NCBI GenBank assembly: GCA_018139225.1
Contig: JAGSNX010000003.1
Coordinates: 1-64,000 of the forward strand
Direction: 5' to 3'
From: Microvirga sp. SRT01
GTDB lineage: Bacteria; Pseudomonadota; Alphaproteobacteria; Sphingomonadales; Sphingomonadaceae
DNA length: 64,000 nucleotides
Part shown: in pieces, positions 1 through 64,000 of the stretch
Numbering within the stretch: position 1 is the first letter of the stretch
Layout: every line of letters begins with the position of its first letter
Program-made: the position numbers and the translations under genes
The notes under the pieces: generated by a model
The model's input: only the letters and a program-made list of their open reading frames with translations
Database searches by the model: none
Told to the model about the DNA's origin: nothing

Positions 1-288
1 CGCAGGCCGCCGCCCACATGTCCCTTCATCTAAACCAACAATGTCAAAGATCCGACACAAATACCCCGACGCCGCTATACCCTTCCCGTTTTACCAGAAA
101 GGCCAGCGCGCCAAGTCTCGTGTGACCACTGCAAAACCCCGTAAGGGCCATCGCTGCGGTGAAACCCATCTAGGGAACACCTCAACGACCGTCAAACCCT
201 TTCTGTCAGAAATATGCAAAATTGTTCCCATCAATCTGAAACATCGCGCATTCACCCCTTGGCAGGGCCTTGAAGGTAGGGTCGTGGC

Positions 289-1761
289 ATGACTCCATCC
301 CACCTCCTGGACGCCAAGGCGCCCGAATCGCTGCACGCGCAGGTTCGGCGTGCGGTCATATGGCGTTCGGGAAGTCAGATCGTTGGCCAAATGGTGCAGT
401 GGGCTTCCACGTTCCTCGTCATCCGGCTGCTCGATCCGCGGGATTACGGGCTGTTCGCAATGGCGCAGGTCGTTCTCGTATTCCTGAACATGCTCAACGG
501 GTTCGGTCTGGCGAGCGGGCTGATCCAGGCCGCCGACGTCACCGAGCGGCAGGTCCGCCAGCTGTTCGGGATGCTGATCGCGCTCAACGCAGCGTTGGCG
601 GCGTTCCAGCTGATGCTCGCACCGCTCGCCGCCGCCTATTACCGCCAGCCGATCGTCGCCGACATGCTGCGCGTTCAGGCGCTGCTATACCTGACGACGC
701 CCTTCATCGCACTGCCCTTCGCGCTGCTGAGCCGACGCATGGATTTCCGGCATCAGGCGAGAGCGAACATCTGCGCCTCGATCGCCGCCGCCGCCGCGGC
801 GCTGGGGGGCGCTCTCGCGGGATGGGGCGTATGGACGCTGGTCATCGCACCACTCGTGCTGTTCGCCGTACGCGGTGCGATGATGACGTGGAGCGCGCGG
901 TCGTTCGTCTGGCCAGTCTTCGACTTTCGCGGAGCCGGGCATCTGGCGCGTTATGGCGGGATCGTCGCGGCGGGGCAGCTATTCTGGTTCGGGCAGAGCC
1001 AGGCGGACGTGTTCATCGCCGGGCGGCTCTTCTCCCCCCATATGCTCGGCATCTACACGACCAGCCTGTTCCTCGCGCAGATCTTCGTGTCGAAGGTCGT
1101 GCCGCCGCTGAACGAAGTCGCCTTTTCGGCCTATGCCCGCATCCAGCACGATCCCGACGCGATCGCCGCCGCGTTCGTGCGATCGGTCAAGATCATCATG
1201 GCCGCCGCCCTGCCCTTCTACTTCGGATTGGCCGTCACCGCCGAGCCGCTGGTGCTGACCGCGCTCGGGCCGAAATGGCAGGAGGCCGCGCCGATCGTCC
1301 AGCTGCTCGCACTCGCGATGCCGCTGATGACGTTGCTGGTGCTGTATACCCCCGCCTGCGATGCGCTGGGGCGGCCGGGCGTCGGCGTCAGCAACGGCGC
1401 AATCGGCGCGGGCATCCTCGCAACCGGCTTCCTGATCGGTGCGCAGTGGGGGCCGGTCGGCCTCGCGACCGCGTGGATCGTGGCCTATCCGATCTATCTC
1501 GCCATCAGCAGTTACCGGGCGCTGCCGGTGATCGGGGCGAGCGGCCGGGCGATCGTCATGGCGATTGCGCCGGTGCTGGTCGCCTCTTCGGTCATGGCGG
1601 GGTCGGTGATGCTGGTCGACCGGGGGCTGCCGGCGCTGTCGCCGCTGCCGCGTCTCGCGATCCTCGTTGCGGCCGGGGCGATGGTCTATACCGGCTGGCT
1701 GGTGCTGTTCGCGCGGGCGACGCTCAGCGAACTGATCGCGACGGTGAAGCGCAGCGGTTAG
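289..1761 (+). CDS. Lipopolysaccharide/polysaccharide flippase (Wzx/MVF-like, MOP superfamily)
   Basis: A 490-residue polytopic membrane protein. It resembles the oligosaccharide flippases that move undecaprenyl-linked sugar units across the inner membrane for O-antigen or exopolysaccharide. Hydrophobic segments are spread over the whole length in a 12-14 helix pattern. The amphipathic start (VRRAVIWRSGSQ) and the RLLDPRDYGLFAMAQV segment near residues 45-60 are typical of the WzxC/polysacc_synt group. The ATG follows an AGGTAGGG ribosome-binding site about 7 nt upstream. No glycosyltransferase follows; the next gene is convergent. The substrate cannot be inferred. The 288 bp to the left hold no gene I can support. 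Confidence 0.85.
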   Translation: MTPSHLLDAKAPESLHAQVRRAVIWRSGSQIVGQMVQWASTFLVIRLLDPRDYGLFAMAQVVLVFLNMLNGFGLASGLIQAADVTERQVRQLFGMLIALNAALAAFQLMLAPLAAAYYRQPIVADMLRVQALLYLTTPFIALPFALLSRRMDFRHQARANICASIAAAAAALGGALAGWGVWTLVIAPLVLFAVRGAMMTWSARSFVWPVFDFRGAGHLARYGGIVAAGQLFWFGQSQADVFIAGRLFSPHMLGIYTTSLFLAQIFVSKVVPPLNEVAFSAYARIQHDPDAIAAAFVRSVKIIMAAALPFYFGLAVTAEPLVLTALGPKWQEAAPIVQLLALAMPLMTLLVLYTPACDALGRPGVGVSNGAIGAGILATGFLIGAQWGPVGLATAWIVAYPIYLAISSYRALPVIGASGRAIVMAIAPVLVASSVMAGSVMLVDRGLPALSPLPRLAILVAAGAMVYTGWLVLFARATLSELIATVKRSG

Positions 1762-1773
1762 ACGCCCGTCACA

Positions 1774-2202
1774 TCACGCCGTCTGGATATAGTCGCGCAT
1801 CGCCGCGGCGTCCGCCTCGATCCGGTCGATCCGGTATTTGACCAGATCGCCGATCGACACGAATCCGACCAGCGCGTCTCCGTCCAGCACCGGCAAATGG
1901 CGGATGCGGCGGTGAGTCATCAAGGACAGCGCGGCGATGACCGCGTCGTTGCGAGACACCGTCACCGCCGGCGCGGTCATCGCGGCCGACACCGGACCCT
2001 CGAGCGCCGCCGCACCGCCGTCCTTCAGGACGCGGATCACGTCGCGTTCGGAGAAGATGCCGACGACGCGGCCGCCCTCGATCACCGGCACCGCACCGAT
2101 CCGCCGCTCCCCCAACAACGCCACCGCCTCCGCGACGCTGGCGCGGGGCGCGATCGTGACCACGTCGTGGTCCACGGATTTCAGGATCGCCGCGATCGTC
2201 AT
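1774..2202 (-). CDS. Tandem CBS-domain protein
   Basis: A 142-residue protein made almost only of two CBS motifs (about residues 8-62 and 74-130). It is a stand-alone Bateman module that normally binds adenosyl nucleotides and acts as a regulator or sensor. The ERRIGAVPVIEGGRVVGIFSERDVIR stretch, split around residues 30-55, is the classic CBS core, and the second copy (MTHRRIRHLPVLDGD) repeats it. The frame is open further upstream, but this ATG has a strong GGGAGG site 5-6 nt before it and fits the family length, so it was chosen. It converges with the flippase gene. The partner protein is unknown. Confidence 0.88.
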   Translation of the reverse strand: MTIAAILKSVDHDVVTIAPRASVAEAVALLGERRIGAVPVIEGGRVVGIFSERDVIRVLKDGGAAALEGPVSAAMTAPAVTVSRNDAVIAALSLMTHRRIRHLPVLDGDALVGFVSIGDLVKYRIDRIEADAAAMRDYIQTA

Positions 2203-2296
2203 CCTCGCCTCCCTAGTGACGCCGGTTCCGACCTGTCGCCGGGCCTCTGTCGCGCCGCTGTTGAGGAAATCACGTTTCGCGTTCATTGGAAAGCAC

Positions 2297-2611
2297 ATGG
2301 ATCACGGATCGCACCGCCCCGGGGCCGACCCGACACCGCCAGCCCCGAGCGGGCTGACGGACCGCGACTATGCGCGGTTCGCCTGGGCGCGGTTCCGATC
2401 GTTGCTGGCGTGGATGACGCTGGCCGCGGCGACGATCGCGGCGGCGGCGATCGTGCTGCTCGGGCATCTGCAAGGGCCGCTGCATCTGGTGACGATGTTC
2501 GCGATCCTGGGCGGGGTCGGCGGATCGGTGATGCTGGCCGGGGCGCTGATGGGACTGGCGTTCCTCAGTTCCGGCAGCGGGCATGACGAGGATGTCGAGC
2601 GGATCGATTAG
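2297..2611 (+). CDS. Small two-helix membrane protein, hypothetical
   Basis: A 104-residue protein. A His/Pro-rich N-terminus is followed by two hydrophobic segments (about residues 36-56 and 62-88) and an acidic tail. It is divergent from the CBS gene with about 95 bp between starts. No catalytic motif is visible. I recognise the type as a conserved sphingomonad hypothetical membrane protein but cannot give a function. The open frame extends upstream into the CBS gene; the start was set at the ATG that opens the hydrophilic N-terminus. Confidence 0.6.
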   Translation: MDHGSHRPGADPTPPAPSGLTDRDYARFAWARFRSLLAWMTLAAATIAAAAIVLLGHLQGPLHLVTMFAILGGVGGSVMLAGALMGLAFLSSGSGHDEDVERID

Positions 2612-2655
2612 GCATTCGGGGCTTCGGCCAAGTCGCCTTTCTCGCCTCTTTTTAT

Positions 2656-2750
2656 GCCCCCCCCCCTCGGGAGAGCTTGGGGAGGGCTTCTCCGCGGGGG
2701 ATGCAGCTTGGGGCGAGGCCCTCCCCCAGCCCCTCCCAAAAGGAGGGGAG
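2656..2750. repeat. Intergenic palindromic repeat (CTCCCC/GGGGAG type)
   Basis: A C-run followed by an imperfect inverted repeat built from CTCCC and GGGAGG blocks, ending in an AGGAGGGGAG arm. It lies in the 271-bp gap between the small membrane protein and the DUF4167 gene. Similar CTCCCC...GGGGAG elements occur at 26165 and 53257 in this window. Confidence 0.6.
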
Positions 2751-2832
2751 TTTAGAAGCGGACCTCAGTTGCGGAGCAAGTGAAGAGGCGGGGAGCGTTC
2801 TGCTCGCAACGCCCTGCCTGCCCGAACGAAAG

Positions 2833-2863
2833 AGGCCGGCGTCCTTCCGGACACCGGCCTTTT
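2833..2863 (-). terminator. Hairpin terminator of the DUF4167 gene
   Basis: On the minus strand GGCCGGTGTCC, a GGAA loop and GGACGCCGGCC form an 11-bp stem with one G-U pair, followed by CTCTTT. It sits 20 bp after the DUF4167 stop, so it is a plausible intrinsic terminator. The plus strand also has a T-run after the stem. Confidence 0.65.
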
Positions 2864-2882
2864 CCGCATCCCCGTCCGACGA

Positions 2883-4157
2883 TCAGTCGGTGGTCGCGTC
2901 CGCTGCGGCGACGCGGGTGCGGCGGCGGCGCGGGCGGGGCGCTTCGTCGTCGGCGTCGTTGGCGGGAGCGCCGGAGATGCCGAGCGACGGGGGCAGGCGG
3001 TCGGCGTCGACCCCGTTGCTTTCCGGGCCGGTGCTGTCCGGCATGCTGTTCGCGGACGCGGGGCTTTCCGATGCCGCGACCGGAGCGGCCTCGACCGCGG
3101 CGTCACGCCGGGGACGCCCGCGGCGACGCGGGGCGACCAGCGGCGCATCCGCCTCCAGCACGGCTTCCGCGCGCGCTTCGAGATTCTCGCCGGGGGCCGG
3201 GGGATCGGCGCGGCGCTGGCCGGCGACCTCGGTTTCCGTCTCGACCTGTTGCGGCGCATCGCGATCCCAACGGCGCGGCTGGCGCTCCTGCCGCTCGCCA
3301 TCGGGGCGGGTGTCCTGACGCGCATCCTGACGGCGGGGCTGGCGCTCGGCGCGCGGGGCCTCTTCGCCGTTATCGTCGGACTGGTTGTCCCAGCGGCGCG
3401 GCTGACGGTCGCCGTCCTGGCGATAGTCCTGTTGACGATCCTGCTGCTGACGATCCTGGTTCTGCCGGTCCTGCTGCTGGCGGTCCTGCTGGGGGCGACC
3501 CTCCTGCTGGCGACCTTCCTGCTGACGGCCATCACGGCGCAGCGGACGCTCGGCGCGCTCGCCACGGGGCTCGGCGTTGCGGTCGCCGCGCGGCTCGGCG
3601 CTGCGCTGCTCGTTGCCGCGCTGCTCGTTCCGGTCACCCATGTTACGGTCGCCGGTATTGCGCTCGTAGCCGCGATCGTTGCCCCGGTCGTTGCCGTTGC
3701 GGTCACCCCGATCGTTGCCGCGGTCGCTGCCGTTGCGGTCGTTGCCGCCCCGGTCATTGCCGTTGCGGCCACCGTCCTGCTGCTCGCCGGCGCGGATCGG
3801 CTCACCCTCGTCGCCATAATCGTCGTCATTGCCGTCGATGTCGAAATCGGGCTGCTGGCGGCGCGGCTGCTGATCCTCGAAGCGGCCACGCTGGTCGCTG
3901 AGAACGCGGAAATAATGGTCGGCGAACTGCAGATAATATTCGGTGTTCACGCGGTCGCCCTGCCGCTGCGAATCCGCGGCGAGGTTCTTGTACTTCTCGT
4001 ACAGCTGGTTGGCGTTGCCGCGCGCGCGGTTGTCGATGCGGTTGCCGTTGTCGGGACGACCCTGGCCACCGGTACGCGGGCCACTGCCGTTATTGCCACC
4101 ACCGCTGGCATTGCCACCACGACCGCGACGGCGACCGGCCTGCCGATTATTGATCAA
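2883..4157 (-). CDS. DUF4167 domain protein with long Arg/Gln/Asp-rich tail
   Basis: A 424-residue protein. Residues 1-90 carry the alphaproteobacterial DUF4167 domain: a basic QAGRRRGRGG start, then YEKYKNLAADSQRQGDRV and an EYYLQFADHYFR segment. About residues 95-400 are low complexity: repeats of NDRG/DRNG, then QQEGR/QQDR, then Arg-rich blocks, ending in a basic PRPRRRRTRV tail. I infer RNA binding from composition. No ATG precedes the domain; a TTG codon reading (M)INNRQ has an AGGGA site upstream and matches the usual domain start. It follows prmC and prfA on the same strand, a common alphaproteobacterial arrangement. Confidence 0.82.
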   Translation of the reverse strand: MINNRQAGRRRGRGGNASGGGNNGSGPRTGGQGRPDNGNRIDNRARGNANQLYEKYKNLAADSQRQGDRVNTEYYLQFADHYFRVLSDQRGRFEDQQPRRQQPDFDIDGNDDDYGDEGEPIRAGEQQDGGRNGNDRGGNDRNGSDRGNDRGDRNGNDRGNDRGYERNTGDRNMGDRNEQRGNEQRSAEPRGDRNAEPRGERAERPLRRDGRQQEGRQQEGRPQQDRQQQDRQNQDRQQQDRQQDYRQDGDRQPRRWDNQSDDNGEEAPRAERQPRRQDARQDTRPDGERQERQPRRWDRDAPQQVETETEVAGQRRADPPAPGENLEARAEAVLEADAPLVAPRRRGRPRRDAAVEAAPVAASESPASANSMPDSTGPESNGVDADRLPPSLGISGAPANDADDEAPRPRRRRTRVAAADATTD

Positions 4158-4428
4158 GCTGTTCGTCCCTAATCCAGAAGAGATACGTATCCGCTGTGCC
4201 TTCGCGTCCGATCCGGAGCGCGACGGGACCGTAATCCGGCCCGTAACGTCGCCCAGCGTAGCGGCGACCTGTGCCTTCAGGGTGCGGGCGTTGCCGCGAT
4301 CTCGAACCGCCTGTCGTCCGGCGACCGTGTCGCCCAGCGATAACCGATGAAAATCGTGTGCCCCGACCCGCCCATAGCGGGCGTCGGGCCTGCCCGACAA
4401 GCGAAATATGGGTGATCCAGTTGAGCCG

Positions 4429-5265
4429 TCAAGTCGCCAGCAGCACGCCCAGCAAGACTCGGGGCCGCCCACCGAGATCGCGGTGTTCCGTCACGGCGAA
4501 CCCCTGATCGCGCAGCAGGTCGCCGACGGCCTGCGCCTGCGTCCAGCCGATCTCCAGCAGCACCGCGCCGCCGGGCGCGAGCAGGCGGCGCAATTCGGGT
4601 GCGAGGCGGCGGTAATCGTCGAGCCCCTCCGCGCCGGCATACAACGCCGCCGCCGGTTCGTGCGCCGCGACCTCCGCCGGAAGGTCGTCGCCGGTGGCGA
4701 TGTAGGGCGGATTGGAAACGATGCAGTCGAACGATCCCGCGGTCGCCGTCGCCCAGTCGCCCTGCACGAACGCCGCGCGGCCCGCGAAGGCAGCGCCGTT
4801 GATGCGCGCCCAGCCCAACGCCTCCGCCGAGCGGTCGACGCCGAGCCCGCGCGTGTCACGCCATTCGTCGAGCAGCGCGAGCAGCAACGTCCCCGGCCCG
4901 GTGCCGAGATCGAGCAAGGTCGCGGGCGGCGTGTTTGCGAAGTGCGCCACCGCCGTCGCGACCAGCGTTTCGCTGTCCGCCCGCGGCACCAGCGCCCCCG
5001 GCCCAACCGCCAGATCGAGTGTCCAGAACCCACGCGTGCCGGTGATATAGGCGACCGGCTCCTGCCGCTCGCGCCGTGCGACGAGCGCTGCGAAGCCGGG
5101 CGGGACGGGCCGATCGAGATCCAGCAGCAGCGCCGACCGCTCGATCCCGAGCGCATGCGCGAGCAGCAGTTCGGCGTCGAGGCGGGGCGTCGCGGAGAAG
5201 CCGAAGCGGGCGGTGGCGGCGGTGAGGGCGTGCCGAAGCCCCGCCTTGCCAAGAGCGTCAGACAC
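4429..5265 (-). CDS. prmC: Peptide chain release factor N5-glutamine methyltransferase
   Basis: PrmC methylates the Gln of the GGQ motif in release factors RF1 and RF2 using S-adenosylmethionine. At 278 residues it has the family length. The helical N-terminal domain contains RQEPVAYITGTRGFW (about residues 67-81). The SAM-binding loop DLGTGPG is near 119-125 and the catalytic NPPY at 185-188. The start is a GTG, since the upstream in-frame ATGs lie in the repeat-bearing spacer and add no family sequence. The neighbour is its own substrate gene, prfA, about 300 bp upstream on the same strand. Confidence 0.95.
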   Translation of the reverse strand: MSDALGKAGLRHALTAATARFGFSATPRLDAELLLAHALGIERSALLLDLDRPVPPGFAALVARRERQEPVAYITGTRGFWTLDLAVGPGALVPRADSETLVATAVAHFANTPPATLLDLGTGPGTLLLALLDEWRDTRGLGVDRSAEALGWARINGAAFAGRAAFVQGDWATATAGSFDCIVSNPPYIATGDDLPAEVAAHEPAAALYAGAEGLDDYRRLAPELRRLLAPGGAVLLEIGWTQAQAVGDLLRDQGFAVTEHRDLGGRPRVLLGVLLAT

Positions 5266-5394
5266 ACCGCACCACCGAATGCGACCGACCTGATGCTGGT
5301 TTGGATGTCGGACCTCTCCGCGGAGCTTGCCGCAGGGGGAGAAACCCGACCTCCACCGCCATCCCGAGGGAGATCGTTGTATTGCTTCCTCTGC

Positions 5395-5486
5395 CACCCC
5401 GGCGAAGGCCGGGGTCCCGTTGCGACGTCTGCGGTCGCTGACGGAGGGCGTTACCCAACTGGGCCTCGGCCTTCGCCGGGGCGGTG
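5395..5486. repeat. Intergenic palindromic repeat (GGCGAAGGCCGGGG type)
   Basis: It starts CACCCCGGCGAAGGCCGGGG and ends GGCCTTCGCCGGGGCGGTG, so both arms contain the same short inverted block. It fills most of the 303-bp prmC-prfA spacer. It is an REP-like element of the same design as those at 6683 and 20941. No gene is visible in the rest of the spacer. Confidence 0.7.
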
Positions 5487-5568
5487 ACTTGGCGACAGGC
5501 CACGGCGCTGGTTCGCGATGCTTCCCTGGTCGGAAGGAGCTTGCCTTCGCCGTCCACGCCGCGCGCCA

Positions 5569-6648
<1,080 letters not shown>

Positions 6649-6682
6649 GCGCGGATGCCGATCGTGACGGCGTGATCGAAGC

Positions 6683-6780
6683 CACTCCCCGTCACCCCAG
6701 CGAACGCTGGGGTCTCGTGGTGGCGCGCGGTCGGCCCGGCCTCGGGAAGACCCCAGCGTCCGCTGGGATGACGGGGAGTG
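6683..6780. repeat. Intergenic palindromic repeat (CTCCCCGTCACCCCAGCG type)
   Basis: A near-perfect long inverted repeat: it opens CACTCCCCGTCACCCCAGCG and closes CGCTGGGATGACGGGGAGTG, with an inner CGCTGGGGTCT/AGACCCCAGCG pair. It fills the prfA-hisS spacer. The copy at 20941 shares the opening CTCCCCGTCACCCCAGCG, so the two belong to one family. Confidence 0.8.
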
Positions 6781-6799
6781 GTCGGGTGACGGGAAGCCA

Positions 6800-8053
6800 T
6801 CACCGCAACGCTTCCGGCAGATCGGCGAACGCCACGTCGGACTGCGTCCCCGCGCCCAGCAGTTTCACCGCCGCCGCTCCCTTGGCGAGTTCGTCGTCGC
6901 CGACGATCACCGCCGCGCGCGCGCCCAGCGCATCCGCCTTCGCCAGCCGCTGCTTCATCTTGCCCCTGTAGCTCATCTCGATCGCCAGCCCGGCGCGGCG
7001 CAGGGTAGCCGTCAGCCCGACGCAATGCGCTTCCGCCGCCGCGCCCATCGGCACCACGACCGCGTCGATCGTGGTCGCCGCCGGCTCCGCCACCAGCATC
7101 GCCAACCGCTCGACCCCCGCCGCCCAGCCCACGCCCGGTGTCTCCGGCCCACCCAGCGAGCCGATCAGCCCGTCGTAACGCCCGCCGGCCAGCACCGTGC
7201 CCTGCGCGCCCAGCCGATCGGTCACGAACTCGAACGCGGTGTGCCGATAATAATCGAGGCCGCGCACCAGCCGCGGGTTGCGCGTCCACGCCACGCCCGC
7301 CGCGTCGAGACCCGCCGTCACCGCATCGAAGAACGCGCGCGCGTCGGGCGTCAGGAAGGCGTCGATGTCGGGCGCGCTGTCCGCGGCCGGCCGGTCCTTC
7401 GGGTCCTTGGAGTCGAGGATGCGCAGCGGGTTCTTGTCGAGCCGCTTCAGGCTGTCCTCCGACAGGTCGTCGCGATGCGCCTCGAAATGCGCGACCAGCG
7501 CCGCGCGCCACGCGTCGCGCGTCTCCGCGTCGCCCAGCGTGTTCAGTTGCAGCGTGACGCCCCCATTTTCCCCGGCGATGCCCAGTTCGCGCAGCAGCTG
7601 GTCGGCCAGCACCAGCAACTCCACGTCCGCCGCGGGTTCTGCCGCGCCGATCACCTCCGCGTCGATCTGATGGAACTGGCGATAGCGGCCCTTTTGCGGG
7701 CGCTCGTACCGGAACACGGGCCCGGACGTCGCGAGCTTCAGCGGCGCATATTGCTGCCACCCCTCGGTCAGGTACGCGCGCGCAAGTCCGGCGGTGAATT
7801 CGGGACGCAGCGTCAACAGGTCGCCGCCGCGGTCCGGGAACGTGTACATCTCCTTCGACACGACATCGGTCGTTTCGCCGATCGAGCGCGAGAAGACCTC
7901 GGTCGCCTCGAAGATCGGGATATCGACGCGCTGGAAGCAATACAGCGCGCGCACCCGCTCGAACGTGGACAGCACGTGCGCGAACCGCCGCTGCTCGTCG
8001 CCGAAGATATCCTGCGTGCCGCGCACGCGCTTGGGGGTTTCGATACGGGCCAT
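6800..8053 (-). CDS. hisS: Histidyl-tRNA synthetase
   Basis: A class II aminoacyl-tRNA synthetase of 417 residues that charges tRNA-His. Visible features are the N-terminal [12 protein letters not shown] segment, motif 2 ([16 protein letters not shown], about residues 110-125), the histidine-specific [15 protein letters not shown] (about 258-272), AGGRYDGL with motif 3 just after, and the C-terminal anticodon-binding domain. The ATG reading MARIETPK is chosen; further upstream the frame is antisense to the DUF1345 gene. It is divergent from the DUF1345 gene, with 51 bp between starts. Confidence 0.96.
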
Positions 8054-8104
8054 AGACGCGCGGGTATCTAGGCGAGGCCGCGGCCAAGCGCTAGCGTCCC
8101 GCGC

Positions 8105-8752
8105 ATGAGCACAAACGCGTGGTGGGGCCTCGGCCAAAGAGTGGCGCCGCCGCGCTTCGTGCTGTTTGCCGTCGTATTCGCGGCGGCGCTGGCGGTCGGT
8201 ATTCCCGAATGGGGTCGCGGGCGCGGGATCATGGCCGCGTTCGATGTCGCCGCGCTCGTCTTCCTGCTTGCGATCACAACGCTGTTCCGCCGCGGCGAGG
8301 CGGAGCGGATGCGCGCCGCCGCACGGGCGAACGACGCCAACCGAGCGGTGCTGCTCGGCTTCACCGGGGTGACGATGGCCGTCATCCTCGTCGCGGTCGC
8401 GGGCGAGCTGAAGGGGCGCAACGACACGGCCGCGATCGTGCTGGTGATCGCGACCCTGGCGCTGGCGTGGCTGTTCTCCAACACCGTCTACGCGCTGCAC
8501 TATGCGCACCTGTTCTACCTCGACGATCCGCTGGGCCGCGATGCCGCCGGGCTGACGTTTCCGGGAACGGACACGCCCGATTACTGGGACTTCCTGTATT
8601 TCAGCTTCACGCTGGGCATGACGTTCCAGACCAGCGACGTGGAGATCGGCTCGGGTCGCATCCGCCGCGTCGTGCTGGGGCAGAGCCTGGCGGCGTTCGT
8701 GTTCAACCTCGGCGTGGTGGCGTTCACGATCAACGTGCTGGGGGGTGGGTAG
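8105..8752 (+). CDS. DUF1345 family integral membrane protein
   Basis: A 215-residue inner-membrane protein with about five hydrophobic segments. The conserved DUF1345 features are present: [16 protein letters not shown] (about residues 134-149) and the [21 protein letters not shown] region (about 160-180), which resembles a two-helix ion-channel arrangement. The biochemical function is unknown for the family. It is divergent from hisS. About 120 bp separate it from the M61 peptidase gene, too far to be sure of cotranscription. Confidence 0.85.
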
Positions 8753-8872
8753 ACCTCGCTCCTAACTCTGCTGGGGAGGAAATGAGGCGTCGTAAGCGAC
8801 TGGACTTCTGTCCTTTCCGATCATTACACTGGCGCCTTCCAATCTTTCGCCCATCTTCCGAGAAGGCCGTCC

Positions 8873-10795
8873 ATGCTCCGATACGCCGCCGCCGCCGTCC
8901 TGCTCTCCTCCACTGCCAGCATCGCACAGGTGCCCGCCGGCAATTCCGCGCCGCAGCCGGTGCCGTTCGTCGACACCGTCCCTGCCGCGCAGGACGTCGC
9001 GTATCCGGGCACGATCCGCCTCGACGTGGACGCGACCGACAACGAACGCGGCATCTTCCGCGTCAAGGAGACCATCCCCGTCGCGAAGTCGGGCCACATG
9101 GTCCTGCTGTTCCCGAAATGGCTGCCCGGCGCGCATTCGCCGCGGGGCGAGATCGAGAAGCTGGCCGGCCTCGTGATCCGCAGCGGCGGGCGCATCCTGC
9201 CGTGGCGGCGTGACCCCGTCGACGTGTTCGCCTTCCACATCGACGTGCCGGCCGGCGCGAAGACGCTGGACGCGGAGTTCCAGTTCCTGTCCGCGACCAA
9301 GGCCGATCAGGGCCGCGTCGTCGCCACGCCGACGATGATCTCGCTCCAGCCCAACTCCGTCAGCCTGTATCCGGCCGGTTACTTCACCCGCCGCATCCCG
9401 GTGCAGATGACGGTGAAGTTCCCCGCCGGCTGGACCGCCGCGGGTGCGGTTCCGGCCAAGGCCGCGCAGTCCGCCGCCGCCGCGACCTACACCTACGACA
9501 CCACCAACTACGAGGTGCTGGTCGATTCGCCGATCCTCGCGGGCAAGTACGGGAAGACGTGGCCGCTGTCGGAGCGGGTCGACCTCAACGTCTTCGCCGA
9601 CAGCCCCGACCAGCTCGCCGCAAAGCCCGAACAGATCGATGCGCACAAGCGCCTCGTCGAACAGGCGGTGAAGACCTTCGGCGCGCAGCATTACGACAAA
9701 TACGAATTCCTGCTGTCGATCACCGACCAGCTCGGCGGGATCGGGCTGGAGCATCATCGCAGTTCGGAGAACGGCGTCGGCCCCGGCTATTTCATCGACT
9801 GGGAGAACAGCGTCACCCGCCGCAACCTGCTGCCGCACGAATTCACGCATAGCTGGGACGGCAAGTTCCGCCGCGGCGCGGACCTGTGGACGCCCGATTT
9901 CCGCACCCCGATGCAGGGGTCGCTGCTCTGGGTCTACGAAGGCCAGACACAATTCTGGGGATACGTCCTTCAGGCGCGCTCGGGCATCGTATCGAAGCAG
10001 GACACGCTGGACGCCTATGCGACGATCCTCGCGACTTACGACAACACGCCGGGTCGCCAGTGGCGACCGATGGTCGACACCACCAACGATCCGGTAATTT
10101 CGGCGCGCAAGCCCAAGGGCTGGACGAGCTGGCAGCGGTCGGAGGATTATTACAACGAGGGCCTGCTGGTGTGGATGGAGGTCGATTCGATGCTCCGCAA
10201 GCAATCGGGCGGCACGAAGTCGATCGACGATTTCGCCAAGGCGTTCTTCGGCATCCGCGACGGCGACTGGGGCGAGGTCACCTACACGTTCGACGATGTC
10301 GCGCAGACGCTGAACACGATCCAGCCCTATGACTGGGCGGGTTTCCTGCGCATGCGCCTGACCGAAACAGGCAAACCCGCGCCGCTCGGCGGCTTCGTCG
10401 CGAACGGGTATACGCTCGTCTACACCGACACGCCGACCTCGTACTTCACCAAGGCGGAAAAGGCGCGCGGCACCGACGTGTCCGCCTCGCTCGGACTGGT
10501 GGTGAACAAGGACGGCGTCGTCACCTCCTCGATCTGGGGCAAGCCCGCCTACACCGCCGGCATCGATGTCGGCACGGAGATTACCGGCATCGGCGGCATG
10601 GCGTATAGCGGCGATCGGCTGAAGGCGGCGATCCTGGCCGCGAAGGGCACGAAGGAGCCGATCCGCCTGCTCGTGAAGAATGGCGACCGCCTCCGCGACC
10701 TGACTGTCGACTATCACGACGGCCCCCGCTATCCGCGCCTCCAGAAGACGGGTGCGGGCGAGACGGGACTGGACCGTCTGCTCACGGCCCGTTGA
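8873..10795 (+). CDS. M61 (glycyl aminopeptidase) family metalloprotease with PDZ domain, exported
   Basis: A 640-residue protein with an N-terminal signal peptide (about residues 1-19, ending ASIAQ). The N-terminal beta domain is followed by the zinc site HEFTHSWDGK near residue 322, with a downstream EGQTQFWG glutamate about 34 residues later, as in M61 peptidases. A C-terminal PDZ-like domain lies at about 500-590 (TAGIDVGTEITGIGG). It probably trims peptides with N-terminal small residues in the periplasm. The ATG has GAGAAGG about 7 nt upstream. ppa follows after 25 bp and may be cotranscribed. Confidence 0.92.
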   Translation: MLRYAAAAVLLSSTASIAQVPAGNSAPQPVPFVDTVPAAQDVAYPGTIRLDVDATDNERGIFRVKETIPVAKSGHMVLLFPKWLPGAHSPRGEIEKLAGLVIRSGGRILPWRRDPVDVFAFHIDVPAGAKTLDAEFQFLSATKADQGRVVATPTMISLQPNSVSLYPAGYFTRRIPVQMTVKFPAGWTAAGAVPAKAAQSAAAATYTYDTTNYEVLVDSPILAGKYGKTWPLSERVDLNVFADSPDQLAAKPEQIDAHKRLVEQAVKTFGAQHYDKYEFLLSITDQLGGIGLEHHRSSENGVGPGYFIDWENSVTRRNLLPHEFTHSWDGKFRRGADLWTPDFRTPMQGSLLWVYEGQTQFWGYVLQARSGIVSKQDTLDAYATILATYDNTPGRQWRPMVDTTNDPVISARKPKGWTSWQRSEDYYNEGLLVWMEVDSMLRKQSGGTKSIDDFAKAFFGIRDGDWGEVTYTFDDVAQTLNTIQPYDWAGFLRMRLTETGKPAPLGGFVANGYTLVYTDTPTSYFTKAEKARGTDVSASLGLVVNKDGVVTSSIWGKPAYTAGIDVGTEITGIGGMAYSGDRLKAAILAAKGTKEPIRLLVKNGDRLRDLTVDYHDGPRYPRLQKTGAGETGLDRLLTAR

Positions 10796-10820
10796 TCGGC
10801 ATTACGGAACGGGGATTGCT

Positions 10821-11399
10821 ATGCGTATCGACCTGATCCCGGTGGGCAAGAGCCCGCCGGACGACCTGAACGTCATCATCGAGGTGCCGACCGGTGGCGA
10901 GCCGGTGAAGTACGAGTTCGACAAGGCGTCCGGCGCGCTGTTCGTCGATCGCATCCTGCACACGCCGATGCGCTATCCGGCGAACTACGGCTTCGTGCCG
11001 CATACGCTGTCGCCCGATGGCGATCCGCTCGACGCGCTGGTCATCGCCCGCTCGCCGTTCATCCCCGGCTGCGTCGTGCGCGCCCGCCCGATCGCGGTGC
11101 TGAACCTGGAAGACGAGGCCGGTGGCGACGAGAAGCTCGTCTGCGTCCCCGTCGACGAGGTGTTCCCATACTATTCCAACGTCGGCGGCCGCGCCGACGT
11201 GCCGGAGATCGTGTTCGAGCAGATCGAGCATTTCTTCACCCACTATAAGGACCTCGAAAAGAAGAAGTGGGTCCGCATCGGCGTCTGGGGCGATGCGAAC
11301 GAAGCCAAGCGCATCACGATCGAAGCTATTGCCCGCTACGACGAAGCCAAGGCCAAGGGCGAGGAACCGCACGACCACGACGTCCCCGGCCGCGATTGA
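10821..11399 (+). CDS. ppa: Inorganic pyrophosphatase (family I)
   Basis: It hydrolyses pyrophosphate in the cytoplasm, pulling biosynthetic reactions forward. The 192-residue protein carries the family I signature DGDPLD at residues 66-71, the YEFDK lysine region at 31-35 and the RYPANYGFVPHT segment at 51-62. The C-terminal HDHD tail is slightly longer than in the 175-residue enzymes. The start ATG begins MRIDLIPVGK, the usual alphaproteobacterial start. Confidence 0.96.
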   Translation: MRIDLIPVGKSPPDDLNVIIEVPTGGEPVKYEFDKASGALFVDRILHTPMRYPANYGFVPHTLSPDGDPLDALVIARSPFIPGCVVRARPIAVLNLEDEAGGDEKLVCVPVDEVFPYYSNVGGRADVPEIVFEQIEHFFTHYKDLEKKKWVRIGVWGDANEAKRITIEAIARYDEAKAKGEEPHDHDVPGRD

Positions 11400-11494
11400 G
11401 GGTCGTTGCGACCGGTACCTTTGAATATCGTGGGATATCACATCACGTCCAAAGCGGACCTTGTTCGTCTCGGAGCCGGTAAGGCACTGGTCTA

Positions 11495-11526
11495 GCGTCT
11501 CTCCTCCATAAATAAGGGAGAGACGC
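11495..11526 (+). promoter_or_regulatory. Start-site hairpin that hides the ribosome-binding site
   Basis: GCGTCTCTCC (11495-11504) and GGAGAGACGC (11517-11526) are perfect reverse complements with a 12-nt A/T-rich loop. The 3' arm contains most of the Shine-Dalgarno AAGGGAG and ends directly against the ATG at 11527. The 10-bp stem would close the ribosome-binding site. The arrangement fits a translational switch such as an RNA thermometer, or a binding site for a protein or sRNA; which one cannot be told from sequence. Confidence 0.65.
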
Positions 11527-11688
11527 ATGGCCTATCGCAGGCGCAACGGACACGACACCTGGCATTATTGTCGCAACTGCACGCTCTGGCCCACGTCCGA
11601 CTATAAGGAACAGTCGACGAAGCCGACCACGGGCGAGTTGTGCAATCAGTGTCGCTCGAAGGACAGCGCCGGAACCTGCACCAAATAG
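11527..11688 (+). CDS. 53-residue double-CxxC (zinc-ribbon-like) protein
   Basis: A very short gene supported by its AAGGGAG ribosome-binding site, an ATG and a domain-like product. Residues: basic MAYRRRNGHDTWHY start, C15-x2-C18, the WPTSDY segment at 21-26, C39-x2-C42, and a fifth Cys at 51. The CxxC-x20-CxxC spacing suggests a small zinc ribbon. I recall similar uncharacterised small proteins in sphingomonads but cannot name a family. It stands alone: 127 bp after ppa and 130 bp before the oxygenase gene, with strong hairpins on both sides. Function unknown; nucleic-acid binding is only an inference from the basic N-terminus. Confidence 0.75.
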   Translation: MAYRRRNGHDTWHYCRNCTLWPTSDYKEQSTKPTTGELCNQCRSKDSAGTCTK

Positions 11689-11693
11689 GCGTG

Positions 11694-11732
11694 GACGCTT
11701 CGATCGCGATCGGTAGACGCGATCGGAGCGTC
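11694..11732 (+). terminator. Strong stem-loop after the CxxC mini-gene
   Basis: GACGCTTCGATCGCG (11694-11708), a 9-nt loop and CGCGATCGGAGCGTC (11718-11732) form a 15-bp stem with one G-U pair, five bases after the stop codon. No T-run follows, so it may protect or end the mRNA rather than act as a canonical terminator. Confidence 0.5.
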
Positions 11733-11818
11733 ACCCTGACAGCGGCTCGCGATGTCTCGCGATTGCGGCGGGTCGGGGTCGCGACGAATGAGGCGGCCGG
11801 CATCGGGGAGATCGCGGT

Positions 11819-12484
11819 ATGGGCGAGTATGACGGCATCCGCGTGCGCGCCGACCTGCTCGGCCTCTACGAGACGCCCGTGCTCCACGGGCACCTCGCCG
11901 ACTCGCAGGCGCTGACCGCCGCGCTGGCGGCAGCGATCCGGGCGAAACGCGCGGCCGACCCCGGCATCGCGCGGTCCAATGTCGGTGGCTGGCACTCGGC
12001 CACCGACATGCTGGGCACCGCCGGAATGGGGTGGGGCGGCCCCGCCGCCGCGACGCTGGCGGAGACGGCGGTGAAGATGTGCAAGCGCCTGTCGTGGTTC
12101 GAAGGACGCGACGCCGCCTCCTATGAGTGGACGGTGCGGATGTGGGCGAACGTGTCGCCTGCGGGTGCACTCAACATGAGCCACGCGCATCCCGGCGTGC
12201 TCTGGGCCGCAGTATTCTACGTCGACATGGGCACGCCCCCCGCGGAGGGAGAGGCCGGCGGCGAACTGTTCTTCGAAGACCCCCGCGCACCCGTCCCCTA
12301 TATGCGCCTGCCCGGCTTCCGCCTTGTGGGCACCGACGGCCAGCCACAGCCGATCGAGCGGCGCGTCGTCACCAGGGTTGGCGACCTCGTCGTTTTCCCC
12401 GCCTGGACCCGTCACGGCGTTCGCCCTCACCTCGGCACCGGCGACCGGATCTCGGTGGCGATGAACATCGACGTGAAGGCCTAG
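11819..12484 (+). CDS. TIGR02466-type putative 2-oxoglutarate/Fe(II) oxygenase
   Basis: A 221-residue protein that resembles the TIGR02466/2OG-FeII_Oxy_5 family. Features are the ETPVLHGHL start, GGWHSATDML near residues 55-65, a MSHAHPGVLWAAVFYVD block (about 119-136) that would supply the first iron ligand, GGELFFEDPRA (about 145-156), and a final block VFPAWTRHGVRPH with the second His and the 2-oxoglutarate Arg (about 193-206). The substrate is unknown for the family. It is monocistronic here, following the CxxC mini-gene. Confidence 0.8.
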   Translation: MGEYDGIRVRADLLGLYETPVLHGHLADSQALTAALAAAIRAKRAADPGIARSNVGGWHSATDMLGTAGMGWGGPAAATLAETAVKMCKRLSWFEGRDAASYEWTVRMWANVSPAGALNMSHAHPGVLWAAVFYVDMGTPPAEGEAGGELFFEDPRAPVPYMRLPGFRLVGTDGQPQPIERRVVTRVGDLVVFPAWTRHGVRPHLGTGDRISVAMNIDVKA

Positions 12485-12563
12485 TAACATCGGGAGGGGC
12501 CCCGCGCCTCTCGCGCCGCAGCCGGTGCCGGCATGCTTGCCCGCCTAGCGGACGGACCGTGGC

Positions 12564-13043
12564 TCAATCGGGATCCAAGTGCCCTGCCAGCCTGCGCAGA
12601 GCATCGCCGTCGACGCGCTGCACCGTCCACTCGTCCTGCCCCACCGCGCCCATCGCGCGGTAGAAGGCGATCGCGTCCGCGTTCCAGTCGAGCACGGACC
12701 ATTCGAAGCGGGCGCAATCGCGCTCCACCGCCAGCCCCGCCAGATGCCGCAACAGCGCCTTGCCGACGCCGCGTCCGCGTGCCGAGGGGGTTACGTACAG
12801 ATCCTCCAGATACAGGCCGCGCTTTCCCTGCCACGTCGAGAAATTGTGGAAGAACAGCGCGAAGCCGAGCGGCCCGCCATCCTCGGCGATCACCGCCTCC
12901 GCCGCGGGTCGCGCTCCGAACAGCGCCTCATGCAGCATCGGCTCGGTCGCGAGCACCGCATCCGGCTCGCGTTCGAACACCGCCAGCTCCCGCACGAAGC
13001 GAAGGATCGTGGCGACATCGGCTGGTTCGGCGGGCCGGATCAC
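12564..13043 (-). CDS. GNAT family N-acetyltransferase
   Basis: A 159-residue acetyl-CoA-dependent acyltransferase. The acetyl-CoA pyrophosphate loop RGRGVGKALL (about residues 95-104) follows LYLEDLYVTPSA, as in the diamine/thialysine acetyltransferase subgroup; the SVLDWNADAIAFYRAMGA segment follows. It starts with GTG in a GTGA overlap with the EamA stop, so translation is probably coupled. The substrate is not certain; spermidine/diamine or thialysine acetylation is what the closest-looking enzymes do. Confidence 0.85.
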   Translation of the reverse strand: MIRPAEPADVATILRFVRELAVFEREPDAVLATEPMLHEALFGARPAAEAVIAEDGGPLGFALFFHNFSTWQGKRGLYLEDLYVTPSARGRGVGKALLRHLAGLAVERDCARFEWSVLDWNADAIAFYRAMGAVGQDEWTVQRVDGDALRRLAGHLDPD

Positions 13044-13939
13044 GGCGCCACCTGGATCTGCGCGGCGATGTCCCTCGACCGGGCGGCGTACAGGCACGCG
13101 GCGACGATCACGCCCGCCCCCGCGATCGTCCACAGCGACAGTCGCTCGCCGAACACCGCATAGCCGAGCAGCGCGGCGTACAGGAACGATGTGTATTCGG
13201 TGGTCGCAAGATAACCCGTCTCCCCATGCGCATAGGCCCAGCCCAGCAGGAACAGCGACGCCGTTGCCAGCGCTGCGCCGATCGCCAGTTTGGGCCATTC
13301 GCCCGCATCCGGCCATATCGCCAGCCACGGTGCGGCGCAGAGCAGGATCAGGCCGATGATCCCCGACTGGAAGAACGCGATCTCCCCCGGCCCCGCCGCC
13401 TGCGACTGCAATCGTGCGACGATCAGGTTCACCGCGTACAGCACCGCCGATGCGATCACCGCGACCGATCCGGCCAGCGCCTCCTCGCCCAGCCGCATCT
13501 GCGACTGCCCGGCCAGCACCACGAGCACGCCGCCAAGCGCCGCAACGGAGCCGATCGCGACGCGCCGGCCGACGCGTTCCTTGAGCACGACAGCGCCCAG
13601 CAGCAGCGCGAGGATCGGGGCGACGTAGGTCAGCGTGATCGCCTGCGCCATCGGCACGCGCGCCAGCCCCCAGAAGAACAGCACCGCCATTACCGCCGTG
13701 ACGCAGGCGCGCAGCACGTGCAGCCGGAACCCTCGCGCGCTCGGCCGCGGCGCACCACTGCCGCCCCAGATCGCTGCGCCGAGCCCCGCCGAGATCAGCG
13801 TGCGCCACAGCAACGCGTTATAGACGCCGATCGCCAGCACCAGCGACTTCATGAACGCATCCATGATCGAGAACAGCCCGATCCCCGCCGCCGCCACGGC
13901 AAAGGCCAGCGCGGGCGTGACGGGACGTGGTGCGGTCAC
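13040..13939 (-). CDS. EamA/DMT superfamily exporter
   Basis: A 299-residue inner-membrane transporter with ten predicted helices in two EamA repeats (about residues 10-140 and 155-290). The first repeat ends TYVAPILALLLGAVVLKERV and the second ends ALLGYAVFGERLS, the paired signature of this family. It likely exports a small metabolite. The GTG start overlaps the stop of the PIN-toxin frame (GTGA) and its own stop overlaps the GNAT start, so all sit in one coupled transcript. The pairing with an acetyltransferase suggests handling of an amine or amino acid, which is inference. Confidence 0.85.
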   Translation of the reverse strand: MTAPRPVTPALAFAVAAAGIGLFSIMDAFMKSLVLAIGVYNALLWRTLISAGLGAAIWGGSGAPRPSARGFRLHVLRACVTAVMAVLFFWGLARVPMAQAITLTYVAPILALLLGAVVLKERVGRRVAIGSVAALGGVLVVLAGQSQMRLGEEALAGSVAVIASAVLYAVNLIVARLQSQAAGPGEIAFFQSGIIGLILLCAAPWLAIWPDAGEWPKLAIGAALATASLFLLGWAYAHGETGYLATTEYTSFLYAALLGYAVFGERLSLWTIAGAGVIVAACLYAARSRDIAAQIQVAP

Positions 13940-14314
13940 CGGATTTGCCGTATTTCGATGGCAAGGCCCAACGTCGACCACTTCGTATCTGCGGTCAGCA
14001 GCGGAAGATTTCTCTGAAGTGCCAGGGCAAGGCAAATCCGATTAGCCAACAACACGTCGTCGTAGCGTGTCCTTAACCGCAAGGACGCAGCCAGGATCGC
14101 CTGCTGCTCGTCGAATGGCGTGACGACGAGGCCCAAGTCATCCAGCAACGCTTTGCACGACGCAACGTCGATGCCCCGGTCATTCATCTTGGCAAGCGTC
14201 TCAGAGAAGTTGACCGCTGAACAACGCGCCATGCAAATGCGGGATGGCGACTTCTGCGCCGTTTTCCTGCTGAAGCACCGCCATCACGGCGGATGCATCG
14301 ACAACATGCGTCAC
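13936..14314 (-). pseudogene. VapC-type PIN-domain toxin, frameshifted
   Basis: Two overlapping frames together spell one PIN protein of about 127 residues. The first part (GTG at 14314, overlapping the antitoxin stop) reads MTHVVDASAVMAVLQQENG and stops at 14201. The second part (from about 14220 to 13936) continues SAVNFSETLAKMNDRG to the end. The join falls in the expected GAL(F)S-AVN motif, so one extra base or two missing bases near 14215-14225 break the gene. The first acidic residue (VVDAS), the SET glutamate and the TAD aspartate remain, but the usual third/fourth acid in the CLALA helix region reads ANR, with Asn where Asp is expected. The toxin is probably inactive unless the shift is a sequencing error or a programmed event. 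Confidence 0.72.
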
Positions 14315-14604
14315 GCGCCTGGGCGATCCTTGGACCACCTGTCATCATCGGCGTTCTCACGCGCCGCCTCCGCACGCCGGTCGGCTATCAACTCGTCTGC
14401 GATGCTAGTCTGGTCGCCGGACGGCAGCATCGCGCGAAAACGCGCCTGCACATCGCGGACGACCTGCTCATAATTCTTCAACACAACCTTGCCGTCCTCG
14501 CGAGCGATCGTCAGCACCGTGCCCGGACGCAGCCCGAGTTCCTCCGCCAGTTCATCCGGCAGGACCAGCTGTCCTTCAGCGGTGACACGGGCTTGATAGG
14601 TCAC
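14311..14604 (-). CDS. AbrB/SpoVT-type antitoxin (VapB-like)
   Basis: A 97-residue protein with an N-terminal swapped-hairpin AbrB DNA-binding domain (YQARVTAEGQLVLPDELAEELGLRPG, split over residues 3-28, then VLTIAREDGKVVLK). The Arg/Asp-rich C-terminal tail is the usual toxin-wrapping region. It would repress its own operon and neutralise the PIN toxin. It is the first gene of a chain in which every following gene overlaps the previous stop (GTGA at each junction): toxin remnant, EamA exporter, GNAT enzyme. Confidence 0.82.
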   Translation of the reverse strand: MTYQARVTAEGQLVLPDELAEELGLRPGTVLTIAREDGKVVLKNYEQVVRDVQARFRAMLPSGDQTSIADELIADRRAEAARENADDDRWSKDRPGA

Positions 14605-14638
14605 GGACGACTCTCCGGTGGCAGAGCTACCACGGGAC

Positions 14639-15763
14639 CTATGCCGCCGCTAGCGCGCGCGCCTCATCGGCCGCGTCGATCTCCGCCGCCTTGGCCTCGA
14701 CCAGTCGCACGATATGCTCGATCATGTCGGCGTCCTGGACGTGGTGGTCGGTGACGCCGGACAAATACACCATGTGCTTGCCGTTGCCGCCGCCGGTGAT
14801 GCCGATATCGGTTTCGCGCGCCTCGCCGGGACCGTTGACGACGCAACCGAGCACCGACAGCGACATCGGCGTGCGGATGTGCGTCAACCGCTCCTCCAGC
14901 GCCTGCACGGTGCGGATCACGTCGAACCCCTGCCGCGCGCAGCTGGGGCAGGACACGACGCGGACGCCGCGGTTGCGGATGCCCAGCGCCTTCAGGATCT
15001 CGAAGCCGACGCGGACCTCCTCCTCCGGCTCGGCCGACAGCGACACGCGGATCGTGTCGCCGATGCCGTACCAGAGCAGGGACCCCATTCCGATCGACGA
15101 CTTGACGGTGCCGCCGATCAGCCCCCCCGCCTCGGTGATGCCGAGATGCAGCGGGCAGTCCACCACTTCCGCCAGTTGCTGGTACGCCGCGACCGCCAAG
15201 AACAGGTCGGACGCCTTCACCGCGACCTTGAACTCGTGGAAGTCGTGGTCCTGCAACAGCTTGATGTGATCCATCGCCGACTCGACCAGCGCATCGGGGC
15301 ACGGCTCTCCGTATTTCTCCAGCAGGTGCCGCTCCAGCGACCCGCCATTGACGCCGATCCGGATCGCGCAGCCATTCGCCTTCGCCGCGTTGACGACCTC
15401 CTTCACCCGCGCGGCCGAGCCGATATTGCCGGGATTGATCCGCAGGCACGCGACGCCCGCGTCCGCCGCTTCCAGCGCGCGCTTGTAGTGGAAGTGGATG
15501 TCGGCGACGATCGGCACCCGCGATGCGCGGACGATCTGTTTCAGCGCCGCGGTGCTTTCCACATCGGGGGCGGAGACGCGGATGATGTCCACTCCCGCAT
15601 CCTCGCAGCGGCGGATCTGGTCGATCGTCGCGACGGGATCGCTGGTGGGCGTGTTGGTCATCGTCTGCACGGTGACGGGCGCGCCGCCGCCGACGGGGAC
15701 GGTGCCGACCATGATCTGGCGGCTCTGACGGCGGACAATGTCGCGCCACGGTCTGATGGACAT
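14639..15763 (-). CDS. ispG: 4-hydroxy-3-methylbut-2-enyl-diphosphate synthase
   Basis: The penultimate enzyme of the non-mevalonate isoprenoid pathway. It reduces methylerythritol cyclodiphosphate to HMBPP using a [4Fe-4S] cluster. The 374-residue bacterial-length protein has cluster ligands C272 and C275 (CPSC) and C307 (GCVVNGPGE), with E314 as the likely fourth ligand. The TIM-barrel N-terminal half begins with the [13 protein letters not shown] motif (34-46). It is divergent from the acyltransferase gene, with 58 bp between starts, so promoters lie back to back. Confidence 0.96.
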
Positions 15764-15821
15764 GGGCCCCTTATACAGCGCGCGGGTTGCGGTTCAAAGA
15801 CCAGGGTGTACGGCAGCGCCC

Positions 15822-16997
15822 ATGACGGAAACGCCCGCGATCAGGCGGCATTATGAGCCAACCGCCATCCGGCGGCATTATGGAATGGACTGGTTGAGGA
15901 TCGGCGCGTTCGCGATCCTGATCCTCTACCATATCGGCATGGTCTTCGTGCCGTGGAACTTTCACGCCAAGTCGCACCATGTCGAACGCTGGGCGACGGT
16001 GCCGATGCTCGCCGTCAACGCGTGGCGGCTGACCTTGCTGTTCGTGGTGTCGGGTTACGCCAGCCGCGCGCTGCTGGCGCGCTCGCATGGGCTGGGTCGA
16101 TTTGTCCGCGACCGGAGCTGGCGGCTGCTGGTGCCGCTGGCGTTCGGGGTTGCCGTGGTGGTGCCGCCGCAGGCGTGGGTGGAGCTGGTGCTGCGCTATG
16201 GGTACCCGGCCGGCTACCTGCATTTCTGGACGCATGATTACTTCACCTTCCGGCAGCTGGGCCAGGTGACGGTGCCGACATGGAACCACCTGTGGTTCGT
16301 CGGCTACCTCTGGTTCTACACGGCTTTGCTCGCGATCGGCGTCGCCGCGGTCCGCATCCGCAGGGCACAGCACGGCTTCGACTGGCTGTTCGGCACCGCG
16401 CTGGGTGGCGTGGGCGTGATCGTCGTCCCGCTGGCATGGTCGACCGCGATCCATGCGCGGTGGTTCCCGATGGTGGGGGAGACGCATGCGCTGGTCGGCG
16501 ACTGGATCGCGCATCTCTCCTATTTCCCCGCCTTCTTGTTCGGCTTCGCGCTTGCCCGGTCGCCGGCGACGATGCACGCGATCGGGCGGTGGTGGCCGGT
16601 AGGGGCGGTGCTGGCGATCGCCGGCTACGCCTATATCGTCGGGATCGAGCGGGGGTGGATCGGCCCTTGGGGACCGGCGCTGTTCGCCCGCTACGGCATC
16701 GCGCACGCCGCGCAGCAATGGGGCGCGATCGTTGCGCTGATCGGCATCGCCGAGCGCTGGTTCAACCGCGACGCGCCGATCCGCGCGACCCTGACGGAGG
16801 CGGTCTTCCCCTTCTACCTCGTCCACCAGACGATCATCGTCGTCGTGGCCTATGTGCTGTGGAACTCGGCCCTGACCGCCGGGCAGGAGTTCGCGGTGCT
16901 GGTCGCCGCGACCGTCGCGGGCTGCACCGCCTTTTATTACGGGGGCCGCGCGGTGCCGTGGCTCAGGCCGCTGATCGGACTTCGGAGAACATCATGA
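15822..16997 (+). CDS. Acyltransferase 3 / OpgC-like integral membrane protein
   Basis: A 391-residue protein with about ten membrane segments. It resembles acyltransferase 3 family enzymes that O-acylate glycans or other envelope molecules from the membrane. The early helix MDWLRIGAFAILILYHIGMV carries the family His in YHIG, and the LFVVSGYASRALL segment follows. The chosen ATG gives a start with a duplicated AIRRHY block; an internal Met (MDWLRIG, about residue 22) could also serve. Its stop overlaps the next ATG (ATGA), so it is the first gene of a three-gene operon with an isoaspartyl peptidase and an S1/P1 nuclease. Confidence 0.8.
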   Translation: MTETPAIRRHYEPTAIRRHYGMDWLRIGAFAILILYHIGMVFVPWNFHAKSHHVERWATVPMLAVNAWRLTLLFVVSGYASRALLARSHGLGRFVRDRSWRLLVPLAFGVAVVVPPQAWVELVLRYGYPAGYLHFWTHDYFTFRQLGQVTVPTWNHLWFVGYLWFYTALLAIGVAAVRIRRAQHGFDWLFGTALGGVGVIVVPLAWSTAIHARWFPMVGETHALVGDWIAHLSYFPAFLFGFALARSPATMHAIGRWWPVGAVLAIAGYAYIVGIERGWIGPWGPALFARYGIAHAAQQWGAIVALIGIAERWFNRDAPIRATLTEAVFPFYLVHQTIIVVVAYVLWNSALTAGQEFAVLVAATVAGCTAFYYGGRAVPWLRPLIGLRRTS

Positions 16998-17905
16998 CGT
17001 GGACGCTGATGGTGCATGGCGGCGCGGGCCGGATCGACCGCGATGCGCTGACGCCCGCGATGGACGCAGGCGCGCGCGCCGGGCTGGCGCAGGCGCTCGA
17101 CGCGGGAGCCGCGGTGCTGGCCGCGGGCGGCGATGCGCTGGACGCGGTGCAGGCGGCGGTCGAGGTGCTGGAGGACGACCCGCACTTCAACGCCGGGCGC
17201 GGCGCGGTCCTGACCTTCGACGGCCAGATCGAGCATGACGCCGCGATCATGGACGGCCGCGACCGCAATGCCGGCGCGGTCGCCGGGATCGCCGGCACCC
17301 GCCACCCCGTCGCCCTCGCCCGCGCGGTGATGGAGCATAGCCCGCACGTCTTCCTCGCCGGGTCCGGCGCGAACAGCTTCTCCCGCGAACAGGGCGTGGA
17401 GCAGATCGACCCCGACTGGTTCGTGCTGCCGGAGCGCCGCGCGCAATTGGCGAAGATGAAGGCCGACAAGGACTGGTTCGACGTCGACATGAAATACGGC
17501 ACGGTCGGCGCGGTCGCCCGCGATGCGGCGGGCCATGTCGCAGCGGCGACCTCCACCGGCGGCGTCACCGGCAAGCGCTGGGGCCGGATCGGCGACACGC
17601 CGATGATCGGCGCCGGCACCTTCGCCGACGACCGGGCCTGTGCGGTATCCTGCACCGGGTCCGGCGAGTTCTTCCTGCGCGAATCGGTCGCGCGCGAGAT
17701 CGCGGCGCGCATCCGCCTTGCGGGGGAAATTCCGGAACAGGCCGCCGCGACCGTGCTGGCGGGCGTGCGCGCGATGGGCGGCACCGGCGGCGTCATCGTC
17801 TGCCCCTCAAACGGCGATCCGGTCTGGCATTTCAACACCTTGGGCATGTATCGGGGCACCGTCAGCGCGACCGCAAGGACCGTCGCGATCTACGGAGACG
17901 AGTAA
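16994..17905 (+). CDS. Isoaspartyl peptidase/L-asparaginase (Ntn-hydrolase, type III)
   Basis: A 303-residue plant-type asparaginase. These are made as a precursor that cleaves itself before a Thr and then hydrolyse beta-aspartyl (isoaspartyl) dipeptides or asparagine. The start WTLMVHGGAG, the AVEVLEDDPHFNAGRGAVL block (about residues 55-74) and the cleavage-site region KYGTVGAVARD (Thr near 167), followed by TSTGGVTGKRWGRIGDTPMIGAGTFAD, are all typical. No signal peptide is seen, so it is cytoplasmic. It overlaps the acyltransferase by ATGA and the nuclease start by one base (TAATG). Confidence 0.93.
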   Translation: MTWTLMVHGGAGRIDRDALTPAMDAGARAGLAQALDAGAAVLAAGGDALDAVQAAVEVLEDDPHFNAGRGAVLTFDGQIEHDAAIMDGRDRNAGAVAGIAGTRHPVALARAVMEHSPHVFLAGSGANSFSREQGVEQIDPDWFVLPERRAQLAKMKADKDWFDVDMKYGTVGAVARDAAGHVAAATSTGGVTGKRWGRIGDTPMIGAGTFADDRACAVSCTGSGEFFLRESVAREIAARIRLAGEIPEQAAATVLAGVRAMGGTGGVIVCPSNGDPVWHFNTLGMYRGTVSATARTVAIYGDE

Positions 17906-18759
17906 TGAAGCGTATCGTCGCGGCGCTGTTGCTGCCGTTCCTGCTGCTCGCACAGCCCGCCGCCGCCTTCTGGGAATACGGCCATCAGACGGTCGCTGCG
18001 ATCGCCTATGCCAACGTCACGCCGCGCACCCGCGCCGCGATCGGCCGCATCCTTCTGGCGCAGGCGCAGCTCGGCACGCCCGGATGCCCGGCCCGCACCA
18101 TTCAGGAGGCCAGTGTCTGGCCCGATTGCGTCAAGCCGCTGAAGGACGCCGCGGGCAAATCGCGCTTCGGTTATGCGTATAGCTGGCACTATCAGAACGT
18201 GAATATCTGCCAGCCCTTCGCGCTGGAGCCCGCGTGCAGGGAGGGCGACTGCGTCTCGACCCAGATCGACCGGCAGGCCGCAATCCTCGCCGACCGGCGC
18301 GCTCCTGCGAAGGACCGGGCGATGGCGCTCGCCTTCCTCGTCCATTTCGTCGGCGACCTGCACCAGCCGCTGCACGCCGGGGACAAGTCGGACAAGGGCG
18401 GCAACGACGCCAAGGCCGCGTACGGCGTCTACGCACCGGCGCGGCTGAACCTGCATTCGGTCTGGGACGGTCTGCTGGCGGAGCGCGCGATCTCCTCGCC
18501 ACCACTGCTCGTGCGACGCTACTCCGCCGTCGACCGCGCCCGGCTGGGGGCGGGCAATGTCACCGACTGGAGCCGCGAAAGCTGGCAGGTCGCGCATACG
18601 GCCTACGCCGTCGCGATGCACGGCGACCCGTGCCAGCCGACACCCGCGCGCGTAACGCTGACCGATGCCGACGTGGACAAGCTGGTGCCGGTGATGCGCG
18701 ACGAGGTGGTGAAGGGCGGGCTGCGACTGGCGCGGATGCTGGACCGTGCTTTGGGCTAA
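17905..18759 (+). CDS. S1/P1-type zinc nuclease, exported
   Basis: A 284-residue protein with a signal peptide ending AQPAAA, so the mature enzyme begins FWEYGH. The N-terminal Trp and the following His are zinc ligands in the S1/P1 and phospholipase C fold. Further metal-binding motifs are SWHYQN (about residues 93-98) and FLVHFVGDLHQPLHAG (about 145-160), followed by NLHSVWD (about 186-192). Several Cys suggest disulfides. It would degrade single-stranded DNA or RNA in the periplasm or outside. Its start overlaps the peptidase stop. Confidence 0.93.
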   Translation: MKRIVAALLLPFLLLAQPAAAFWEYGHQTVAAIAYANVTPRTRAAIGRILLAQAQLGTPGCPARTIQEASVWPDCVKPLKDAAGKSRFGYAYSWHYQNVNICQPFALEPACREGDCVSTQIDRQAAILADRRAPAKDRAMALAFLVHFVGDLHQPLHAGDKSDKGGNDAKAAYGVYAPARLNLHSVWDGLLAERAISSPPLLVRRYSAVDRARLGAGNVTDWSRESWQVAHTAYAVAMHGDPCQPTPARVTLTDADVDKLVPVMRDEVVKGGLRLARMLDRALG

Positions 18760-18761
18760 GA

Positions 18762-18790
18762 CGTCACGCCGGGACGGGCCCGGCATGACG
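18762..18790. terminator. Bidirectional hairpin between convergent genes
   Basis: CGTCACGCCGGG and CCCGGCATGACG form a 12-bp stem with one mismatch around a 5-nt loop, right after the nuclease stop and just before the end of the convergent hydrolase gene. No T-run. The unit resembles the CGTCATGCCGGG repeat common in sphingomonads. Confidence 0.5.
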
Positions 18791-18798
18791 GCAAGCCG

Positions 18799-19737
18799 CT
18801 ACCGCCCCGCGGCCTTCGCGATCGCGTCCACCACCGCCGGCGCGACCGGCAGCGACGGGTCGGCATAGGCAGCGAGGTTCGCGGCGCGGTCTTCTCCGAC
18901 TGCCTTCAGCACGTGGTTGACGCCCGGCACGATCGCCAGCGTCGCCTTGGGGTCGGCCTTCGCCAGCGCCTGAGCATCGGCGACCGCCACCTGAAGATCG
19001 CGGTCGCCCTGCACGATCAGCACCGGCAGCGTGATCCGCGCGGCCAGTTTTACCGGGTCCTGCGCGAAGGCATCGATCAGGAAGCCCTGCACCTCCGCCC
19101 TGAACAGCGCGTCCAGCGGCGGCGGCAGCGTCGCCGGATCGACGCGCTTGCCCGACTCCAGCGCATCGATCGCCGCGAGCGCCGGCGACAGCAATGGCGC
19201 GTTCGCCGGATTGGCCCGCAACTGCTCCCGCATCACCGCACCAAGCGGCCGGCCGGGCGCGGCGACGAGGATCACGCCGCACAGGCCGCGCGGATCCTGT
19301 GCGGCCTTCAGCGCGACCAGCCCACCCTCGCTATGCCCCAGCAACCACGCGCATCGACCACCCGTGCGCTTGGCCGCCTCCGCCGCCCAGCGATGCGCGT
19401 CGGCAGCATAGTCGGCGATCGTCACCGCATTGGCGTCGGCGACCGCGGCCTTGCTGCCGAACATTCCGCGCTTGTCGATCCGCAGCGTCGAGACGCCGCG
19501 CGCCGCCAGCGCCTCCGCCAGCAGGCGATAGGAGGCCGCCGTCATGCCCAGCGGACTGTTGCCGTCGCGATCGGTCGGGCCGGAACCGGGGATCACCACC
19601 ACGACCGGCGCACGCCTCTCCGCCTCCGATCTTGCGTCGAGCAACGTCCCCGCCAAGGGTCCCTGAGGCCCCGCGATCGTCACCGCGCTCGCAACCGCCG
19701 CCGATTTTACGACTGCCGCCATCATCGTCCAGATCAT
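18799..19737 (-). CDS. Alpha/beta hydrolase
   Basis: A 312-residue serine hydrolase of the alpha/beta fold. The oxyanion region VVVIPGSGPTDRDGNSP (about residues 46-62), the nucleophile elbow GHSEGG (about 133-138), an Asp in VQGDRD (about 245) and a His in GVNHVLK (about 275) make a complete triad. A hydrophobic N-terminus may be a signal or anchor. The substrate is unknown; the closest look is to esterase-like proteins. Its ATG overlaps the stop of the ribbon-helix-helix gene (ATGA), placing it third in the SPFH operon. Confidence 0.88.
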   Translation of the reverse strand: MIWTMMAAVVKSAAVASAVTIAGPQGPLAGTLLDARSEAERRAPVVVVIPGSGPTDRDGNSPLGMTAASYRLLAEALAARGVSTLRIDKRGMFGSKAAVADANAVTIADYAADAHRWAAEAAKRTGGRCAWLLGHSEGGLVALKAAQDPRGLCGVILVAAPGRPLGAVMREQLRANPANAPLLSPALAAIDALESGKRVDPATLPPPLDALFRAEVQGFLIDAFAQDPVKLAARITLPVLIVQGDRDLQVAVADAQALAKADPKATLAIVPGVNHVLKAVGEDRAANLAAYADPSLPVAPAVVDAIAKAAGR

Positions 19738-19940
19738 TCCTCATCCCCCTTCGGCGGTCGCCCGCGTCGTGCCGGTTGCGGCGCGTCCAGCTTCACCCCC
19801 CGCCGCGCCAGCGCTTCGCGCAGCAGGCATTCCACCTCCGCGTTCACGCTGCGCAGGTCGCCCGCCGCCGCCCGCTCGATCGCCGCGTACAGAGCGGGAT
19901 CGAGACGCAGCGGAAAGGCCTTGCGCGGCGGGACCGTCAT
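19734..19940 (-). CDS. Small Arc-like ribbon-helix-helix protein
   Basis: A 68-residue protein. Residues 6-50 (RKAFPLRLDPALYAAIERAA, then RSVNAEVECLLREALARRG) fit an Arc/MetJ-type ribbon-helix-helix: one strand that contacts DNA and two helices. The C-terminus is basic (ARRGRPPKG), like an AT-hook. It is probably a local transcription regulator of the SPFH-RHH-hydrolase operon. It starts 14 bp after the SPFH stop and overlaps the hydrolase start. A HicB-like antitoxin role is possible but no toxin gene is adjacent. Confidence 0.75.
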   Translation of the reverse strand: MTVPPRKAFPLRLDPALYAAIERAAAGDLRSVNAEVECLLREALARRGVKLDAPQPARRGRPPKGDEE

Positions 19941-19953
19941 CGTCGATCCCGCA

Positions 19954-20847
19954 TCACTGATAAAGCGACCCGGCGTTGACCACCGGCTGCGTGTCGCGTT
20001 CGCCGCACAGCACGACCATCAGGTTCGACACCATCGCCGCACGCCGCTCGTCGTCCAGTTCGACGACGTTCTTCGCCGACAGCTGCGCCAGCGCCAGCTC
20101 GACCATCCCGACCGCACCCTCGACCAGCGTCGTCCGCGCCGCGACCACCGCCTGCGCCTGTTGCCGGCGCAGCATCGCCCCCGCGATCTCCTGCGCATAA
20201 GCGAGATGCGTGAAGCCGCATTCATCGACCGTGATCCCCGCCACCGACAGCCGCGCGATCAGTTCGTGGCGCAACTCGACGCCGACCTGATCGTGATTGC
20301 CGCGCAGCGTCACCTCCTGATGCTCGTAATCGTCATAGGGGTAGCGCGATCCGATCGTCCGCACCGCCGCCTCGATCTGCACGTTCACGAACGCCTTGTA
20401 GTCGTCGACGTCGAACAGCGCCTGCGCCGTGTCGACGACGCGCCACACCACCTGCGCCGCCATCTCGATCGGATTGCCGCGCAGGTCGTTGACCTTGATC
20501 CGTTCGGAGATGACGTTGTTGGACCGTACGGAGATGCGGCGGCGGATCAGCCACGGCAGGACCCAGCGCAAACCCGAATTGCGATCGGTGCCGCGATACG
20601 CGCCGAACAAGGTGATCGCCGCCGCCTGATTGGGTTGCAGCATGTAGAAACCACAGGCGACGAACACGACGACGACCATGCACAGGAGGGGCAACCACGC
20701 CATGACGGGCGGCCATTGCTCGGTCGCCAGCTCCACCACCGACAGCGCCGCCCCGATCAGCGCCGCGAATCCGAGCGCCAGCATCACCAGCCCGTTCGCG
20801 CTGGCCGCCGGCCGTTCCGCCGACCGCGTGAGTATCCCCTGTTCCAT
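19954..20847 (-). CDS. SPFH/band 7 domain membrane protein
   Basis: A 297-residue protein. Two hydrophobic segments (about residues 20-40 and 48-68) anchor it, then a band 7 domain runs from FYMLQPNQAAAITLFGAYRGT to about residue 240, including RTIGSRYPYDDYEHQ and AYAQEIAGAMLRRQQAQAVVAAR. It is likely a membrane scaffold of the stomatin/prohibitin superfamily, but not HflK/C by context. Ribosome-binding site GGGAGGG. It heads an operon with a ribbon-helix-helix protein and an alpha/beta hydrolase. Confidence 0.88.
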   Translation of the reverse strand: MEQGILTRSAERPAASANGLVMLALGFAALIGAALSVVELATEQWPPVMAWLPLLCMVVVVFVACGFYMLQPNQAAAITLFGAYRGTDRNSGLRWVLPWLIRRRISVRSNNVISERIKVNDLRGNPIEMAAQVVWRVVDTAQALFDVDDYKAFVNVQIEAAVRTIGSRYPYDDYEHQEVTLRGNHDQVGVELRHELIARLSVAGITVDECGFTHLAYAQEIAGAMLRRQQAQAVVAARTTLVEGAVGMVELALAQLSAKNVVELDDERRAAMVSNLMVVLCGERDTQPVVNAGSLYQ

Positions 20848-20864
20848 CCGTCCCTCCCGTTATT

Positions 20865-20874
20865 GTGATATCAC
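20865..20874 (-). promoter_or_regulatory. GTGATATCAC palindrome before the SPFH gene
   Basis: A perfect 10-bp palindrome 18 nt upstream of the SPFH start, in an A/T-rich stretch unlike its surroundings (AATATC nearby). It could be the operator for the ribbon-helix-helix protein encoded in the same operon. This is inference; palindromes this short also arise by chance. Confidence 0.35.
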
Positions 20875-20940
20875 TTTAATATCGTTTCGGGAGGCGATGC
20901 AAGGGGAATCGTTGGGCGCTCCCATAGGTCCATGTAACCC

Positions 20941-21032
20941 CTCCCCGTCACCCCAGCGGAAGCTGGGGTCTCACGAGGAGGCGCGGCATGGTCGACCCAC
21001 GGGGAGGCCCCAGCTTTCGCTGGGGCGACGGG
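20941..21032. repeat. Intergenic palindromic repeat (second copy of the 6683 family)
   Basis: It opens CTCCCCGTCACCCCAGCG, the same as the element at 6683, then GGAAGCTGGGGTCTC; the far arm reads GAGGCCCCAGCTTTCGCTGG. The outer and inner arms pair. It lies in the 280-bp gap between the SPFH gene and pal. The rest of the gap holds no gene. Confidence 0.78.
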
Positions 21033-21127
21033 AACGTTGCGACGAGGGATGACCGCGGGGGCAAAGAAAACCCTCCCTCGCCATCGGCGAGGAAGGGTTC
21101 TCCGATCCGGCAAACTTTCCGTAAAAA

Positions 21128-21649
21128 TCAGCTCAAAACGATCGTCACCGCGCGACGGTTGGCGGCATAGGCGGCCTCGTCCGAGCCGGTTTCGGCCGGC
21201 CGCTCGCTGCCATAGCTGATGACGCTCATCCGTGACGGCGATACGCCCTTGGCGGCCAGATAGTTCTTCGCCGAGTTCGCACGGCGATCGCCCAGCGCGA
21301 GGTTGTACTCGCGCGTGCCGCGCTCGTCGCAATGCCCCTCGATCGTGATGCGGACGTTCGGATAGCGGTTCAGCCATTCCGCCTGGCTGTCGAGGATCGC
21401 GCGCGCCTGCGGGTCGATGTCATACTGGTCGAGCCCGAAATTGACGGTGTTCGACGTAACCGAGCGGGTGAAGTCGGCGTTCGAACCCGGTACCACCTCG
21501 TTGCCGGTCTGGCCGGTTGGGTTGCCGGTCGATCCGGTGTCTGCCGGGCCGGTCACGGGTGCTGGCGGCAGCACCTCCGGCCGCTTCTTGGAACAGGCGG
21601 CCAGCGCCAGCGCGGCGGTGGCGAGGATCAGCGTGGTCTTCAGCGTCAT
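21128..21649 (-). CDS. pal: Peptidoglycan-associated lipoprotein
   Basis: A 173-residue outer-membrane lipoprotein of the Tol-Pal system. The lipobox LAAC places the lipidated Cys at residue 19. A Gly/Thr/Pro linker (about 20-60) leads to the OmpA-like domain (about 68-172), which binds diaminopimelate in peptidoglycan; EGHCDERGTREYN and LGDRRANSAKNYL are its signature. It is the last gene of the cluster ybgC-tolQRAB-pal, 35 bp after tolB. Confidence 0.96.
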   Translation of the reverse strand: MTLKTTLILATAALALAACSKKRPEVLPPAPVTGPADTGSTGNPTGQTGNEVVPGSNADFTRSVTSNTVNFGLDQYDIDPQARAILDSQAEWLNRYPNVRITIEGHCDERGTREYNLALGDRRANSAKNYLAAKGVSPSRMSVISYGSERPAETGSDEAAYAANRRAVTIVLS

Positions 21650-21684
21650 TGGTCATACTCCCGGTATGTCAGAACCAAATAGTG

Positions 21685-23067
21685 TCAGGGGCGCAGCGGT
21701 CCCCAGGCGGGATCGGACCCGCCGAGCGGCGTCGGAATACGGCGTTCGTTGACGCCGGTCAGATCGACCGACCATAATTGCCCCGATCCGCCCGAACCGC
21801 GGCCGGAGCGATAGAAATTGATGACGCGGCCGTTCGGCGACCAGCTCGGCCCCTCGTCCGACCAGCTGTCGGTCAGCAGTTTCTCGCCGCCGCCGCTGGG
21901 CGACATGATGCCGATCCGGAAATTGCCCGCCAGCTTGGTGAACGCGATCAGGTCTCCGCGCGGGCTCCAGACCGGTGTCGCATAGCGGCCGCCGCCGAAG
22001 CTGATCCGCTGCTGGTTCGAACCGTCGGCGTTCATGACGTAGATCTGCTGCCCGCCCGACCGGTCGCTCTCGAACACGATCTTCGATCCATCGGGCGAAT
22101 AGCTGCCGCCGGTGTCGATCCCAGGCGAGGTCGTCAGCCGCTGCGGCGTGCCCCCTTGCGACGACACGCGATACACGTCGGTGTTGCCGCCCTGCGCCAT
22201 CGAGAACAGGATGAAGCGGCCATCGGGCGAGAAGCGCGGCGCGAACGTCGTCGCGACGTTCTGCACCACCAGCCGCTGCTTGCCCGATCCGATGTCGTAG
22301 ACATAGATCGCCGGGATCTTGCCCACATAGCTCATATACACGATCGACTGCTGGTTCGGCGCGAAGCGCGGCGTCAGCACGATCGACTGGCCGTTGGTCA
22401 GGAAGCGGTGGTTGGCCCCGTCCTGATCCATGATCGCCAGCCGCTTGACCCGCTTGTCCTTGGGTCCCGTCTCCGAGACGTAGACGACGCGGCTGTCGAA
22501 ATACGGCCCCTCGCCGGTCAGCCGCGCATAGATCGTGTCCGCGCATTTATGCGCCGCGCGCCGCCAGTCTGCCGGCGGCACGACGAAGCCCTGCCGCGTC
22601 AGCTCCGTCTTGGCGGCGACGTCATACAGGTAGCAGCCGACCGTCAGATTACCGTCGCCGTTCGCCCGCACGAAGCCCTGCACCAGCGACTGCGCGCCCG
22701 TGCCGCTCCAGTAATCGAACGCCGGTGCGGTCACTTCCGGAAACGCGACGGCGCGCATGCGGTTGGCGGGCAGCGGCGTGAACAGCCCGGAATTGCGCAG
22801 GTCGGTGGCGATGATGTCCGCCAATTGCCGGCCGAGCGCGTCGGTCGATCCGGCGGGCGTGTTCACCACCGACTGGGTCGGCATCACCGGGATCGCGATC
22901 GGCATCGGCGCGGAGATGCCGCCCTCGACATCCACGACCAGTCCGCCGCCGTCCTGCTGCTGCGCGGCGGGAGCAGCGGAGGGAGCGGGCGGAGTCTCCT
23001 GCGCCATCACGGGCGCAGCGGTGGAGAGGGCGAGCAGGGTCAGAAAACGGCGCATCATCATCCTCAT
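21685..23067 (-). CDS. tolB: Tol-Pal system beta-propeller protein TolB
   Basis: A 460-residue periplasmic protein with a signal peptide (cleavage after about APVMAQ). The N-terminal domain (about residues 45-190) is followed by a six-bladed propeller with repeated FSPDGRFILFS, YSPDGSKIVFESDR and WSPRGDLIAF blades. It binds Pal and takes part in outer-membrane constriction at division. The start is one of several Met codons in MRMMMRR; the first overlaps the tolA stop (ATGA) and is used here. Confidence 0.96.
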   Translation of the reverse strand: MRMMMRRFLTLLALSTAAPVMAQETPPAPSAAPAAQQQDGGGLVVDVEGGISAPMPIAIPVMPTQSVVNTPAGSTDALGRQLADIIATDLRNSGLFTPLPANRMRAVAFPEVTAPAFDYWSGTGAQSLVQGFVRANGDGNLTVGCYLYDVAAKTELTRQGFVVPPADWRRAAHKCADTIYARLTGEGPYFDSRVVYVSETGPKDKRVKRLAIMDQDGANHRFLTNGQSIVLTPRFAPNQQSIVYMSYVGKIPAIYVYDIGSGKQRLVVQNVATTFAPRFSPDGRFILFSMAQGGNTDVYRVSSQGGTPQRLTTSPGIDTGGSYSPDGSKIVFESDRSGGQQIYVMNADGSNQQRISFGGGRYATPVWSPRGDLIAFTKLAGNFRIGIMSPSGGGEKLLTDSWSDEGPSWSPNGRVINFYRSGRGSGGSGQLWSVDLTGVNERRIPTPLGGSDPAWGPLRP

Positions 23068-24055
23068 CCGGGCAATTTGTAGCGGAGCGTGAAATTGCTC
23101 CAGCCATTCTGGACGTCATACAGGTCCGCAGGCAACCCGCGCAGCGGCGCACATCCGACGAAGCTGGCGATCGCAAGATCGTCGACGCGGTCGACATAGC
23201 GGCTGTTCTCGTCGTCGACGCCGCTGTGCCCGACGACGCGGGGCCGCGCCGCGAGGCTGCCGTCGCGATTCAGCTTCAGGTTGATCGTGACGCGGATGCG
23301 CGATGCGCCGGGGCCGGGATTGACCTGACGGTTGGCGCAGGGTTGCACCTGCCGCTGGATCGCCGAACCGATGTCGGCTGCCGCCTGCGCGCCCATCTTC
23401 GCGGCGGGTGCCGCCTCCGCCTTGCTGGTCGAGGGGCGATCCGACAGCCCCTTCAGGAAATCGTCGCCGAGACGCGATCCGCGCGGCTTCGACGCAGTCG
23501 CGGTCGGCGAATTGCCACTCCCGCGCGCCGCCGTCGTCGGTTTGGCCGCACTCGCCGCCGCCCTGGTCGCGGTCTTCGCGGGCGCAGGCTTTGCGGCGGG
23601 CGCGGACGGCTTGGCCGGCGTCGGCTTCGCGGGCGCGGCCTTTTCCGGGGCGGGCGTCGGCTTCTTCGGTTGCGGCTTGAGGGCCGGCGCCGGCTTCGGA
23701 GCGGGCGCGGGTTTCGGCTTCGCGACCGGTTCCGGTGCGGGCTTGGGCGGGGCCGGCTTCGGTGCGGGCGCTGGCGGCGCAGGATCGGGCTTCGGCGCGG
23801 GTGGAGCCTCCACCGGCTCCGGCGGCGCGGCGTCTTCGGGCGGGCCTTCCTCGGGAGCGACCGACTGCGCCGGCTCGACGTTCGGGGTCGGGGACACCGC
23901 CTCCTTGCCGACCTCCTCGACCAGCGACACCGTGATCGGCTGCTGCTTCAGCGTCTCGGGATTGGGAGTCGCGAGGAACCCGACCGAGAGCAACCCGAAG
24001 AGCACGGCGTGCCCCCCGAGCGCGACGCCCAGCCCGATCTTCTCGCTCCGCTCCA

Positions 24056-24056
<1 letters not shown>
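23064..24056 (-). CDS. tolA: TolA-like envelope protein
   Basis: A 330-residue protein that links the inner-membrane TolQR motor to TolB/Pal. One N-terminal membrane helix (about residues 10-30) is followed by a long Pro/Ala/Lys-rich stalk (about 40-190), typical of alphaproteobacterial TolA, and a C-terminal domain (about 225-330) with QVQPCANRQVNPG and RVTINLKLNRDGSL. Sequence conservation is low in this family; the call rests on architecture and position between tolR and tolB. Confidence 0.9.
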
Positions 24057-24505
<449 letters not shown>

Positions 24506-24520
24506 GTCAGCGCCCCCCGC

Positions 24521-25213
24521 TCAACGGCTGCCGTCGAGCTGCCGCGACAGCGTCGTGTGGAACCCGTCGGCGAAGCGGTTCAGCGCCGCCTCGATCCGGT
24601 TCACGCCGTGGCTGAAGCGGTTGTAGGCGATCACCGCGGGGATCGCCGCGAACAGGCCGATCGCGGTCGCGAACAGCGCCTCCGCGATACCCGGCGCAAC
24701 GACGGCCAGCGATGAATTCTGCGCTGACGCGATCCCGGTGAACGAGCGCATGATGCCCCAGACGGTGCCGAACAGCCCGACGAAGGGCGCGACCGAGCCG
24801 ACCGTCGCCAGGATGTTCAGCCGGTCCGACAGCCGGTCGATCTCCGACGCCGCCGCCGCGCCCATCGCCGTCGCCAGCCGCTCGCGCGTGCCGCCCTTGT
24901 CGATCTGCCCGCCCGCGGTCGAGTGTCGCCACTCGCGTACGCCCGCCGCGAACACGCGTGCGGACGGCAGGTCGCGCTCCGCCTCCGCCTTGTGGAACGC
25001 GTCGATATCGTCCGCCTTCCAGAAATCGCGCTCGAACTTCGTCATGTCCTTGCGTGTCCGCTTCAGCCGCACGGAAAAGCCGATGATGATCGCCCAGGTC
25101 CAGATGCTCGCCGCGAGCAGCCCGCCCATGACGAACTTCACCACCCAGTCCGCCTGGAGGAACAGCGCGACGGGCGACATCGTCGCGGCGTCCATGTTGA
25201 AGACGGGATTCAT
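24521..25213 (-). CDS. tolQ: TolQ/ExbB proton channel protein
   Basis: A 230-residue inner-membrane protein with three helices (about residues 18-38, 135-155, 170-195). LATVGSVAPFVGLFGTVWGIM and EALFATAIGLFAAIPAVIAYN are the MotA/TolQ/ExbB signature. It converts the proton gradient into force for the Tol complex. The ATG reading MNPVFNMD is used, because it overlaps the ybgC stop (ATGA); an upstream ATG adds a non-family leader. Confidence 0.95.
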   Translation of the reverse strand: MNPVFNMDAATMSPVALFLQADWVVKFVMGGLLAASIWTWAIIIGFSVRLKRTRKDMTKFERDFWKADDIDAFHKAEAERDLPSARVFAAGVREWRHSTAGGQIDKGGTRERLATAMGAAAASEIDRLSDRLNILATVGSVAPFVGLFGTVWGIMRSFTGIASAQNSSLAVVAPGIAEALFATAIGLFAAIPAVIAYNRFSHGVNRIEAALNRFADGFHTTLSRQLDGSR

Positions 25214-25662
25214 TCTTGCCCCTCGATCAGTCGGCGAAAGATATCGGTCCACGCGGCCGGCTGGCGTAGCGGACGGCCGTTGCCGGCGACCAATGCCGCC
25301 GTCACCACCGCTTCTGCCAGCACTTCCTGCTCGCGCCTGACCGTTTGATGAATGACGACGCGCGCGGGCGTCGTCGCGGTCACCCGGCTGGCGACGATCA
25401 GCGCATCGTCCAGCCGTGCGGGTGCGCGGTAGCGGATATGCAGGTCGGTGATCGCATAGGCCCCGCCGCCACCCTCGAACGTCGCACGCTGGTCGATCCC
25501 GGCCAGCCGCAGCATGTCCGACCGCGCCCGCTCCATATAGCGCAGATAGTTGGCGTGGTAGACGACGCCCGACAGGTCGGTATCCTCGAAATACACGCGC
25601 AGGGGCAGGCGATGCTCCACGCCCGCGAAACGCCCCTCCGTCGGCTGGTCCACGCCGGTCAT
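25210..25662 (-). CDS. ybgC: YbgC-type acyl-CoA thioesterase
   Basis: A 150-residue hot-dog-fold thioesterase, usually the first gene of tol-pal clusters. VYFEDTDLSGVVYHANYLRYMERARSDML, split over about residues 23-50, contains the catalytic Asp of the 4-hydroxybenzoyl-CoA thioesterase type. It hydrolyses acyl-CoA or acyl-ACP near the membrane. The ATG at MTGVDQ is chosen because upstream codons run into the divergent promoter region with the VOC gene. Confidence 0.93.
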   Translation of the reverse strand: MTGVDQPTEGRFAGVEHRLPLRVYFEDTDLSGVVYHANYLRYMERARSDMLRLAGIDQRATFEGGGGAYAITDLHIRYRAPARLDDALIVASRVTATTPARVVIHQTVRREQEVLAEAVVTAALVAGNGRPLRQPAAWTDIFRRLIEGQE

Positions 25663-25757
25663 GCGCGCCCCGTTAACCCAACGGTTCGTCGGACGGAACC
25701 CTGTTCGCCTCGTCCAAGCGGCGGTAGAACCGCCGAAAAGCACAGGAGAGCGAACAT

Positions 25758-26159
25758 ATGGCCGACCGTCCCACCGCTGGCGTCACCCCCTTCCTCACCA
25801 TCCGCGGCCGCCGCGGTCAGGAGGCGCTGGACTTCTACACCCGCGCGTTCGGCGGCGAGGTCGTGGAGCGCAATGTCGCGGAGGACGGCCAGCGCCTGAT
25901 GCAGGCGGGGCTGAGGATCAACGGCGGCTTCGTCATGCTGTCCGACGAGTTCCCCGAATGGCGCGGCGCAGCGGAACCCGAGCCGCAGGGGGTAACGCTC
26001 CACCTCCAGGTCGACGATGCCGACCGCTGGACCGAGCGCGCGGCAAAGGCCGGCGCGACCGTGACGATGCCGGTCGCCGACCAGTTCTGGGGCGACCGCT
26101 ACGGTCAGGTCACCGACCCCTTCGGCCACCGCTGGTCGATCGGTTCGCCGATCAAGTGA
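25758..26159 (+). CDS. VOC (glyoxalase/PhnB-like) family protein
   Basis: A 133-residue one-domain protein of the vicinal-oxygen-chelate superfamily. TPFLTIRGRRGQEALDFYTRAFGGEV at the start and the VTDPFGHRWSIGSP end are the PhnB-like signature. Metal binding and substrate are not certain. A GGCGGT-AGA-ACCGCC hairpin lies 25 bp before the start and an AGGAG-type site precedes the ATG. It is divergent from ybgC. Confidence 0.85.
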   Translation: MADRPTAGVTPFLTIRGRRGQEALDFYTRAFGGEVVERNVAEDGQRLMQAGLRINGGFVMLSDEFPEWRGAAEPEPQGVTLHLQVDDADRWTERAAKAGATVTMPVADQFWGDRYGQVTDPFGHRWSIGSPIK

Positions 26160-26164
26160 GCAAG

Positions 26165-26266
26165 CTCTCCCCTCCCCTTCAGGGGAGGGGCCGGGGGTGG
26201 GGCGCTTCCGCAAACGGGTCGCTCGTTGAGAGGCCCCACCCCAACCCTCCCCTGAAGGGGAGGGAG
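26165..26266. repeat. Intergenic palindromic repeat (CTCCCCTTCAGGGGAGGGG type)
   Basis: Opening arm CTCCCCTTCAGGGGAGGGG and closing arm CCCTCCCCTGAAGGGGAGGG; inner GGGGTGGGGC pairs with GCCCCACCCC-like sequence. It sits between the convergent VOC and nitronate monooxygenase genes, where it can act as a transcript-end hairpin in both directions. Confidence 0.78.
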
Positions 26267-26318
26267 TAGTTCGGCACTGCGTCGCGGGCTCCACCCGCCG
26301 ACGTTCGTGCCGAGTTCG

Positions 26319-27347
26319 TCACCCCGCCCGCCGCTCCAGCGCCGCCGCCGCCTCGTCCATCAGCTCGGCGATGATCGCCGCGGTCGGCTCCTCGCGCTTG
26401 ACCATGCCGACCGACTGGCCCGCCATGACCGAGCCATGCTCGACATCGCCGTCGATCACCGCGCGGCGCAGCGCGCCCGCCCAGTAATGCTCGATCTGCA
26501 ACTGCGCCTCCGCCATCGCGACGCCGCCCTCGTCCAGCGACAGCGCGACCTCTCGCTGCTTCGCGGTGAACAGTTCGCCACCGGCATTCTTCAGCGCACG
26601 CACCGGGATCACCGGCAGGCGCGGGTCGAGCTGCACCGACGCCACCGCATCGCGCGCCGACGCGCGCAGGAACGCCTTCTTGAAATTCGGATGTGCGATC
26701 GATTCGGTCGCGCAGACGAACTTGGTGCCGAGCTGCACGCCCGCCGCGCCCATCTCCAGATAGCCGGCGATCGCCTCGCCCCGGCCGATCCCGCCCGCGA
26801 CGAACACCGGCAGCTCGGCGGCGATCTCCGGCAGCATCTCCTGCGCCAGCACGCTGGTCGACACCGGCCCGATATGGCCGCCCGCCTCCATCCCCTCGAT
26901 CACCAGCGCGTCGACGCCCGATCGGATCAGCTTCTTCGCGAGACTGAGCGCCGGCGCGAAGCAGATGACCTTCGCCCCCGTCGCCTTGATCGCCTCCAGC
27001 GAACCCTTGGGCGGCAATCCGCCCGCCAGCACGACATGGCCGACCCCGTGCCGCCCGCAGACTTCGATCAGCGCCATCAGGTCGGGGTGCATCGTAATCA
27101 GGTTCACGCCGAACGGCTTGTCGGTCAGCGCCCTGGTCGCGGTGATCTCCCGGTCGAGCAGGTCGACCGTCATCGCGCCGCACGCGATCACCCCGAACCC
27201 GCCAGCATTGGAGATCGCGGCGACGAGGTTGCGCTCGCTGACCCACGACATCGCGCCACCCAGAATGGCGACCTCGCTCCCCAGAAAATCGGCACCGCGC
27301 TGCATCAGGCGGTCGAGACGGGGCGAGGCAGCGGTCAGATCGTTCAT
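26319..27347 (-). CDS. Nitronate monooxygenase (2-nitropropane dioxygenase family)
   Basis: A 342-residue FMN-dependent TIM-barrel enzyme that oxidises nitronates such as propionate-3-nitronate, or acts as an enoyl reductase-like member. Visible are GGAMSWVSERNLVAAISNAGGFGVIACG (about residues 30-57), the VIEGMEAGGHIGP block (about 147-159) and the phosphate-binding VFVAGGIGRGEAIAGYLEMGAAGVQLGTKF stretch (about 181-210). No partner gene is nearby. Substrate unproven. Confidence 0.9.
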   Translation of the reverse strand: MNDLTAASPRLDRLMQRGADFLGSEVAILGGAMSWVSERNLVAAISNAGGFGVIACGAMTVDLLDREITATRALTDKPFGVNLITMHPDLMALIEVCGRHGVGHVVLAGGLPPKGSLEAIKATGAKVICFAPALSLAKKLIRSGVDALVIEGMEAGGHIGPVSTSVLAQEMLPEIAAELPVFVAGGIGRGEAIAGYLEMGAAGVQLGTKFVCATESIAHPNFKKAFLRASARDAVASVQLDPRLPVIPVRALKNAGGELFTAKQREVALSLDEGGVAMAEAQLQIEHYWAGALRRAVIDGDVEHGSVMAGQSVGMVKREEPTAAIIAELMDEAAAALERRAG

Positions 27348-27522
27348 CCCGCTTCCCTAGAACGCCCTGCGGCCGGATTGAAGGGGCCGTTTCCGGTAGT
27401 GCTGGTCGCGTGCTTCGATCCCCGCGACATCGATGGTTCATCCGGACGACGGGAACTCGGCGGGTGGCGATCAAGTCACGCCGGCCTTACGCTGCCGAAG
27501 CGCACATGGATCGGAGACCGTC

Positions 27523-27834
27523 ATGATCGTCCTGGACGACGAACACTACCGCTGGACTCTGCTGGAAGAGAATGGACAACTCTTCCTCGACGCGATGTGC
27601 AGCCACAGCGCGGTGGATTACAATGTCCTGCTCGCGTTGAACGAGGAAGAAATTCTCTTGTTCAAGAAGAAGGGCCGCTCCTATCTCGATAGTCTCGCGT
27701 CCAGCATCCACCACAGTGCACCAGGCGTTCGTGGCAGCAAGTCACCTTACAAGCCGCGCAGCCTCGTCATGACGCCCGAGCGCGAGCGGGCGAATGACGC
27801 CATCAAGAGGTGGGACGCGGGCGAGCGGACATGA
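27523..27834 (+). CDS. Hypothetical 103-residue protein
   Basis: I do not recognise this protein. It begins MIVLDDEHYRWTLLEENGQLFLDAMC, is acidic in the first half (residues 1-55), then basic (SKSPYKPRSLVMTPERERANDAIKRW). It contains no signal peptide or membrane segment. Start: ATG with GGAG about 8 nt upstream. It has lower GC and less biased codon use than its neighbours and opens an accessory pocket that also holds a toxin remnant and an immunity gene; an immunity-protein role is possible but only by context. Confidence 0.6.
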   Translation: MIVLDDEHYRWTLLEENGQLFLDAMCSHSAVDYNVLLALNEEEILLFKKKGRSYLDSLASSIHHSAPGVRGSKSPYKPRSLVMTPERERANDAIKRWDAGERT

Positions 27835-28232
27835 CAGCAAGGCGGGTAGCGATAGCCGACATTCGGCAGCGGCCGTCTTTCCCGGAAGGGATCGAATATT
27901 GGGAACGATCGGTTTGACGTAAAATACCCGATCCGTCCCGAGGCTCGCTTTGATCTCCCGCGGTGAAAAGCAAACCCACACAGTTGTTGGTCCGTGTCAG
28001 CGGTCTGTGAGTGGCTTCCTGCAAGTCTCCGGATGTGGCGCGCATGGCGGTGGCTCAGGCTCAGGCGATGGTGACTAGCCTTCCGGATCCAGCAACCTCG
28101 CCGAGGGCTGGCTGGTATCCGCCTCGGGGCGATCTACCCAGATCGACTACGCACCTAATCGGAGCGACTAGCGCATCGGAACGGCACCGACGTTATCTCC
28201 ATGCGCAGCAGCGAGGCAGAGGTGCGGCGTGA
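27835..28232. other. Gene-poor stretch with decayed frames
   Basis: About 400 bp with no frame that looks like a protein family. A short run encodes GGSGSGDGD before a stop (about 28047-28077), which could be the remains of a linker in a larger toxin gene. GC is lower than in the flanking core. No tRNA, hairpin terminator or transposase was seen. Confidence 0.4.
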
Positions 28233-28568
28233 CTACCTAGATCCAGACCGGCACTCCGTCGGTTCAGTCGCCGAGCAGAGGACTCGATCCAAACGACCCG
28301 CAGACGGTGGCGCGCGGGGCTAGACAACGCCGCCATTCAGAGGCTGGGCTCCGGGCAGATCCCGGCCAGCTGGCAGGTTCACCCCAAGCTGCCGCTCGAC
28401 GATGGCGGGACGAACGCCTTCGACAACCTCGTCCTGACCAAGAACGACCCGTCCCATTTGGCCATCACCAATGAGCAGCGCCGCCTGGTAGGGGACCTCG
28501 CGGTTGGAGAAAGCCGGCAGGTCAACTTCCCGATTCCGCGCGGTTCGGTGTATCCACCTGCTCTCTGA
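28233..28568 (+). pseudogene. C-terminal remnant of a polymorphic toxin (HNH/GHH-type nuclease tip)
   Basis: An open frame with no start codon of its own (a stop lies at 28230). From about 28281 it reads DSIQTTRRRWRAGLDN, then SWQVHPKLPLDDGGTNAFDNLVL and NDPSHLAITNEQ, ending PRGSVYPPAL. The WxVHxKLPLDDGGTNxFDNLVL pattern is that of the HNH nuclease tips of secreted polymorphic toxins, where HH is usual; here the second His is Pro. The N-terminal body is missing. The gene 26 bp downstream resembles a SUKH immunity protein, the usual partner. It is called a decayed toxin module. Confidence 0.65.
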
Positions 28569-28593
28569 GCCTCTCCCTCCTGATATCGAGAAC

Positions 28594-29064
28594 ATGATGA
28601 TCGTCGAGGACGCCGTGAGCGACGTGATCGCAAAGGTCGGCGCGGAGCAGCGCGGCGCCGGAGAGAAGGTGCAGGCATCAGCCAGCGAGGATCAGATCAG
28701 CGCTGAGCGGACGGTGCTGCGCGACCGCTTCAGGGCGGAGATGCCGACCGACTATGCACGGCTCCTCTCCGTGGTGAACGGCGTTGACTTCAACGGGGTC
28801 GTGCTCTACGGGGCCGGCCTTACCCAGGCGTCGCCGGGTGCCGGCGGCTTCTGGCAGGGTATCGCGGAGGCGAACGCCTTGTGGCGCGAGGGGCCGGGCC
28901 ATGAGACCTATCTCGTGCTGGGTGAGAGCGACATGGACCTGCTCACCGTCGATCTCGACGGGCGGCGTCCTGTGCTGCGCGACAAGGTGTCGAGCGACGT
29001 CTTCGAGGATTTCACGACCGTGAACGAGGCCGTCGAGCGCCTCCTGCGATCGCGCCTGCAGTGA
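28594..29064 (+). CDS. SMI1/KNR4 (SUKH)-like immunity protein
   Basis: A 156-residue protein. PTDYARLLSVVNGVDFNGVVLYG (about residues 50-73) and YLVLGESDMDLLTVDL (about 108-124) followed by FEDFTTVNEAVERLL match the SUKH fold (YrhA-like) of immunity proteins that bind and block nuclease toxins. It lies just after the HNH toxin remnant on the same strand. The start codon has only a weak GAG site; the next ATG, two codons on, is not in a better place. It appears intact while its toxin is decayed, so it may still protect against kin. Confidence 0.7.
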   Translation: MMIVEDAVSDVIAKVGAEQRGAGEKVQASASEDQISAERTVLRDRFRAEMPTDYARLLSVVNGVDFNGVVLYGAGLTQASPGAGGFWQGIAEANALWREGPGHETYLVLGESDMDLLTVDLDGRRPVLRDKVSSDVFEDFTTVNEAVERLLRSRLQ

Positions 29065-29741
29065 GGCTCGTCCAGCCGAGCGAAACTCGACGAACCCCGC
29101 GGGCAGGCGCACGTTGAGGCGCCCGAGACAGGTCGCTGGAGCCTAAGTAGAAATGACTGCTCTCGGCGCCAATCTGCCACATGCGAGCTGTCCCAGATGA
29201 ACTGAAGCCTGTTTGGGCCGGCAACGAGGCCATGCAAATCAAGGCTTTCCGGCACCAAAGTTAACAAGGGTTCAATCGGGACAGCAGAGCGGTGGCTTAC
29301 AGTGTCATTCCGCCATCAGCCTGAACCGACCTCTTTATGTCGGCCATGCCCTTTCCCCAAAAGGAACCCATAGCGGGACAGTCGCCCAGGTGATCGCGCC
29401 GAATACTGTCCGATGCATTCCCTTCCCGAAATCTGTTCCCGATCGGGCATTCCCGAACCGGCCTGTCGCAGACTTGGAAAAAGGAAAGGTCGCGCGCGAC
29501 GAATGGCCGTGATCGGAAACCCGGATCGCCAGCCCGAGCGTCCGGGTGTGCGCGTCAGCAGTCACCGCGCAGCCCCGTCAACGCGGCAGCCGTGCGCCTC
29601 GCTGTCCTACACGCCGACGACCCTGTACAACCAAGCGCGACCGCTCTTTGACATCGCCGCACCCATCAACGATCGCCCGCCCGCGACATCCCGCGAAACG
29701 GCGCGTTGGACTAACCTTAGCCTAACCTTCCGCGGTCGGAT
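29065..29741. other. 677 bp without a supported gene
   Basis: Several short frames cross this stretch on both strands but none has a good start site, family motif or sphingomonad-like codon use. Three direct copies of TTCCCGA lie at 29423, 29436 and 29450. The left third resembles the decayed pocket, the right third is the lysC downstream region. I see no RNA gene. Confidence 0.5.
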
Positions 29742-31001
29742 TCAGCCCGCGACCTCCGCGTCGAGGCCGTAGGCGGTGTGCAGCACGCGCACCGCGAGTT
29801 CGGTATAATCCTCTTCGATCAACACGCTGACCTTGATTTCCGACGTGGTGATCGCCTGGATGTTGATCCCGCGCTCGCCCAAAGTGGTGAACATCGTCGC
29901 CGCGACGCCCGCGTGGCTCTTCATGCCGACGCCGACGACGCTGATCTTCGCGACTCGCGTGTCGTGGACCAGCTTGTCGTACCCGATCGCGGGCTTCGCC
30001 TGTCCCAGCACGTCGAGGCTGCGCGCCAGATCGGCGGCCGGCACGGTGAACGTCACGTCGGTCGATCCGGTCGAATGCGCGACGTTCTGGACGATCATGT
30101 CGACGTTGATGCCCGCCTCCGCCAGCGGTGCGAAGATCGCCGCGACCGAGCCGGGGCGGTCGGGCACGCTGGCCAGCGTGATCTTCGCCTCGTTCTTGTC
30201 GTGCGCGATGCCGGTGATGAGCTGGCGTTCCACGTCGTCGATCTCCTCTTCCCCCACGATCATCGTGCCGGGCAGCGTGTCCGCCATCGGAGCATCGTCG
30301 CCGGTGAACGACGACAGCACCTGGACGCGGACGTTTTCCTTCATCGCCAGCCCGACTGAGCGGGTCTGGAGCACCTTCGCGCCGACGCTGGCGAGTTCCA
30401 GCATCTCCTCATAGGTCACGCGGGCCAGCTTGCGCGCACGCGGCACGATGCGCGGGTCGGTGGTGTAGACGCCGTCGACATCGGTGTAGATGTCGCACCG
30501 CTCCGCCTTCATCGCCGCCGCCACCGCGACCGCCGACGTGTCCGAGCCACCCCGGCCCAGCGTCGTCACCCGGCCGCTGTCAGCAACGCCCTGGAATCCG
30601 GGGATCACCGCGACCTCTCCCGCGGCCAGGCTGGCGTCGAGCGCCTCCGTATCGATCGTCCCGATCCGCGCACGGGCATGCGCGTCGGACGTATGGATAG
30701 GCAATTGCCAGCCCAGCCAGGACCGCGCCGGCACGCCAATCGCCTGCAACGCGATCGCCAGCAGGCCGCTGGTGATCTGCTCCCCCGCCGACACGACCAC
30801 GTCGTACTCGCGCGGATCGTAGAGCGGCGACGCCTCCCGGCAGAAACCGACCAGCCGGTCCGTCTCGCCCGCCATCGCGGACACGACCACGGCGACCTGG
30901 TTGCCGGCGGCGACCTCCCGCTTCACGCGCGCGGCGACGCTGCGGATGCGCTCGCTTCCCGCCATCGACGTGCCGCCGAACTTCATCACGATGCGCGCCA
31001 T
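29742..31001 (-). CDS. lysC: Aspartate kinase
   Basis: It phosphorylates L-aspartate, the first step to lysine, threonine and methionine (and diaminopimelate). The 419-residue protein starts MARIVMKFGGTSM (the kinase loop KFGGTS), has the TTLGRGGSDTSAVA block (about residues 165-180) and the YTDVDGVYTTDPR substrate loop (about 195-207). Two ACT domains at the C-terminus (about 265-410, including SVVGVGMKSHAGVAA) allow feedback inhibition. The open frame runs far upstream antisense to ubiG, but the ATG at the family start is clear. It is divergent from ubiG, with 53 bp between starts. Confidence 0.96.
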   Translation of the reverse strand: MARIVMKFGGTSMAGSERIRSVAARVKREVAAGNQVAVVVSAMAGETDRLVGFCREASPLYDPREYDVVVSAGEQITSGLLAIALQAIGVPARSWLGWQLPIHTSDAHARARIGTIDTEALDASLAAGEVAVIPGFQGVADSGRVTTLGRGGSDTSAVAVAAAMKAERCDIYTDVDGVYTTDPRIVPRARKLARVTYEEMLELASVGAKVLQTRSVGLAMKENVRVQVLSSFTGDDAPMADTLPGTMIVGEEEIDDVERQLITGIAHDKNEAKITLASVPDRPGSVAAIFAPLAEAGINVDMIVQNVAHSTGSTDVTFTVPAADLARSLDVLGQAKPAIGYDKLVHDTRVAKISVVGVGMKSHAGVAATMFTTLGERGINIQAITTSEIKVSVLIEEDYTELAVRVLHTAYGLDAEVAG

Positions 31002-31054
31002 CGGCGGGGGCAAACTCCTTTGTGGGAAAGCGGCGGCCCTGATAGGAACAGGGC

Positions 31055-31786
31055 ATGAGTGAAGCAAGCAGCACGATCGTCGCGTCGGAAGCCGCGCATT
31101 TCGGCAAAATGGCGGCGGACTGGTGGGACCCGAAAGGGTCGTCGGCGATGCTCCACCGGCTGAACCCGGTCCGGCTGGGCTATATCCGCGGCGCCATCGA
31201 TCGGCACTGGGACGGCGACGACACCAGCTTCTCGCCGCTCGCGGGTAGGACCGCGCTCGACGTCGGGTGTGGGGCGGGGCTGCTGTCGGAACCGCTCGCC
31301 CGGCTGGGTGCGGCGGTGACGGGCCTGGACGCCGCGCCGGAGAATATCGCGGCGGCGCAGGCGCATGCCGCGCTAACCGGACTGTCGATCGATTATCGCG
31401 CTGGCAGCGTCGAGCGGCTGACGGGCGAGCGGTTCGACCTCGTCGTGTCGCTGGAGGTGATCGAGCATGTCGCCTCCCCGGCGGAGTTCGTGCGCGGGCT
31501 GGCGGGGGCGCTGGCACCCGGCGGACTGATGATCCTGTCGACGCCGAACCGCACGCCGCTGTCGCGCCTGACGCTGGTCGGCATCGCCGAACGGACCGGC
31601 ATGATACCGCGCGGGACGCATGATTGGGACAAGTTCCTGATGCCCGACGAGCTGACGATCTTGCTCGCCAGCGAAGGCCTGATCGTGAGCGACGTGCGCG
31701 GCATCGCCCTGTCGCCGACGCGCGGCTTCGTGCTGAGCGACTCGGTGCAGCTCGACTATATCCTGACCGCGACCCGCGCCGGATAA
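31055..31786 (+). CDS. ubiG: Ubiquinone biosynthesis O-methyltransferase
   Basis: It catalyses both O-methylations of ubiquinone synthesis with S-adenosylmethionine. The 243-residue protein has the FGKMAADWWDPKGSSAMLHRLNPVR segment (about residues 12-36) typical of UbiG, the SAM loop LDVGCGAGLLSEPLA (about 68-82), and SLEVIEHVASP (about 130-140). It is full length. It stands alone, divergent from lysC and convergent with the permease gene. Confidence 0.96.
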   Translation: MSEASSTIVASEAAHFGKMAADWWDPKGSSAMLHRLNPVRLGYIRGAIDRHWDGDDTSFSPLAGRTALDVGCGAGLLSEPLARLGAAVTGLDAAPENIAAAQAHAALTGLSIDYRAGSVERLTGERFDLVVSLEVIEHVASPAEFVRGLAGALAPGGLMILSTPNRTPLSRLTLVGIAERTGMIPRGTHDWDKFLMPDELTILLASEGLIVSDVRGIALSPTRGFVLSDSVQLDYILTATRAG

Positions 31787-31803
31787 GCCGGCCGCGGTGG
31801 CGG

Positions 31804-32904
31804 TCAGGCGGCGGTGGCGCCGGCCGCATGATCCCCGTCACCGTCGCGTTCCTCCTCGCGCTCGGCGCTGCGCTCCAGCGCCGACTTCATCATCGCCGTG
31901 AACGGGTCAGCCAGCGCCAGCCCGAGGATGCCGAACAGAGCGCTCGCCATGATCTGCATCCCCAGGGTCAGCGCGGGCGGCAGGTCCACCGTCTTCTTCG
32001 CGACGATCGGCAGCAGCACATATCCGTCGAACGTCTGCACGATCAGGTACGTGCCGATCGCCCAGAAGCCGACATCGCTGCCCGCCGAAAAACCGACCGC
32101 GATCATCAGCGCGCCGCTGATAAAGGCGCCGATATTGGGGATGAAGGCGAGCAGTCCGGTCAGGATGCCGAGGATCATCGCCATCGGCACGCCACCCAGC
32201 ATCAGCGCGAACCACGTCAGGACGCCCTCGGCGATCATGCCCAGGATACGCCCGAACAACAGCCGGCGCAGCGTGCGGCCCATTCGCTGGAGCACGACCG
32301 AGAACTCCGCGCGGTTGTCGCGCGGCACCATCCACTCCAGCCCGCGCTGGTAGACGCCCGGGTCCATCGCCACGAACAGGCCGATGACGAGGATCATGAA
32401 CATCGTCGTCAGCGCGCCGATCGCGGTGCCGACCCACGACGTGATCCGCCCGACCGACCCCAGCGCCTGCTTCGCGATACCGTTGACGTCGGACGCGCCG
32501 GGCATCAGCCCCTGCCCGCTCAGCCAGCCGGACGCGCGGTTCGCCTGCACCTCCAGTGTCGATCGCAACTGCGTGACCTGCGCCGTCACCTGCACCCCGG
32601 TCAGGTAGAAGGTGCCGAGCAGGAACGCGACGACGAGCACGACGACGATCAGCAACCGCCACCCGCGCCCGATCGGCAGCACCTTGCCCAACAGCCGCAC
32701 GCCGCCGTCGAACAGCGCCGCGACGACCAGCCCCGCAAAGATGATGAGCAGCGGCTGGATCAGCAGCACCGTCACCGCGATCGCGCAAATCAGCCCCAGC
32801 CAGACGCCGGCGCGTTTCAGCTCCGTGCGGATGAACGTATCGCGCAGTTCCAGCGGCGCGGCATCCCGGACCTTCGTCGGCTTGGGGTCCGGGTGGTCGG
32901 CCAT
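31804..32904 (-). CDS. AI-2E family (PerM-like) transporter
   Basis: A 366-residue protein with about eight membrane segments. The family core GVPMAMILGILTGLLAFIPNIGAFISG, split at about residues 240-268, and the C-terminal TFDGYVLLPIVAKKTVDLPPALTLGMQIM stretch (about 295-325) are clear. The substrate is unknown; some members export autoinducer-2 or ions. It starts one base inside the lepB stop (TGATG), so it is translated with the lepB-acpS-pdxJ set. The acidic/basic tail is low complexity. Confidence 0.88.
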   Translation of the reverse strand: MADHPDPKPTKVRDAAPLELRDTFIRTELKRAGVWLGLICAIAVTVLLIQPLLIIFAGLVVAALFDGGVRLLGKVLPIGRGWRLLIVVVLVVAFLLGTFYLTGVQVTAQVTQLRSTLEVQANRASGWLSGQGLMPGASDVNGIAKQALGSVGRITSWVGTAIGALTTMFMILVIGLFVAMDPGVYQRGLEWMVPRDNRAEFSVVLQRMGRTLRRLLFGRILGMIAEGVLTWFALMLGGVPMAMILGILTGLLAFIPNIGAFISGALMIAVGFSAGSDVGFWAIGTYLIVQTFDGYVLLPIVAKKTVDLPPALTLGMQIMASALFGILGLALADPFTAMMKSALERSAEREEERDGDGDHAAGATAA

Positions 32905-33857
32905 CAGTTTGCGACAATCGCGCCGGTGGCGGGGTGCAGCGAGGTGCCGGCGCGGTTGCCGCGCAGCGACCCCGGCCACGTCAGGGGGTTGAACGTCGCA
33001 TCGCCGTCCAGGCTGAACGTGACGAACTCCGCGCGCCCGCCCAGATTCTCGTACGGGACCGGTCCGCCCAACCCGAGATCGGCGAGCGGGAAGCGGCTGT
33101 CCGCCGATCGGTCGCGGTTGTCGCCCATCAGGAACACGCGACCCTGCGGGATTTTGATCGGTCCGTAATTGTCGCCCGGACTGTAGCCGAGCTCGATCGT
33201 TTCGTAATGGCGACCGTTCGGCAGCGTCTCGGTGACCGTCGGCAGGCGACACACCGCCCCGCCGTCCGGCAGCGTCTCGCGTGCGCCCGGGTAATCCGAC
33301 TCGCGGCACGGGCTGTTGGTGTCGACCGGGATCAGCGTGTCGTGCACCGTGCCGCGCTTCACCGGCGTGCCGTTCAGGATCACGGTGCCCTCGCGCACTT
33401 CCAGCGTGTCGCCGGGCAGGCCGATGACGCGCTTGATGTAATCGTTGCGCGTGCCCGGCGGCGTTACGATGACCACATCGCCGCGCGTCGGCAGCGATCC
33501 CAGCAGCCGCCCCTTGATGAACGGCAGTTGCGCGCTCCAGCTGTCCACGGGCTCCCGCAGCACCAGCCCCTTGAAGATCGCGACGGGGTTCGGAATTGTC
33601 GGCGACACGAACGACCAGCCATAGGCGAATTTTGATACGACCAGCCGGTCGCCGACCTGCAACCCCGGCAACATCGATTCGGAGGGGATGTAGAAGGGCT
33701 TGGCGACGAAGCTGTGGAATCCCAGCACGATCACGATCAGCCAGAAGATGCCCTTGATCTCGCTCCACCAGTCGGTGCCGACCTTCTTGGCGGGCGGGGA
33801 CTTGGCGTCGCCCTCGTCCTTGACGACCGGAGCCTCGTTCAACGTCGCTTCCTTCAT
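32904..33857 (-). CDS. lepB: Signal peptidase I
   Basis: It cleaves signal peptides of Sec and Tat substrates at the outer face of the inner membrane. The 317-residue protein has a single N-terminal anchor (about residues 36-52), the catalytic Ser61 in PSESMLPGL, the general-base Lys142 in [13 protein letters not shown], and box [12 protein letters not shown] (about 246-256). It overlaps acpS upstream (ATGA) and the AI-2E gene downstream. Confidence 0.97.
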
Positions 33858-34270
33858 TCGCTCGCGTCCGATTGGGGGATCGCCTCGATCACCACGAAAG
33901 CCTGTGCCCAGGGGTGGTCGTCGGTCAGGGTCAGATGCACTCGCGCGGCCATGCCATGCGGGACCAGCGCGTCAAGTGCCGCCTGCGCGCCGCCCGACAG
34001 CGCCAGCGTCGGCGCGCCGGACGGTGCGTTGATGACGCCGATGTCCTTCATGAACACGCCGCGTTTGAAACCGGTGCCGACCGCCTTGGAGAACGCCTCC
34101 TTCGCCGCGAACCGCTTCGCCAGCGTGCCCGCCTTGGTGAACGGCCGCCGCGCCGCCTTCGCCCGCTCCACATCGGTGAACACCCGCGCCTCGAACCGTT
34201 CCCCGAACCGCTCGATCGAGTGGGCGATACGCTCGATATTGCAGAGGTCGGAGCCGAGACCGACAATCAT
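33854..34270 (-). CDS. acpS: Holo-[acyl-carrier-protein] synthase
   Basis: It transfers phosphopantetheine from CoA to acyl carrier protein. The 138-residue protein starts [15 protein letters not shown] with the metal-binding Asp8, and has [15 protein letters not shown] (about residues 52-67) with the second metal ligand Glu. The pdxJ-acpS-lepB order is conserved in alphaproteobacteria. Its stop overlaps the lepB start. Confidence 0.96.
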
Positions 34271-34354
34271 CGTGCCGTCCCGACCGCGCGAACGACAGCG
34301 TTTTCCCGAAGCCGGTGTCCGGCCACGGTCACACCCTCGCCGGTCGGACGAGCC

Positions 34355-35086
34355 TTATCCACGCGCCACATCCATCGCGTCGCGCATCCGTCGAACCGCA
34401 TCGTCCAGCCCCACGAACAGCGCCTCGCCGATCAGGAAATGGCCGATGTTCAGCTCCCGCACCTGCGGGATCGCCGCGATGGGACCGACATTGTCGAACG
34501 TCAGTCCGTGGCCGGCATGGACCTCGATCCCGTTCTTCGCCGCCAGCGCCGCCGCATCGGACAGGCGCCGCAGTTCCTCCGTCCGTGCCTCTCCGTCCAG
34601 TTCGGCATAGCGACCGGTGTGCAGCTCCACGACCGGCGCCCCCAGCCGGATCGCCGCATCGATCTGCCGCGCGTCGGGTTCGATGAACAGCGACACGCGG
34701 ATGCCGGCATCCCGAAGCTGCCCGACCAGCGGTTCCAGCCGCGCGAACTGGCCGGCCGCGTCCAGTCCGCCTTCGGTCGTCACTTCCTCGCGCTTTTCCG
34801 GCACGATGCAGGCGGCATGCGGCCGGTGACGAAGCGCGATGGCCAGCATCTCGTCGGTCGCCGCCATTTCCAGATTCAGCGGAATCGTCAGCTCTGCCGC
34901 CAGCCGGGCGATGTCGTCGTCGGTGATGTGGCGACGATCCTCGCGCAGGTGCGCGGTGATGCCGTCGGCTCCCGCCTCCGCCGCCAGCAACGCCGCCCGC
35001 ACCGGATCGGGATAGCCCGCCCCACGCGCGTTCCGGACCGTCGCGACATGGTCGATATTGACGCCGAGACGCAGGAACCCGGTCAT
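34355..35086 (-). CDS. pdxJ: Pyridoxine 5'-phosphate synthase
   Basis: The last step of the DXP-dependent vitamin B6 pathway: it joins 1-deoxyxylulose 5-phosphate and aminoacetone 3-phosphate to PNP. The 243-residue TIM barrel begins [17 protein letters not shown] (about residues 6-22), and has [10 protein letters not shown] (about 45-54), [15 protein letters not shown] (about 94-108) and [17 protein letters not shown] (about 208-224). It overlaps the stop region of the serine hydrolase gene upstream by 4 bp. Confidence 0.97.
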
Positions 35087-36162
35087 GCGCAGGCCGCCGC
35101 GGACAGGATCGAATAGCTCGGCCCCTTGCCTTGCCAGATCTCGCCGAAATCATAATCGCCGCGATTGGTCATCAGCGCGATGACGATGCGCTTGTCCGGC
35201 AGCACGACATTCCGCACTTGGAACCGGCCGATCCCACCCCGCCGTTCGACGATCCGTACGGGCGAGGCACAGCCCTTCAGCGGCGCGGTGAACACCCATT
35301 GGCCCAACGCCATGTAACCCAGCTTGGCGTCACCCGCCCACATCGCGTCGAGCGCCGGTTGGCTCAGCAACTCACCCGACAGCAGCGCGCGATCGAACCC
35401 GGCCATGTCCGCCGCGGTGCCGACCAGCCCACCCGCCGCGCCGTACCGTAACAGCGTCGCCCGCTCGGTCGCATCGGGTCCGCCGGTCCAGCGCTCGTCC
35501 ACCGTCGCGGGCTCAGGTGTCACGAAATGCGTCGCCAGCCCCAGCGGCCCGGCGATCCGCTGCTGGAACAGGTCCGGCAGCGCCAGCCGCGTGGTCCGCT
35601 CCAGCAGCGCGCTGACGACGATGTAATCGCAGTTGTTGTAGCGCCACTGGCCGCCCGCTGTCGTCCGCCCCTTCACGCACCAGCCGAGCCCCGTCTCGCC
35701 ATTCGTATAGAAGGACGGCTCGCCGCCCGCGTCCTTGGTGCTGTCGTCGGGATTACGCAGCCCGGCGCGATGCTGAAGCAATTGCCGCAGCGTCGGCGCG
35801 TTCGCCCCCAGCGACGGCAGATAGCGGCTCGCCGGCACGTCGAGCGCCAGCCGCCCCGCGTCGACTTCCTGCATCGCCAGCGTCGCCACGACCTGCTTCG
35901 TCACCGACGCCCACGGCCACACCGATTCGTAGGTGAAGGCGCCCGGCTGGTCCTTCACCGGCTGGCCGATGCCTCCGCCCGCGATCCGGCGCGGACCCTG
36001 ATAGACCGAATAGACGCCCGCGAAGCCCGCGTTCTGTAACGCCGCCTCGACTCGCATTCGCAATGCCGCATCGGCGCGCGCCAGCGCCTGCGCCTGCTGT
36101 TCGCCTTGCGCCACAGCAGGGCCTGCCAGCGCCAGCATCGCAAGGGCCAGCAGCGCCCTCAT
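35083..36162 (-). CDS. Exported serine hydrolase (class C beta-lactamase/DD-peptidase-like)
   Basis: A 359-residue protein with a signal peptide ending AGPAVAQ. The beta-lactamase fold is shown by Ser86-x-x-Lys89 (WASVTKQ) and Tyr175-x-Asn177 (RYNNCDY). The third motif HxG/KTG is not obvious; the C-terminal RRGGIGRFQ region may replace it. Such proteins cleave peptidoglycan peptides, esters or amides; a resistance role is not implied. It lies between pyrE and pdxJ with 4-bp overlaps at both ends, so it belongs to their transcript. Confidence 0.85.
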
Positions 36163-36743
36163 GCCGCCGCCCGGCTGCCGGGCTTGATCGCGGGAATCGC
36201 GGCCAGTTCGGGCGGCAGCGCATCGGGGAAATAGGTCGGCACCTCCAGCCGGATCAGCGAGTAGAAGGGGACGCCGAGATCGGCGCTGCCGCTCGACCGG
36301 TCGACCAGCGCGGCGGCGGCGATCGCCTCGCCGCCCGCCGCCGCGATCGACGCGATCGCCTCGCGCGAACTGAGGCCGGTCGTCACCACGTCCTCCACCA
36401 TCAACACCTTCTGGCCGGGATCGAGCCGGAAGCCGCGGCGCAGGCCGAAGGTTCCCTCCGGCCGCTCCAGGAACATGGCCTCGACGCCCAGCGCGCGCCC
36501 CACTTCGTGCCCGACGATCACGCCGCCCATCGCCGGCGACACCACCGCCGCGATCTGCGACCGCACCGCATCGGGGATGCGCGCCACGAGCGCCTCCGCC
36601 AGCCGTGCACCGCGGCGCGGGTCCATCAGCACGCGCGCGCATTGCAGGTAGCGTGAACTGCGCAGCCCCGACGACAGGATGAAATGCCCTTCCAGCAGCG
36701 CGTCGGCCGCGCGGAATTCGGCGAGGACATCGTCGTCGGTCAT
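36159..36743 (-). CDS. pyrE: Orotate phosphoribosyltransferase
   Basis: It joins orotate and PRPP to give OMP in pyrimidine synthesis. The 194-residue protein has [19 protein letters not shown] (about residues 21-39) and the PRPP-binding loop [18 protein letters not shown] (about 110-127). The ATG giving [10 protein letters not shown] is used. A tandem 12-bp duplication lies just before the start. It heads a long minus-strand operon: pyrE, serine hydrolase, pdxJ, acpS, lepB, AI-2E permease. Confidence 0.95.
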
Positions 36744-36866
36744 GGCGGCTCTTTTCGGGCTGGTTTTCGGGCTGCGGATCGTGTGGCGGAGATAGGCCGC
36801 GCCCCGGCGATAGGCAATGTAAAGCACTGCCGCGCACCGTCGGCGGGTAAATTACACGCCGTGCCG

Positions 36867-36896
36867 CTTGAGGCGGACCCACCCCCGGCGTATAGG
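36867..36896 (+). promoter_or_regulatory. Candidate promoter of the cox operon
   Basis: CTTGAG (36867-36872), an 18-bp spacer and TATAGG (36891-36896) resemble a sigma-70 promoter of alphaproteobacteria. It lies 116 bp before coxB in the 268-bp pyrE-coxB gap. The remainder of this gap holds no gene. Confidence 0.35.
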
Positions 36897-37011
36897 CCAT
36901 GCCCAAACGGGCATCTTGTGCCCGGATTCCGCCGCTTTCCGGGCATCCGGGACGGTCCAGAACGTGACACCCGCCGCGGCGGGTCATCGACCAACGGGGT
37001 AACGACAGACG

Positions 37012-38205
37012 ATGGGTATCTTGGGGTTCAAGCAGATCGCGATGGCGGCGGGGCTCGCCCTGGCCGGCCTTGGGGCGAGCCTCGGCACCGTCGCCGCGCA
37101 CGCCGCCCCCGCGCCGCAGGTGGCGAACGCTCCGGCGCCGGCACCGCAGGGTGCCGCCGCCCCGGCCGGTGTGTCGAACACCGCGCCGACTACCGCCGCC
37201 GCGACGCCGCCGGCCGCTCCGGAAAGCCCGCTGCTCGCGGTCGACGGCGCTCCCGGCGCGCTGCCGCAGGCGGGGATCGGCCAGCCGACGAACGGCCTGT
37301 TCGGCCTTCAGCCGCAGGTGACGCGCAACGGTGAGTTCGCGCACTGGATGCACAACATCATCCTGTTCCCCGTTATCACGATCATCTCGCTGTTCGTTCT
37401 CGCGCTGCTGATCTGGGTGATGATCCGCTACCGCGCCAGCCGGAACCCGATCCCCTCCAAGACGTCGCACAACACTGCGATCGAGATCATCTGGACGCTG
37501 CTGCCGGTCGCGATCCTGGTGCTGATCGCGCTGCCTTCGATCGGCCTGCTCCAGGCGCAGTTCAAGCCGGCCCCCGCGGGCGCGGTGACGCTGAAGGCGA
37601 TCGGCAACCAGTGGTACTGGACCTATCAGTATCCGGACAATGGCGGCTTCGAAGTCACTGCCAACCTGCTGAAGGAAAAGAACGAGGTTTCGGCCGGCCA
37701 GCGCTTCCGCACCGACGCGGACGGCCCCCGCCTGCTCGCCGCCGACAACCGCATCGTCCTGCCGGTCGGCGTGCCGATCCGGCTCATCACCACCGCCAAC
37801 GACGTGATCCACAGCTGGGCCGTGCCCGCCTTCTGGATCAAGCTTGACGCGATTCCGGGCCGCCTGAACGAGACGAGCTTCACGATCGATCGTCCGGGCC
37901 TGTATTTCGGCCAGTGTTCCGAACTGTGCGGCGCGCGTCACGCGTACATGCCGATCGCCGTCGAAGCGGTTCCGCCGGCGCAGTTCGCCGCCTGGGTCCG
38001 CGCCAAGGGCGGCACGATGCCCGGCAGCAAGGCTCCGTCCTCGGCCGTGATCCCGCAACCGGGCGCCGTCGGCTCCGCCGCCGACAAGGCCGCCACCGAG
38101 GCGACCGACGCGGCGACCGGCCCCACCGAAAACGCCACCGTCGCGGCTCCGACCGCGCCGCAGGGCGCGACCAACAACCCCGCCACCGGCAACGCTGGAC
38201 AGTAA
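37012..38205 (+). CDS. coxB: Cytochrome c oxidase subunit II
   Basis: It takes electrons from cytochrome c through the binuclear CuA centre. The 397-residue precursor has a signal peptide (about 1-32), two membrane helices (about 115-137 and 158-180), a conserved [10 protein letters not shown] aromatic stretch (about 200-209), the His of [13 protein letters not shown] (about 267) and the CuA cluster [14 protein letters not shown] (Cys near 302 and 306, His near 310, Met near 313). Unusual are the Ala/Pro-rich insert at about 33-90 and the Ala/Thr-rich tail after about 345. ctaD follows by 1 bp. Confidence 0.96.
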
Positions 38206-38206
38206 G

Positions 38207-39901
38207 ATGACAGACACCGCCCTCCACCCGTCCGGCCCCCTTGGTTCGGGGTTCGTCGCTCATGACGCGCACGAGCATCATCACGATGCCGATCACAAGC
38301 CGGGCTTCTTCGCCCGGTGGTTCATGTCCACCAATCACAAGGACATCGGCACGCTGTACCTGATCTTCGCGATCGTCGCGGGAATCATCGGCGGGTCGAT
38401 CTCCGGCCTGATGCGCGCCGAACTGGCGCATCCCGGCATCCAGTATCTGGGCAGCTGGGCATCGTTGCTCCACGGCGGTCCGCAGAGCCTCGACCAGTCG
38501 CTCCACCTGTGGAACGTGCTGATCACCGCGCACGGCCTGATCATGGTGTTCTTCATGGTCATGCCGGCAATGGTCGGCGGGTTCGGGAACTGGTTTGTGC
38601 CGATCATGATCGGTGCGCCGGACATGGCGTTCCCGCGGATGAACAACATCAGCTTCTGGCTGCTGATCCCGTCCTTCACGCTGCTGCTGGCTTCGCCCTT
38701 CTTCGGTGGCGCGGGCAATGGCTGGACGCTGTACGCGCCGCTATCGACCTATGGCGAGCCCGGACCGTCGACGGACATGGCGATCCTGTCGCTCCACCTT
38801 GCGGGTGCGTCGTCGATCCTCGGCGCGATCAACTTCATCACCACGATCTTCAACATGCGTGCGCCGGGCATGACCCTGCACAAGATGCCGCTGTTCGTGT
38901 GGTCGATGCTGGTCACTGCGTTCCTGCTGCTGCTGGCTCTCCCGGTCCTTGCCGCGGCGATCACGATGCTGCTGACCGACCGTAATTTCGGCACCACCTT
39001 CTTCGATCCCGCCGGTGGTGGCGATCCGGTGCTGTACCAGCATCTGTTCTGGTTCTTCGGCCACCCCGAAGTGTACATCATGATCCTCCCGGGCTTCGGC
39101 ATCGTCAGCCAGATCATCGCGACGTTCAGCCGCAAGCCCGTCTTCGGCTATCTCGGCATGGCCTATGCCATGGTCGCGATCGGCGTCGTCGGCTTCGTCG
39201 TGTGGGCACACCACATGTTCACCACCGGCCTGTCGGTGAATACCAAGATGTACTTCACTGCCGCGACGATGGTGATCGCGGTGCCGACCGGCATCAAGAT
39301 CTTCTCGTGGATCGCGACGATGTGGGGTGGCTCGATGCGCTTCCCGACGCCGATGGTCTGGGCGATCGGCTTCATCTTCATGTTCACCGTCGGCGGCGTC
39401 ACCGGCGTCGTGCTCGCCAATGGCGGCATCGACGACTATATGCAGGACACCTACTACGTCGTCGCCCACTTCCACTACGTGCTGTCGCTGGGTGCGGTGT
39501 TCTCGCTGTTCGCGGGCTTCTACTACTGGTTCCCGAAGATGTCGGGCCGGATGTACAGCGAGCTGCTCGGCCAGCTGCATTTCTGGGTGTTCTTCGTCGG
39601 CGTGAACGTCATGTTCTTCCCGATGCACTTCCTGGGCCTTCAGGGCATGCCGCGCCGCTATCCGGATTATCCGGACGCCTACGCGCACTGGAACACGGTC
39701 GCGTCTGTCGGCTACATGATCATGGCTGCAGGCATGGCGATCTTCTTCGTCAACCTCGTCTACTCGTTGCTGGCGGGCAAGAAGGCTCCCGACAATCCCT
39801 GGGGCGAGGGTGCGACGACGCTGGAATGGACGCTGTCCAGCCCGCCGCCGTTCCACCAGTTCGAGACGCTGCCCGTCATCGACTCGGGCAAGGATCACTG
39901 A
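38207..39901 (+). CDS. ctaD: Cytochrome c oxidase subunit I
   Basis: The catalytic subunit of the aa3-type oxidase, with low-spin heme a and the heme a3-CuB site. The 564-residue protein has 12 membrane helices; [17 protein letters not shown] opens it, [20 protein letters not shown] (about residues 278-297) carries a CuB His and the cross-linked Tyr, and HHMFTTGL (about 331) the other CuB His pair. [12 protein letters not shown] near 420 carries the heme His residues. An A/T-rich intrinsic terminator follows 24 bp after the stop. Confidence 0.98.
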
Positions 39902-39924
39902 TCCCACTCATCGACGAGCACGCG

Positions 39925-39957
39925 AAAACGCCCCGGAGGAAACTCCGGGGCGTTTTT
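39925..39957 (+). terminator. Intrinsic terminator after ctaD
   Basis: AAAACGCCCCGGAG, a GAAA-type loop and CTCCGGGGCGTTTTT: a perfect GC stem of about 10 bp with a T-run. It ends the coxB-ctaD transcript and separates it from the DUF1800 gene and the later cox assembly genes. Confidence 0.93.
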
Positions 39958-40093
39958 CGTTGTGAGATGGTCAGCCGGACAGCGGCGGATTCTTACCGCG
40001 CTTTACCCGGATTTAACGGCCCTTAGGGTTAAAGCGTCCTTGCGACGCCAAGGCCGGACTCAGGTCTGCCTGGCACCACACGGGACGATCCAA

Positions 40094-42151
40094 ATGCTGG
40101 ACATTGCTGCACCGACGCCGCTGGCGTCGGACCCTATCGGCGCGCCTGCCGACGTCGGCGCGGCGAGCTCGATCATGACGTCCGCCAAGCTGGGCGTCGC
40201 CGCGCCCGCCGCGCTGTCGCTCGCTGCCTGCGGTAGCGGGGGTGGCGGCGCAGCGGCGGGCGGCACCGCCCCGACGACAGGTAGTACTACGACTGGCGGT
40301 ACCACGACGGGCGGTACGACGACCGGTGGCACGACAACGGGCGGTACGACTGGCGGAAGCACCGGCAGCGGTACCACTGGAGGGACGACGAGCGGCGGCA
40401 CGACTGGCGGCACCACGACCGGTGGCAGCGGAACCACGGGTGGCACCACGGGCGCCACCGATCCAACCGGTGGCGCGTCCGGCGGCGGCGTGGTCGGCGG
40501 CGGTGTCATTGTCGGCGGCGGCGTGATCGGCGGGGGGGTCATCGGTGGCGGTACCGGGACGGACGGCGGCGGCACCGGCACCGGCACCGGCACCACCCCC
40601 TCGACGCCGGAGACCGCGCCGGTCGTCGTCGTGCCCGCAACGATCACCGCCGTGCAGGCCAGCCGCTTCCTGGCCCAGACCACCATGGGCGCGACCCGGA
40701 CCCAGATCGATGCGGTGATCGCCCGCCGTTACGAAGGATGGATCGACGACCAGTTCGCGATGAAGCGCGCAATCAGCCATTACGACTGGCTGATCGCCAA
40801 CGGCTACAACGTTGCCGGCAACATCTACACCGATGCCGGATTCGACGCCACCATCTGGCGGCAGTTGATCGTCGAGCCGGATCAGTTGCGCCAGCGCGTC
40901 GGCATGGCCCTGCTCGACTTTCTCGTGGTCGGCGTCTCCATTCTTCATTTCCGGCAATTCGCAACGGCGGCGTATATCGACGTGCTGCTCGATAACGCTT
41001 TCGGCAATTATCGCGATATCCTGAACGCGATCACGACGAACTCCGCGATGGGCTCATTCCTGACGTTCATGAACAATCGCAAGGCGAACCCCCGAACAGG
41101 GGCGCAGCCGGACGAGAACTACGCCCGCGAATTGATGCAGCTGTTCGCACTCGGGCCGTATCAACTCAACATGGACGGCACCCCGAAGCTGGCGAACGGA
41201 CAGCCGATCGACACCTACACGCAGGACGACGTGACGCAGCTTGCGCGCGTGTTCACCGGACTGGTGCCCGCGATCAGCGATGTGACCAACCCCGAATATC
41301 ATAAGCTGCCGATGGTGATGAACAACACCTTCCATGAAGCCGGTCCCTCCAAGGTGCTCGGCGTCATGATCGCTGGCAGCGACGGAATGACGGGAATCAA
41401 GATCGCCCTGGACACCATCTTCGCGCATCCCAACGTGCCGCCGTTCATCGGCCGTCAGCTGATCCAGCGGCTGGTCACCTCCAACCCCAGCCCCGCCTAT
41501 GTCGGCCGGGTCGCCGCGGTCTTCGCCGACAACGGCGCGGGCGTGCGTGGCGACATGAAGGCGGTGATCAGGGCGATTTTGCTGGATGCGGAAGCCCGGT
41601 CGGAAGATGCGCTCGCCAGCCCCGGCGCGGGCAAGCTGCGGGAGCCCGTCATGCGGCTGACGGCCTGGGCGCGGCTGTGCAACGTCACGTCGCCATCGAA
41701 CGCGTGGGCGATCGGCGACACCTCCAATCCCTCGACCCGGCTTGGACAGGGGATGGGGCGCAGTCCGACGGTCTTCAACTTCTTCCGGCCCGGCTATTCG
41801 CCGGCGGGCACGCCGATCGCCGCCGCGGGCCTCGTCGCGCCGGAATTCCAGATCACCAACGAACAGTCGGTCATCGCCTACGTCAATTTCATGTACACGC
41901 TGGTGGCCAACGGCATCGGCGACACGAAGGCCGACTATACCGCGCTCCAGTCGCTGGCGGGCGACAGCGCCGTGCTGGTCACCGAACTCAACCTCGTGCT
42001 AGCCGCCGGTCAGCTGACCGCGGCGACGCAGACCGCGATCCGTGACGCCATCGACAGCATACCGGCGACGGCCACCAACGCTGCGGTCAATCGGGTCGGC
42101 ATCGCGCTGATGCTGACGCTGGCTTCCCCCGAATTCATGGTGGTCAAATGA
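40094..42151 (+). CDS. DUF1800 family protein with Thr/Gly tandem-repeat linker
   Basis: A protein of up to 685 residues. The body (about residues 190-685) is DUF1800: QASRFLAQTTMGATRTQID, ENYARELMQLFALGPYQLN (about 338-356), TFHEAGPSKVLGV and PPFIGRQLIQRLVTSNPSPAYVGRVAAVF. The N-terminal 27 residues precede an internal ATG (40175), from which the protein would have a lipoprotein signal (LSLAAC, Cys at 20); I consider that start equally likely. A linker at about 55-175 is made of (GGTTT)n-type and GGGVI-type repeats. It overlaps the DUF1501 gene by ATGA, the usual partner. Biochemical role unknown. Confidence 0.85.
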   Translation: MLDIAAPTPLASDPIGAPADVGAASSIMTSAKLGVAAPAALSLAACGSGGGGAAAGGTAPTTGSTTTGGTTTGGTTTGGTTTGGTTGGSTGSGTTGGTTSGGTTGGTTTGGSGTTGGTTGATDPTGGASGGGVVGGGVIVGGGVIGGGVIGGGTGTDGGGTGTGTGTTPSTPETAPVVVVPATITAVQASRFLAQTTMGATRTQIDAVIARRYEGWIDDQFAMKRAISHYDWLIANGYNVAGNIYTDAGFDATIWRQLIVEPDQLRQRVGMALLDFLVVGVSILHFRQFATAAYIDVLLDNAFGNYRDILNAITTNSAMGSFLTFMNNRKANPRTGAQPDENYARELMQLFALGPYQLNMDGTPKLANGQPIDTYTQDDVTQLARVFTGLVPAISDVTNPEYHKLPMVMNNTFHEAGPSKVLGVMIAGSDGMTGIKIALDTIFAHPNVPPFIGRQLIQRLVTSNPSPAYVGRVAAVFADNGAGVRGDMKAVIRAILLDAEARSEDALASPGAGKLREPVMRLTAWARLCNVTSPSNAWAIGDTSNPSTRLGQGMGRSPTVFNFFRPGYSPAGTPIAAAGLVAPEFQITNEQSVIAYVNFMYTLVANGIGDTKADYTALQSLAGDSAVLVTELNLVLAAGQLTAATQTAIRDAIDSIPATATNAAVNRVGIALMLTLASPEFMVVK
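40276..40620 (+). repeat. In-frame Gly/Thr minisatellite in the DUF1800 gene
   Basis: Units of about 15 bp encoding GGTTT, changing into GGTTS, then GGGVI/GGGTGT. Copies differ mostly at third positions, so the array is old or held by selection on protein sequence. It encodes a flexible linker next to the probable lipidated N-terminus. Confidence 0.75.
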
Positions 42152-43536
42152 GCTCGTTCGAACACGATGCATCGCGTCGCGCCTTCCTGCGCCGCGGTGC
42201 CGCCCTGGGCATGGCCGGCGTCGCCGCGCCGTTCGTCACCAGCCTGGCCGCGATCGGCGAGGCGGCGGCGGCGACCACCAGCGATTACAAGGCGCTGGTC
42301 TGCGTCTTCCTGCACGGTGGCATGGATTACGCCAACACCCTGGTCCCCTATGACGAGGCGAGCTACGCCGCCTATCTCGCGGCGCGATCGAACATCGCGC
42401 TGACCCGCGACTCGCTGGCGGCGAGCGCATTGTCCCCGACGGTTTCGCTCGACGGCGGTCGCCGCTACGCGCTCGGCGCCAATATGAGCGGCCTCGGGCA
42501 GCTGTTCGCCGCGGGCAAGGCCGCGGCGGTGCTCAACGTCGGCACGCTCGTCCAGCCGACGACGCGCGCCCAGTATTTCGCCAACAGCGTCAAGCTGCCG
42601 CCCAAGCTGTTCAGCCACAACGACCAGCAGAGCTATTTCCAGGCATCCAACCCCGAAGGCGCGACCAGCGGCTGGGGTGGCCGGATGGGCGACCTGTTCC
42701 AGTCGGGCAATGGCGCCGCGACGCTGACCTGCATCAACACCAGCGGCAATGCCGTCTACCTGACCGGCCAATCGGCGATGCAGTACAGCATCGGTACCGG
42801 CGGGCCGATCCCGCTGCTCAACAACGCGACGACGATGTACGGATCGTCCGCCGCCGCAGCGACGCTGCGCACGCTGATGACCGGCAACACGTCGGGCCTG
42901 CTGGCGAGCGAACATGCCAAGATCTCCAAACGCGCGCTGGAGACCTATTCGCAGGTATCCTCCGCATTGTCCGGTGCGCCGGCCGCCTCGTTCAAGCTGT
43001 TCCCGTCCGGCAATCAACTGGCCGATCAGCTGAAGATGGTGGCGCGGCTTATCTCCGTCTCGCAGGCGTTGGGCGCGCGGCGACAGGTGTTCTTCGTCAG
43101 CCTCGGCGGATTCGACATGCACGACAATCTGGCGACGCTGCTGCCCCAGCAGATGGGCCGGGTGTCGGATGCGCTGAAGGCGTTCCACGACACCACCGTC
43201 GCGCTGGGCGTCGCGGATCAGGTGACCAGCTTCACCGCCTCCGATTTCGGCCGCACGCTGCAATCGAACGACGACGGGTCCGATCATGGCTGGGGCAGCC
43301 ACCATTTCGTCGTCGGCGGCGCGGTGAAGGGACAGCGCTTCTACGGCACCCCGCCCGAGGTCGGGAACAACACCGCCGACGACATCGGTCAGGGGCGACT
43401 GGTGCCGACGATCTCGGTCGATCAGTATGCCGCGACGCTGGCGACATGGTTCGGCGTGGGCACCAGCGACCTGCGCACCGTCCTGCCGAACATCGGCAAC
43501 TACAATCCGTCGACATGGAATCTGGGCTTCGTCTGA
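42148..43536 (+). CDS. DUF1501 family protein, Tat-exported
   Basis: A 462-residue protein with a twin-arginine signal (SRRAFLRRGAALGMAGVAAP, about residues 9-28, followed by AAAA). The body is DUF1501, a sulfatase/phosphatase-like fold: VCVFLHGGMDYANTLVPYDE (about 51-70), FSHNDQQSYFQAS (about 152-164), SLGGFDMHDNL (about 316-326) and the SDHGWGSHHFVVGGAVKG block near 377-395. DUF1501/DUF1800 pairs occur widely in gene tandems, but their substrate is not known. Export by Tat suggests a cofactor bound in the cytoplasm. Confidence 0.9.
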   Translation: MSSFEHDASRRAFLRRGAALGMAGVAAPFVTSLAAIGEAAAATTSDYKALVCVFLHGGMDYANTLVPYDEASYAAYLAARSNIALTRDSLAASALSPTVSLDGGRRYALGANMSGLGQLFAAGKAAAVLNVGTLVQPTTRAQYFANSVKLPPKLFSHNDQQSYFQASNPEGATSGWGGRMGDLFQSGNGAATLTCINTSGNAVYLTGQSAMQYSIGTGGPIPLLNNATTMYGSSAAAATLRTLMTGNTSGLLASEHAKISKRALETYSQVSSALSGAPAASFKLFPSGNQLADQLKMVARLISVSQALGARRQVFFVSLGGFDMHDNLATLLPQQMGRVSDALKAFHDTTVALGVADQVTSFTASDFGRTLQSNDDGSDHGWGSHHFVVGGAVKGQRFYGTPPEVGNNTADDIGQGRLVPTISVDQYAATLATWFGVGTSDLRTVLPNIGNYNPSTWNLGFV

Positions 43537-43572
43537 CCTTGTTATCGGCGGTACGCGTGCCGCCGGTACGGG

Positions 43573-44253
43573 TCAGTGGCGAAAGAACACCGCCAACGAC
43601 AGCACGTGGTTCATGCGCGTCCGGCCGGCGGGCTGGTTGATCGCCTGGTTCAGATAGCCCGCCTCGATCGTCGATCGTCCCGTCAGCGGCACCTCGACCC
43701 CGGCGAAGGTGCGGAACTGATCGAAGCCGCCGCGCGCGCCCCAATCGGTGTCGTTCAACGCGACGAACGCCTCCGCCGACCCGAGCGCGCGGACGCCCCT
43801 GCCCGATTCGGCAAACGCATATTCGCCGCGGATCATCTCACGCAGGCGGTGGCCGACGTCGCGACCGTCCGAGCGCCAGCGCTGTTCCAGCCGGGTCCGC
43901 GACTGGATCTCGCCGCGGCGCGACGCCGGCAACGTCCAGCTGATCTGTTGGAAACTGCGTTCCTCGTTGCGGTCCTTGCCGCCCTCCACCGGCGAAACGA
44001 CATGGGCATAGCCCTGATAGACGGTCACCTGTGGGCTGATCCGCCAGCCGATCGCCGGCCGCAGCAACAGCTGGTCGAGCCGCGACACGCCGTCGCCGAT
44101 GCGGGGCTGCACCTCCGCGAAATACACGAGGTCGCCGCCGACCGCGCCCATGACGGTGGCGTTCAACCAGAATTGTTCGTCGTTGGTCGTCTGCGCCACG
44201 GCAGGTGCAGCGAGGGACAGATAGGCGGCGGCTGATAGCAGAAACGATCGCAT
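43573..44253 (-). CDS. DUF2490 family outer-membrane-like protein
   Basis: A 226-residue protein with a signal peptide ending AAPAVAQ. The rest alternates hydrophobic and polar residues like a small beta barrel and ends in a VFFRH aromatic stretch. [25 protein letters not shown] (about residues 27-51) and [16 protein letters not shown] (about 140) are DUF2490 features. Function unknown. It is divergent from ctaB; the intergenic space holds an inverted repeat (see 44265). Confidence 0.82.
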
Positions 44254-44264
44254 GATGACGCCTT

Positions 44265-44280
44265 TGTCACTTTTGTGACA
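44265..44280. promoter_or_regulatory. Inverted repeat TGTCAC-N4-GTGACA
   Basis: A perfect 6+6 inverted repeat with a TTTT spacer, 12 bp before the DUF2490 start and 58 bp before ctaB; a further CTGTCA half-site follows. The form and place fit an operator for a dimeric regulator between divergent genes. Regulator unknown. Confidence 0.5.
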
Positions 44281-44337
44281 GCCTGTCAGCGGCGCTTTCT
44301 TCCCGGCTCCGCGAAGCGTATAGGCTCGCTTCATCCC

Positions 44338-45240
44338 ATGACCACCGCGACCCCCCTGCTGCCGCCCGCCGACTGGCGTGATTTCCTGGCGTTGACGAAG
44401 CCCAGGGTGATGACGCTCGTCGTGTTCACCGGGCTGTGCGGCATGCTGGCCGCACCGGTCGGCATCCACCCCGTGATCGGCTTCACCGCAATCCTGTGCA
44501 TCGCGCTCGGCGCGGGCGCGGCGGGCGCGCTGAACCAGTGGTACGAGGCGGACATCGACGCCGTCATGCGCCGCACGCAGAAGCGGCCGCTGCCCGCCGG
44601 CCGGATGGATCGTCAGGCCGCTTTGCACTTCGGCGTCGGGCTATCGGTGTTTTCGGTGATCCTGATGGGCTTGGCGGTCAATATCGCCGCCGCTGCGATC
44701 CTGACCGTGTCGATCCTGTTCTACGTCCTCGTCTATACCGTGTGGCTGAAGCGGCGGACGCCGCAGAACATCGTCATCGGCGGCGCGGCGGGCGCGTTTC
44801 CGCCGCTGATCGGCTGGGCCGCGGCGACCGGTCAGGTCGCGCTGCTGCCGGTGCTGCTGTTCATGCTGGTGTTCCTGTGGACGCCGCCGCATTTCTGGGC
44901 GCTCGCGCTGTTCGTGAAGACGGATTACGCCAATGCCGGTGTGCCGATGCTGCCCGTCGTGGCGGGCGAGCGTGCGACGCGGGTGCAGATCGGCCTCTAC
45001 ACGATCCCGATGGCGGTCGCGGCGATCGCCCCCTGGCCGCTGGGGCTGACCGGCCCCATCTACGGCGTGGCGTCGATCGTGCTGACCGGCATCTTCGCGC
45101 TGCTGGCGGTGCTGGTCGCGACCCGCCGTCAGGTCGAGGGCGATGCGATGAAGCCGGAGAAGCGGCTGTTCAGCTATTCGATCCTCTATCTTTTCGTGAT
45201 CTTCGGCGCGCTCGTCGCCGATCGGTGGGTGCTGGCATGA
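44338..45240 (+). CDS. ctaB: Protoheme IX farnesyltransferase (heme O synthase)
   Basis: It adds the farnesyl group to heme b, giving heme o, the precursor of heme a in the oxidase. The 300-residue protein has about nine helices. The prenyl-diphosphate site [21 protein letters not shown] (about residues 61-82) and the second Asp region [11 protein letters not shown] (about 199-209) are plain. The ATG at 44338 is the family start. It overlaps the small membrane gene by ATGA. Confidence 0.96.
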
Positions 45241-45380
45241 CTCCGGAAGAACAAGACCTGATCCGCAAGCGGCAGAAGAGCCGCGCGCTCGTCATGGCGC
45301 TGCTGCTCGGCGCATTGGTGCTGCTGACCTTCGCGATCTCGATCGCCAAGATTCAGATGGGCATGGGGGCATCGCATTGA
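45237..45380 (+). CDS. Small single-helix membrane protein of the cox cluster (CoxF-like)
   Basis: A 47-residue protein: a charged N-terminus ([15 protein letters not shown]) and one membrane helix (about residues 18-38). Such a gene is regularly found between ctaB and ctaG in alphaproteobacteria and is annotated CoxF-like or unknown. It overlaps ctaB (ATGA) and ctaG (TTGA), so it is translated with the assembly set. Confidence 0.8.
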
Positions 45381-45943
45381 CCGATCGTCCGGCGAGCAAC
45401 CCTGCCGTGAAAGGCCGCACCACGCGCACGGCGGTGCTGGCGGTGCTGGGCATCTGTTTCATGACCGGCCTCGCCTGGGCCAGCATCCCGCTGTATCGCA
45501 TGTTCTGTCAGGTCACCGGCCTGAACGGCACGACCCAGCGCGGGCAACAGGCCCCCGGCGCGACCGAGCGGATGGTGCGCGTCGATTTCGATGCGAACGT
45601 CAGCCCCAAGCTGCCGTGGAAGTTCCGGCCGGAAAACACGTCCGATACCGTCGCGGTCGGCGCGCGCGACATGGCGTTCTTCACCGCGACGAACACGTCG
45701 GACAAGCCCATCACCGGCACCGCGACGTTCAACGTCACACCGGCGCAGGCGGGCAAGTATTTCACCAAGATCCAGTGCTTCTGCTTCACGCAGCAGACGC
45801 TGAAACCGGGTGAGACGGCGCGCATGCCGGTCATCTTCTACGTCGATCCGAAGATGCTGAAGGACCCCGACGCCGCGGACATCGAAACGATCACGCTGTC
45901 GTACACGTTTTACCCGGTGGATTCGGCGGCTCCCACCAGCTAG
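45377..45943 (+). CDS. ctaG: Cytochrome c oxidase assembly protein CtaG (Cox11-like)
   Basis: It delivers copper to the CuB site of subunit I. The 188-residue protein has one N-terminal membrane helix (about residues 15-37), then a periplasmic domain with the copper motif KIQCFCFTQQTL (about 133-144). The start is TTG, overlapping the stop of the small membrane gene (TTGA); no ATG in frame lies nearby that keeps the anchor. Confidence 0.95.
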   Translation: MTDRPASNPAVKGRTTRTAVLAVLGICFMTGLAWASIPLYRMFCQVTGLNGTTQRGQQAPGATERMVRVDFDANVSPKLPWKFRPENTSDTVAVGARDMAFFTATNTSDKPITGTATFNVTPAQAGKYFTKIQCFCFTQQTLKPGETARMPVIFYVDPKMLKDPDAADIETITLSYTFYPVDSAAPTS

Positions 45944-45975
45944 AGCGGACCGGAAAAGCCAACAGGGAAGCGACG

Positions 45976-46887
45976 ATGGCCGGCGCCAAGAACCACGACT
46001 ACCACATCCTGCCACCCAGCATCATGCCCTTCTACACGTCGATGGCGGCGTTGGTGATGGCATCGGGCGGCATCATGTACATGCATGATTACGCCGGCGG
46101 CGGCTGGATTTTCCTGATCGGCTTCGCGGCGGTGCTGTTCGGCATGTACAGCTGGTGGGCGCAGGTGATCCGCGAGGCGCATGCCGGCGACCATACTCCC
46201 GTCGTCCAGCTGCATTTCCGCTATGGCATGATCCTGTTCATCGCCTCGGAAGTCATGTTCTTCGTCGGCTGGTTCTGGGCGTTCTTCGACTTCTCGCTCT
46301 TCCCGACCGCGATGAGCATCGTCGACGGTCAGGTCGAACGCGCCGCCGAGGGTGCCACCGCGGTCGCCGCGACGTGGCCGCCCAAGGGCTTGGAAGTCAT
46401 CAACGCGTTCGAGCTGCCGCTGCTCAACACGCTGATCCTGCTGGCATCGGGCACGACCGTGACCTGGGCGCACCACGCGCTGATCCATAACCAGCGCGGC
46501 GGCGAGAAGCGCGGCCTTTGGGGTGCGCTGGGCGTCGGCGACCGTGACGGCGTGCTGAAGGGTCTGTGGCTGACGGTGCTGCTGGGCGCGCTGTTCACGT
46601 CGATCCAGGCGTACGAGTACATGCACGCGCCGTTCCCGTTCAAGGGCATCAACTACGGCGCGGCGTTCTTCATGGCGACCGGGTTCCACGGGTTCCACGT
46701 GCTGGTCGGCACGATCTTCCTGCTCGTCTGCCTGATTCGCGCGTACAAGGGCGACTTCACGCCGAAGCAGCATTTCGGCTTCGAGGCGGCGGCGTGGTAC
46801 TGGCACTTCGTCGACGTGGTGTGGCTGTTCCTGTTCGTCACCGTCTACGTCTGGGGTGGCTGGGGCGCGCCGGTCCACGGCGGGTGA
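45976..46887 (+). CDS. ctaE: Cytochrome c oxidase subunit III
   Basis: A 303-residue core subunit with seven helices that stabilises the proton path of subunit I. The start KNHDYHILPPSIMPFYTSMAA, the FRYGMILFIASEVMFFVGWFWAFF stretch (about residues 81-104) and the final AAWYWHFVDVVWLFLFVTVYVWG (about 274-296) are typical. It follows ctaG by 32 bp. Confidence 0.97.
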   Translation: MAGAKNHDYHILPPSIMPFYTSMAALVMASGGIMYMHDYAGGGWIFLIGFAAVLFGMYSWWAQVIREAHAGDHTPVVQLHFRYGMILFIASEVMFFVGWFWAFFDFSLFPTAMSIVDGQVERAAEGATAVAATWPPKGLEVINAFELPLLNTLILLASGTTVTWAHHALIHNQRGGEKRGLWGALGVGDRDGVLKGLWLTVLLGALFTSIQAYEYMHAPFPFKGINYGAAFFMATGFHGFHVLVGTIFLLVCLIRAYKGDFTPKQHFGFEAAAWYWHFVDVVWLFLFVTVYVWGGWGAPVHGG

Positions 46888-46912
46888 CACTTCTACGGGC
46901 GCAGGCCGCGCG

Positions 46913-47338
46913 ATGAGCGATCCTGCGCCCGGTTTCCCCGGCCGCGGTCCGACCGGGGCCGGCGATCCTGCATCAGCCGATACCGCACCGACACTGGTGC
47001 AGGCCGGCCTGAAGGGCCTCTGCCCGCGCTGTGGTTCTCCCGGACTCTATGCCGGCCTCCTCCGCTTCGTCGGACGCTGCCCGCGCTGCGGGCTCGATAT
47101 CGGCTCCTTCAATGTCGGCGACGGGCCGGCCGCGTTCCTCACGCTCATCCTCGGTGCGCTGGTCGTCGGGCTGGCGATCTGGCTGCAACTCGCGCTCGAT
47201 CCGCCCTGGTGGGTGCACGTCCTGATCTGGATACCGTTCATGATCGCGACGACGATCGGCTCGCTCCGAATCGCCAAGGCGATGCTGCTCGCGGCCGAGT
47301 ACCGGAACGCGGCGCAGGAAGGGCGGATCCGGGAATGA
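46913..47338 (+). CDS. DUF983 family protein
   Basis: A 141-residue protein with a zinc-knuckle-like pair CPRCG...CPRCG (about residues 37-65) and two membrane helices (about 76-98 and 103-125). DUF983 genes sit with cox assembly genes in alphaproteobacteria; the role is unknown. It overlaps SURF1 by ATGA. The start follows the ctaE stop by 25 bp. Confidence 0.9.
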   Translation: MSDPAPGFPGRGPTGAGDPASADTAPTLVQAGLKGLCPRCGSPGLYAGLLRFVGRCPRCGLDIGSFNVGDGPAAFLTLILGALVVGLAIWLQLALDPPWWVHVLIWIPFMIATTIGSLRIAKAMLLAAEYRNAAQEGRIRE

Positions 47339-47919
47339 AGCGCTTCCCCGTCGTCGCGACCACCATCGTCGTCCTCGCCATCGCGGCGATGATCGGGCTG
47401 GGCCTGTGGCAATTGCTCGACCGCCGGCCGCAGAAGCTGGCGTTTCTCCAGCAGCTTGCGGGCAACCCCGTGAAGCCTGCGATCCCCTTCCCGACCGCGC
47501 CCGACGAGTCGCTGCTGTTCCGCCGCACGTCGGCGACCTGCACATCTCCAGTGGCGGTCAGGCTGGCGGGGGCCGGCGCATCGGGCTTTCGCGCCATCGC
47601 CACCTGCGGGTCCGGCCTGATCGTCCAGCTCGGCACCACGCGCGACCCCAAAGCGAAGCCGGTCTGGGGCGGTGGGCCGGTCGCCGGCTATATCAGCCAT
47701 GCGCCCGACGGCCGATCGCTGATCGGGTCGCTGTTCGATCATCGTCCGCAGGCGATGATGCTCGTCGCCGCGACGCCACCCGACGGGCTGCAAGCCAATG
47801 CCGCGCCCGATCTCGACTCGGTCCCGAACAACCATCTGGCGTACGGCGTGCAGTGGTTCTTCTTCGCCGGCGTCGCCGCGATCATCTATGTGCTGGCGAT
47901 GCGGCGGCGCAGTCGTTAG
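47335..47919 (+). CDS. SURF1 family oxidase assembly protein
   Basis: A 194-residue protein, shorter than the usual 230-250. It helps insert heme a into subunit I. An N-terminal helix with LGLWQLLDRRPQKLAFLQQL (about residues 21-40) and a C-terminal helix (about 170-188, VQWFFFAGVAAIIYV) flank a small periplasmic domain. SURF1 genes commonly close the cox assembly set, as here, before thrC. Confidence 0.88.
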   Translation: MKRFPVVATTIVVLAIAAMIGLGLWQLLDRRPQKLAFLQQLAGNPVKPAIPFPTAPDESLLFRRTSATCTSPVAVRLAGAGASGFRAIATCGSGLIVQLGTTRDPKAKPVWGGGPVAGYISHAPDGRSLIGSLFDHRPQAMMLVAATPPDGLQANAAPDLDSVPNNHLAYGVQWFFFAGVAAIIYVLAMRRRSR

Positions 47920-47930
47920 TCGGGGCCGCC

Positions 47931-49328
47931 ATGCGTTACGTCAGCACGCGCGGCTCCGCGCCCGTCCTCGATTTCCGCGGCGCGACGCTCGCGGGCCTTG
48001 CCTCCGATGGCGGACTCTATGTGCCCGAGACGTGGCCGACGCTGTCGGCGGGGGAGATCGCGAACCTTGCCGGGCTGTCCTACGCGCAGACCGCCGCCCG
48101 CATCATGACGCCGTTCGTCGGCGACTCGCTGACCTCCGATGAACTGCTCGCTTTGTGCGAGACCGCCTATGGCCGGTTCAGCCACGCCGCCGTGACGCCG
48201 CTGGTGCAGCTCGGCCACGACCAGTGGCTGCTGGAGCTGTTCCACGGGCCGACGCTGGCGTTCAAGGATGTCGCGCTCCAGCTGCTCGGCCTGTTGTTCG
48301 AGCGGTTCCTGACCGGCACCGACCAGCGGCTGACGATCATCGGCGCGACCAGCGGCGATACCGGGTCGGCGGCGATCGACGCCGTTGCCGGCCGCGCGGG
48401 CATCGACATCTTCATGCTGCACCCGCTCGGTCGCGTGTCGGACGTGCAGCGGCGGCAGATGACGACGGTGCTGTCGCCCAACGTCCACAACATTGCGATC
48501 GAGGGCGATTTCGATCAGGCGCAGGCGCTGGTGAAGGCGATGTTCGCCGATCCGGCGCTGTCGGGCCGCTTTACCCTGTCGGCAGTGAATTCGATCAACT
48601 GGGCGCGGTTGATGGCGCAGGTGGTCTATTATTTCTACGCCGCGGTCCGGCTCGGCGCGCCGGAGCGGGCGGTTGCCTTCTCCGTGCCGACCGGCAATTT
48701 CGGCGACGTGTTCGCGGGCTATGTCGCGGCGCGCATGGGGCTGCCGGTCGCCAAGCTGGTCGTCGCGACCAACGTCAACGACATCCTCCACCGCGCGCTG
48801 TCCGCGGGCGACTATTCGAAGGGGACGGTGCAGCAGACCGCGACCCCGTCGATGGACATCCAGGTGTCGTCCAATTTCGAGCGGCTGCTGTTCGACCTCG
48901 GCGACCGTGACGGCGCGGCGCTGGCGGCGCAGATGCGCGGCTTCGACACGAGCGGCAGCCTGCGCCTGACCAATGCCCAGCGGGAGGGCGCGTCAGGGCT
49001 GTTCACCAGCGCGCGGGTAGACGGCGACGATATGGCGCTGGCGATGCGGCGCACGCACGATCGCACCGGCCACGTCCTCGACCCGCACACCGCGATCGCA
49101 CTTGCCGCCGCCCAGCGTCTGGAGGTCGATGCACCCGTCGTGACGCTCGCGACCGCGCACCCCGCCAAGTTCGGGGACGCCGTGGAGCGTGCGACCGGGG
49201 TCCGCCCCGCACTGCCCGGCCGGGTCGGCGACCTGTTCGAGCGCGAGGAGCGCTGCGTCACCCTGCCCGCGACCCTTGCCGCGATCGGCGGCTATGTCGC
49301 GGAGCATGCCACGCCGACTCTCGTATGA
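47931..49328 (+). CDS. thrC: Threonine synthase
   Basis: A PLP enzyme that converts phosphohomoserine to threonine. The 465-residue protein belongs to the longer fungal/proteobacterial type. MRYVSTRGSAPVLDFRGATLAGLASDGGLYVPE opens it (about 1-34), the PLP Lys is in HGPTLAFKDVALQ (about residues 104-116), and GATSGDTGSAAIDAV (about 138-152) binds the phosphate. It follows SURF1 by 11 bp; this link to cox genes is common in sphingomonads. Confidence 0.96.
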   Translation: MRYVSTRGSAPVLDFRGATLAGLASDGGLYVPETWPTLSAGEIANLAGLSYAQTAARIMTPFVGDSLTSDELLALCETAYGRFSHAAVTPLVQLGHDQWLLELFHGPTLAFKDVALQLLGLLFERFLTGTDQRLTIIGATSGDTGSAAIDAVAGRAGIDIFMLHPLGRVSDVQRRQMTTVLSPNVHNIAIEGDFDQAQALVKAMFADPALSGRFTLSAVNSINWARLMAQVVYYFYAAVRLGAPERAVAFSVPTGNFGDVFAGYVAARMGLPVAKLVVATNVNDILHRALSAGDYSKGTVQQTATPSMDIQVSSNFERLLFDLGDRDGAALAAQMRGFDTSGSLRLTNAQREGASGLFTSARVDGDDMALAMRRTHDRTGHVLDPHTAIALAAAQRLEVDAPVVTLATAHPAKFGDAVERATGVRPALPGRVGDLFEREERCVTLPATLAAIGGYVAEHATPTLV

Positions 49329-50194
49329 AGCTCGACACGCTGATCGGCGAACCCTGGGCCGATTACGGCCTGATCGATTCAGGACATGGCAAGAAGCTGG
49401 AGCGGTACGGCCGGTTCCGCTTCGTCCGGCCGGAGCCGCAGGCGATGTGGGCCCCCGCGGGTGACGACTGGCATGCCGCGGCGGAGTTCGTGCCCGGCTC
49501 CGACGAGGAGGGCGGCGGCCGCTGGGCCTTCACCGAGCCGGTCCCGCGCGACGGGTGGAAGCTGCGTTGGGACAATGTGTCCTTCACCGCCCAGACGACG
49601 CCGTTCCGCCACCTCGGTTTCTTTCCCGACATGGCCCCGGTGTGGAGCTGGATGCGGGAGCGGACGGCGGGCCTCGACGCGCCCGAATGCATGAACCTGT
49701 TCGGTTATACCGGCGTCGGAACGCTGGCGATGGCGGCGAACGGCGCGAAGATGGTGCATGTCGATGCGTCGAAGAAGTCGGTCGAGGCGGCACGCGGCAA
49801 TGCCGCGCTGTCCGGGCTGAACGATGCGCCGGTCCGCTGGCTGATCGACGACGCCGCCAAGTTCGTCGCGCGCGAAGTGCGGCGCGGGCGGCGCTATGAC
49901 GGCATCCTGCTCGATCCCCCGAAATACGGGCGCGGGCCGGAGGGGGAGATCTGGCGCCTGGAAGAGGATTTGCCGCGCCTGATCGCCGATTGTCGGCGCT
50001 TGCTGGACGAGAACTCGCGCTTCCTGTTCCTGACCGTCTACGCGGTGCGGATGTCGGCGCTGGCGATCGGCGAGATGCTGGCGCAGGTGTTCAAGGACCT
50101 GCCGGGCACGGTCGAGGCCGGCGAACTCGGCGTCCGCGAGGAAGCGCGCGGATTGGTCCTCCCAACCGCGATCTGGGCGCGCTGGAGCCGGTAG
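49325..50194 (+). CDS. SAM-dependent rRNA methyltransferase (RlmI-like)
   Basis: A 289-residue class I methyltransferase. The SAM loop NLFGYTGVGTLAMAANGAKMVHVDAS (about residues 122-147), IDDAAKFVAREVRRGRRYDGILLDPPKYGRG (about 176-206) with the DPPKYG catalytic motif, and the C-terminal LGVREEARGLVLPTA match the RlmI/RlmK group acting on 23S rRNA. The N-terminal PUA domain of RlmI is missing, so target is unsure. Its ATG overlaps the thrC stop. Confidence 0.88.
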   Translation: MKLDTLIGEPWADYGLIDSGHGKKLERYGRFRFVRPEPQAMWAPAGDDWHAAAEFVPGSDEEGGGRWAFTEPVPRDGWKLRWDNVSFTAQTTPFRHLGFFPDMAPVWSWMRERTAGLDAPECMNLFGYTGVGTLAMAANGAKMVHVDASKKSVEAARGNAALSGLNDAPVRWLIDDAAKFVAREVRRGRRYDGILLDPPKYGRGPEGEIWRLEEDLPRLIADCRRLLDENSRFLFLTVYAVRMSALAIGEMLAQVFKDLPGTVEAGELGVREEARGLVLPTAIWARWSR

Positions 50195-50320
50195 TTTCGT
50201 GTCGGCTGGCCGTCTCAGGCTGGATGGACGACCTCATCGGTTACACAGGAAGCGTCGTCGGACGAGTCGTCGACTCAGAACACGTCCGGTATGTATCCGC
50301 TGGCGACATGGACCAGCGTG

Positions 50321-50377
50321 TATCCCCGCGAGCGCGGGGACCCAGGGGCTGGGCTCCCGCCTTCGCGGGAGCACGGG
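50321..50377. repeat. Pair of short hairpins, REP-like
   Basis: CCCCGCGAGCGCGGGG (50324-50339) and CTCCCGCCTTCGCGGGAG (50354-50371) form two adjacent stems in the gap between the convergent methyltransferase and Crp/Fnr genes. This is the common two-stem plan of sphingomonad intergenic repeats. The rest of the 270-bp gap holds no gene. Confidence 0.65.
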
Positions 50378-50443
50378 TGATGCCGGATAGGTCGATCTTC
50401 TCTCCTCCCCTCCCTGACCTTCAGGGTTGGGAGAAGCGAGCCC

Positions 50444-50476
50444 TCGCCCCTTAATCCTCGCCCCTTAATCCTCGCC
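50444..50476. repeat. 14-bp tandem duplication over the Crp/Fnr stop codon
   Basis: TCGCCCCTTAATCC occurs twice head to tail (50444-50457 and 50458-50471), then a partial TCGCC. On the minus strand the first-met unit holds the last codons (GED) and TAA of the regulator; the second copies them after the stop. Confidence 0.85.
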
Positions 50477-51187
50477 GACCCCCGCCGGCAGGTGCAGGTA
50501 ATTCGGGTCGAAATCCGCGATCTTGCGCAGGGCGGGCACGTCGGTGATGACGATCTGCTGACGCCTGAACGTCATCAGTCCATCCTCACGCAGCCGTTTC
50601 AGCGTGCGGTTCACGTGCACGCTGGTCAGGCCCAGCGCGTCGCTCAGTTCCTCCTGCGTCAGCGGAAGCTCGAAACTGTTGCCGGGTGCCAGCCCGACGT
50701 TGCGCAGCCGGGCGTGAAGCTCGCAGATCAGATGGGCGATCCTATCCTGAGCCTCGCGCCGGCCCATGTTCACGATCCACGCGCGCAGCACGGCTTCGTC
50801 GACCAGGCTGGCCCACCACAAGGCGCGTGCGATCGCCGGCTGTTCGGTCAGTTCCGCGATCAACGCGCGCGGTACGAAGGCAACCTGGCAATCGGTAAGG
50901 CTGCCGATACTGTGATCCATCTCGTCGAAGATCGTGATCTGCGCATCGCAGAAATCGCCCGGCACCAGGAATGCGGTGATCTGGCGGGTTCCGTCCGCCA
51001 GCATCTTGTACCGGCACGACCAGCCTTCGATCATCACATGCACGTGATCGGGCCGATCACCCTCGCGAATGATATCCCGGCGGGCGTGGAAGGGGCGGAT
51101 GTCGTCGCACAGCTTCGACAGTCGCTCCCGATCACCGTCGTTCAGCCGGCCGGCCGATTGCAGCTTGAGGAGGAACGCTGCTTCCAT
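50465..51187 (-). CDS. Crp/Fnr family transcription regulator
   Basis: A 240-residue protein. The cyclic-nucleotide-like domain spans about residues 15-130 (IIREGDRPDHVHVMIEGWSCRYKML). The helix-turn-helix is LTQEELSDALGLTSVHVNRTLKRLREDGLM (about 176-205). No N-terminal Cys cluster for an Fe-S centre is present, so it is not an oxygen-sensing FNR. The ligand is unknown. It sits 46 bp after ccmB on the same strand, close enough to be co-transcribed. Confidence 0.9.
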   Translation of the reverse strand: MEAAFLLKLQSAGRLNDGDRERLSKLCDDIRPFHARRDIIREGDRPDHVHVMIEGWSCRYKMLADGTRQITAFLVPGDFCDAQITIFDEMDHSIGSLTDCQVAFVPRALIAELTEQPAIARALWWASLVDEAVLRAWIVNMGRREAQDRIAHLICELHARLRNVGLAPGNSFELPLTQEELSDALGLTSVHVNRTLKRLREDGLMTFRRQQIVITDVPALRKIADFDPNYLHLPAGVGED

Positions 51188-51233
51188 ACGGCATGATTAA
51201 CATGGGTCTATCGTCGGACCTAATCCTGATCAA

Positions 51234-51869
51234 TCATTCCATCGCCGTCCGCATCGCCGCGCCGGCCACGAACGGTGCACCCGCGACGAGCAACAGACTG
51301 ACCGCGCCCAACAGCTTGAACGCTCCCTCTCCGCCGTCCAGCGCCCCCGCGCCGAAAATCAGCAGCGGCACGGCCAGGGGCAGCATCACCAGCCCGGCAA
51401 GCGCCCCCGCGCCGCGGAACGATGCGGTCAGCGCCGCGGTCGCGACTGCCAGCGCCGCCAGACCCGGCGTACCGATCGCCAGTCCGATCTCGACCCGCTC
51501 CAGCGTCTCGGCCGACAGGTCGAGCAACGCCGCCGCGACCACCGCCGCCAGCATCAGCGGCGGCGCGAACGCGATCCAGTGCGCCGCGATCTTCGCCGCC
51601 GCGACCGCCGCCATCGACCGGCCGCGCACCGCGATCTGGTCCAGCACGCCCGCCTCCAGATCGGGTGCGACCAGTCGCTCCACGGGCAGCAACGCCGCCA
51701 GCAACGCCGCCGCCCAGACGACGCCGCCGCCGACCCGCGCGAGCAGCGCCGGATCGGGGCCGATCGCGAACGGGAACAGGGTCGCGGTCAGCAGGAAGAA
51801 GATGACGACCAGCGTCGCGCCGCCACCGGCGTAACCGCGCCGGATGTCGCGGAGGATCAGTGCGATCAC
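51234..51869 (-). CDS. ccmB: Heme exporter CcmB (ABC permease)
   Basis: A 211-residue, six-helix protein of cytochrome c maturation system I. It works with CcmA and CcmC to load heme on CcmE. IALILRDIRRGYAGGGATLVVIFFLLTATLFPFAIGP at the start and DQIAVRGRSMAAVAAAKIAAHW (about residues 79-100) are typical. GTG start in a GTGA overlap with ccmA. No ccmC follows: the next gene is a Crp/Fnr regulator. Confidence 0.92.
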   Translation of the reverse strand: MIALILRDIRRGYAGGGATLVVIFFLLTATLFPFAIGPDPALLARVGGGVVWAAALLAALLPVERLVAPDLEAGVLDQIAVRGRSMAAVAAAKIAAHWIAFAPPLMLAAVVAAALLDLSAETLERVEIGLAIGTPGLAALAVATAALTASFRGAGALAGLVMLPLAVPLLIFGAGALDGGEGAFKLLGAVSLLLVAGAPFVAGAAMRTAME

Positions 51870-52450
51870 GCGCCACCCTCCAGCACCAGCCGCTGCGTCG
51901 CAGGCAGGTGCAGCGGCAGGTGCGTGGCGACGACGGCGGACCCGCCGCGCTCGACATGCCGCTCCACCAGCACCTCCAGCCGCGCGACCGCCGCCGCGTC
52001 CAGCCCGTTGGCGGGTTCGTCGAGGAGCCACAGCTCCGCACCGCTCGCGACCACGCGCGCCATCGCCGCGCGCCGCCGCTGCCCGGTGGACAGCATCCGC
52101 ACCGGCACCCGTGCCAGTTGGGCGAGATCGACGTCCGCCAGCGCATCCTCGACGCGCCCGTCGGGATCGTCGGCGCCATCGACCTTCGACCAGAATGCCA
52201 GCGCCTGCGCCAGCGTGCGGTCGGGGTCCAGCGCCGCGGCCTCCGCCATCAGGGCGACACGGTCCGGCCGCGTCACATGGCCCTCGAACGGCGGCAACAG
52301 CCCCGCACAAATCCGCAGCAGCGTCGACTTGCCGACGCCGTTGGGGCCGGTGACGATCAGCGCATCGCCCGCATCGACCGCAAACGACAGGTCGGCGAAG
52401 ATCGCCCGCCCGCCACGCCGCGCCGCCAGACCATCAACGACCAGCGTCAA
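51866..52450 (-). CDS. ccmA: Heme exporter ATP-binding protein CcmA
   Basis: The 194-residue ATPase of the CcmAB complex, whose ATP hydrolysis releases holo-CcmE. Walker A GPNGVGKST (about residues 35-43), signature LSTGQRRRAAMAR (about 124-136) and Walker B LWLLDEPANGLD (about 143-154) are complete. No ATG precedes the domain; TTG (LTLVVDG) overlaps the stop of the zincin gene (TTGA) and is taken as the start. Confidence 0.92.
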   Translation of the reverse strand: MTLVVDGLAARRGGRAIFADLSFAVDAGDALIVTGPNGVGKSTLLRICAGLLPPFEGHVTRPDRVALMAEAAALDPDRTLAQALAFWSKVDGADDPDGRVEDALADVDLAQLARVPVRMLSTGQRRRAAMARVVASGAELWLLDEPANGLDAAAVARLEVLVERHVERGGSAVVATHLPLHLPATQRLVLEGGA

Positions 52451-52902
52451 TCCGGCCCGCCTGTATCGGGGCCGCCCGTGTCGGGTCCTGCGGCATCCTC
52501 CAGCGCGTGCATGTCGTCGTCGGACAAGCCGAAATGATGGCCGATCTCGTGGATCGTGACGTGCGCGACAAGGTCGTCGAGCCGCACGCCCGTCTCCACC
52601 CACTCGTCGAGGATCGCGCGCCGGTACAGGTGGATGCGGTCGGGCAGCGCGCCCGACTCCATCGAGGATTTCTCGCCCACCGGGCGCCCGTGGTACAGCC
52701 CGGTCAGGTCCAGCGGATGCTCGATGCCGAGCGCGGCCAGCGTCTCGTCATCGGCGAACTCCTCGACCAGCAGCACGACATCGCCCAGATGCGCCGCGAA
52801 CGCCGCGGGCAGCCGCGCGATCGTGGCGCGCGCGATCGTCTCGATCGCGGCGGCGTCGGGTGCTTCTCCGATCGCGGCTTGCCGTTCCATGCCGACCGCC
52901 AT
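52447..52902 (-). CDS. Zincin-like metallopeptidase family protein
   Basis: A 151-codon gene (about 150 residues). The zinc motif HEIGHHFGLSDDDMH (about residues 117-131) marks the small cytoplasmic zincin family (PF06262, formerly DUF1025). The first Met or the fifth (MERQ) may be the start. The C-terminus is a short tandem repeat GPDTG-GPDTG-GPD, and the last codons overlap the TTG of ccmA. The substrate is unknown. Confidence 0.88.
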   Translation of the reverse strand: MAVGMERQAAIGEAPDAAAIETIARATIARLPAAFAAHLGDVVLLVEEFADDETLAALGIEHPLDLTGLYHGRPVGEKSSMESGALPDRIHLYRRAILDEWVETGVRLDDLVAHVTIHEIGHHFGLSDDDMHALEDAAGPDTGGPDTGGPD

Positions 52903-52937
52903 AGTCCCGGCCGCAGGATGGGAGCAAGGACAGGGTC

Positions 52938-53231
52938 ATGGTGGAAGCGCTGAGCGAGGCGGAACGGGCGGATGCGCTGGACGGCCTGCCGGAATGGGAT
53001 TTCGACGAGGGGCGCGACGCGATCACCCGCACGATCGTGTTCGCCGACTTCATCGAGGCGTTCGGCTTCATGACGCAGGTCGCGCTGATCGCCGAACGCA
53101 TGAACCACCACCCGGAATGGACCAACGTCTACAACCGCGTCGACATCCTGCTGACGACGCACGATGCCGGCGGCATCAGCCCCCGAGACATCGACATGGC
53201 GACCGCGATCGACGCGATCGTCGAGGAGTAG
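52938..53231 (+). CDS. phhB: 4a-hydroxytetrahydrobiopterin dehydratase
   Basis: A 97-residue pterin-4a-carbinolamine dehydratase, which recycles the pterin cofactor of phenylalanine hydroxylase. [51 protein letters not shown] covers residues 29-79 in the family order, with the catalytic pattern MNHHPEW and the THDAGG end. No hydroxylase gene is adjacent. It is divergent from the zincin gene. Confidence 0.94.
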
Positions 53232-53256
53232 GCGGGTCGAACGCGACGCAGGTAAG

Positions 53257-53366
53257 CTCCTCCCCTGCAAGGGGAGGTGGCAACCCCTCGGGCTGATGGA
53301 GGGGTGTCGACGCCGGCGGTGTCACCCCTCCGTCGCTCCGCGCCACCTCCCCTTGCAGGGGAGGAT
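53257..53366. repeat. Intergenic palindromic repeat, copy 1 of a local pair
   Basis: Opens CTCCTCCCCTGCAAGGGGAGG and closes CCTCCCCTTGCAGGGGAGG with an inner CCCCTC...GAGGGG-like pair. A second copy lies 200 bp further (53457). Both share GGCTGA(T/C)GGAGGGGTNTCGACG and CACCCCTCCGTCGCT, so they are clearly homologous. Confidence 0.88.
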
Positions 53367-53456
53367 TTCAGCGGCGCAGTGCGTGGTATCGGCCTGCGGC
53401 ATCGACGTGACGACTGCGATCGTGGAAGATTGGAGCGGGCGCGCCGAGGGCACCCT

Positions 53457-53565
53457 ACTCCTCCCCTGCAAGGGGAGGTGGCAGCCCTTTGGGCTGACGG
53501 AGGGGTATCGACGACGGCGGTGCCACCCCTCCGTCGCTGCGCGCCACCTCCCCTGCCAGGGGAGG
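53457..53565. repeat. Intergenic palindromic repeat, copy 2 of a local pair
   Basis: ACTCCTCCCCTGCAAGGGGAGG at the left, CCACCTCCCCTGCCAGGGGAGG at the right. It is homologous to the copy at 53257. A further small hairpin AATCCTCCCCGTTCCGGGGAGGATT (53584-53608, split here) abuts the SDR stop. The 377-bp gap phhB-SDR is almost all repeats and has no gene. Confidence 0.88.
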
Positions 53566-53608
53566 ATCGTAGCGGTTCACCCCAATCCTCCCCGTTCCGG
53601 GGAGGATT

Positions 53609-54370
53609 TCAGCGGCGCATGCGATTTCTGAGCGCGCCCGGCATCCAGCGTGCTGCGAACGCCATGCGCCGCGCCGTCTTGCCCACATAGGTGTGCACCG
53701 CATCGCCGTGCACCGCGGCCCACGCTGCCTCCGCTACCGCCTCCACCGGGGTCAACTCCATCCCCGCCGCCGTCACCGTTTCGCGAATGGTGCGGTTGCT
53801 GCCGCTCGCCACGCCGTCGAGCAACGGCGTTTCGATGAAGCTCGGTACGATGCTGCGCACGCGGATGCCGTCCCTCGCCCATTCGCCGTCGAGCGCCTCG
53901 GTCAGCGCGCGCACCCCGAACTTGGTCGCGGAATAGGTCGCCAGACCCGCGGAACCGTAGATCGCGGACGCCGAGGCCGTGTTCAGCAGGCACGATCCCG
54001 GCGTCCGCGCGAGATAGGCATGGCCGATCTTCGCGCCGTTCAGCACACCGACGAGGTTGATCGCCACCACCCGGTCGAGATCGTCGAAGCTGGTCGTGGC
54101 GATCGGGCCACCGGTACCGATCCCGGCATTGTTGTGCAGCACGTCGAGCCCGCCGCCGGCCGTGAACGCCTCCAGCGTCTTGCGCCACGCGTCGCGGTCG
54201 CGCACGTCCATGACATAGCTTGCGCTTCCCGCCGGCAGCGTCGCGGCCGCCGCCGCGAGGGCCACCTCGTTTACATCGGCAATCCCGACCCGCCAGCCGC
54301 GGCTCGCGAACAGTTGCGCGGTCGCCAGGCCGATGCCCGACGCGCCGCCGGTGATGAAGATCGCGGGCAT
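53609..54370 (-). CDS. Short-chain dehydrogenase/reductase
   Basis: A 253-residue NAD(P)-dependent oxidoreductase. The nucleotide loop TGGASGIGLA (about residues 7-16), the LHNNAGIG block (about 82-89), the catalytic Ser in LNTASASAIYG (about 130-140) and Tyr-x-x-x-Lys (YSATKFG, about 146-152) are all there. D after the second strand (IADVNE) suggests NAD preference. Substrate unknown. It is divergent from the ABC transporter genes. Confidence 0.9.
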   Translation of the reverse strand: MPAIFITGGASGIGLATAQLFASRGWRVGIADVNEVALAAAAATLPAGSASYVMDVRDRDAWRKTLEAFTAGGGLDVLHNNAGIGTGGPIATTSFDDLDRVVAINLVGVLNGAKIGHAYLARTPGSCLLNTASASAIYGSAGLATYSATKFGVRALTEALDGEWARDGIRVRSIVPSFIETPLLDGVASGSNRTIRETVTAAGMELTPVEAVAEAAWAAVHGDAVHTYVGKTARRMAFAARWMPGALRNRMRR

Positions 54371-54442
54371 GGCCACTCCTGTACGCACACCGGTTCGCAG
54401 GGTGTTTGACGCTGGCGGCATCCTCCCCCATCGTCCGGTGCG

Positions 54443-55189
54443 ATGCCAGCCCCCTCGGTCACTTTCGACGGCGTGTCCAAGCGTTACGGGTCCACCGCTG
54501 CGGTCGACGCGGTGTCGCTGACGATCGAGGCGGGTAGCTTCGTGGCGCTGGTCGGGCGGTCCGGGTCGGGCAAGTCGACGCTGCTGAAGACGATCAACCG
54601 ATTGGTCGAGCCGAGCACCGGCCGCGTCCTGATCGACGATGCCGATGTCGCCACAGGCCCCGCCGCCGCGTTGCGCCGCCGCATCGGTTATGTGTTCCAG
54701 CATATCGGCCTGTTCCCGCACATGAGCGTCGCGGAGAACATCGCGATCGGTCCGCGCATCGCCGGCGACGCTGCGCCCGACGTGGCGCGCCTGCTGGACC
54801 TGGTCGAACTGCCGCGTGAGGTCGCGTCGCGCGATCCGGCGGCGCTGTCGGGCGGGCAGCGCCAGCGCGTCGGCATCGCCCGCGCGCTCGCCCCGGGCGC
54901 GAAGCTGTTGCTGATGGACGAGGCGTTCGGAGCGCTCGACCCGCTGACCCGCGATGCGCTGGGGCGGCGATTGCGCGACCTGCACGACGAACTCGGGCTG
55001 ACGACGATCCTCGTCACGCACGACATGGCGGAGGCGCTGCTGCTCGCGACGCGCGTCGTGGTGATGGATTCCGGCCGCGTCGTCGCTGACGAAACGCCGC
55101 ACGCGTTGCTGGCGGGGTCCGGGGGCGAACAGGCGCAGGCGCTGGTCGCGGTGCCGCGCGAACAGGCGCAGCGGATCGCCGCCCTGTGA
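54443..55189 (+). CDS. Osmoprotectant (glycine betaine/choline-type) ABC transporter ATPase
   Basis: A 248-residue ATPase. Walker A GRSGSGKST (about residues 34-42), YVFQHIGLFPHMSVAENIAI (about 80-99, typical of the OpuCA/YehX group), signature LSGGQRQRVGIARAL (about 134-148) and Walker B LLLMDEAFGALDP (about 153-165). The C-terminal CBS domains of OpuCA are absent. Its stop overlaps the GTG of the fused permease/binding-protein gene. Confidence 0.93.
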   Translation: MPAPSVTFDGVSKRYGSTAAVDAVSLTIEAGSFVALVGRSGSGKSTLLKTINRLVEPSTGRVLIDDADVATGPAAALRRRIGYVFQHIGLFPHMSVAENIAIGPRIAGDAAPDVARLLDLVELPREVASRDPAALSGGQRQRVGIARALAPGAKLLLMDEAFGALDPLTRDALGRRLRDLHDELGLTTILVTHDMAEALLLATRVVVMDSGRVVADETPHALLAGSGGEQAQALVAVPREQAQRIAAL

Positions 55190-56706
55190 ACGCCTTTCTC
55201 GATGCGCTGGGCCGGGTACCGCCGCTGCTCGCCAGCCACGTGCTGCTGTCCGCCGCCGCATTGCTGCTGGCGCTGGTCATCGCCGCGCCGCTCGCCGTCG
55301 TCGCCAGCCGCCGCCCCAATGTGGCGCGGGTGGCGCTGGGGTTCGCCAGCCTGATCCAGACGATTCCGTCGCTGGCGTTGCTGGCGCTGTTCTTTCCCCT
55401 GCTGCTCAGCCTGTCGGCGCTGGTCGGGGGCGGCATTCCGGCGCTGGGCTTCCTGCCGTCGCTGCTCGCGCTGACGCTGTACGCGCTGCTGCCGCTGCTG
55501 CGGAACGGCGTCGCCGGGCTGGCCGGGATCGACCCCGCGGTGACCGAGGCGGCGGATGCGGTGGGGATGACGCCGGCGCAGAAGCTGCGGTTGGTGGAGG
55601 CGCCGCTCGCCGCGCCGGTGGCGATCGCGGGGCTCCGGACCGCGGCGGTGTGGACGATCGGTGCGGCGACGCTGTCCACCACCGTCGGGCAACCGAGCCT
55701 CGGCGACCTGATCTTTGCCGGGTTGCAGACGCAAAGCTGGGCGCTGGTGCTGGCCGGATGTTTCGCCTCCGCGGGGCTGGCGCTGGCAGTCGACGCTGCG
55801 ATCGGGTTGGTCGAGCGTGGCATCGCTCGCCGGCGGCGCGGGCTGTGGATCGCCGGGCTGGCGCTGCTCGCGATCGGCACTTCGGCGGCAACCGCGCCGT
55901 TGTGGCCGCGGGGCGAGGGCAAGGTCGTGACTGTCGGCGCGAAGAACTTCGCCGAGCAATATATCCTCGCCCGATTGATCGGATCGCGACTGGAAAAGGC
56001 GGGCTACACCGTCCGGTACCGCGACGGGTTGGGGTCGGCGGTGATCTTCGGTGCGGTCGCGAGCGGGGATGTCGATGTCTATGTCGATTATGCCGGCACG
56101 ATCTGGACCAATGAGATGAAACGCACCGACGTGCCCGCGCGCGGACCTATGCTGGCGGCGATGGCTCAGTGGACGAAGGGGCGCGACGTGACGCTGCTGG
56201 GCGCGCTGGGGTTCGAGAACGCCTATGCCTTCGCGATGAAGGCGCCGGGCGCGATCCGCACGCTCGACGATCTCGCCGCCGCCTCGCCCCGGCTGCGGCT
56301 GGGCAGCGATCTGGAGTTTCTGGAGCGTCCGGAATGGGCGGCGGTGAAGGCGGCCTATCCGATGCGCTTCGCCGCGGCGACGCCGTACAGCCCGACCTTC
56401 ATGTATCAGGCGCTGGCGAGCGGGCGGGTCGATGTGATCTCCGCCTTTTCGTCGGACGGGCGCATCGCTGCGGACGGGCTGACGGTGCTGACCGATCCGC
56501 GCCGTGCCATTCCCGGTTACGACGCGATCCTGCTGTTGTCGCCGGGACGCGCCGGGGACGCGCGGTTCGCGGCGGCGCTGAAGCCACTGGTCGGCCGGAT
56601 CGATGTGGAGGCGATGCGCGCCGCAAACTATCAGGTCGATCGCGAGACGGACAAGCGCACGCCGGAACAGGCGGCGAAATGGCTGTCGGCGAAGGTCGGG
56701 CGGTAG
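55186..56706 (+). CDS. Fused ABC permease and substrate-binding protein (OpuC/YehY-YehZ-like)
   Basis: A 506-residue protein. Residues about 1-240 form a binding-protein-dependent permease with the EAA loop EAADAVGMTPAQKLRLVEAPLA (about 122-143). After a further helix (about 226-245) comes an OpuAC-type binding domain (about 250-506): TVGAKNFAEQYILARLI, DVYVDYAGTIWTNEM, LASGRVDVISAFSSDGRIA. Such fusions tether the binding protein on the outside of the membrane. It likely imports glycine betaine, choline or a relative. GTG start, GTGA overlap with the ATPase gene. Confidence 0.92.
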   Translation: MNAFLDALGRVPPLLASHVLLSAAALLLALVIAAPLAVVASRRPNVARVALGFASLIQTIPSLALLALFFPLLLSLSALVGGGIPALGFLPSLLALTLYALLPLLRNGVAGLAGIDPAVTEAADAVGMTPAQKLRLVEAPLAAPVAIAGLRTAAVWTIGAATLSTTVGQPSLGDLIFAGLQTQSWALVLAGCFASAGLALAVDAAIGLVERGIARRRRGLWIAGLALLAIGTSAATAPLWPRGEGKVVTVGAKNFAEQYILARLIGSRLEKAGYTVRYRDGLGSAVIFGAVASGDVDVYVDYAGTIWTNEMKRTDVPARGPMLAAMAQWTKGRDVTLLGALGFENAYAFAMKAPGAIRTLDDLAAASPRLRLGSDLEFLERPEWAAVKAAYPMRFAAATPYSPTFMYQALASGRVDVISAFSSDGRIAADGLTVLTDPRRAIPGYDAILLLSPGRAGDARFAAALKPLVGRIDVEAMRAANYQVDRETDKRTPEQAAKWLSAKVGR

Positions 56707-56716
56707 GGTCGACCGA

Positions 56717-59359
56717 TCAGAAGAACAGCTTCCGGATCGACACGCGCACCGACCGACCGAGCGGATCGAGATAGTCCGGCTGGTACGTGATCGGCGTCGC
56801 CCCCGTCGCGTCCGTCACCCGCTGACGCGTGTTGAGCAGGTTGCTGATCCCCGCCGTCACGCGCACGCCGCGCAGCCACGGATGCGCCCGCACCCAGTCC
56901 AGCCGGCCACCGAAATCCGCGAACAGCCGCAGATCGGCGGTCGCGAGCCCGCCGAAGTTCAGGTCCTGTGCGGAGGTCAGGCCATTGACGGTCGTGCCGG
57001 TGCGGTAATTCACCGACAGCCGTGCGCCCAGCCCGTTGTTGCTGTAGCCCGCCTGCCCCTCGAGCTGGTGCCGTGCCTGGCCACCACTGGAGCCGATCGC
57101 GTCGCCGTTCAGCAGGTCGAGCGACGGTCCGCCCTCCGCCACCAGTACGCGATCGGTGAAGCGCCACGTGTGATAGACGGCGAAGTTCAGCCGACCGCCG
57201 CCCCCACCACGCCCACCAAAGCGGCCCCCGCCGGGACCACCGCCGAAGCCGCCGGGCCCGCGCTGACCACCAGCGCCCGGTCCAGCCGCACCCGGTCCAC
57301 CCGCACCCGGTCCACCCGCGCCGGCTCCTTCCCCACCGGGGGTCCTGCCGCCGCCGGGCGGACGCAACCCCTCGAACGGGTTGGGGCCGGTGCCGGCGCG
57401 GAACGCCTCCAGCTGTTTCTGGATCTTCGACTTCAGCGGCATCGAGAAATTGACGCCCCAGCGAAGCTGCGACTGTTCCGTCCGCGCGAAGTTCACCGGC
57501 CGCGTGTCGATGCCGATCAGCTCCCCGTCCGCATCGCGCACGAACCGATCGGGGAACGCCGCCTCGATCGCCGCCGTCGCCGCCGGGAAGCTGGCGACCG
57601 GATTATCGACACGCGTGTCGACGTAGTTGGCGGTCAGCGACAGGTCGCGCGCACTCCACGGCTTCAGCGTCAGCCCGACCTTCTTCACGTGCCGCTCGAA
57701 CCCGTCGAGCAGCGGGTTGCCGCCGCTGATCGTCGTCACCGTCGCCGTCGTGCCGCGCACATAGTCGAACACGCGCACGTTGGGGGTGGTGATCGTCGGG
57801 TTGCCCAATTGCTGAGCGGACGGCGCGGACTCCTCGTCGGTCGCCGACGCGATCAGTCGCACGCCGTCGATCGGCGACCAGTTCGCACCGTAACCGGTCG
57901 TCAGCAGCGTGCCGAAATCCGACAGGTGATCGACGCCGACGTTCAAATTCGCGGACAATTGCCCCAGCGGCGACAGGATGTCGCGTGATCGGCTGGCGAT
58001 CGGCAGATCGATGTTGACCTGCCCGTTGACGATATCGCGCGACACGTCGCCGAGCGAGTTGGTGGCATTGCGGAACGACCGCGACGAGAAGTCGCTGGTG
58101 CTCGCGCCGACGCGCACGCTGGTCGTCACCTCGCCCGCCGGCAGGTCGAACAGGCTGCCGGTCAGCAACAGGTCGCCACCGCCGGTCGAGCTGGTCGAGC
58201 GCGCGCGGTTCGCCGGCAGCACGCCGAACTGGCTGGCGACCAGCGTGCCGTTCGGATCGCCCGCGAAGCCGCTGGCATCGACGCCCGTCTCGGTGCGCGT
58301 ATCGCTTTCGACCCGGTCGTAATTGCCCGTGAACGACCATTGCCACTGGCCGAGACCACCGTTCAGCGTGGTGCCGAGATGCCCGGTCAGCGTGCTGCCC
58401 CGCTGCGTCAGCGGCGAGAACCCGTCCTCCAGCCGGCGGACGACATCGCCCGGCAGCGTCACCACCGGCAGGCCGAACTGCCCGGTCGTGTCCGCCAGTT
58501 CCAGCGTCCCGTTGAACGTCGCCGACGTACCCAGCAGCGGCGTCGCATAGACGGCGTTCGCCTCGAAATTGCGCGTCTGCGGCAACAGCGTGCGGTAGGC
58601 GCGCTGGTCGAAATTGGCCGTGCCCTCGTCGTTGCTGGCGGCGGAGATATTACGCTGCGACTCGAGCAGTGCGCTCGCCTCGCTATATTCCAGATGCAGA
58701 TTGGCGCGGCCGTCGCGCTGGATCGACAGCAGGTCCAGTTCACCCTCCGGCGCGGTACGGCCGCCCTCGGTCGACAGGCGTGCGTCCGCCTCGACGGTGG
58801 CGGCGCGGAAACGGCGGCGCAGGACGATGTTCACGACGCGGCTGTCGGCGCGATAGCCGTATTTCAGCGCGACCTCCTCGGGCAGGATCTCGACGCGCTC
58901 GATCGCCTCGGTCGGGATGTCGCGGATTTCCTGGAAACCCGAGATGCGCTTGCCGTTCAACAACGTGACCGGTGCGCCGCCACGCCCGCTGGTCGTCTGC
59001 GGCGCGAGTTCCGTCAGCAGGTCGGAAATCGAGCTGACCCCGTAGGAGCGGACATCCGCCGCACCCAGCGTCTGGTCGGGCGGGATATCACCGACCACCG
59101 ATCCGCGCGGGCGGGACCCGGTGACGACGATGTCTTCCCCCGCGCCCTCTTCTTCCGCCGCACCGCCGGCCCCGCCAGACGGCTCGCGTTCGCGCTCCGG
59201 CTGCGCGCCCGGTTGCTGGGCACCCGATTGCTGAGGCGTCGTTTGCGGTTGCTGCCCGGTCTGCAACCCGGTTGGCGCCGTCGTCGCTTGCGCGGCGGCG
59301 GCGACCGGAGCGGTCTGGGGCGTGGGCAGCGCGGCCGCCATCATCAAGATCATGGTCAT
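56717..59359 (-). CDS. TonB-dependent receptor with Gly/Pro-rich barrel insert
   Basis: An 880-residue outer-membrane receptor. A Gln/Thr/Pro-rich N-terminus (about residues 20-70) leads to a TonB-box-like EDIVVTGSRP (about 74-83), then a plug domain with PPDQTLGAADVRSYGVSSISDLLTEL, and a barrel ending in the aromatic tail SIRKLFF. A Gly/Pro/Arg-rich stretch (about residues 663-725, GGRTPGGEGAGAGGPG) interrupts the barrel, probably an outer loop or linker. The ligand is unknown. It lies after the ABC genes, convergent. The start is the first ATG; a weakly hydrophobic leader follows it. Confidence 0.88.
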   Translation of the reverse strand: MTMILMMAAALPTPQTAPVAAAAQATTAPTGLQTGQQPQTTPQQSGAQQPGAQPEREREPSGGAGGAAEEEGAGEDIVVTGSRPRGSVVGDIPPDQTLGAADVRSYGVSSISDLLTELAPQTTSGRGGAPVTLLNGKRISGFQEIRDIPTEAIERVEILPEEVALKYGYRADSRVVNIVLRRRFRAATVEADARLSTEGGRTAPEGELDLLSIQRDGRANLHLEYSEASALLESQRNISAASNDEGTANFDQRAYRTLLPQTRNFEANAVYATPLLGTSATFNGTLELADTTGQFGLPVVTLPGDVVRRLEDGFSPLTQRGSTLTGHLGTTLNGGLGQWQWSFTGNYDRVESDTRTETGVDASGFAGDPNGTLVASQFGVLPANRARSTSSTGGGDLLLTGSLFDLPAGEVTTSVRVGASTSDFSSRSFRNATNSLGDVSRDIVNGQVNIDLPIASRSRDILSPLGQLSANLNVGVDHLSDFGTLLTTGYGANWSPIDGVRLIASATDEESAPSAQQLGNPTITTPNVRVFDYVRGTTATVTTISGGNPLLDGFERHVKKVGLTLKPWSARDLSLTANYVDTRVDNPVASFPAATAAIEAAFPDRFVRDADGELIGIDTRPVNFARTEQSQLRWGVNFSMPLKSKIQKQLEAFRAGTGPNPFEGLRPPGGGRTPGGEGAGAGGPGAGGPGAAGPGAGGQRGPGGFGGGPGGGRFGGRGGGGGRLNFAVYHTWRFTDRVLVAEGGPSLDLLNGDAIGSSGGQARHQLEGQAGYSNNGLGARLSVNYRTGTTVNGLTSAQDLNFGGLATADLRLFADFGGRLDWVRAHPWLRGVRVTAGISNLLNTRQRVTDATGATPITYQPDYLDPLGRSVRVSIRKLFF

Positions 59360-59402
59360 CGGGATCAGCGCCTAGAGGGCAATTGTCGCACAAATGTGCC
59401 GG

Positions 59403-60551
59403 TCAGCGCGATGTTCGTCGCAACCATGCGACCGCGCCCGCCGCCGCCAGCAGGCCCGCACCCCAGCCACGCCCCCGCTTCAGCGCCGCCAGCCCGCCCG
59501 TCGCCATCAGCGTCGGCAGCATTCCCGCCCCCACCGGCGGCACCGTCACCGGCTGCTTCGGCTCGGAATCATCCTTGGGCAGGGTCGTCGCCAGCCCCAC
59601 CGCCGGCTGGTCGGCGACCGATGCACCGCGGTGCCCCATCGGCCGCACCGGGCCGTCGGTCGTGTCGCGATCCGTCTGCCGCTCCAGTTCCGAATTCAGT
59701 TCCGCCCCGAGCAGGAACACATAGGCCGACAGCGACAGCCATGTCAGCATCACGACGATCGCGCCCAGCGACCCGTACGTGGCATCGTAGCTGCCGAAAT
59801 TGGCGACGTAGAAGCCGAACCCGGTGGTCATCGCCAGCCAGATCACCGTCGCCGCCACCGATCCGGGCGTCAGCCATGTCCATTGCGCATGCCGCCGGTC
59901 CGGTCCGTAGCGATACAGCGTCGCCGCCCCCGCCGCCGCCAGCCCGGCGAGCAGTACGTAGGACGACAGGCGGATGCCCACGACCAGCCAGGTCGGCGAC
60001 CACGGCATCAGGTCGCCGAGCAGCGCGACCGCCGCCACCGTGCCCATCGCACCCAACACCAGCACGACCGCGCCCGCGGTGACGCCCAGCGCCAGCAGCT
60101 TCTGCGTCACGAAGCTACGATCCTCATGCTCCTCATACGCCACGTTCAGCGCCGTCACGATTGCCCCCGCACCGCTCATCGCCCCGTACAGCGCCAGCGC
60201 CAGGGCGATGATGAGGCCGAAGCCCTTTTTCCCCTCCGACGTGGTCACGACCTGCAACAACTGGTCGCCGATCAGCTTCGCGACATCGCGTGGCATCACC
60301 GACGTCAGCGACGCGACATGCTCGCCCACCGTGTGCGGATCAGCGGCAAGGCCGTAGACCAGCACCGTCGCCCCCAGCAGCGGCACGATCGACAGGAATG
60401 CATAGAACGCGACGCCCGCCGCGATCAGGCCGATATTGTCCTCGCCGGCCTCGTTCCACGCGCGGAGCAGCACCGCTTTCCACCCACGCGCGGGGATCGC
60501 CCAGGGGCTCGCCGCGTGCGCCCCGGCTATCTCGTTGATCTTGCTGTTCAT
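59403..60551 (-). CDS. YihY/BrkB family membrane protein
   Basis: A 382-residue protein with six membrane helices between about residues 38 and 285. NIGLIAAGVAFYAFLSIVPLLGATVLVYGL (about 39-68), then YGSLGAIVVMLTWLSLSAYVFLLGAELNSELE (about 257-288) are the family marks (formerly RNase BN). The tail (about 290-382) is Pro/Gly-rich with one more hydrophobic stretch. Function unsure. It is divergent from the AI-2E fusion gene. Confidence 0.9.
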   Translation of the reverse strand: MNSKINEIAGAHAASPWAIPARGWKAVLLRAWNEAGEDNIGLIAAGVAFYAFLSIVPLLGATVLVYGLAADPHTVGEHVASLTSVMPRDVAKLIGDQLLQVVTTSEGKKGFGLIIALALALYGAMSGAGAIVTALNVAYEEHEDRSFVTQKLLALGVTAGAVVLVLGAMGTVAAVALLGDLMPWSPTWLVVGIRLSSYVLLAGLAAAGAATLYRYGPDRRHAQWTWLTPGSVAATVIWLAMTTGFGFYVANFGSYDATYGSLGAIVVMLTWLSLSAYVFLLGAELNSELERQTDRDTTDGPVRPMGHRGASVADQPAVGLATTLPKDDSEPKQPVTVPPVGAGMLPTLMATGGLAALKRGRGWGAGLLAAAGAVAWLRRTSR

Positions 60552-60628
60552 TGCCGCCCTGCTCTGATCCTTCGGACACAAACGCGGCGACGGCACGTTG
60601 GCCGCATATCACAGGGGGAAAAAGCCGG

Positions 60629-62602
60629 GTGGCCATCGATCGCAAGCTCGTCGACAGCGGCCGCCGCCCGCTGCCGGCCCAGACCGTCGGTGCGGCCGCA
60701 GGCAACCCGGCGCAGGTCATCGCCGCCAACGTGCCGGGGATCAGCGGCCTTTTGGGACTGGCGGTCGGCGTCGTGGTCATCGCCGGGCTGTTCTTCGCCA
60801 AGGACGTGCTGATCCCGATCACGCTGGCGATCCTGTTGTCGTTCGTGCTGTCGCCGATCGTCGGGTTCCTGCGCCGGCTGAAACTGCCGCGCGGGCTGGC
60901 GGTGATGGTTGCGGTGCTGGCGGCGTTGGGTCTGGTGGGGGGGATCGGCACGCTGGTCGGGATGCAGGCGGCCTCGCTGTCAGACGACGCGCCCGGCTAT
61001 GTCCGCCAGATCGAAAGCAAGATGGACGGGGCGAAGCGGTTCGCCGCCGACCGCGTCGCCTTCTTCGCGCAGGACAGGGCGCGCCCCGCCCCGACGGTAT
61101 CGGGCTCGCCGCGCAACAACACCGAACGCGTCCTGGCCGGCCGCGATCGCCAGCCGGTGCCGGTGCGCGTGACCGAGACCGAACCCGACGCGCTGTCGGT
61201 GGCGGGACAGGTGCTCGGCCCCGTCGTCGGCCCGTTCGAGACGTTCGTGATCGTGCTGGTCGTCGCGATCTTCATCCTCATGCAGAAGGAGGATCTGCGC
61301 GACCGCCTGATCCGCGTGTTCGGGTCGTCCGACCTGCACCGCACCACGCTGGCGATGGATGACGCCGGCGGGCGGCTGTCGCGGTATTTCCTGTCGCAGC
61401 TGGCGGTGAACGCCAGCTTCGGCACCGTCATCGGCGTCGGCCTGTGGGCGATCGGGCTGCCCGTGCCGGCGCTCTGGGGAATCCTCGCGGGCATCCTGCG
61501 CTTCGTGCCCTATATCGGCGCGCTGCTCGGTGCGGCCCTGCCGCTGGTGCTGGCGGCGGGCGTCGATCCCGGCTGGGGCATGGTGATCGGCGTCGCGATC
61601 CTGTTCGCGGTGGTGGAGCCGCTGGTCGGCTATGTCGTGGAGCCGTTACTGTATGGCCATTCGACCGGCCTGTCGCCGCTGTCGGTGGTGGTCGCGGCGG
61701 TGTTCTGGACGTGGATCTGGGGGCCGGTCGGCCTCGTCCTGTCGATGCCACTGACGCTGTGCCTCGTCGTGCTGGGACGGCACGTCCCCAGCCTGGAGTT
61801 CGTCGACATCCTGCTCGGCGACCAGCCCGCGCTGACCCCGGTCGAGAGCTTCTACCAGCGGATGCTCGCCGCCGATCCGGAGGAGGCCCTGGAACAGGCG
61901 GAGGCGCTGCTGACCGAACGTTCGCTCACCGCCTATTATGACGAGGTCGCACTGGGTGGGCTGAAGCTGGCGGCGGAGGACACACGGCGCGGTGCGATCG
62001 ACCGCGACGGTGCGGGCCGGATCGTCCGGTCGATGCTGACCGTGATCGGCGAACTCGACGAGCATGACGACACTGCGGCGCTGTCATCGTCCGCGCCCGA
62101 CAAGCGGCTGAATCCGATGCCGGCCAGCGGCGATGTCGCGATCGACGAAACCGCGCCGCGCGACCTCCCGCGCGCGCCGGATGCGTGGGCGGCAGCGGAT
62201 ACCGTGACCTGCGTCGCCGGGCGCGGCGTCCTGGACGATGCGGTGACGGCGATGCTGGAACAGTTGCTGGCGAAGCGCGGCTTCGGCGTCCGCCGCGTCA
62301 CCCACGCCGCGGTCGGGCGCGATGCGCTGGAACGGATCGACTATACGGCCACGCGCCTGATCTGCCTGTCGTATCTGGAGATCGGCGGCACCCCCAGCCA
62401 TCTGCGGTATCTCGTCCGCCGCCTGCACCGCGAGGCCCCGCATGCGCGGATCATGGTCGGGTTGTGGCCGGAAGGGGAGGCGGCACTGAGCGACGAGCAG
62501 ATCCAGCGGACGCTCGGCGCGGACCTGTATGTCGGCAGTCTGGGCGCCGCGGTCGAGGACGCGCTGGCGCTGGCGGGGGAGCCGGTGGCCGCCGCCGGCT
62601 AG
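60629..62602 (+). CDS. AI-2E family transporter with large C-terminal cytoplasmic extension
   Basis: A 657-residue protein. Residues about 30-390 form the AI-2E/PerM transporter with eight helices (PALWGILAGILRFVPYIGALLGAALPLV, EPLLYGHSTGLSPLSVVVAAVFW). About 395-500 is helical and charged. About 525-655 resembles a small alpha/beta (B12-binding- or receiver-like) fold: VTCVAGRGVLDDAVTAML, ICLSYLEIGGTPSHLRYL, ARIMVGLWPEG, GADLYVGSLGAAVEDAL. The DxHxxG motif of B12 domains is absent. The GTG at 60629 has AGGGGG about 10 nt before it; the earlier ATG adds only non-family residues. Confidence 0.85.
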   Translation: MAIDRKLVDSGRRPLPAQTVGAAAGNPAQVIAANVPGISGLLGLAVGVVVIAGLFFAKDVLIPITLAILLSFVLSPIVGFLRRLKLPRGLAVMVAVLAALGLVGGIGTLVGMQAASLSDDAPGYVRQIESKMDGAKRFAADRVAFFAQDRARPAPTVSGSPRNNTERVLAGRDRQPVPVRVTETEPDALSVAGQVLGPVVGPFETFVIVLVVAIFILMQKEDLRDRLIRVFGSSDLHRTTLAMDDAGGRLSRYFLSQLAVNASFGTVIGVGLWAIGLPVPALWGILAGILRFVPYIGALLGAALPLVLAAGVDPGWGMVIGVAILFAVVEPLVGYVVEPLLYGHSTGLSPLSVVVAAVFWTWIWGPVGLVLSMPLTLCLVVLGRHVPSLEFVDILLGDQPALTPVESFYQRMLAADPEEALEQAEALLTERSLTAYYDEVALGGLKLAAEDTRRGAIDRDGAGRIVRSMLTVIGELDEHDDTAALSSSAPDKRLNPMPASGDVAIDETAPRDLPRAPDAWAAADTVTCVAGRGVLDDAVTAMLEQLLAKRGFGVRRVTHAAVGRDALERIDYTATRLICLSYLEIGGTPSHLRYLVRRLHREAPHARIMVGLWPEGEAALSDEQIQRTLGADLYVGSLGAAVEDALALAGEPVAAAG

Positions 62603-63051
62603 GCCGGTCGCCCCAGCATCAGCGCCGCCCGCGTCGCCCTGCACACGACTTCGTCGCGCTGGTTCAGGCCGGAGTGGACGAAGGTGACGATCCCCTGCCC
62701 CGGCCGCGACCGGGAGGCGCGGATCGCCGTCACCTCCGTCTCGGCGCGGATCGTATCGCCGGCGAACACCGGCCTGGGGAACAGCGTCTCCTGAAAGCCC
62801 AGGTTGCCGACGGTCGTGCCCATCGTCGTGTCCTGGACCGTCAGCCCGACGACCAGACCCAGCGTGAACAGCGAGTTCACGAGCGGCCGTCCGAACTCCG
62901 TCCGCGAACAGTAATCGTGATCGATGTGGATCGGCGCAGGATTGTACGTCAGCGAGCTGAACAGCATATTGTCCATCTCCGTCACCGTGCGACGGATCTC
63001 GTGGACGAACCGCTGCCCCACCACGAACTCATCGAACCACAGACCCGCCAT
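62599..63051 (-). CDS. MaoC family dehydratase
   Basis: A 150-residue hot-dog-fold protein of the (R)-specific enoyl-CoA hydratase type. The hydratase dyad region SLTYNPAPIHIDHDYCSRTEFGRPLVNSLFTLGL (about residues 31-64) has the typical N-P-x-x-H-x-D order. It probably hydrates an acyl-CoA, for example in mesaconyl-CoA or fatty-acid routes; the exact substrate cannot be told. Its stop shares the palindrome CTAG with the stop of the convergent AI-2E gene. Confidence 0.9.
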   Translation of the reverse strand: MAGLWFDEFVVGQRFVHEIRRTVTEMDNMLFSSLTYNPAPIHIDHDYCSRTEFGRPLVNSLFTLGLVVGLTVQDTTMGTTVGNLGFQETLFPRPVFAGDTIRAETEVTAIRASRSRPGQGIVTFVHSGLNQRDEVVCRATRAALMLGRPA

Positions 63052-63122
63052 ATCATCCACTCCGCACCGGCGCTCGAGCCGCCATTCCCGTCCTCCTATC
63101 CTGCCGCGAAGAAGGGAACCAG

Positions 63123-63491
63123 ATGCGCCACGGACCGCTGAAACTGAAGGCGCAGATCCTGTGCGGCGACGCCATCGCGTTCGGACCGGGCAAGGCCGAT
63201 TTGCTGGAGGCGATCGGCGCGCACGGCTCGATCTCCGCCGCCGGCCGCGCGCTCGGGATGAGCTATCGCCGGACATGGTTGCTGGTCGACGAGATGAACC
63301 GCTGCTGGGCGGAGCGGCTGGTGGCGACCGACGGGCGGCGCGGGGCGGGTCTGACCGATTACGGCCGCACGATCCTGTCGGCCTATCGCGCGCTGGAGGC
63401 GACGATCGACGCGGCGACGGCGTCGTCGCAGGCGTTCGCGCTGCTCGGGCGATCGGTGCGGCCCGAACCGCTGGACCGCGCCCCGGAATAG
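63123..63491 (+). CDS. ModE-like winged-helix transcription regulator (DNA-binding domain only)
   Basis: A 122-residue protein with the LysR/ModE N-terminal fold: LLEAIGAHGSISAAGRALGMSYRRTWLLVDEMN (about residues 28-60) is the helix-turn-helix, and the RGAGLTDYGRTILSAYR stretch follows. It lacks the molybdate-binding MOP domains, so it belongs to the short ModE-like group often found in alphaproteobacteria. No molybdate transport gene lies in the window. It is divergent from the MaoC gene, 71 bp apart. Confidence 0.88.
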   Translation: MRHGPLKLKAQILCGDAIAFGPGKADLLEAIGAHGSISAAGRALGMSYRRTWLLVDEMNRCWAERLVATDGRRGAGLTDYGRTILSAYRALEATIDAATASSQAFALLGRSVRPEPLDRAPE

Positions 63492-63543
63492 TCGTCAGGC
63501 GCCAGTCGTCAGGCGCCAGTGGTCAGGCGCCAGTCGTCAGGCG
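63490..63543. repeat. 14-bp tandem repeat between two convergent stop codons
   Basis: AGTCGTCAGGCGCC repeated 3.9 times: 63490-63503, 63504-63517, 63518-63531 (one change, C to G) and a partial unit 63532-63543. The first unit contains the TAG end of the ModE-like gene and the last contains the TGA of the J-domain gene. Confidence 0.92.
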
Positions 63544-64000
63544 AACGCCGGCGCCTGCCGCAACTGCTGGTACGCCGCGATCACCCGTTGCAGTTCGCCC
63601 TCGTGGCTGCGGTCGCCGCCGTTCCGGTCGGGGTGGAACTTGCGCACCAGCTCCGAATAGCGCCGCCGCAGTCCCGCGCGGTCGGCATCGGGGGCCAGCC
63701 CCAGCACCTTCAGGCTGGCGCGGTCCTGCCCGGACAGGGGCTTGCCGTCATTACGCTCGGGCGCGGTTTCGCGGCGATAGCGCGCGGCGATCGCATCCAG
63801 CGGGTCGTGGAAATCGGCCCAGCGCGGTGCCTGATCGCCCGCCCCCGCGCGGGCGAAGGCGCGCGTCTCGCGCTCCCAGCCGGCGGTCGGACGCTGCGCC
63901 TCGTGGATCTCGTCCGCGGTCATGCCCTCGAAGAAATTATACTTCGCGTTGAACGCCCTGACATGATCCAGGCACATCCAGCGAAAGCGCGGCGGGCCGC
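63537..64000 (-). CDS. J-domain (DnaJ-like) protein, 5' end outside the window
   Basis: A partial gene: at least 154 codons are present and the frame stays open to the right edge (PRFRWMCLDHVRAFNAKYNFFEGM). The J domain is at the C-terminus: LKVLGLAPDADRAGLRRRYSELVRKFHPDRNGGDRSHEGELQRVIAAYQQL, with the HPD motif that stimulates Hsp70. J-last architecture is typical of small sphingomonad/rhizobial DnaJ-like proteins, and the FEGM.DEI segment before it is conserved there. Complete start not visible. Confidence 0.9.
   Translation of the reverse strand, partial: GPPRFRWMCLDHVRAFNAKYNFFEGMTADEIHEAQRPTAGWERETRAFARAGAGDQAPRWADFHDPLDAIAARYRRETAPERNDGKPLSGQDRASLKVLGLAPDADRAGLRRRYSELVRKFHPDRNGGDRSHEGELQRVIAAYQQLRQAPAFA

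Follow-up and report, generated by a model that had tools for sequence, protein, structure and literature searches.

Gene A and its locus behind ppa

The window, a stretch of 64,000 nucleotides from contig JAGSNX010000003.1 of Microvirga sp. SRT01, carries on its forward strand a small cysteine-rich gene, here called gene A (11527–11688). Upstream on the same strand lies the host gene ppa for inorganic pyrophosphatase (10821–11399; PF00719, E 3.5e-54), and downstream, also on the same strand, a 2OG-Fe(II) oxygenase-like gene (11819–12484; TIGR02466/PF13759). Two inverted repeats on the forward strand, both recognized by complementarity and folding, bracket gene A: a leader hairpin at 11495–11526, with arms 11495–11504 and 11517–11526 around a 12-nt loop, and a 3′ stem-loop at 11694–11732. 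The gene A frame runs from ATG to TAG and encodes 53 amino acids with the motifs HYCRNC and LCNQC. By phmmer, profile search, alignment and AlphaFold modeling its product belongs to a family of predicted small zinc-binding proteins with the signature DTWHxCxNC ... GELCNxC.

An earlier note on this DNA had claimed a small cysteine-rich gene here, and that claim holds: gene A is a real gene of an unnamed, conserved and apparently mobile family, with 46 relatives by phmmer and 1,600 by profile among 5.8 billion proteins searched. Residues H13, C15 and C42 are present in 109/109 aligned members, and C18 and C51 in 108/109. C39 is found in 94 of the 109 and is replaced in the other 15 (by D in 13), which means that two CxxC motifs alone do not describe the zinc site; zinc binding itself is predicted from the cysteines. 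Among the nearest relatives is P0001, 94% identical. The AlphaFold model is confident (mean pLDDT 94.3), placing strands at residues 3–6, 11–13 and 26–29 and a helix at 40–48 that starts at the second CxxC, a predicted arrangement that resembles a treble clef. Foldseek returned no PDB match for this model, and the best rows from a viral structure library had E of at least 1.8, two of them being 'metal binding domain of Ada'. Pfam domains are absent from the best 120 of the 1,600 profile matches, among which the names read 'hypothetical' or 'uncharacterized' protein. A Pfam scan of 47 family members gave a best E-value of only 0.018, and NCBIfam, Pfam and PHROG had no match to the window's protein, hence no nuclease domain. 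In the openly accessible literature searched, as far as its available text goes, we recognized no publication describing the family. Likened by description only, it recalls the small CxxC proteins of PMC6562870, which according to the accessible part of that paper occur in cells and viruses, as the gene A family does, although the latter is mostly bacterial.

The position of gene A behind ppa is shared within the genus. The four copies of gene A in the genus (window, A2-49, G903 and RYN_532) all lie on the same strand as a ppa-like frame and 95–162 nt after it. In three relatives that have no gene A (L110, L111 and L112, of which L110 and L111 are alike and may not be independent empty sites), the oxygenase-like gene directly follows ppa at a distance of 4–5 nt, versus the 419-nt segment containing gene A in the window (11400–11818, forward strand). 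At L113, where a fourth strong relative of the oxygenase-like gene is found, ppa is missing from the locus. Because the two host genes nearly abut in the three relatives, gene A looks inserted into a transcription unit, and on this comparison of sequences it apparently entered behind ppa together with about 419 nt; loss of the segment from the other genomes is a possible alternative. No terminator was called in the interval between ppa and gene A. The same interval holds, on the forward strand, a box TCACGTCCAAAGCGGA (11443–11458) that is common to two other ppa-locus copies and might, as a guess, be an activator site. The four ppa-locus leaders align poorly, except for the box TCACGTCCAAWGCGGA in three of them.

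Several further features of these loci were observed. In two ppa-locus copies (L140:1397-1431 and L009:2918-2956) the shared box belongs to palindromes, GGACGTGA with TCACGTCC, which by eye do not occur in the window. Candidate inverted repeats, I6 and I9, lie near the ends of the window's gene A segment, and a leader-peptide-like frame can be read by eye from GTG at 11430 to TAG at 11495. Farther downstream on the reverse strand (13936–14604), a MazE/AbrB-type antitoxin frame (PF04014) sits beside a PIN-domain frame that covers profile positions 33–115 of 120, the earlier part lying, by eye, maybe in another frame.

Distribution and mobile company of gene A

Gene A is rare among close relatives and scattered well beyond them. 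It is single copy in its own genome and occurs, that genome included, in 4/295 genomes of the genus, 7/298 of the family (two of them distant, at about 5e-9) and 4/385 of the class (two weak, at 3e-4, with a stop inside). The family of G967 has it in 7/346 genomes, one match being weak. Overall we located gene A at 73 genome loci, spread over many phyla of bacteria and also found in some archaea, at 24 viral-contig loci and in three plasmid records; a search of 50,697 phage records gave no match. The plasmid copies, from Thermus and Halosolutus (NZ_CP016313.1, NZ_CP095494.1 and NZ_AP024936.1), are matches without a listed gene, the gene table being incomplete. A gene that is rare and scattered among relatives, yet present in many phyla, on viral contigs and on plasmids, points to horizontal spread.

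The neighbors of gene A are in keeping with such company. In three contigs an IS1-type transposase lies 59–84 nt upstream on the same strand. An IS1-type DDE transposase (PF03400) precedes gene A at L004:560-1429, a homologue 59% identical to it is found at L059:2078-2932, and a remnant at L081:4794-4916. IS1595-type transposases lie near gene A in L032, L024, L051, L091 and L102. In three phyla gene A is preceded by an IrrE-like gene (PF06114) that itself follows an HTH regulator, the latter identified by eye (L022:1854-2929, L054:1757-2848 and L035:1090-2189; the domain scores above the cut-off in two of these and below it in L054). These transposon-like and viral-contig neighbors suggest that gene A is an accessory gene of mobile elements. 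That it travels as the passenger of one particular insertion sequence was considered and rejected: transposases stand near several copies, but no shared terminal repeats were found, and none was noticed beside the window's copy.

A second family, B, accompanies gene A at many loci. Its members are small cysteine-rich frames of the form TCKVCGxxDKFDFxVPDxxWxxVVP...VVCLxCFDxFA, present in 32/115 gene A loci, duplicates included (for example L032:3162-3527, L034:3156-3521, L087:2295-2597 and L092:5164-5430). Where orientation was computed, A and B are convergent in 22 of 24 loci, their frames abutting or lying at most 12 nt apart, with one overlap of 25; in the other two, B lies upstream of A on the other strand. 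On viral contigs, 15/33 B loci have a convergent A, with 8–30 nt between the matched parts, and for 18/33 no A was found in the stretch retrieved. The B profile has 305 matches, and none of eight members scanned against Pfam scored above the cut-off. Family B was not detected in the window's genome or in the other three ppa-locus genomes.

Hairpins at either end of gene A

The earlier note described a perfect 10-bp stem at the ATG that pairs away the Shine-Dalgarno (SD) sequence, followed by a 15-bp stem-loop five bases after the stop, and both are present. The leader arms are complementary at 10/10 positions, folding adds a T-G wobble to give 11 pairs, and the 3′ foot, which contains the SD-like GGGAGAG, ends at 11526, the base before the ATG. 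The region 11485–11560 folds at −28.6 kcal/mol (z −3.9), and the GGAG of the SD has a predicted mean unpaired probability of about 0.001. The 3′ stem begins 5 nt past the stop; its arms (11694–11708 and 11718–11732) are complementary at 14/15 positions (93%, z −5.2), leaving one non-Watson-Crick pair. Its role as an intrinsic terminator was considered and rejected, as the stem has no U-tract and terminator calling over 11300–11850 gave none. In the G903 copy, a stem is followed by TTTTT as judged by eye.

By itself the window's leader hairpin is unusual but not unique, given its matches among controls. Among 248 control genes, the number that hide the SD at least as well ranges from 5 to 11 with the choice of folded stretch, and at 2/173 control starts of the same genome a perfect stem of at least this length ends near the ATG. 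Shuffling restricted to the bases upstream of the SD gives p = 0.045 for the window's leader, and among the gene A copies a minority reach p ≤ 0.05. Comparing the copies is more telling, on two measures, leader structure and SD accessibility.

Structured leaders recur among the Sphingomonadaceae copies. The leader z-scores, from which L007 was left out, are −3.7 for the window, −3.2 for A2-49, −5.1 for G903 and −0.9 for RYN_532 at the ppa locus, and −3.3 (L004), −2.6 (L003), 0.0 (L002) and −1.5 (L005) in other genera of the family. Thus 5/8 leaders have z ≤ −2.5, compared with 9/184 controls from six sphingomonad genomes other than those of L004, L005 and L006 (p 5e-5); without the window the count is 4/7 (p 4e-4). 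Two further copies bring the count to 5/10 (p 2e-4): L062 (z −0.2), from Erythrobacter, which we take to be a member of the Sphingomonadaceae, and L006 (z −0.74), which is distant and has no SD. In the leaders of L008/L140, L002, L005, L006 and L062 the structure is not unusual.

Similarly, SD accessibility sets the alphaproteobacterial copies apart. An SD with an unpaired probability below 0.1 is predicted for 10/25 of these copies versus 24/248 controls (p 2e-4), and for 9/24 without the window (p 7e-4). Over four choices of folded stretch the Fisher p is 0.0002, 0.015, 0.0027 and 0.0005; when accessibility is scored over fixed positions, −14 to −5, in place of the SD motif, the effect is weak (p 0.018, 0.042, 0.31 and 0.032). 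Minimum free energy alone does not distinguish gene A leaders from controls. No SD-hiding effect appears outside the alphaproteobacteria (3/32 versus 12/102) or among viral copies (2/13 versus 8/58). In L003 and L058 the upstream neighbor is on the opposite strand and the SD is nevertheless hidden.

Starts of control genes are frame-based rather than annotated throughout. These counts use repeated leaders once (L008/L140, L009/L105, L011/L002, L012/L010, L013/L003, L171/L015, L173/L021 and L176/L020). L172 and L174 are L016 and L032 again, L177 was left out as close to L028, and L139 and L017, which have no listed SD motif, do not enter the SD counts. The pattern used to find frames missed 23 loci, seven of which were rechecked: L006; L042 and L053, which have no start codon in reach; and L007, L079, L107 and L108, which gave nothing. 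Four Rhizobiaceae loci were found later, two of them repeating known leaders (L176 and L177) and two being new (L175 and L178). The new ones have neither a hidden SD nor the TA element described below, and L178 and L028 have an upstream hairpin that leaves the SD free. Family members thus differ in their architecture. By the earlier note's own standard, a stem not kept along with the protein would count against it, and this is half the case: the stem sequence turns over between copies while the protein is conserved, yet leader structure recurs in some of them. The hairpin is probably selected for its structure in part of the gene A family.

A candidate promoter within the hairpin and its possible meaning

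The 5′ arm of the leader hairpin is overlapped by a candidate −10 element, TAGCGT (11493–11498, forward strand), identified through the positional enrichment of TA[AG][CG]. This pattern, which was picked after viewing most of the sequences later counted, occurs at −37 to −32 in 10/27 alphaproteobacterial copies versus 6/248 controls (p 8e-8; 5e-7 without the window). None of 400 shuffles of 25 leaders matched the observed positional peak, and motif EM on 25 alphaproteobacterial leaders returned as its top motif a weak T(C/A)GCnT, whose positions cluster in just a subset of them. The start of transcription can be placed with a rule from Zymomonas, which we take to be a sphingomonad. According to PMC7566282, the −10 element of its housekeeping promoters is TANNNN, most often with a 6-nt discriminator; by this rule transcription in the window is predicted to start near 11505. 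The window has no TTG −35 element 17 nt upstream of the TA element (the bases are TCGGAG), and a sigma-70 promoter scan found nothing.

A start near 11505 would lie inside the hairpin and deprive the short mRNA of 10 of the 11 paired bases of the 5′ arm. In silico, the unpaired probability of the SD in the short versus the long mRNA is 0.49 versus 0.001 in the window, 0.85 versus 0.001 in L004, 0.88 versus 0.014 in L021, 0.74 versus 0.19 in L140, 0.73 versus 0.44 in L020 and 0.24 versus 0.06 in L003, where a TA at −40, outside the counted range, was used. The short mRNA thus opens the SD in 6/10 scorable copies; in L009, L015, L016 and L018 the SD gains little accessibility in the short mRNA or becomes still more hidden.

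The reading that best fits these observations, to which we give a probability of about 40%, is that gene A is locked against read-through from ppa. Transcripts of ppa would run on through gene A, and on this long mRNA the hairpin, predicted to hide the SD, would block translation. The putative internal promoter would yield a short mRNA from which most of the 5′ arm is missing, and its freed SD would allow translation. A known precedent is found in phage T4. According to PMC2988022, in long transcripts that cover the interrupted host unit a stable hairpin sequesters the SD of I-TevI, I-TevII, I-TevIII, segB and Aeh1 mobE, as predicted for gene A, and mRNA from the gene's own promoter contains too little of the hairpin, a candidate likeness in gene A; for I-TevI, the hairpin arises only when transcription comes from promoters further upstream, the late promoter starting too far downstream to include it. 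The T4 homing-endonuclease genes of that account are mobile inserts, as gene A apparently is. Unlike them, gene A resides on a bacterial chromosome and encodes a 53-aa cysteine-rich protein with no nuclease match, and its promoter is predicted only.

The earlier note had proposed a translational switch responsive to temperature, metal or a small RNA. Its hiding of the SD is upheld by prediction, but a lock against read-through seems to fit better than a ligand or small-RNA switch. For metal, the Rfam search found no family at threshold in the window, its lax version returning one chance-level snoRNA match on the opposite strand, which makes a known metal riboswitch unlikely, though one of an unlisted type is possible. 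A related alternative, which we regard as rather unlikely, is that the hairpin sits in the main mRNA and keeps translation low until a trans-acting factor, be it a small RNA, an RNA-binding protein or perhaps the gene A protein, opens it. Such a factor would suit the strong hiding of the SD in any transcript that includes 11495, an internal promoter without a convincing −35 element and the box common to three copies further upstream. It would, however, leave the positioned TA element unexplained and has the missing Rfam match against it, and the stem sequences differ among copies, which makes a shared sequence-specific partner unlikely.

Doubtful as well is the view that the hairpin is a 5′ stability element of the mRNA or a by-product of DNA insertion, with translation unregulated. 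Hairpins that leave the SD free (L028, L177 and L178) and the 24 control genes with a similarly hidden SD are consistent with it; the arm that pairs with the SD itself in the window and several relatives, and an SD hiding that exceeds controls when overall folding energy does not, argue against it. The inverted repeat could also act as DNA rather than RNA, serving as an operator at the promoter to which a dimeric repressor binds, as its perfect 10-bp arms overlap the candidate −10 element. The leader repeats differ among the ppa-locus copies, however, and a single conserved regulator would have trouble recognizing all of them, and we consider this improbable.

In RNA thermometers of the ROSE and fourU types, a stem adjoining the start codon contains the SD, and the window shares this placement, but its GC-rich 11-pair stem is too stable at physiological temperature in silico (the unpaired probability of the SD goes from 0.0115 at 37 °C through 0.0152 (45 °C) and 0.018 (50 °C) to 0.035 at 70 °C), and the melting computation leads us to reject a temperature switch as very improbable.

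For the family as a whole, A (about 1,600 members) and B (305), for which no Pfam model was found and which stand convergent on viral and transposon-bearing contigs, offer a concrete target for functional work. It is conceivable, and we put it forward tentatively, that they make up a widespread mobile module coding for one or two very small cysteine-rich proteins (A, and a tail-to-tail B), whose alphaproteobacterial branch has a lock of its own in which the segment from the −10 element to the start of transcription doubles as the anti-Shine-Dalgarno arm. Host transcripts would then yield no protein from the module, and translation would be confined to its own mRNA. Mobile genes that land in host transcription units face read-through expression, and a hairpin embedded in the promoter would insulate their translation from it. 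If true for gene A, a lock known from the T4 homing-endonuclease genes, as described in PMC2988022, would extend to a bacterial chromosome.
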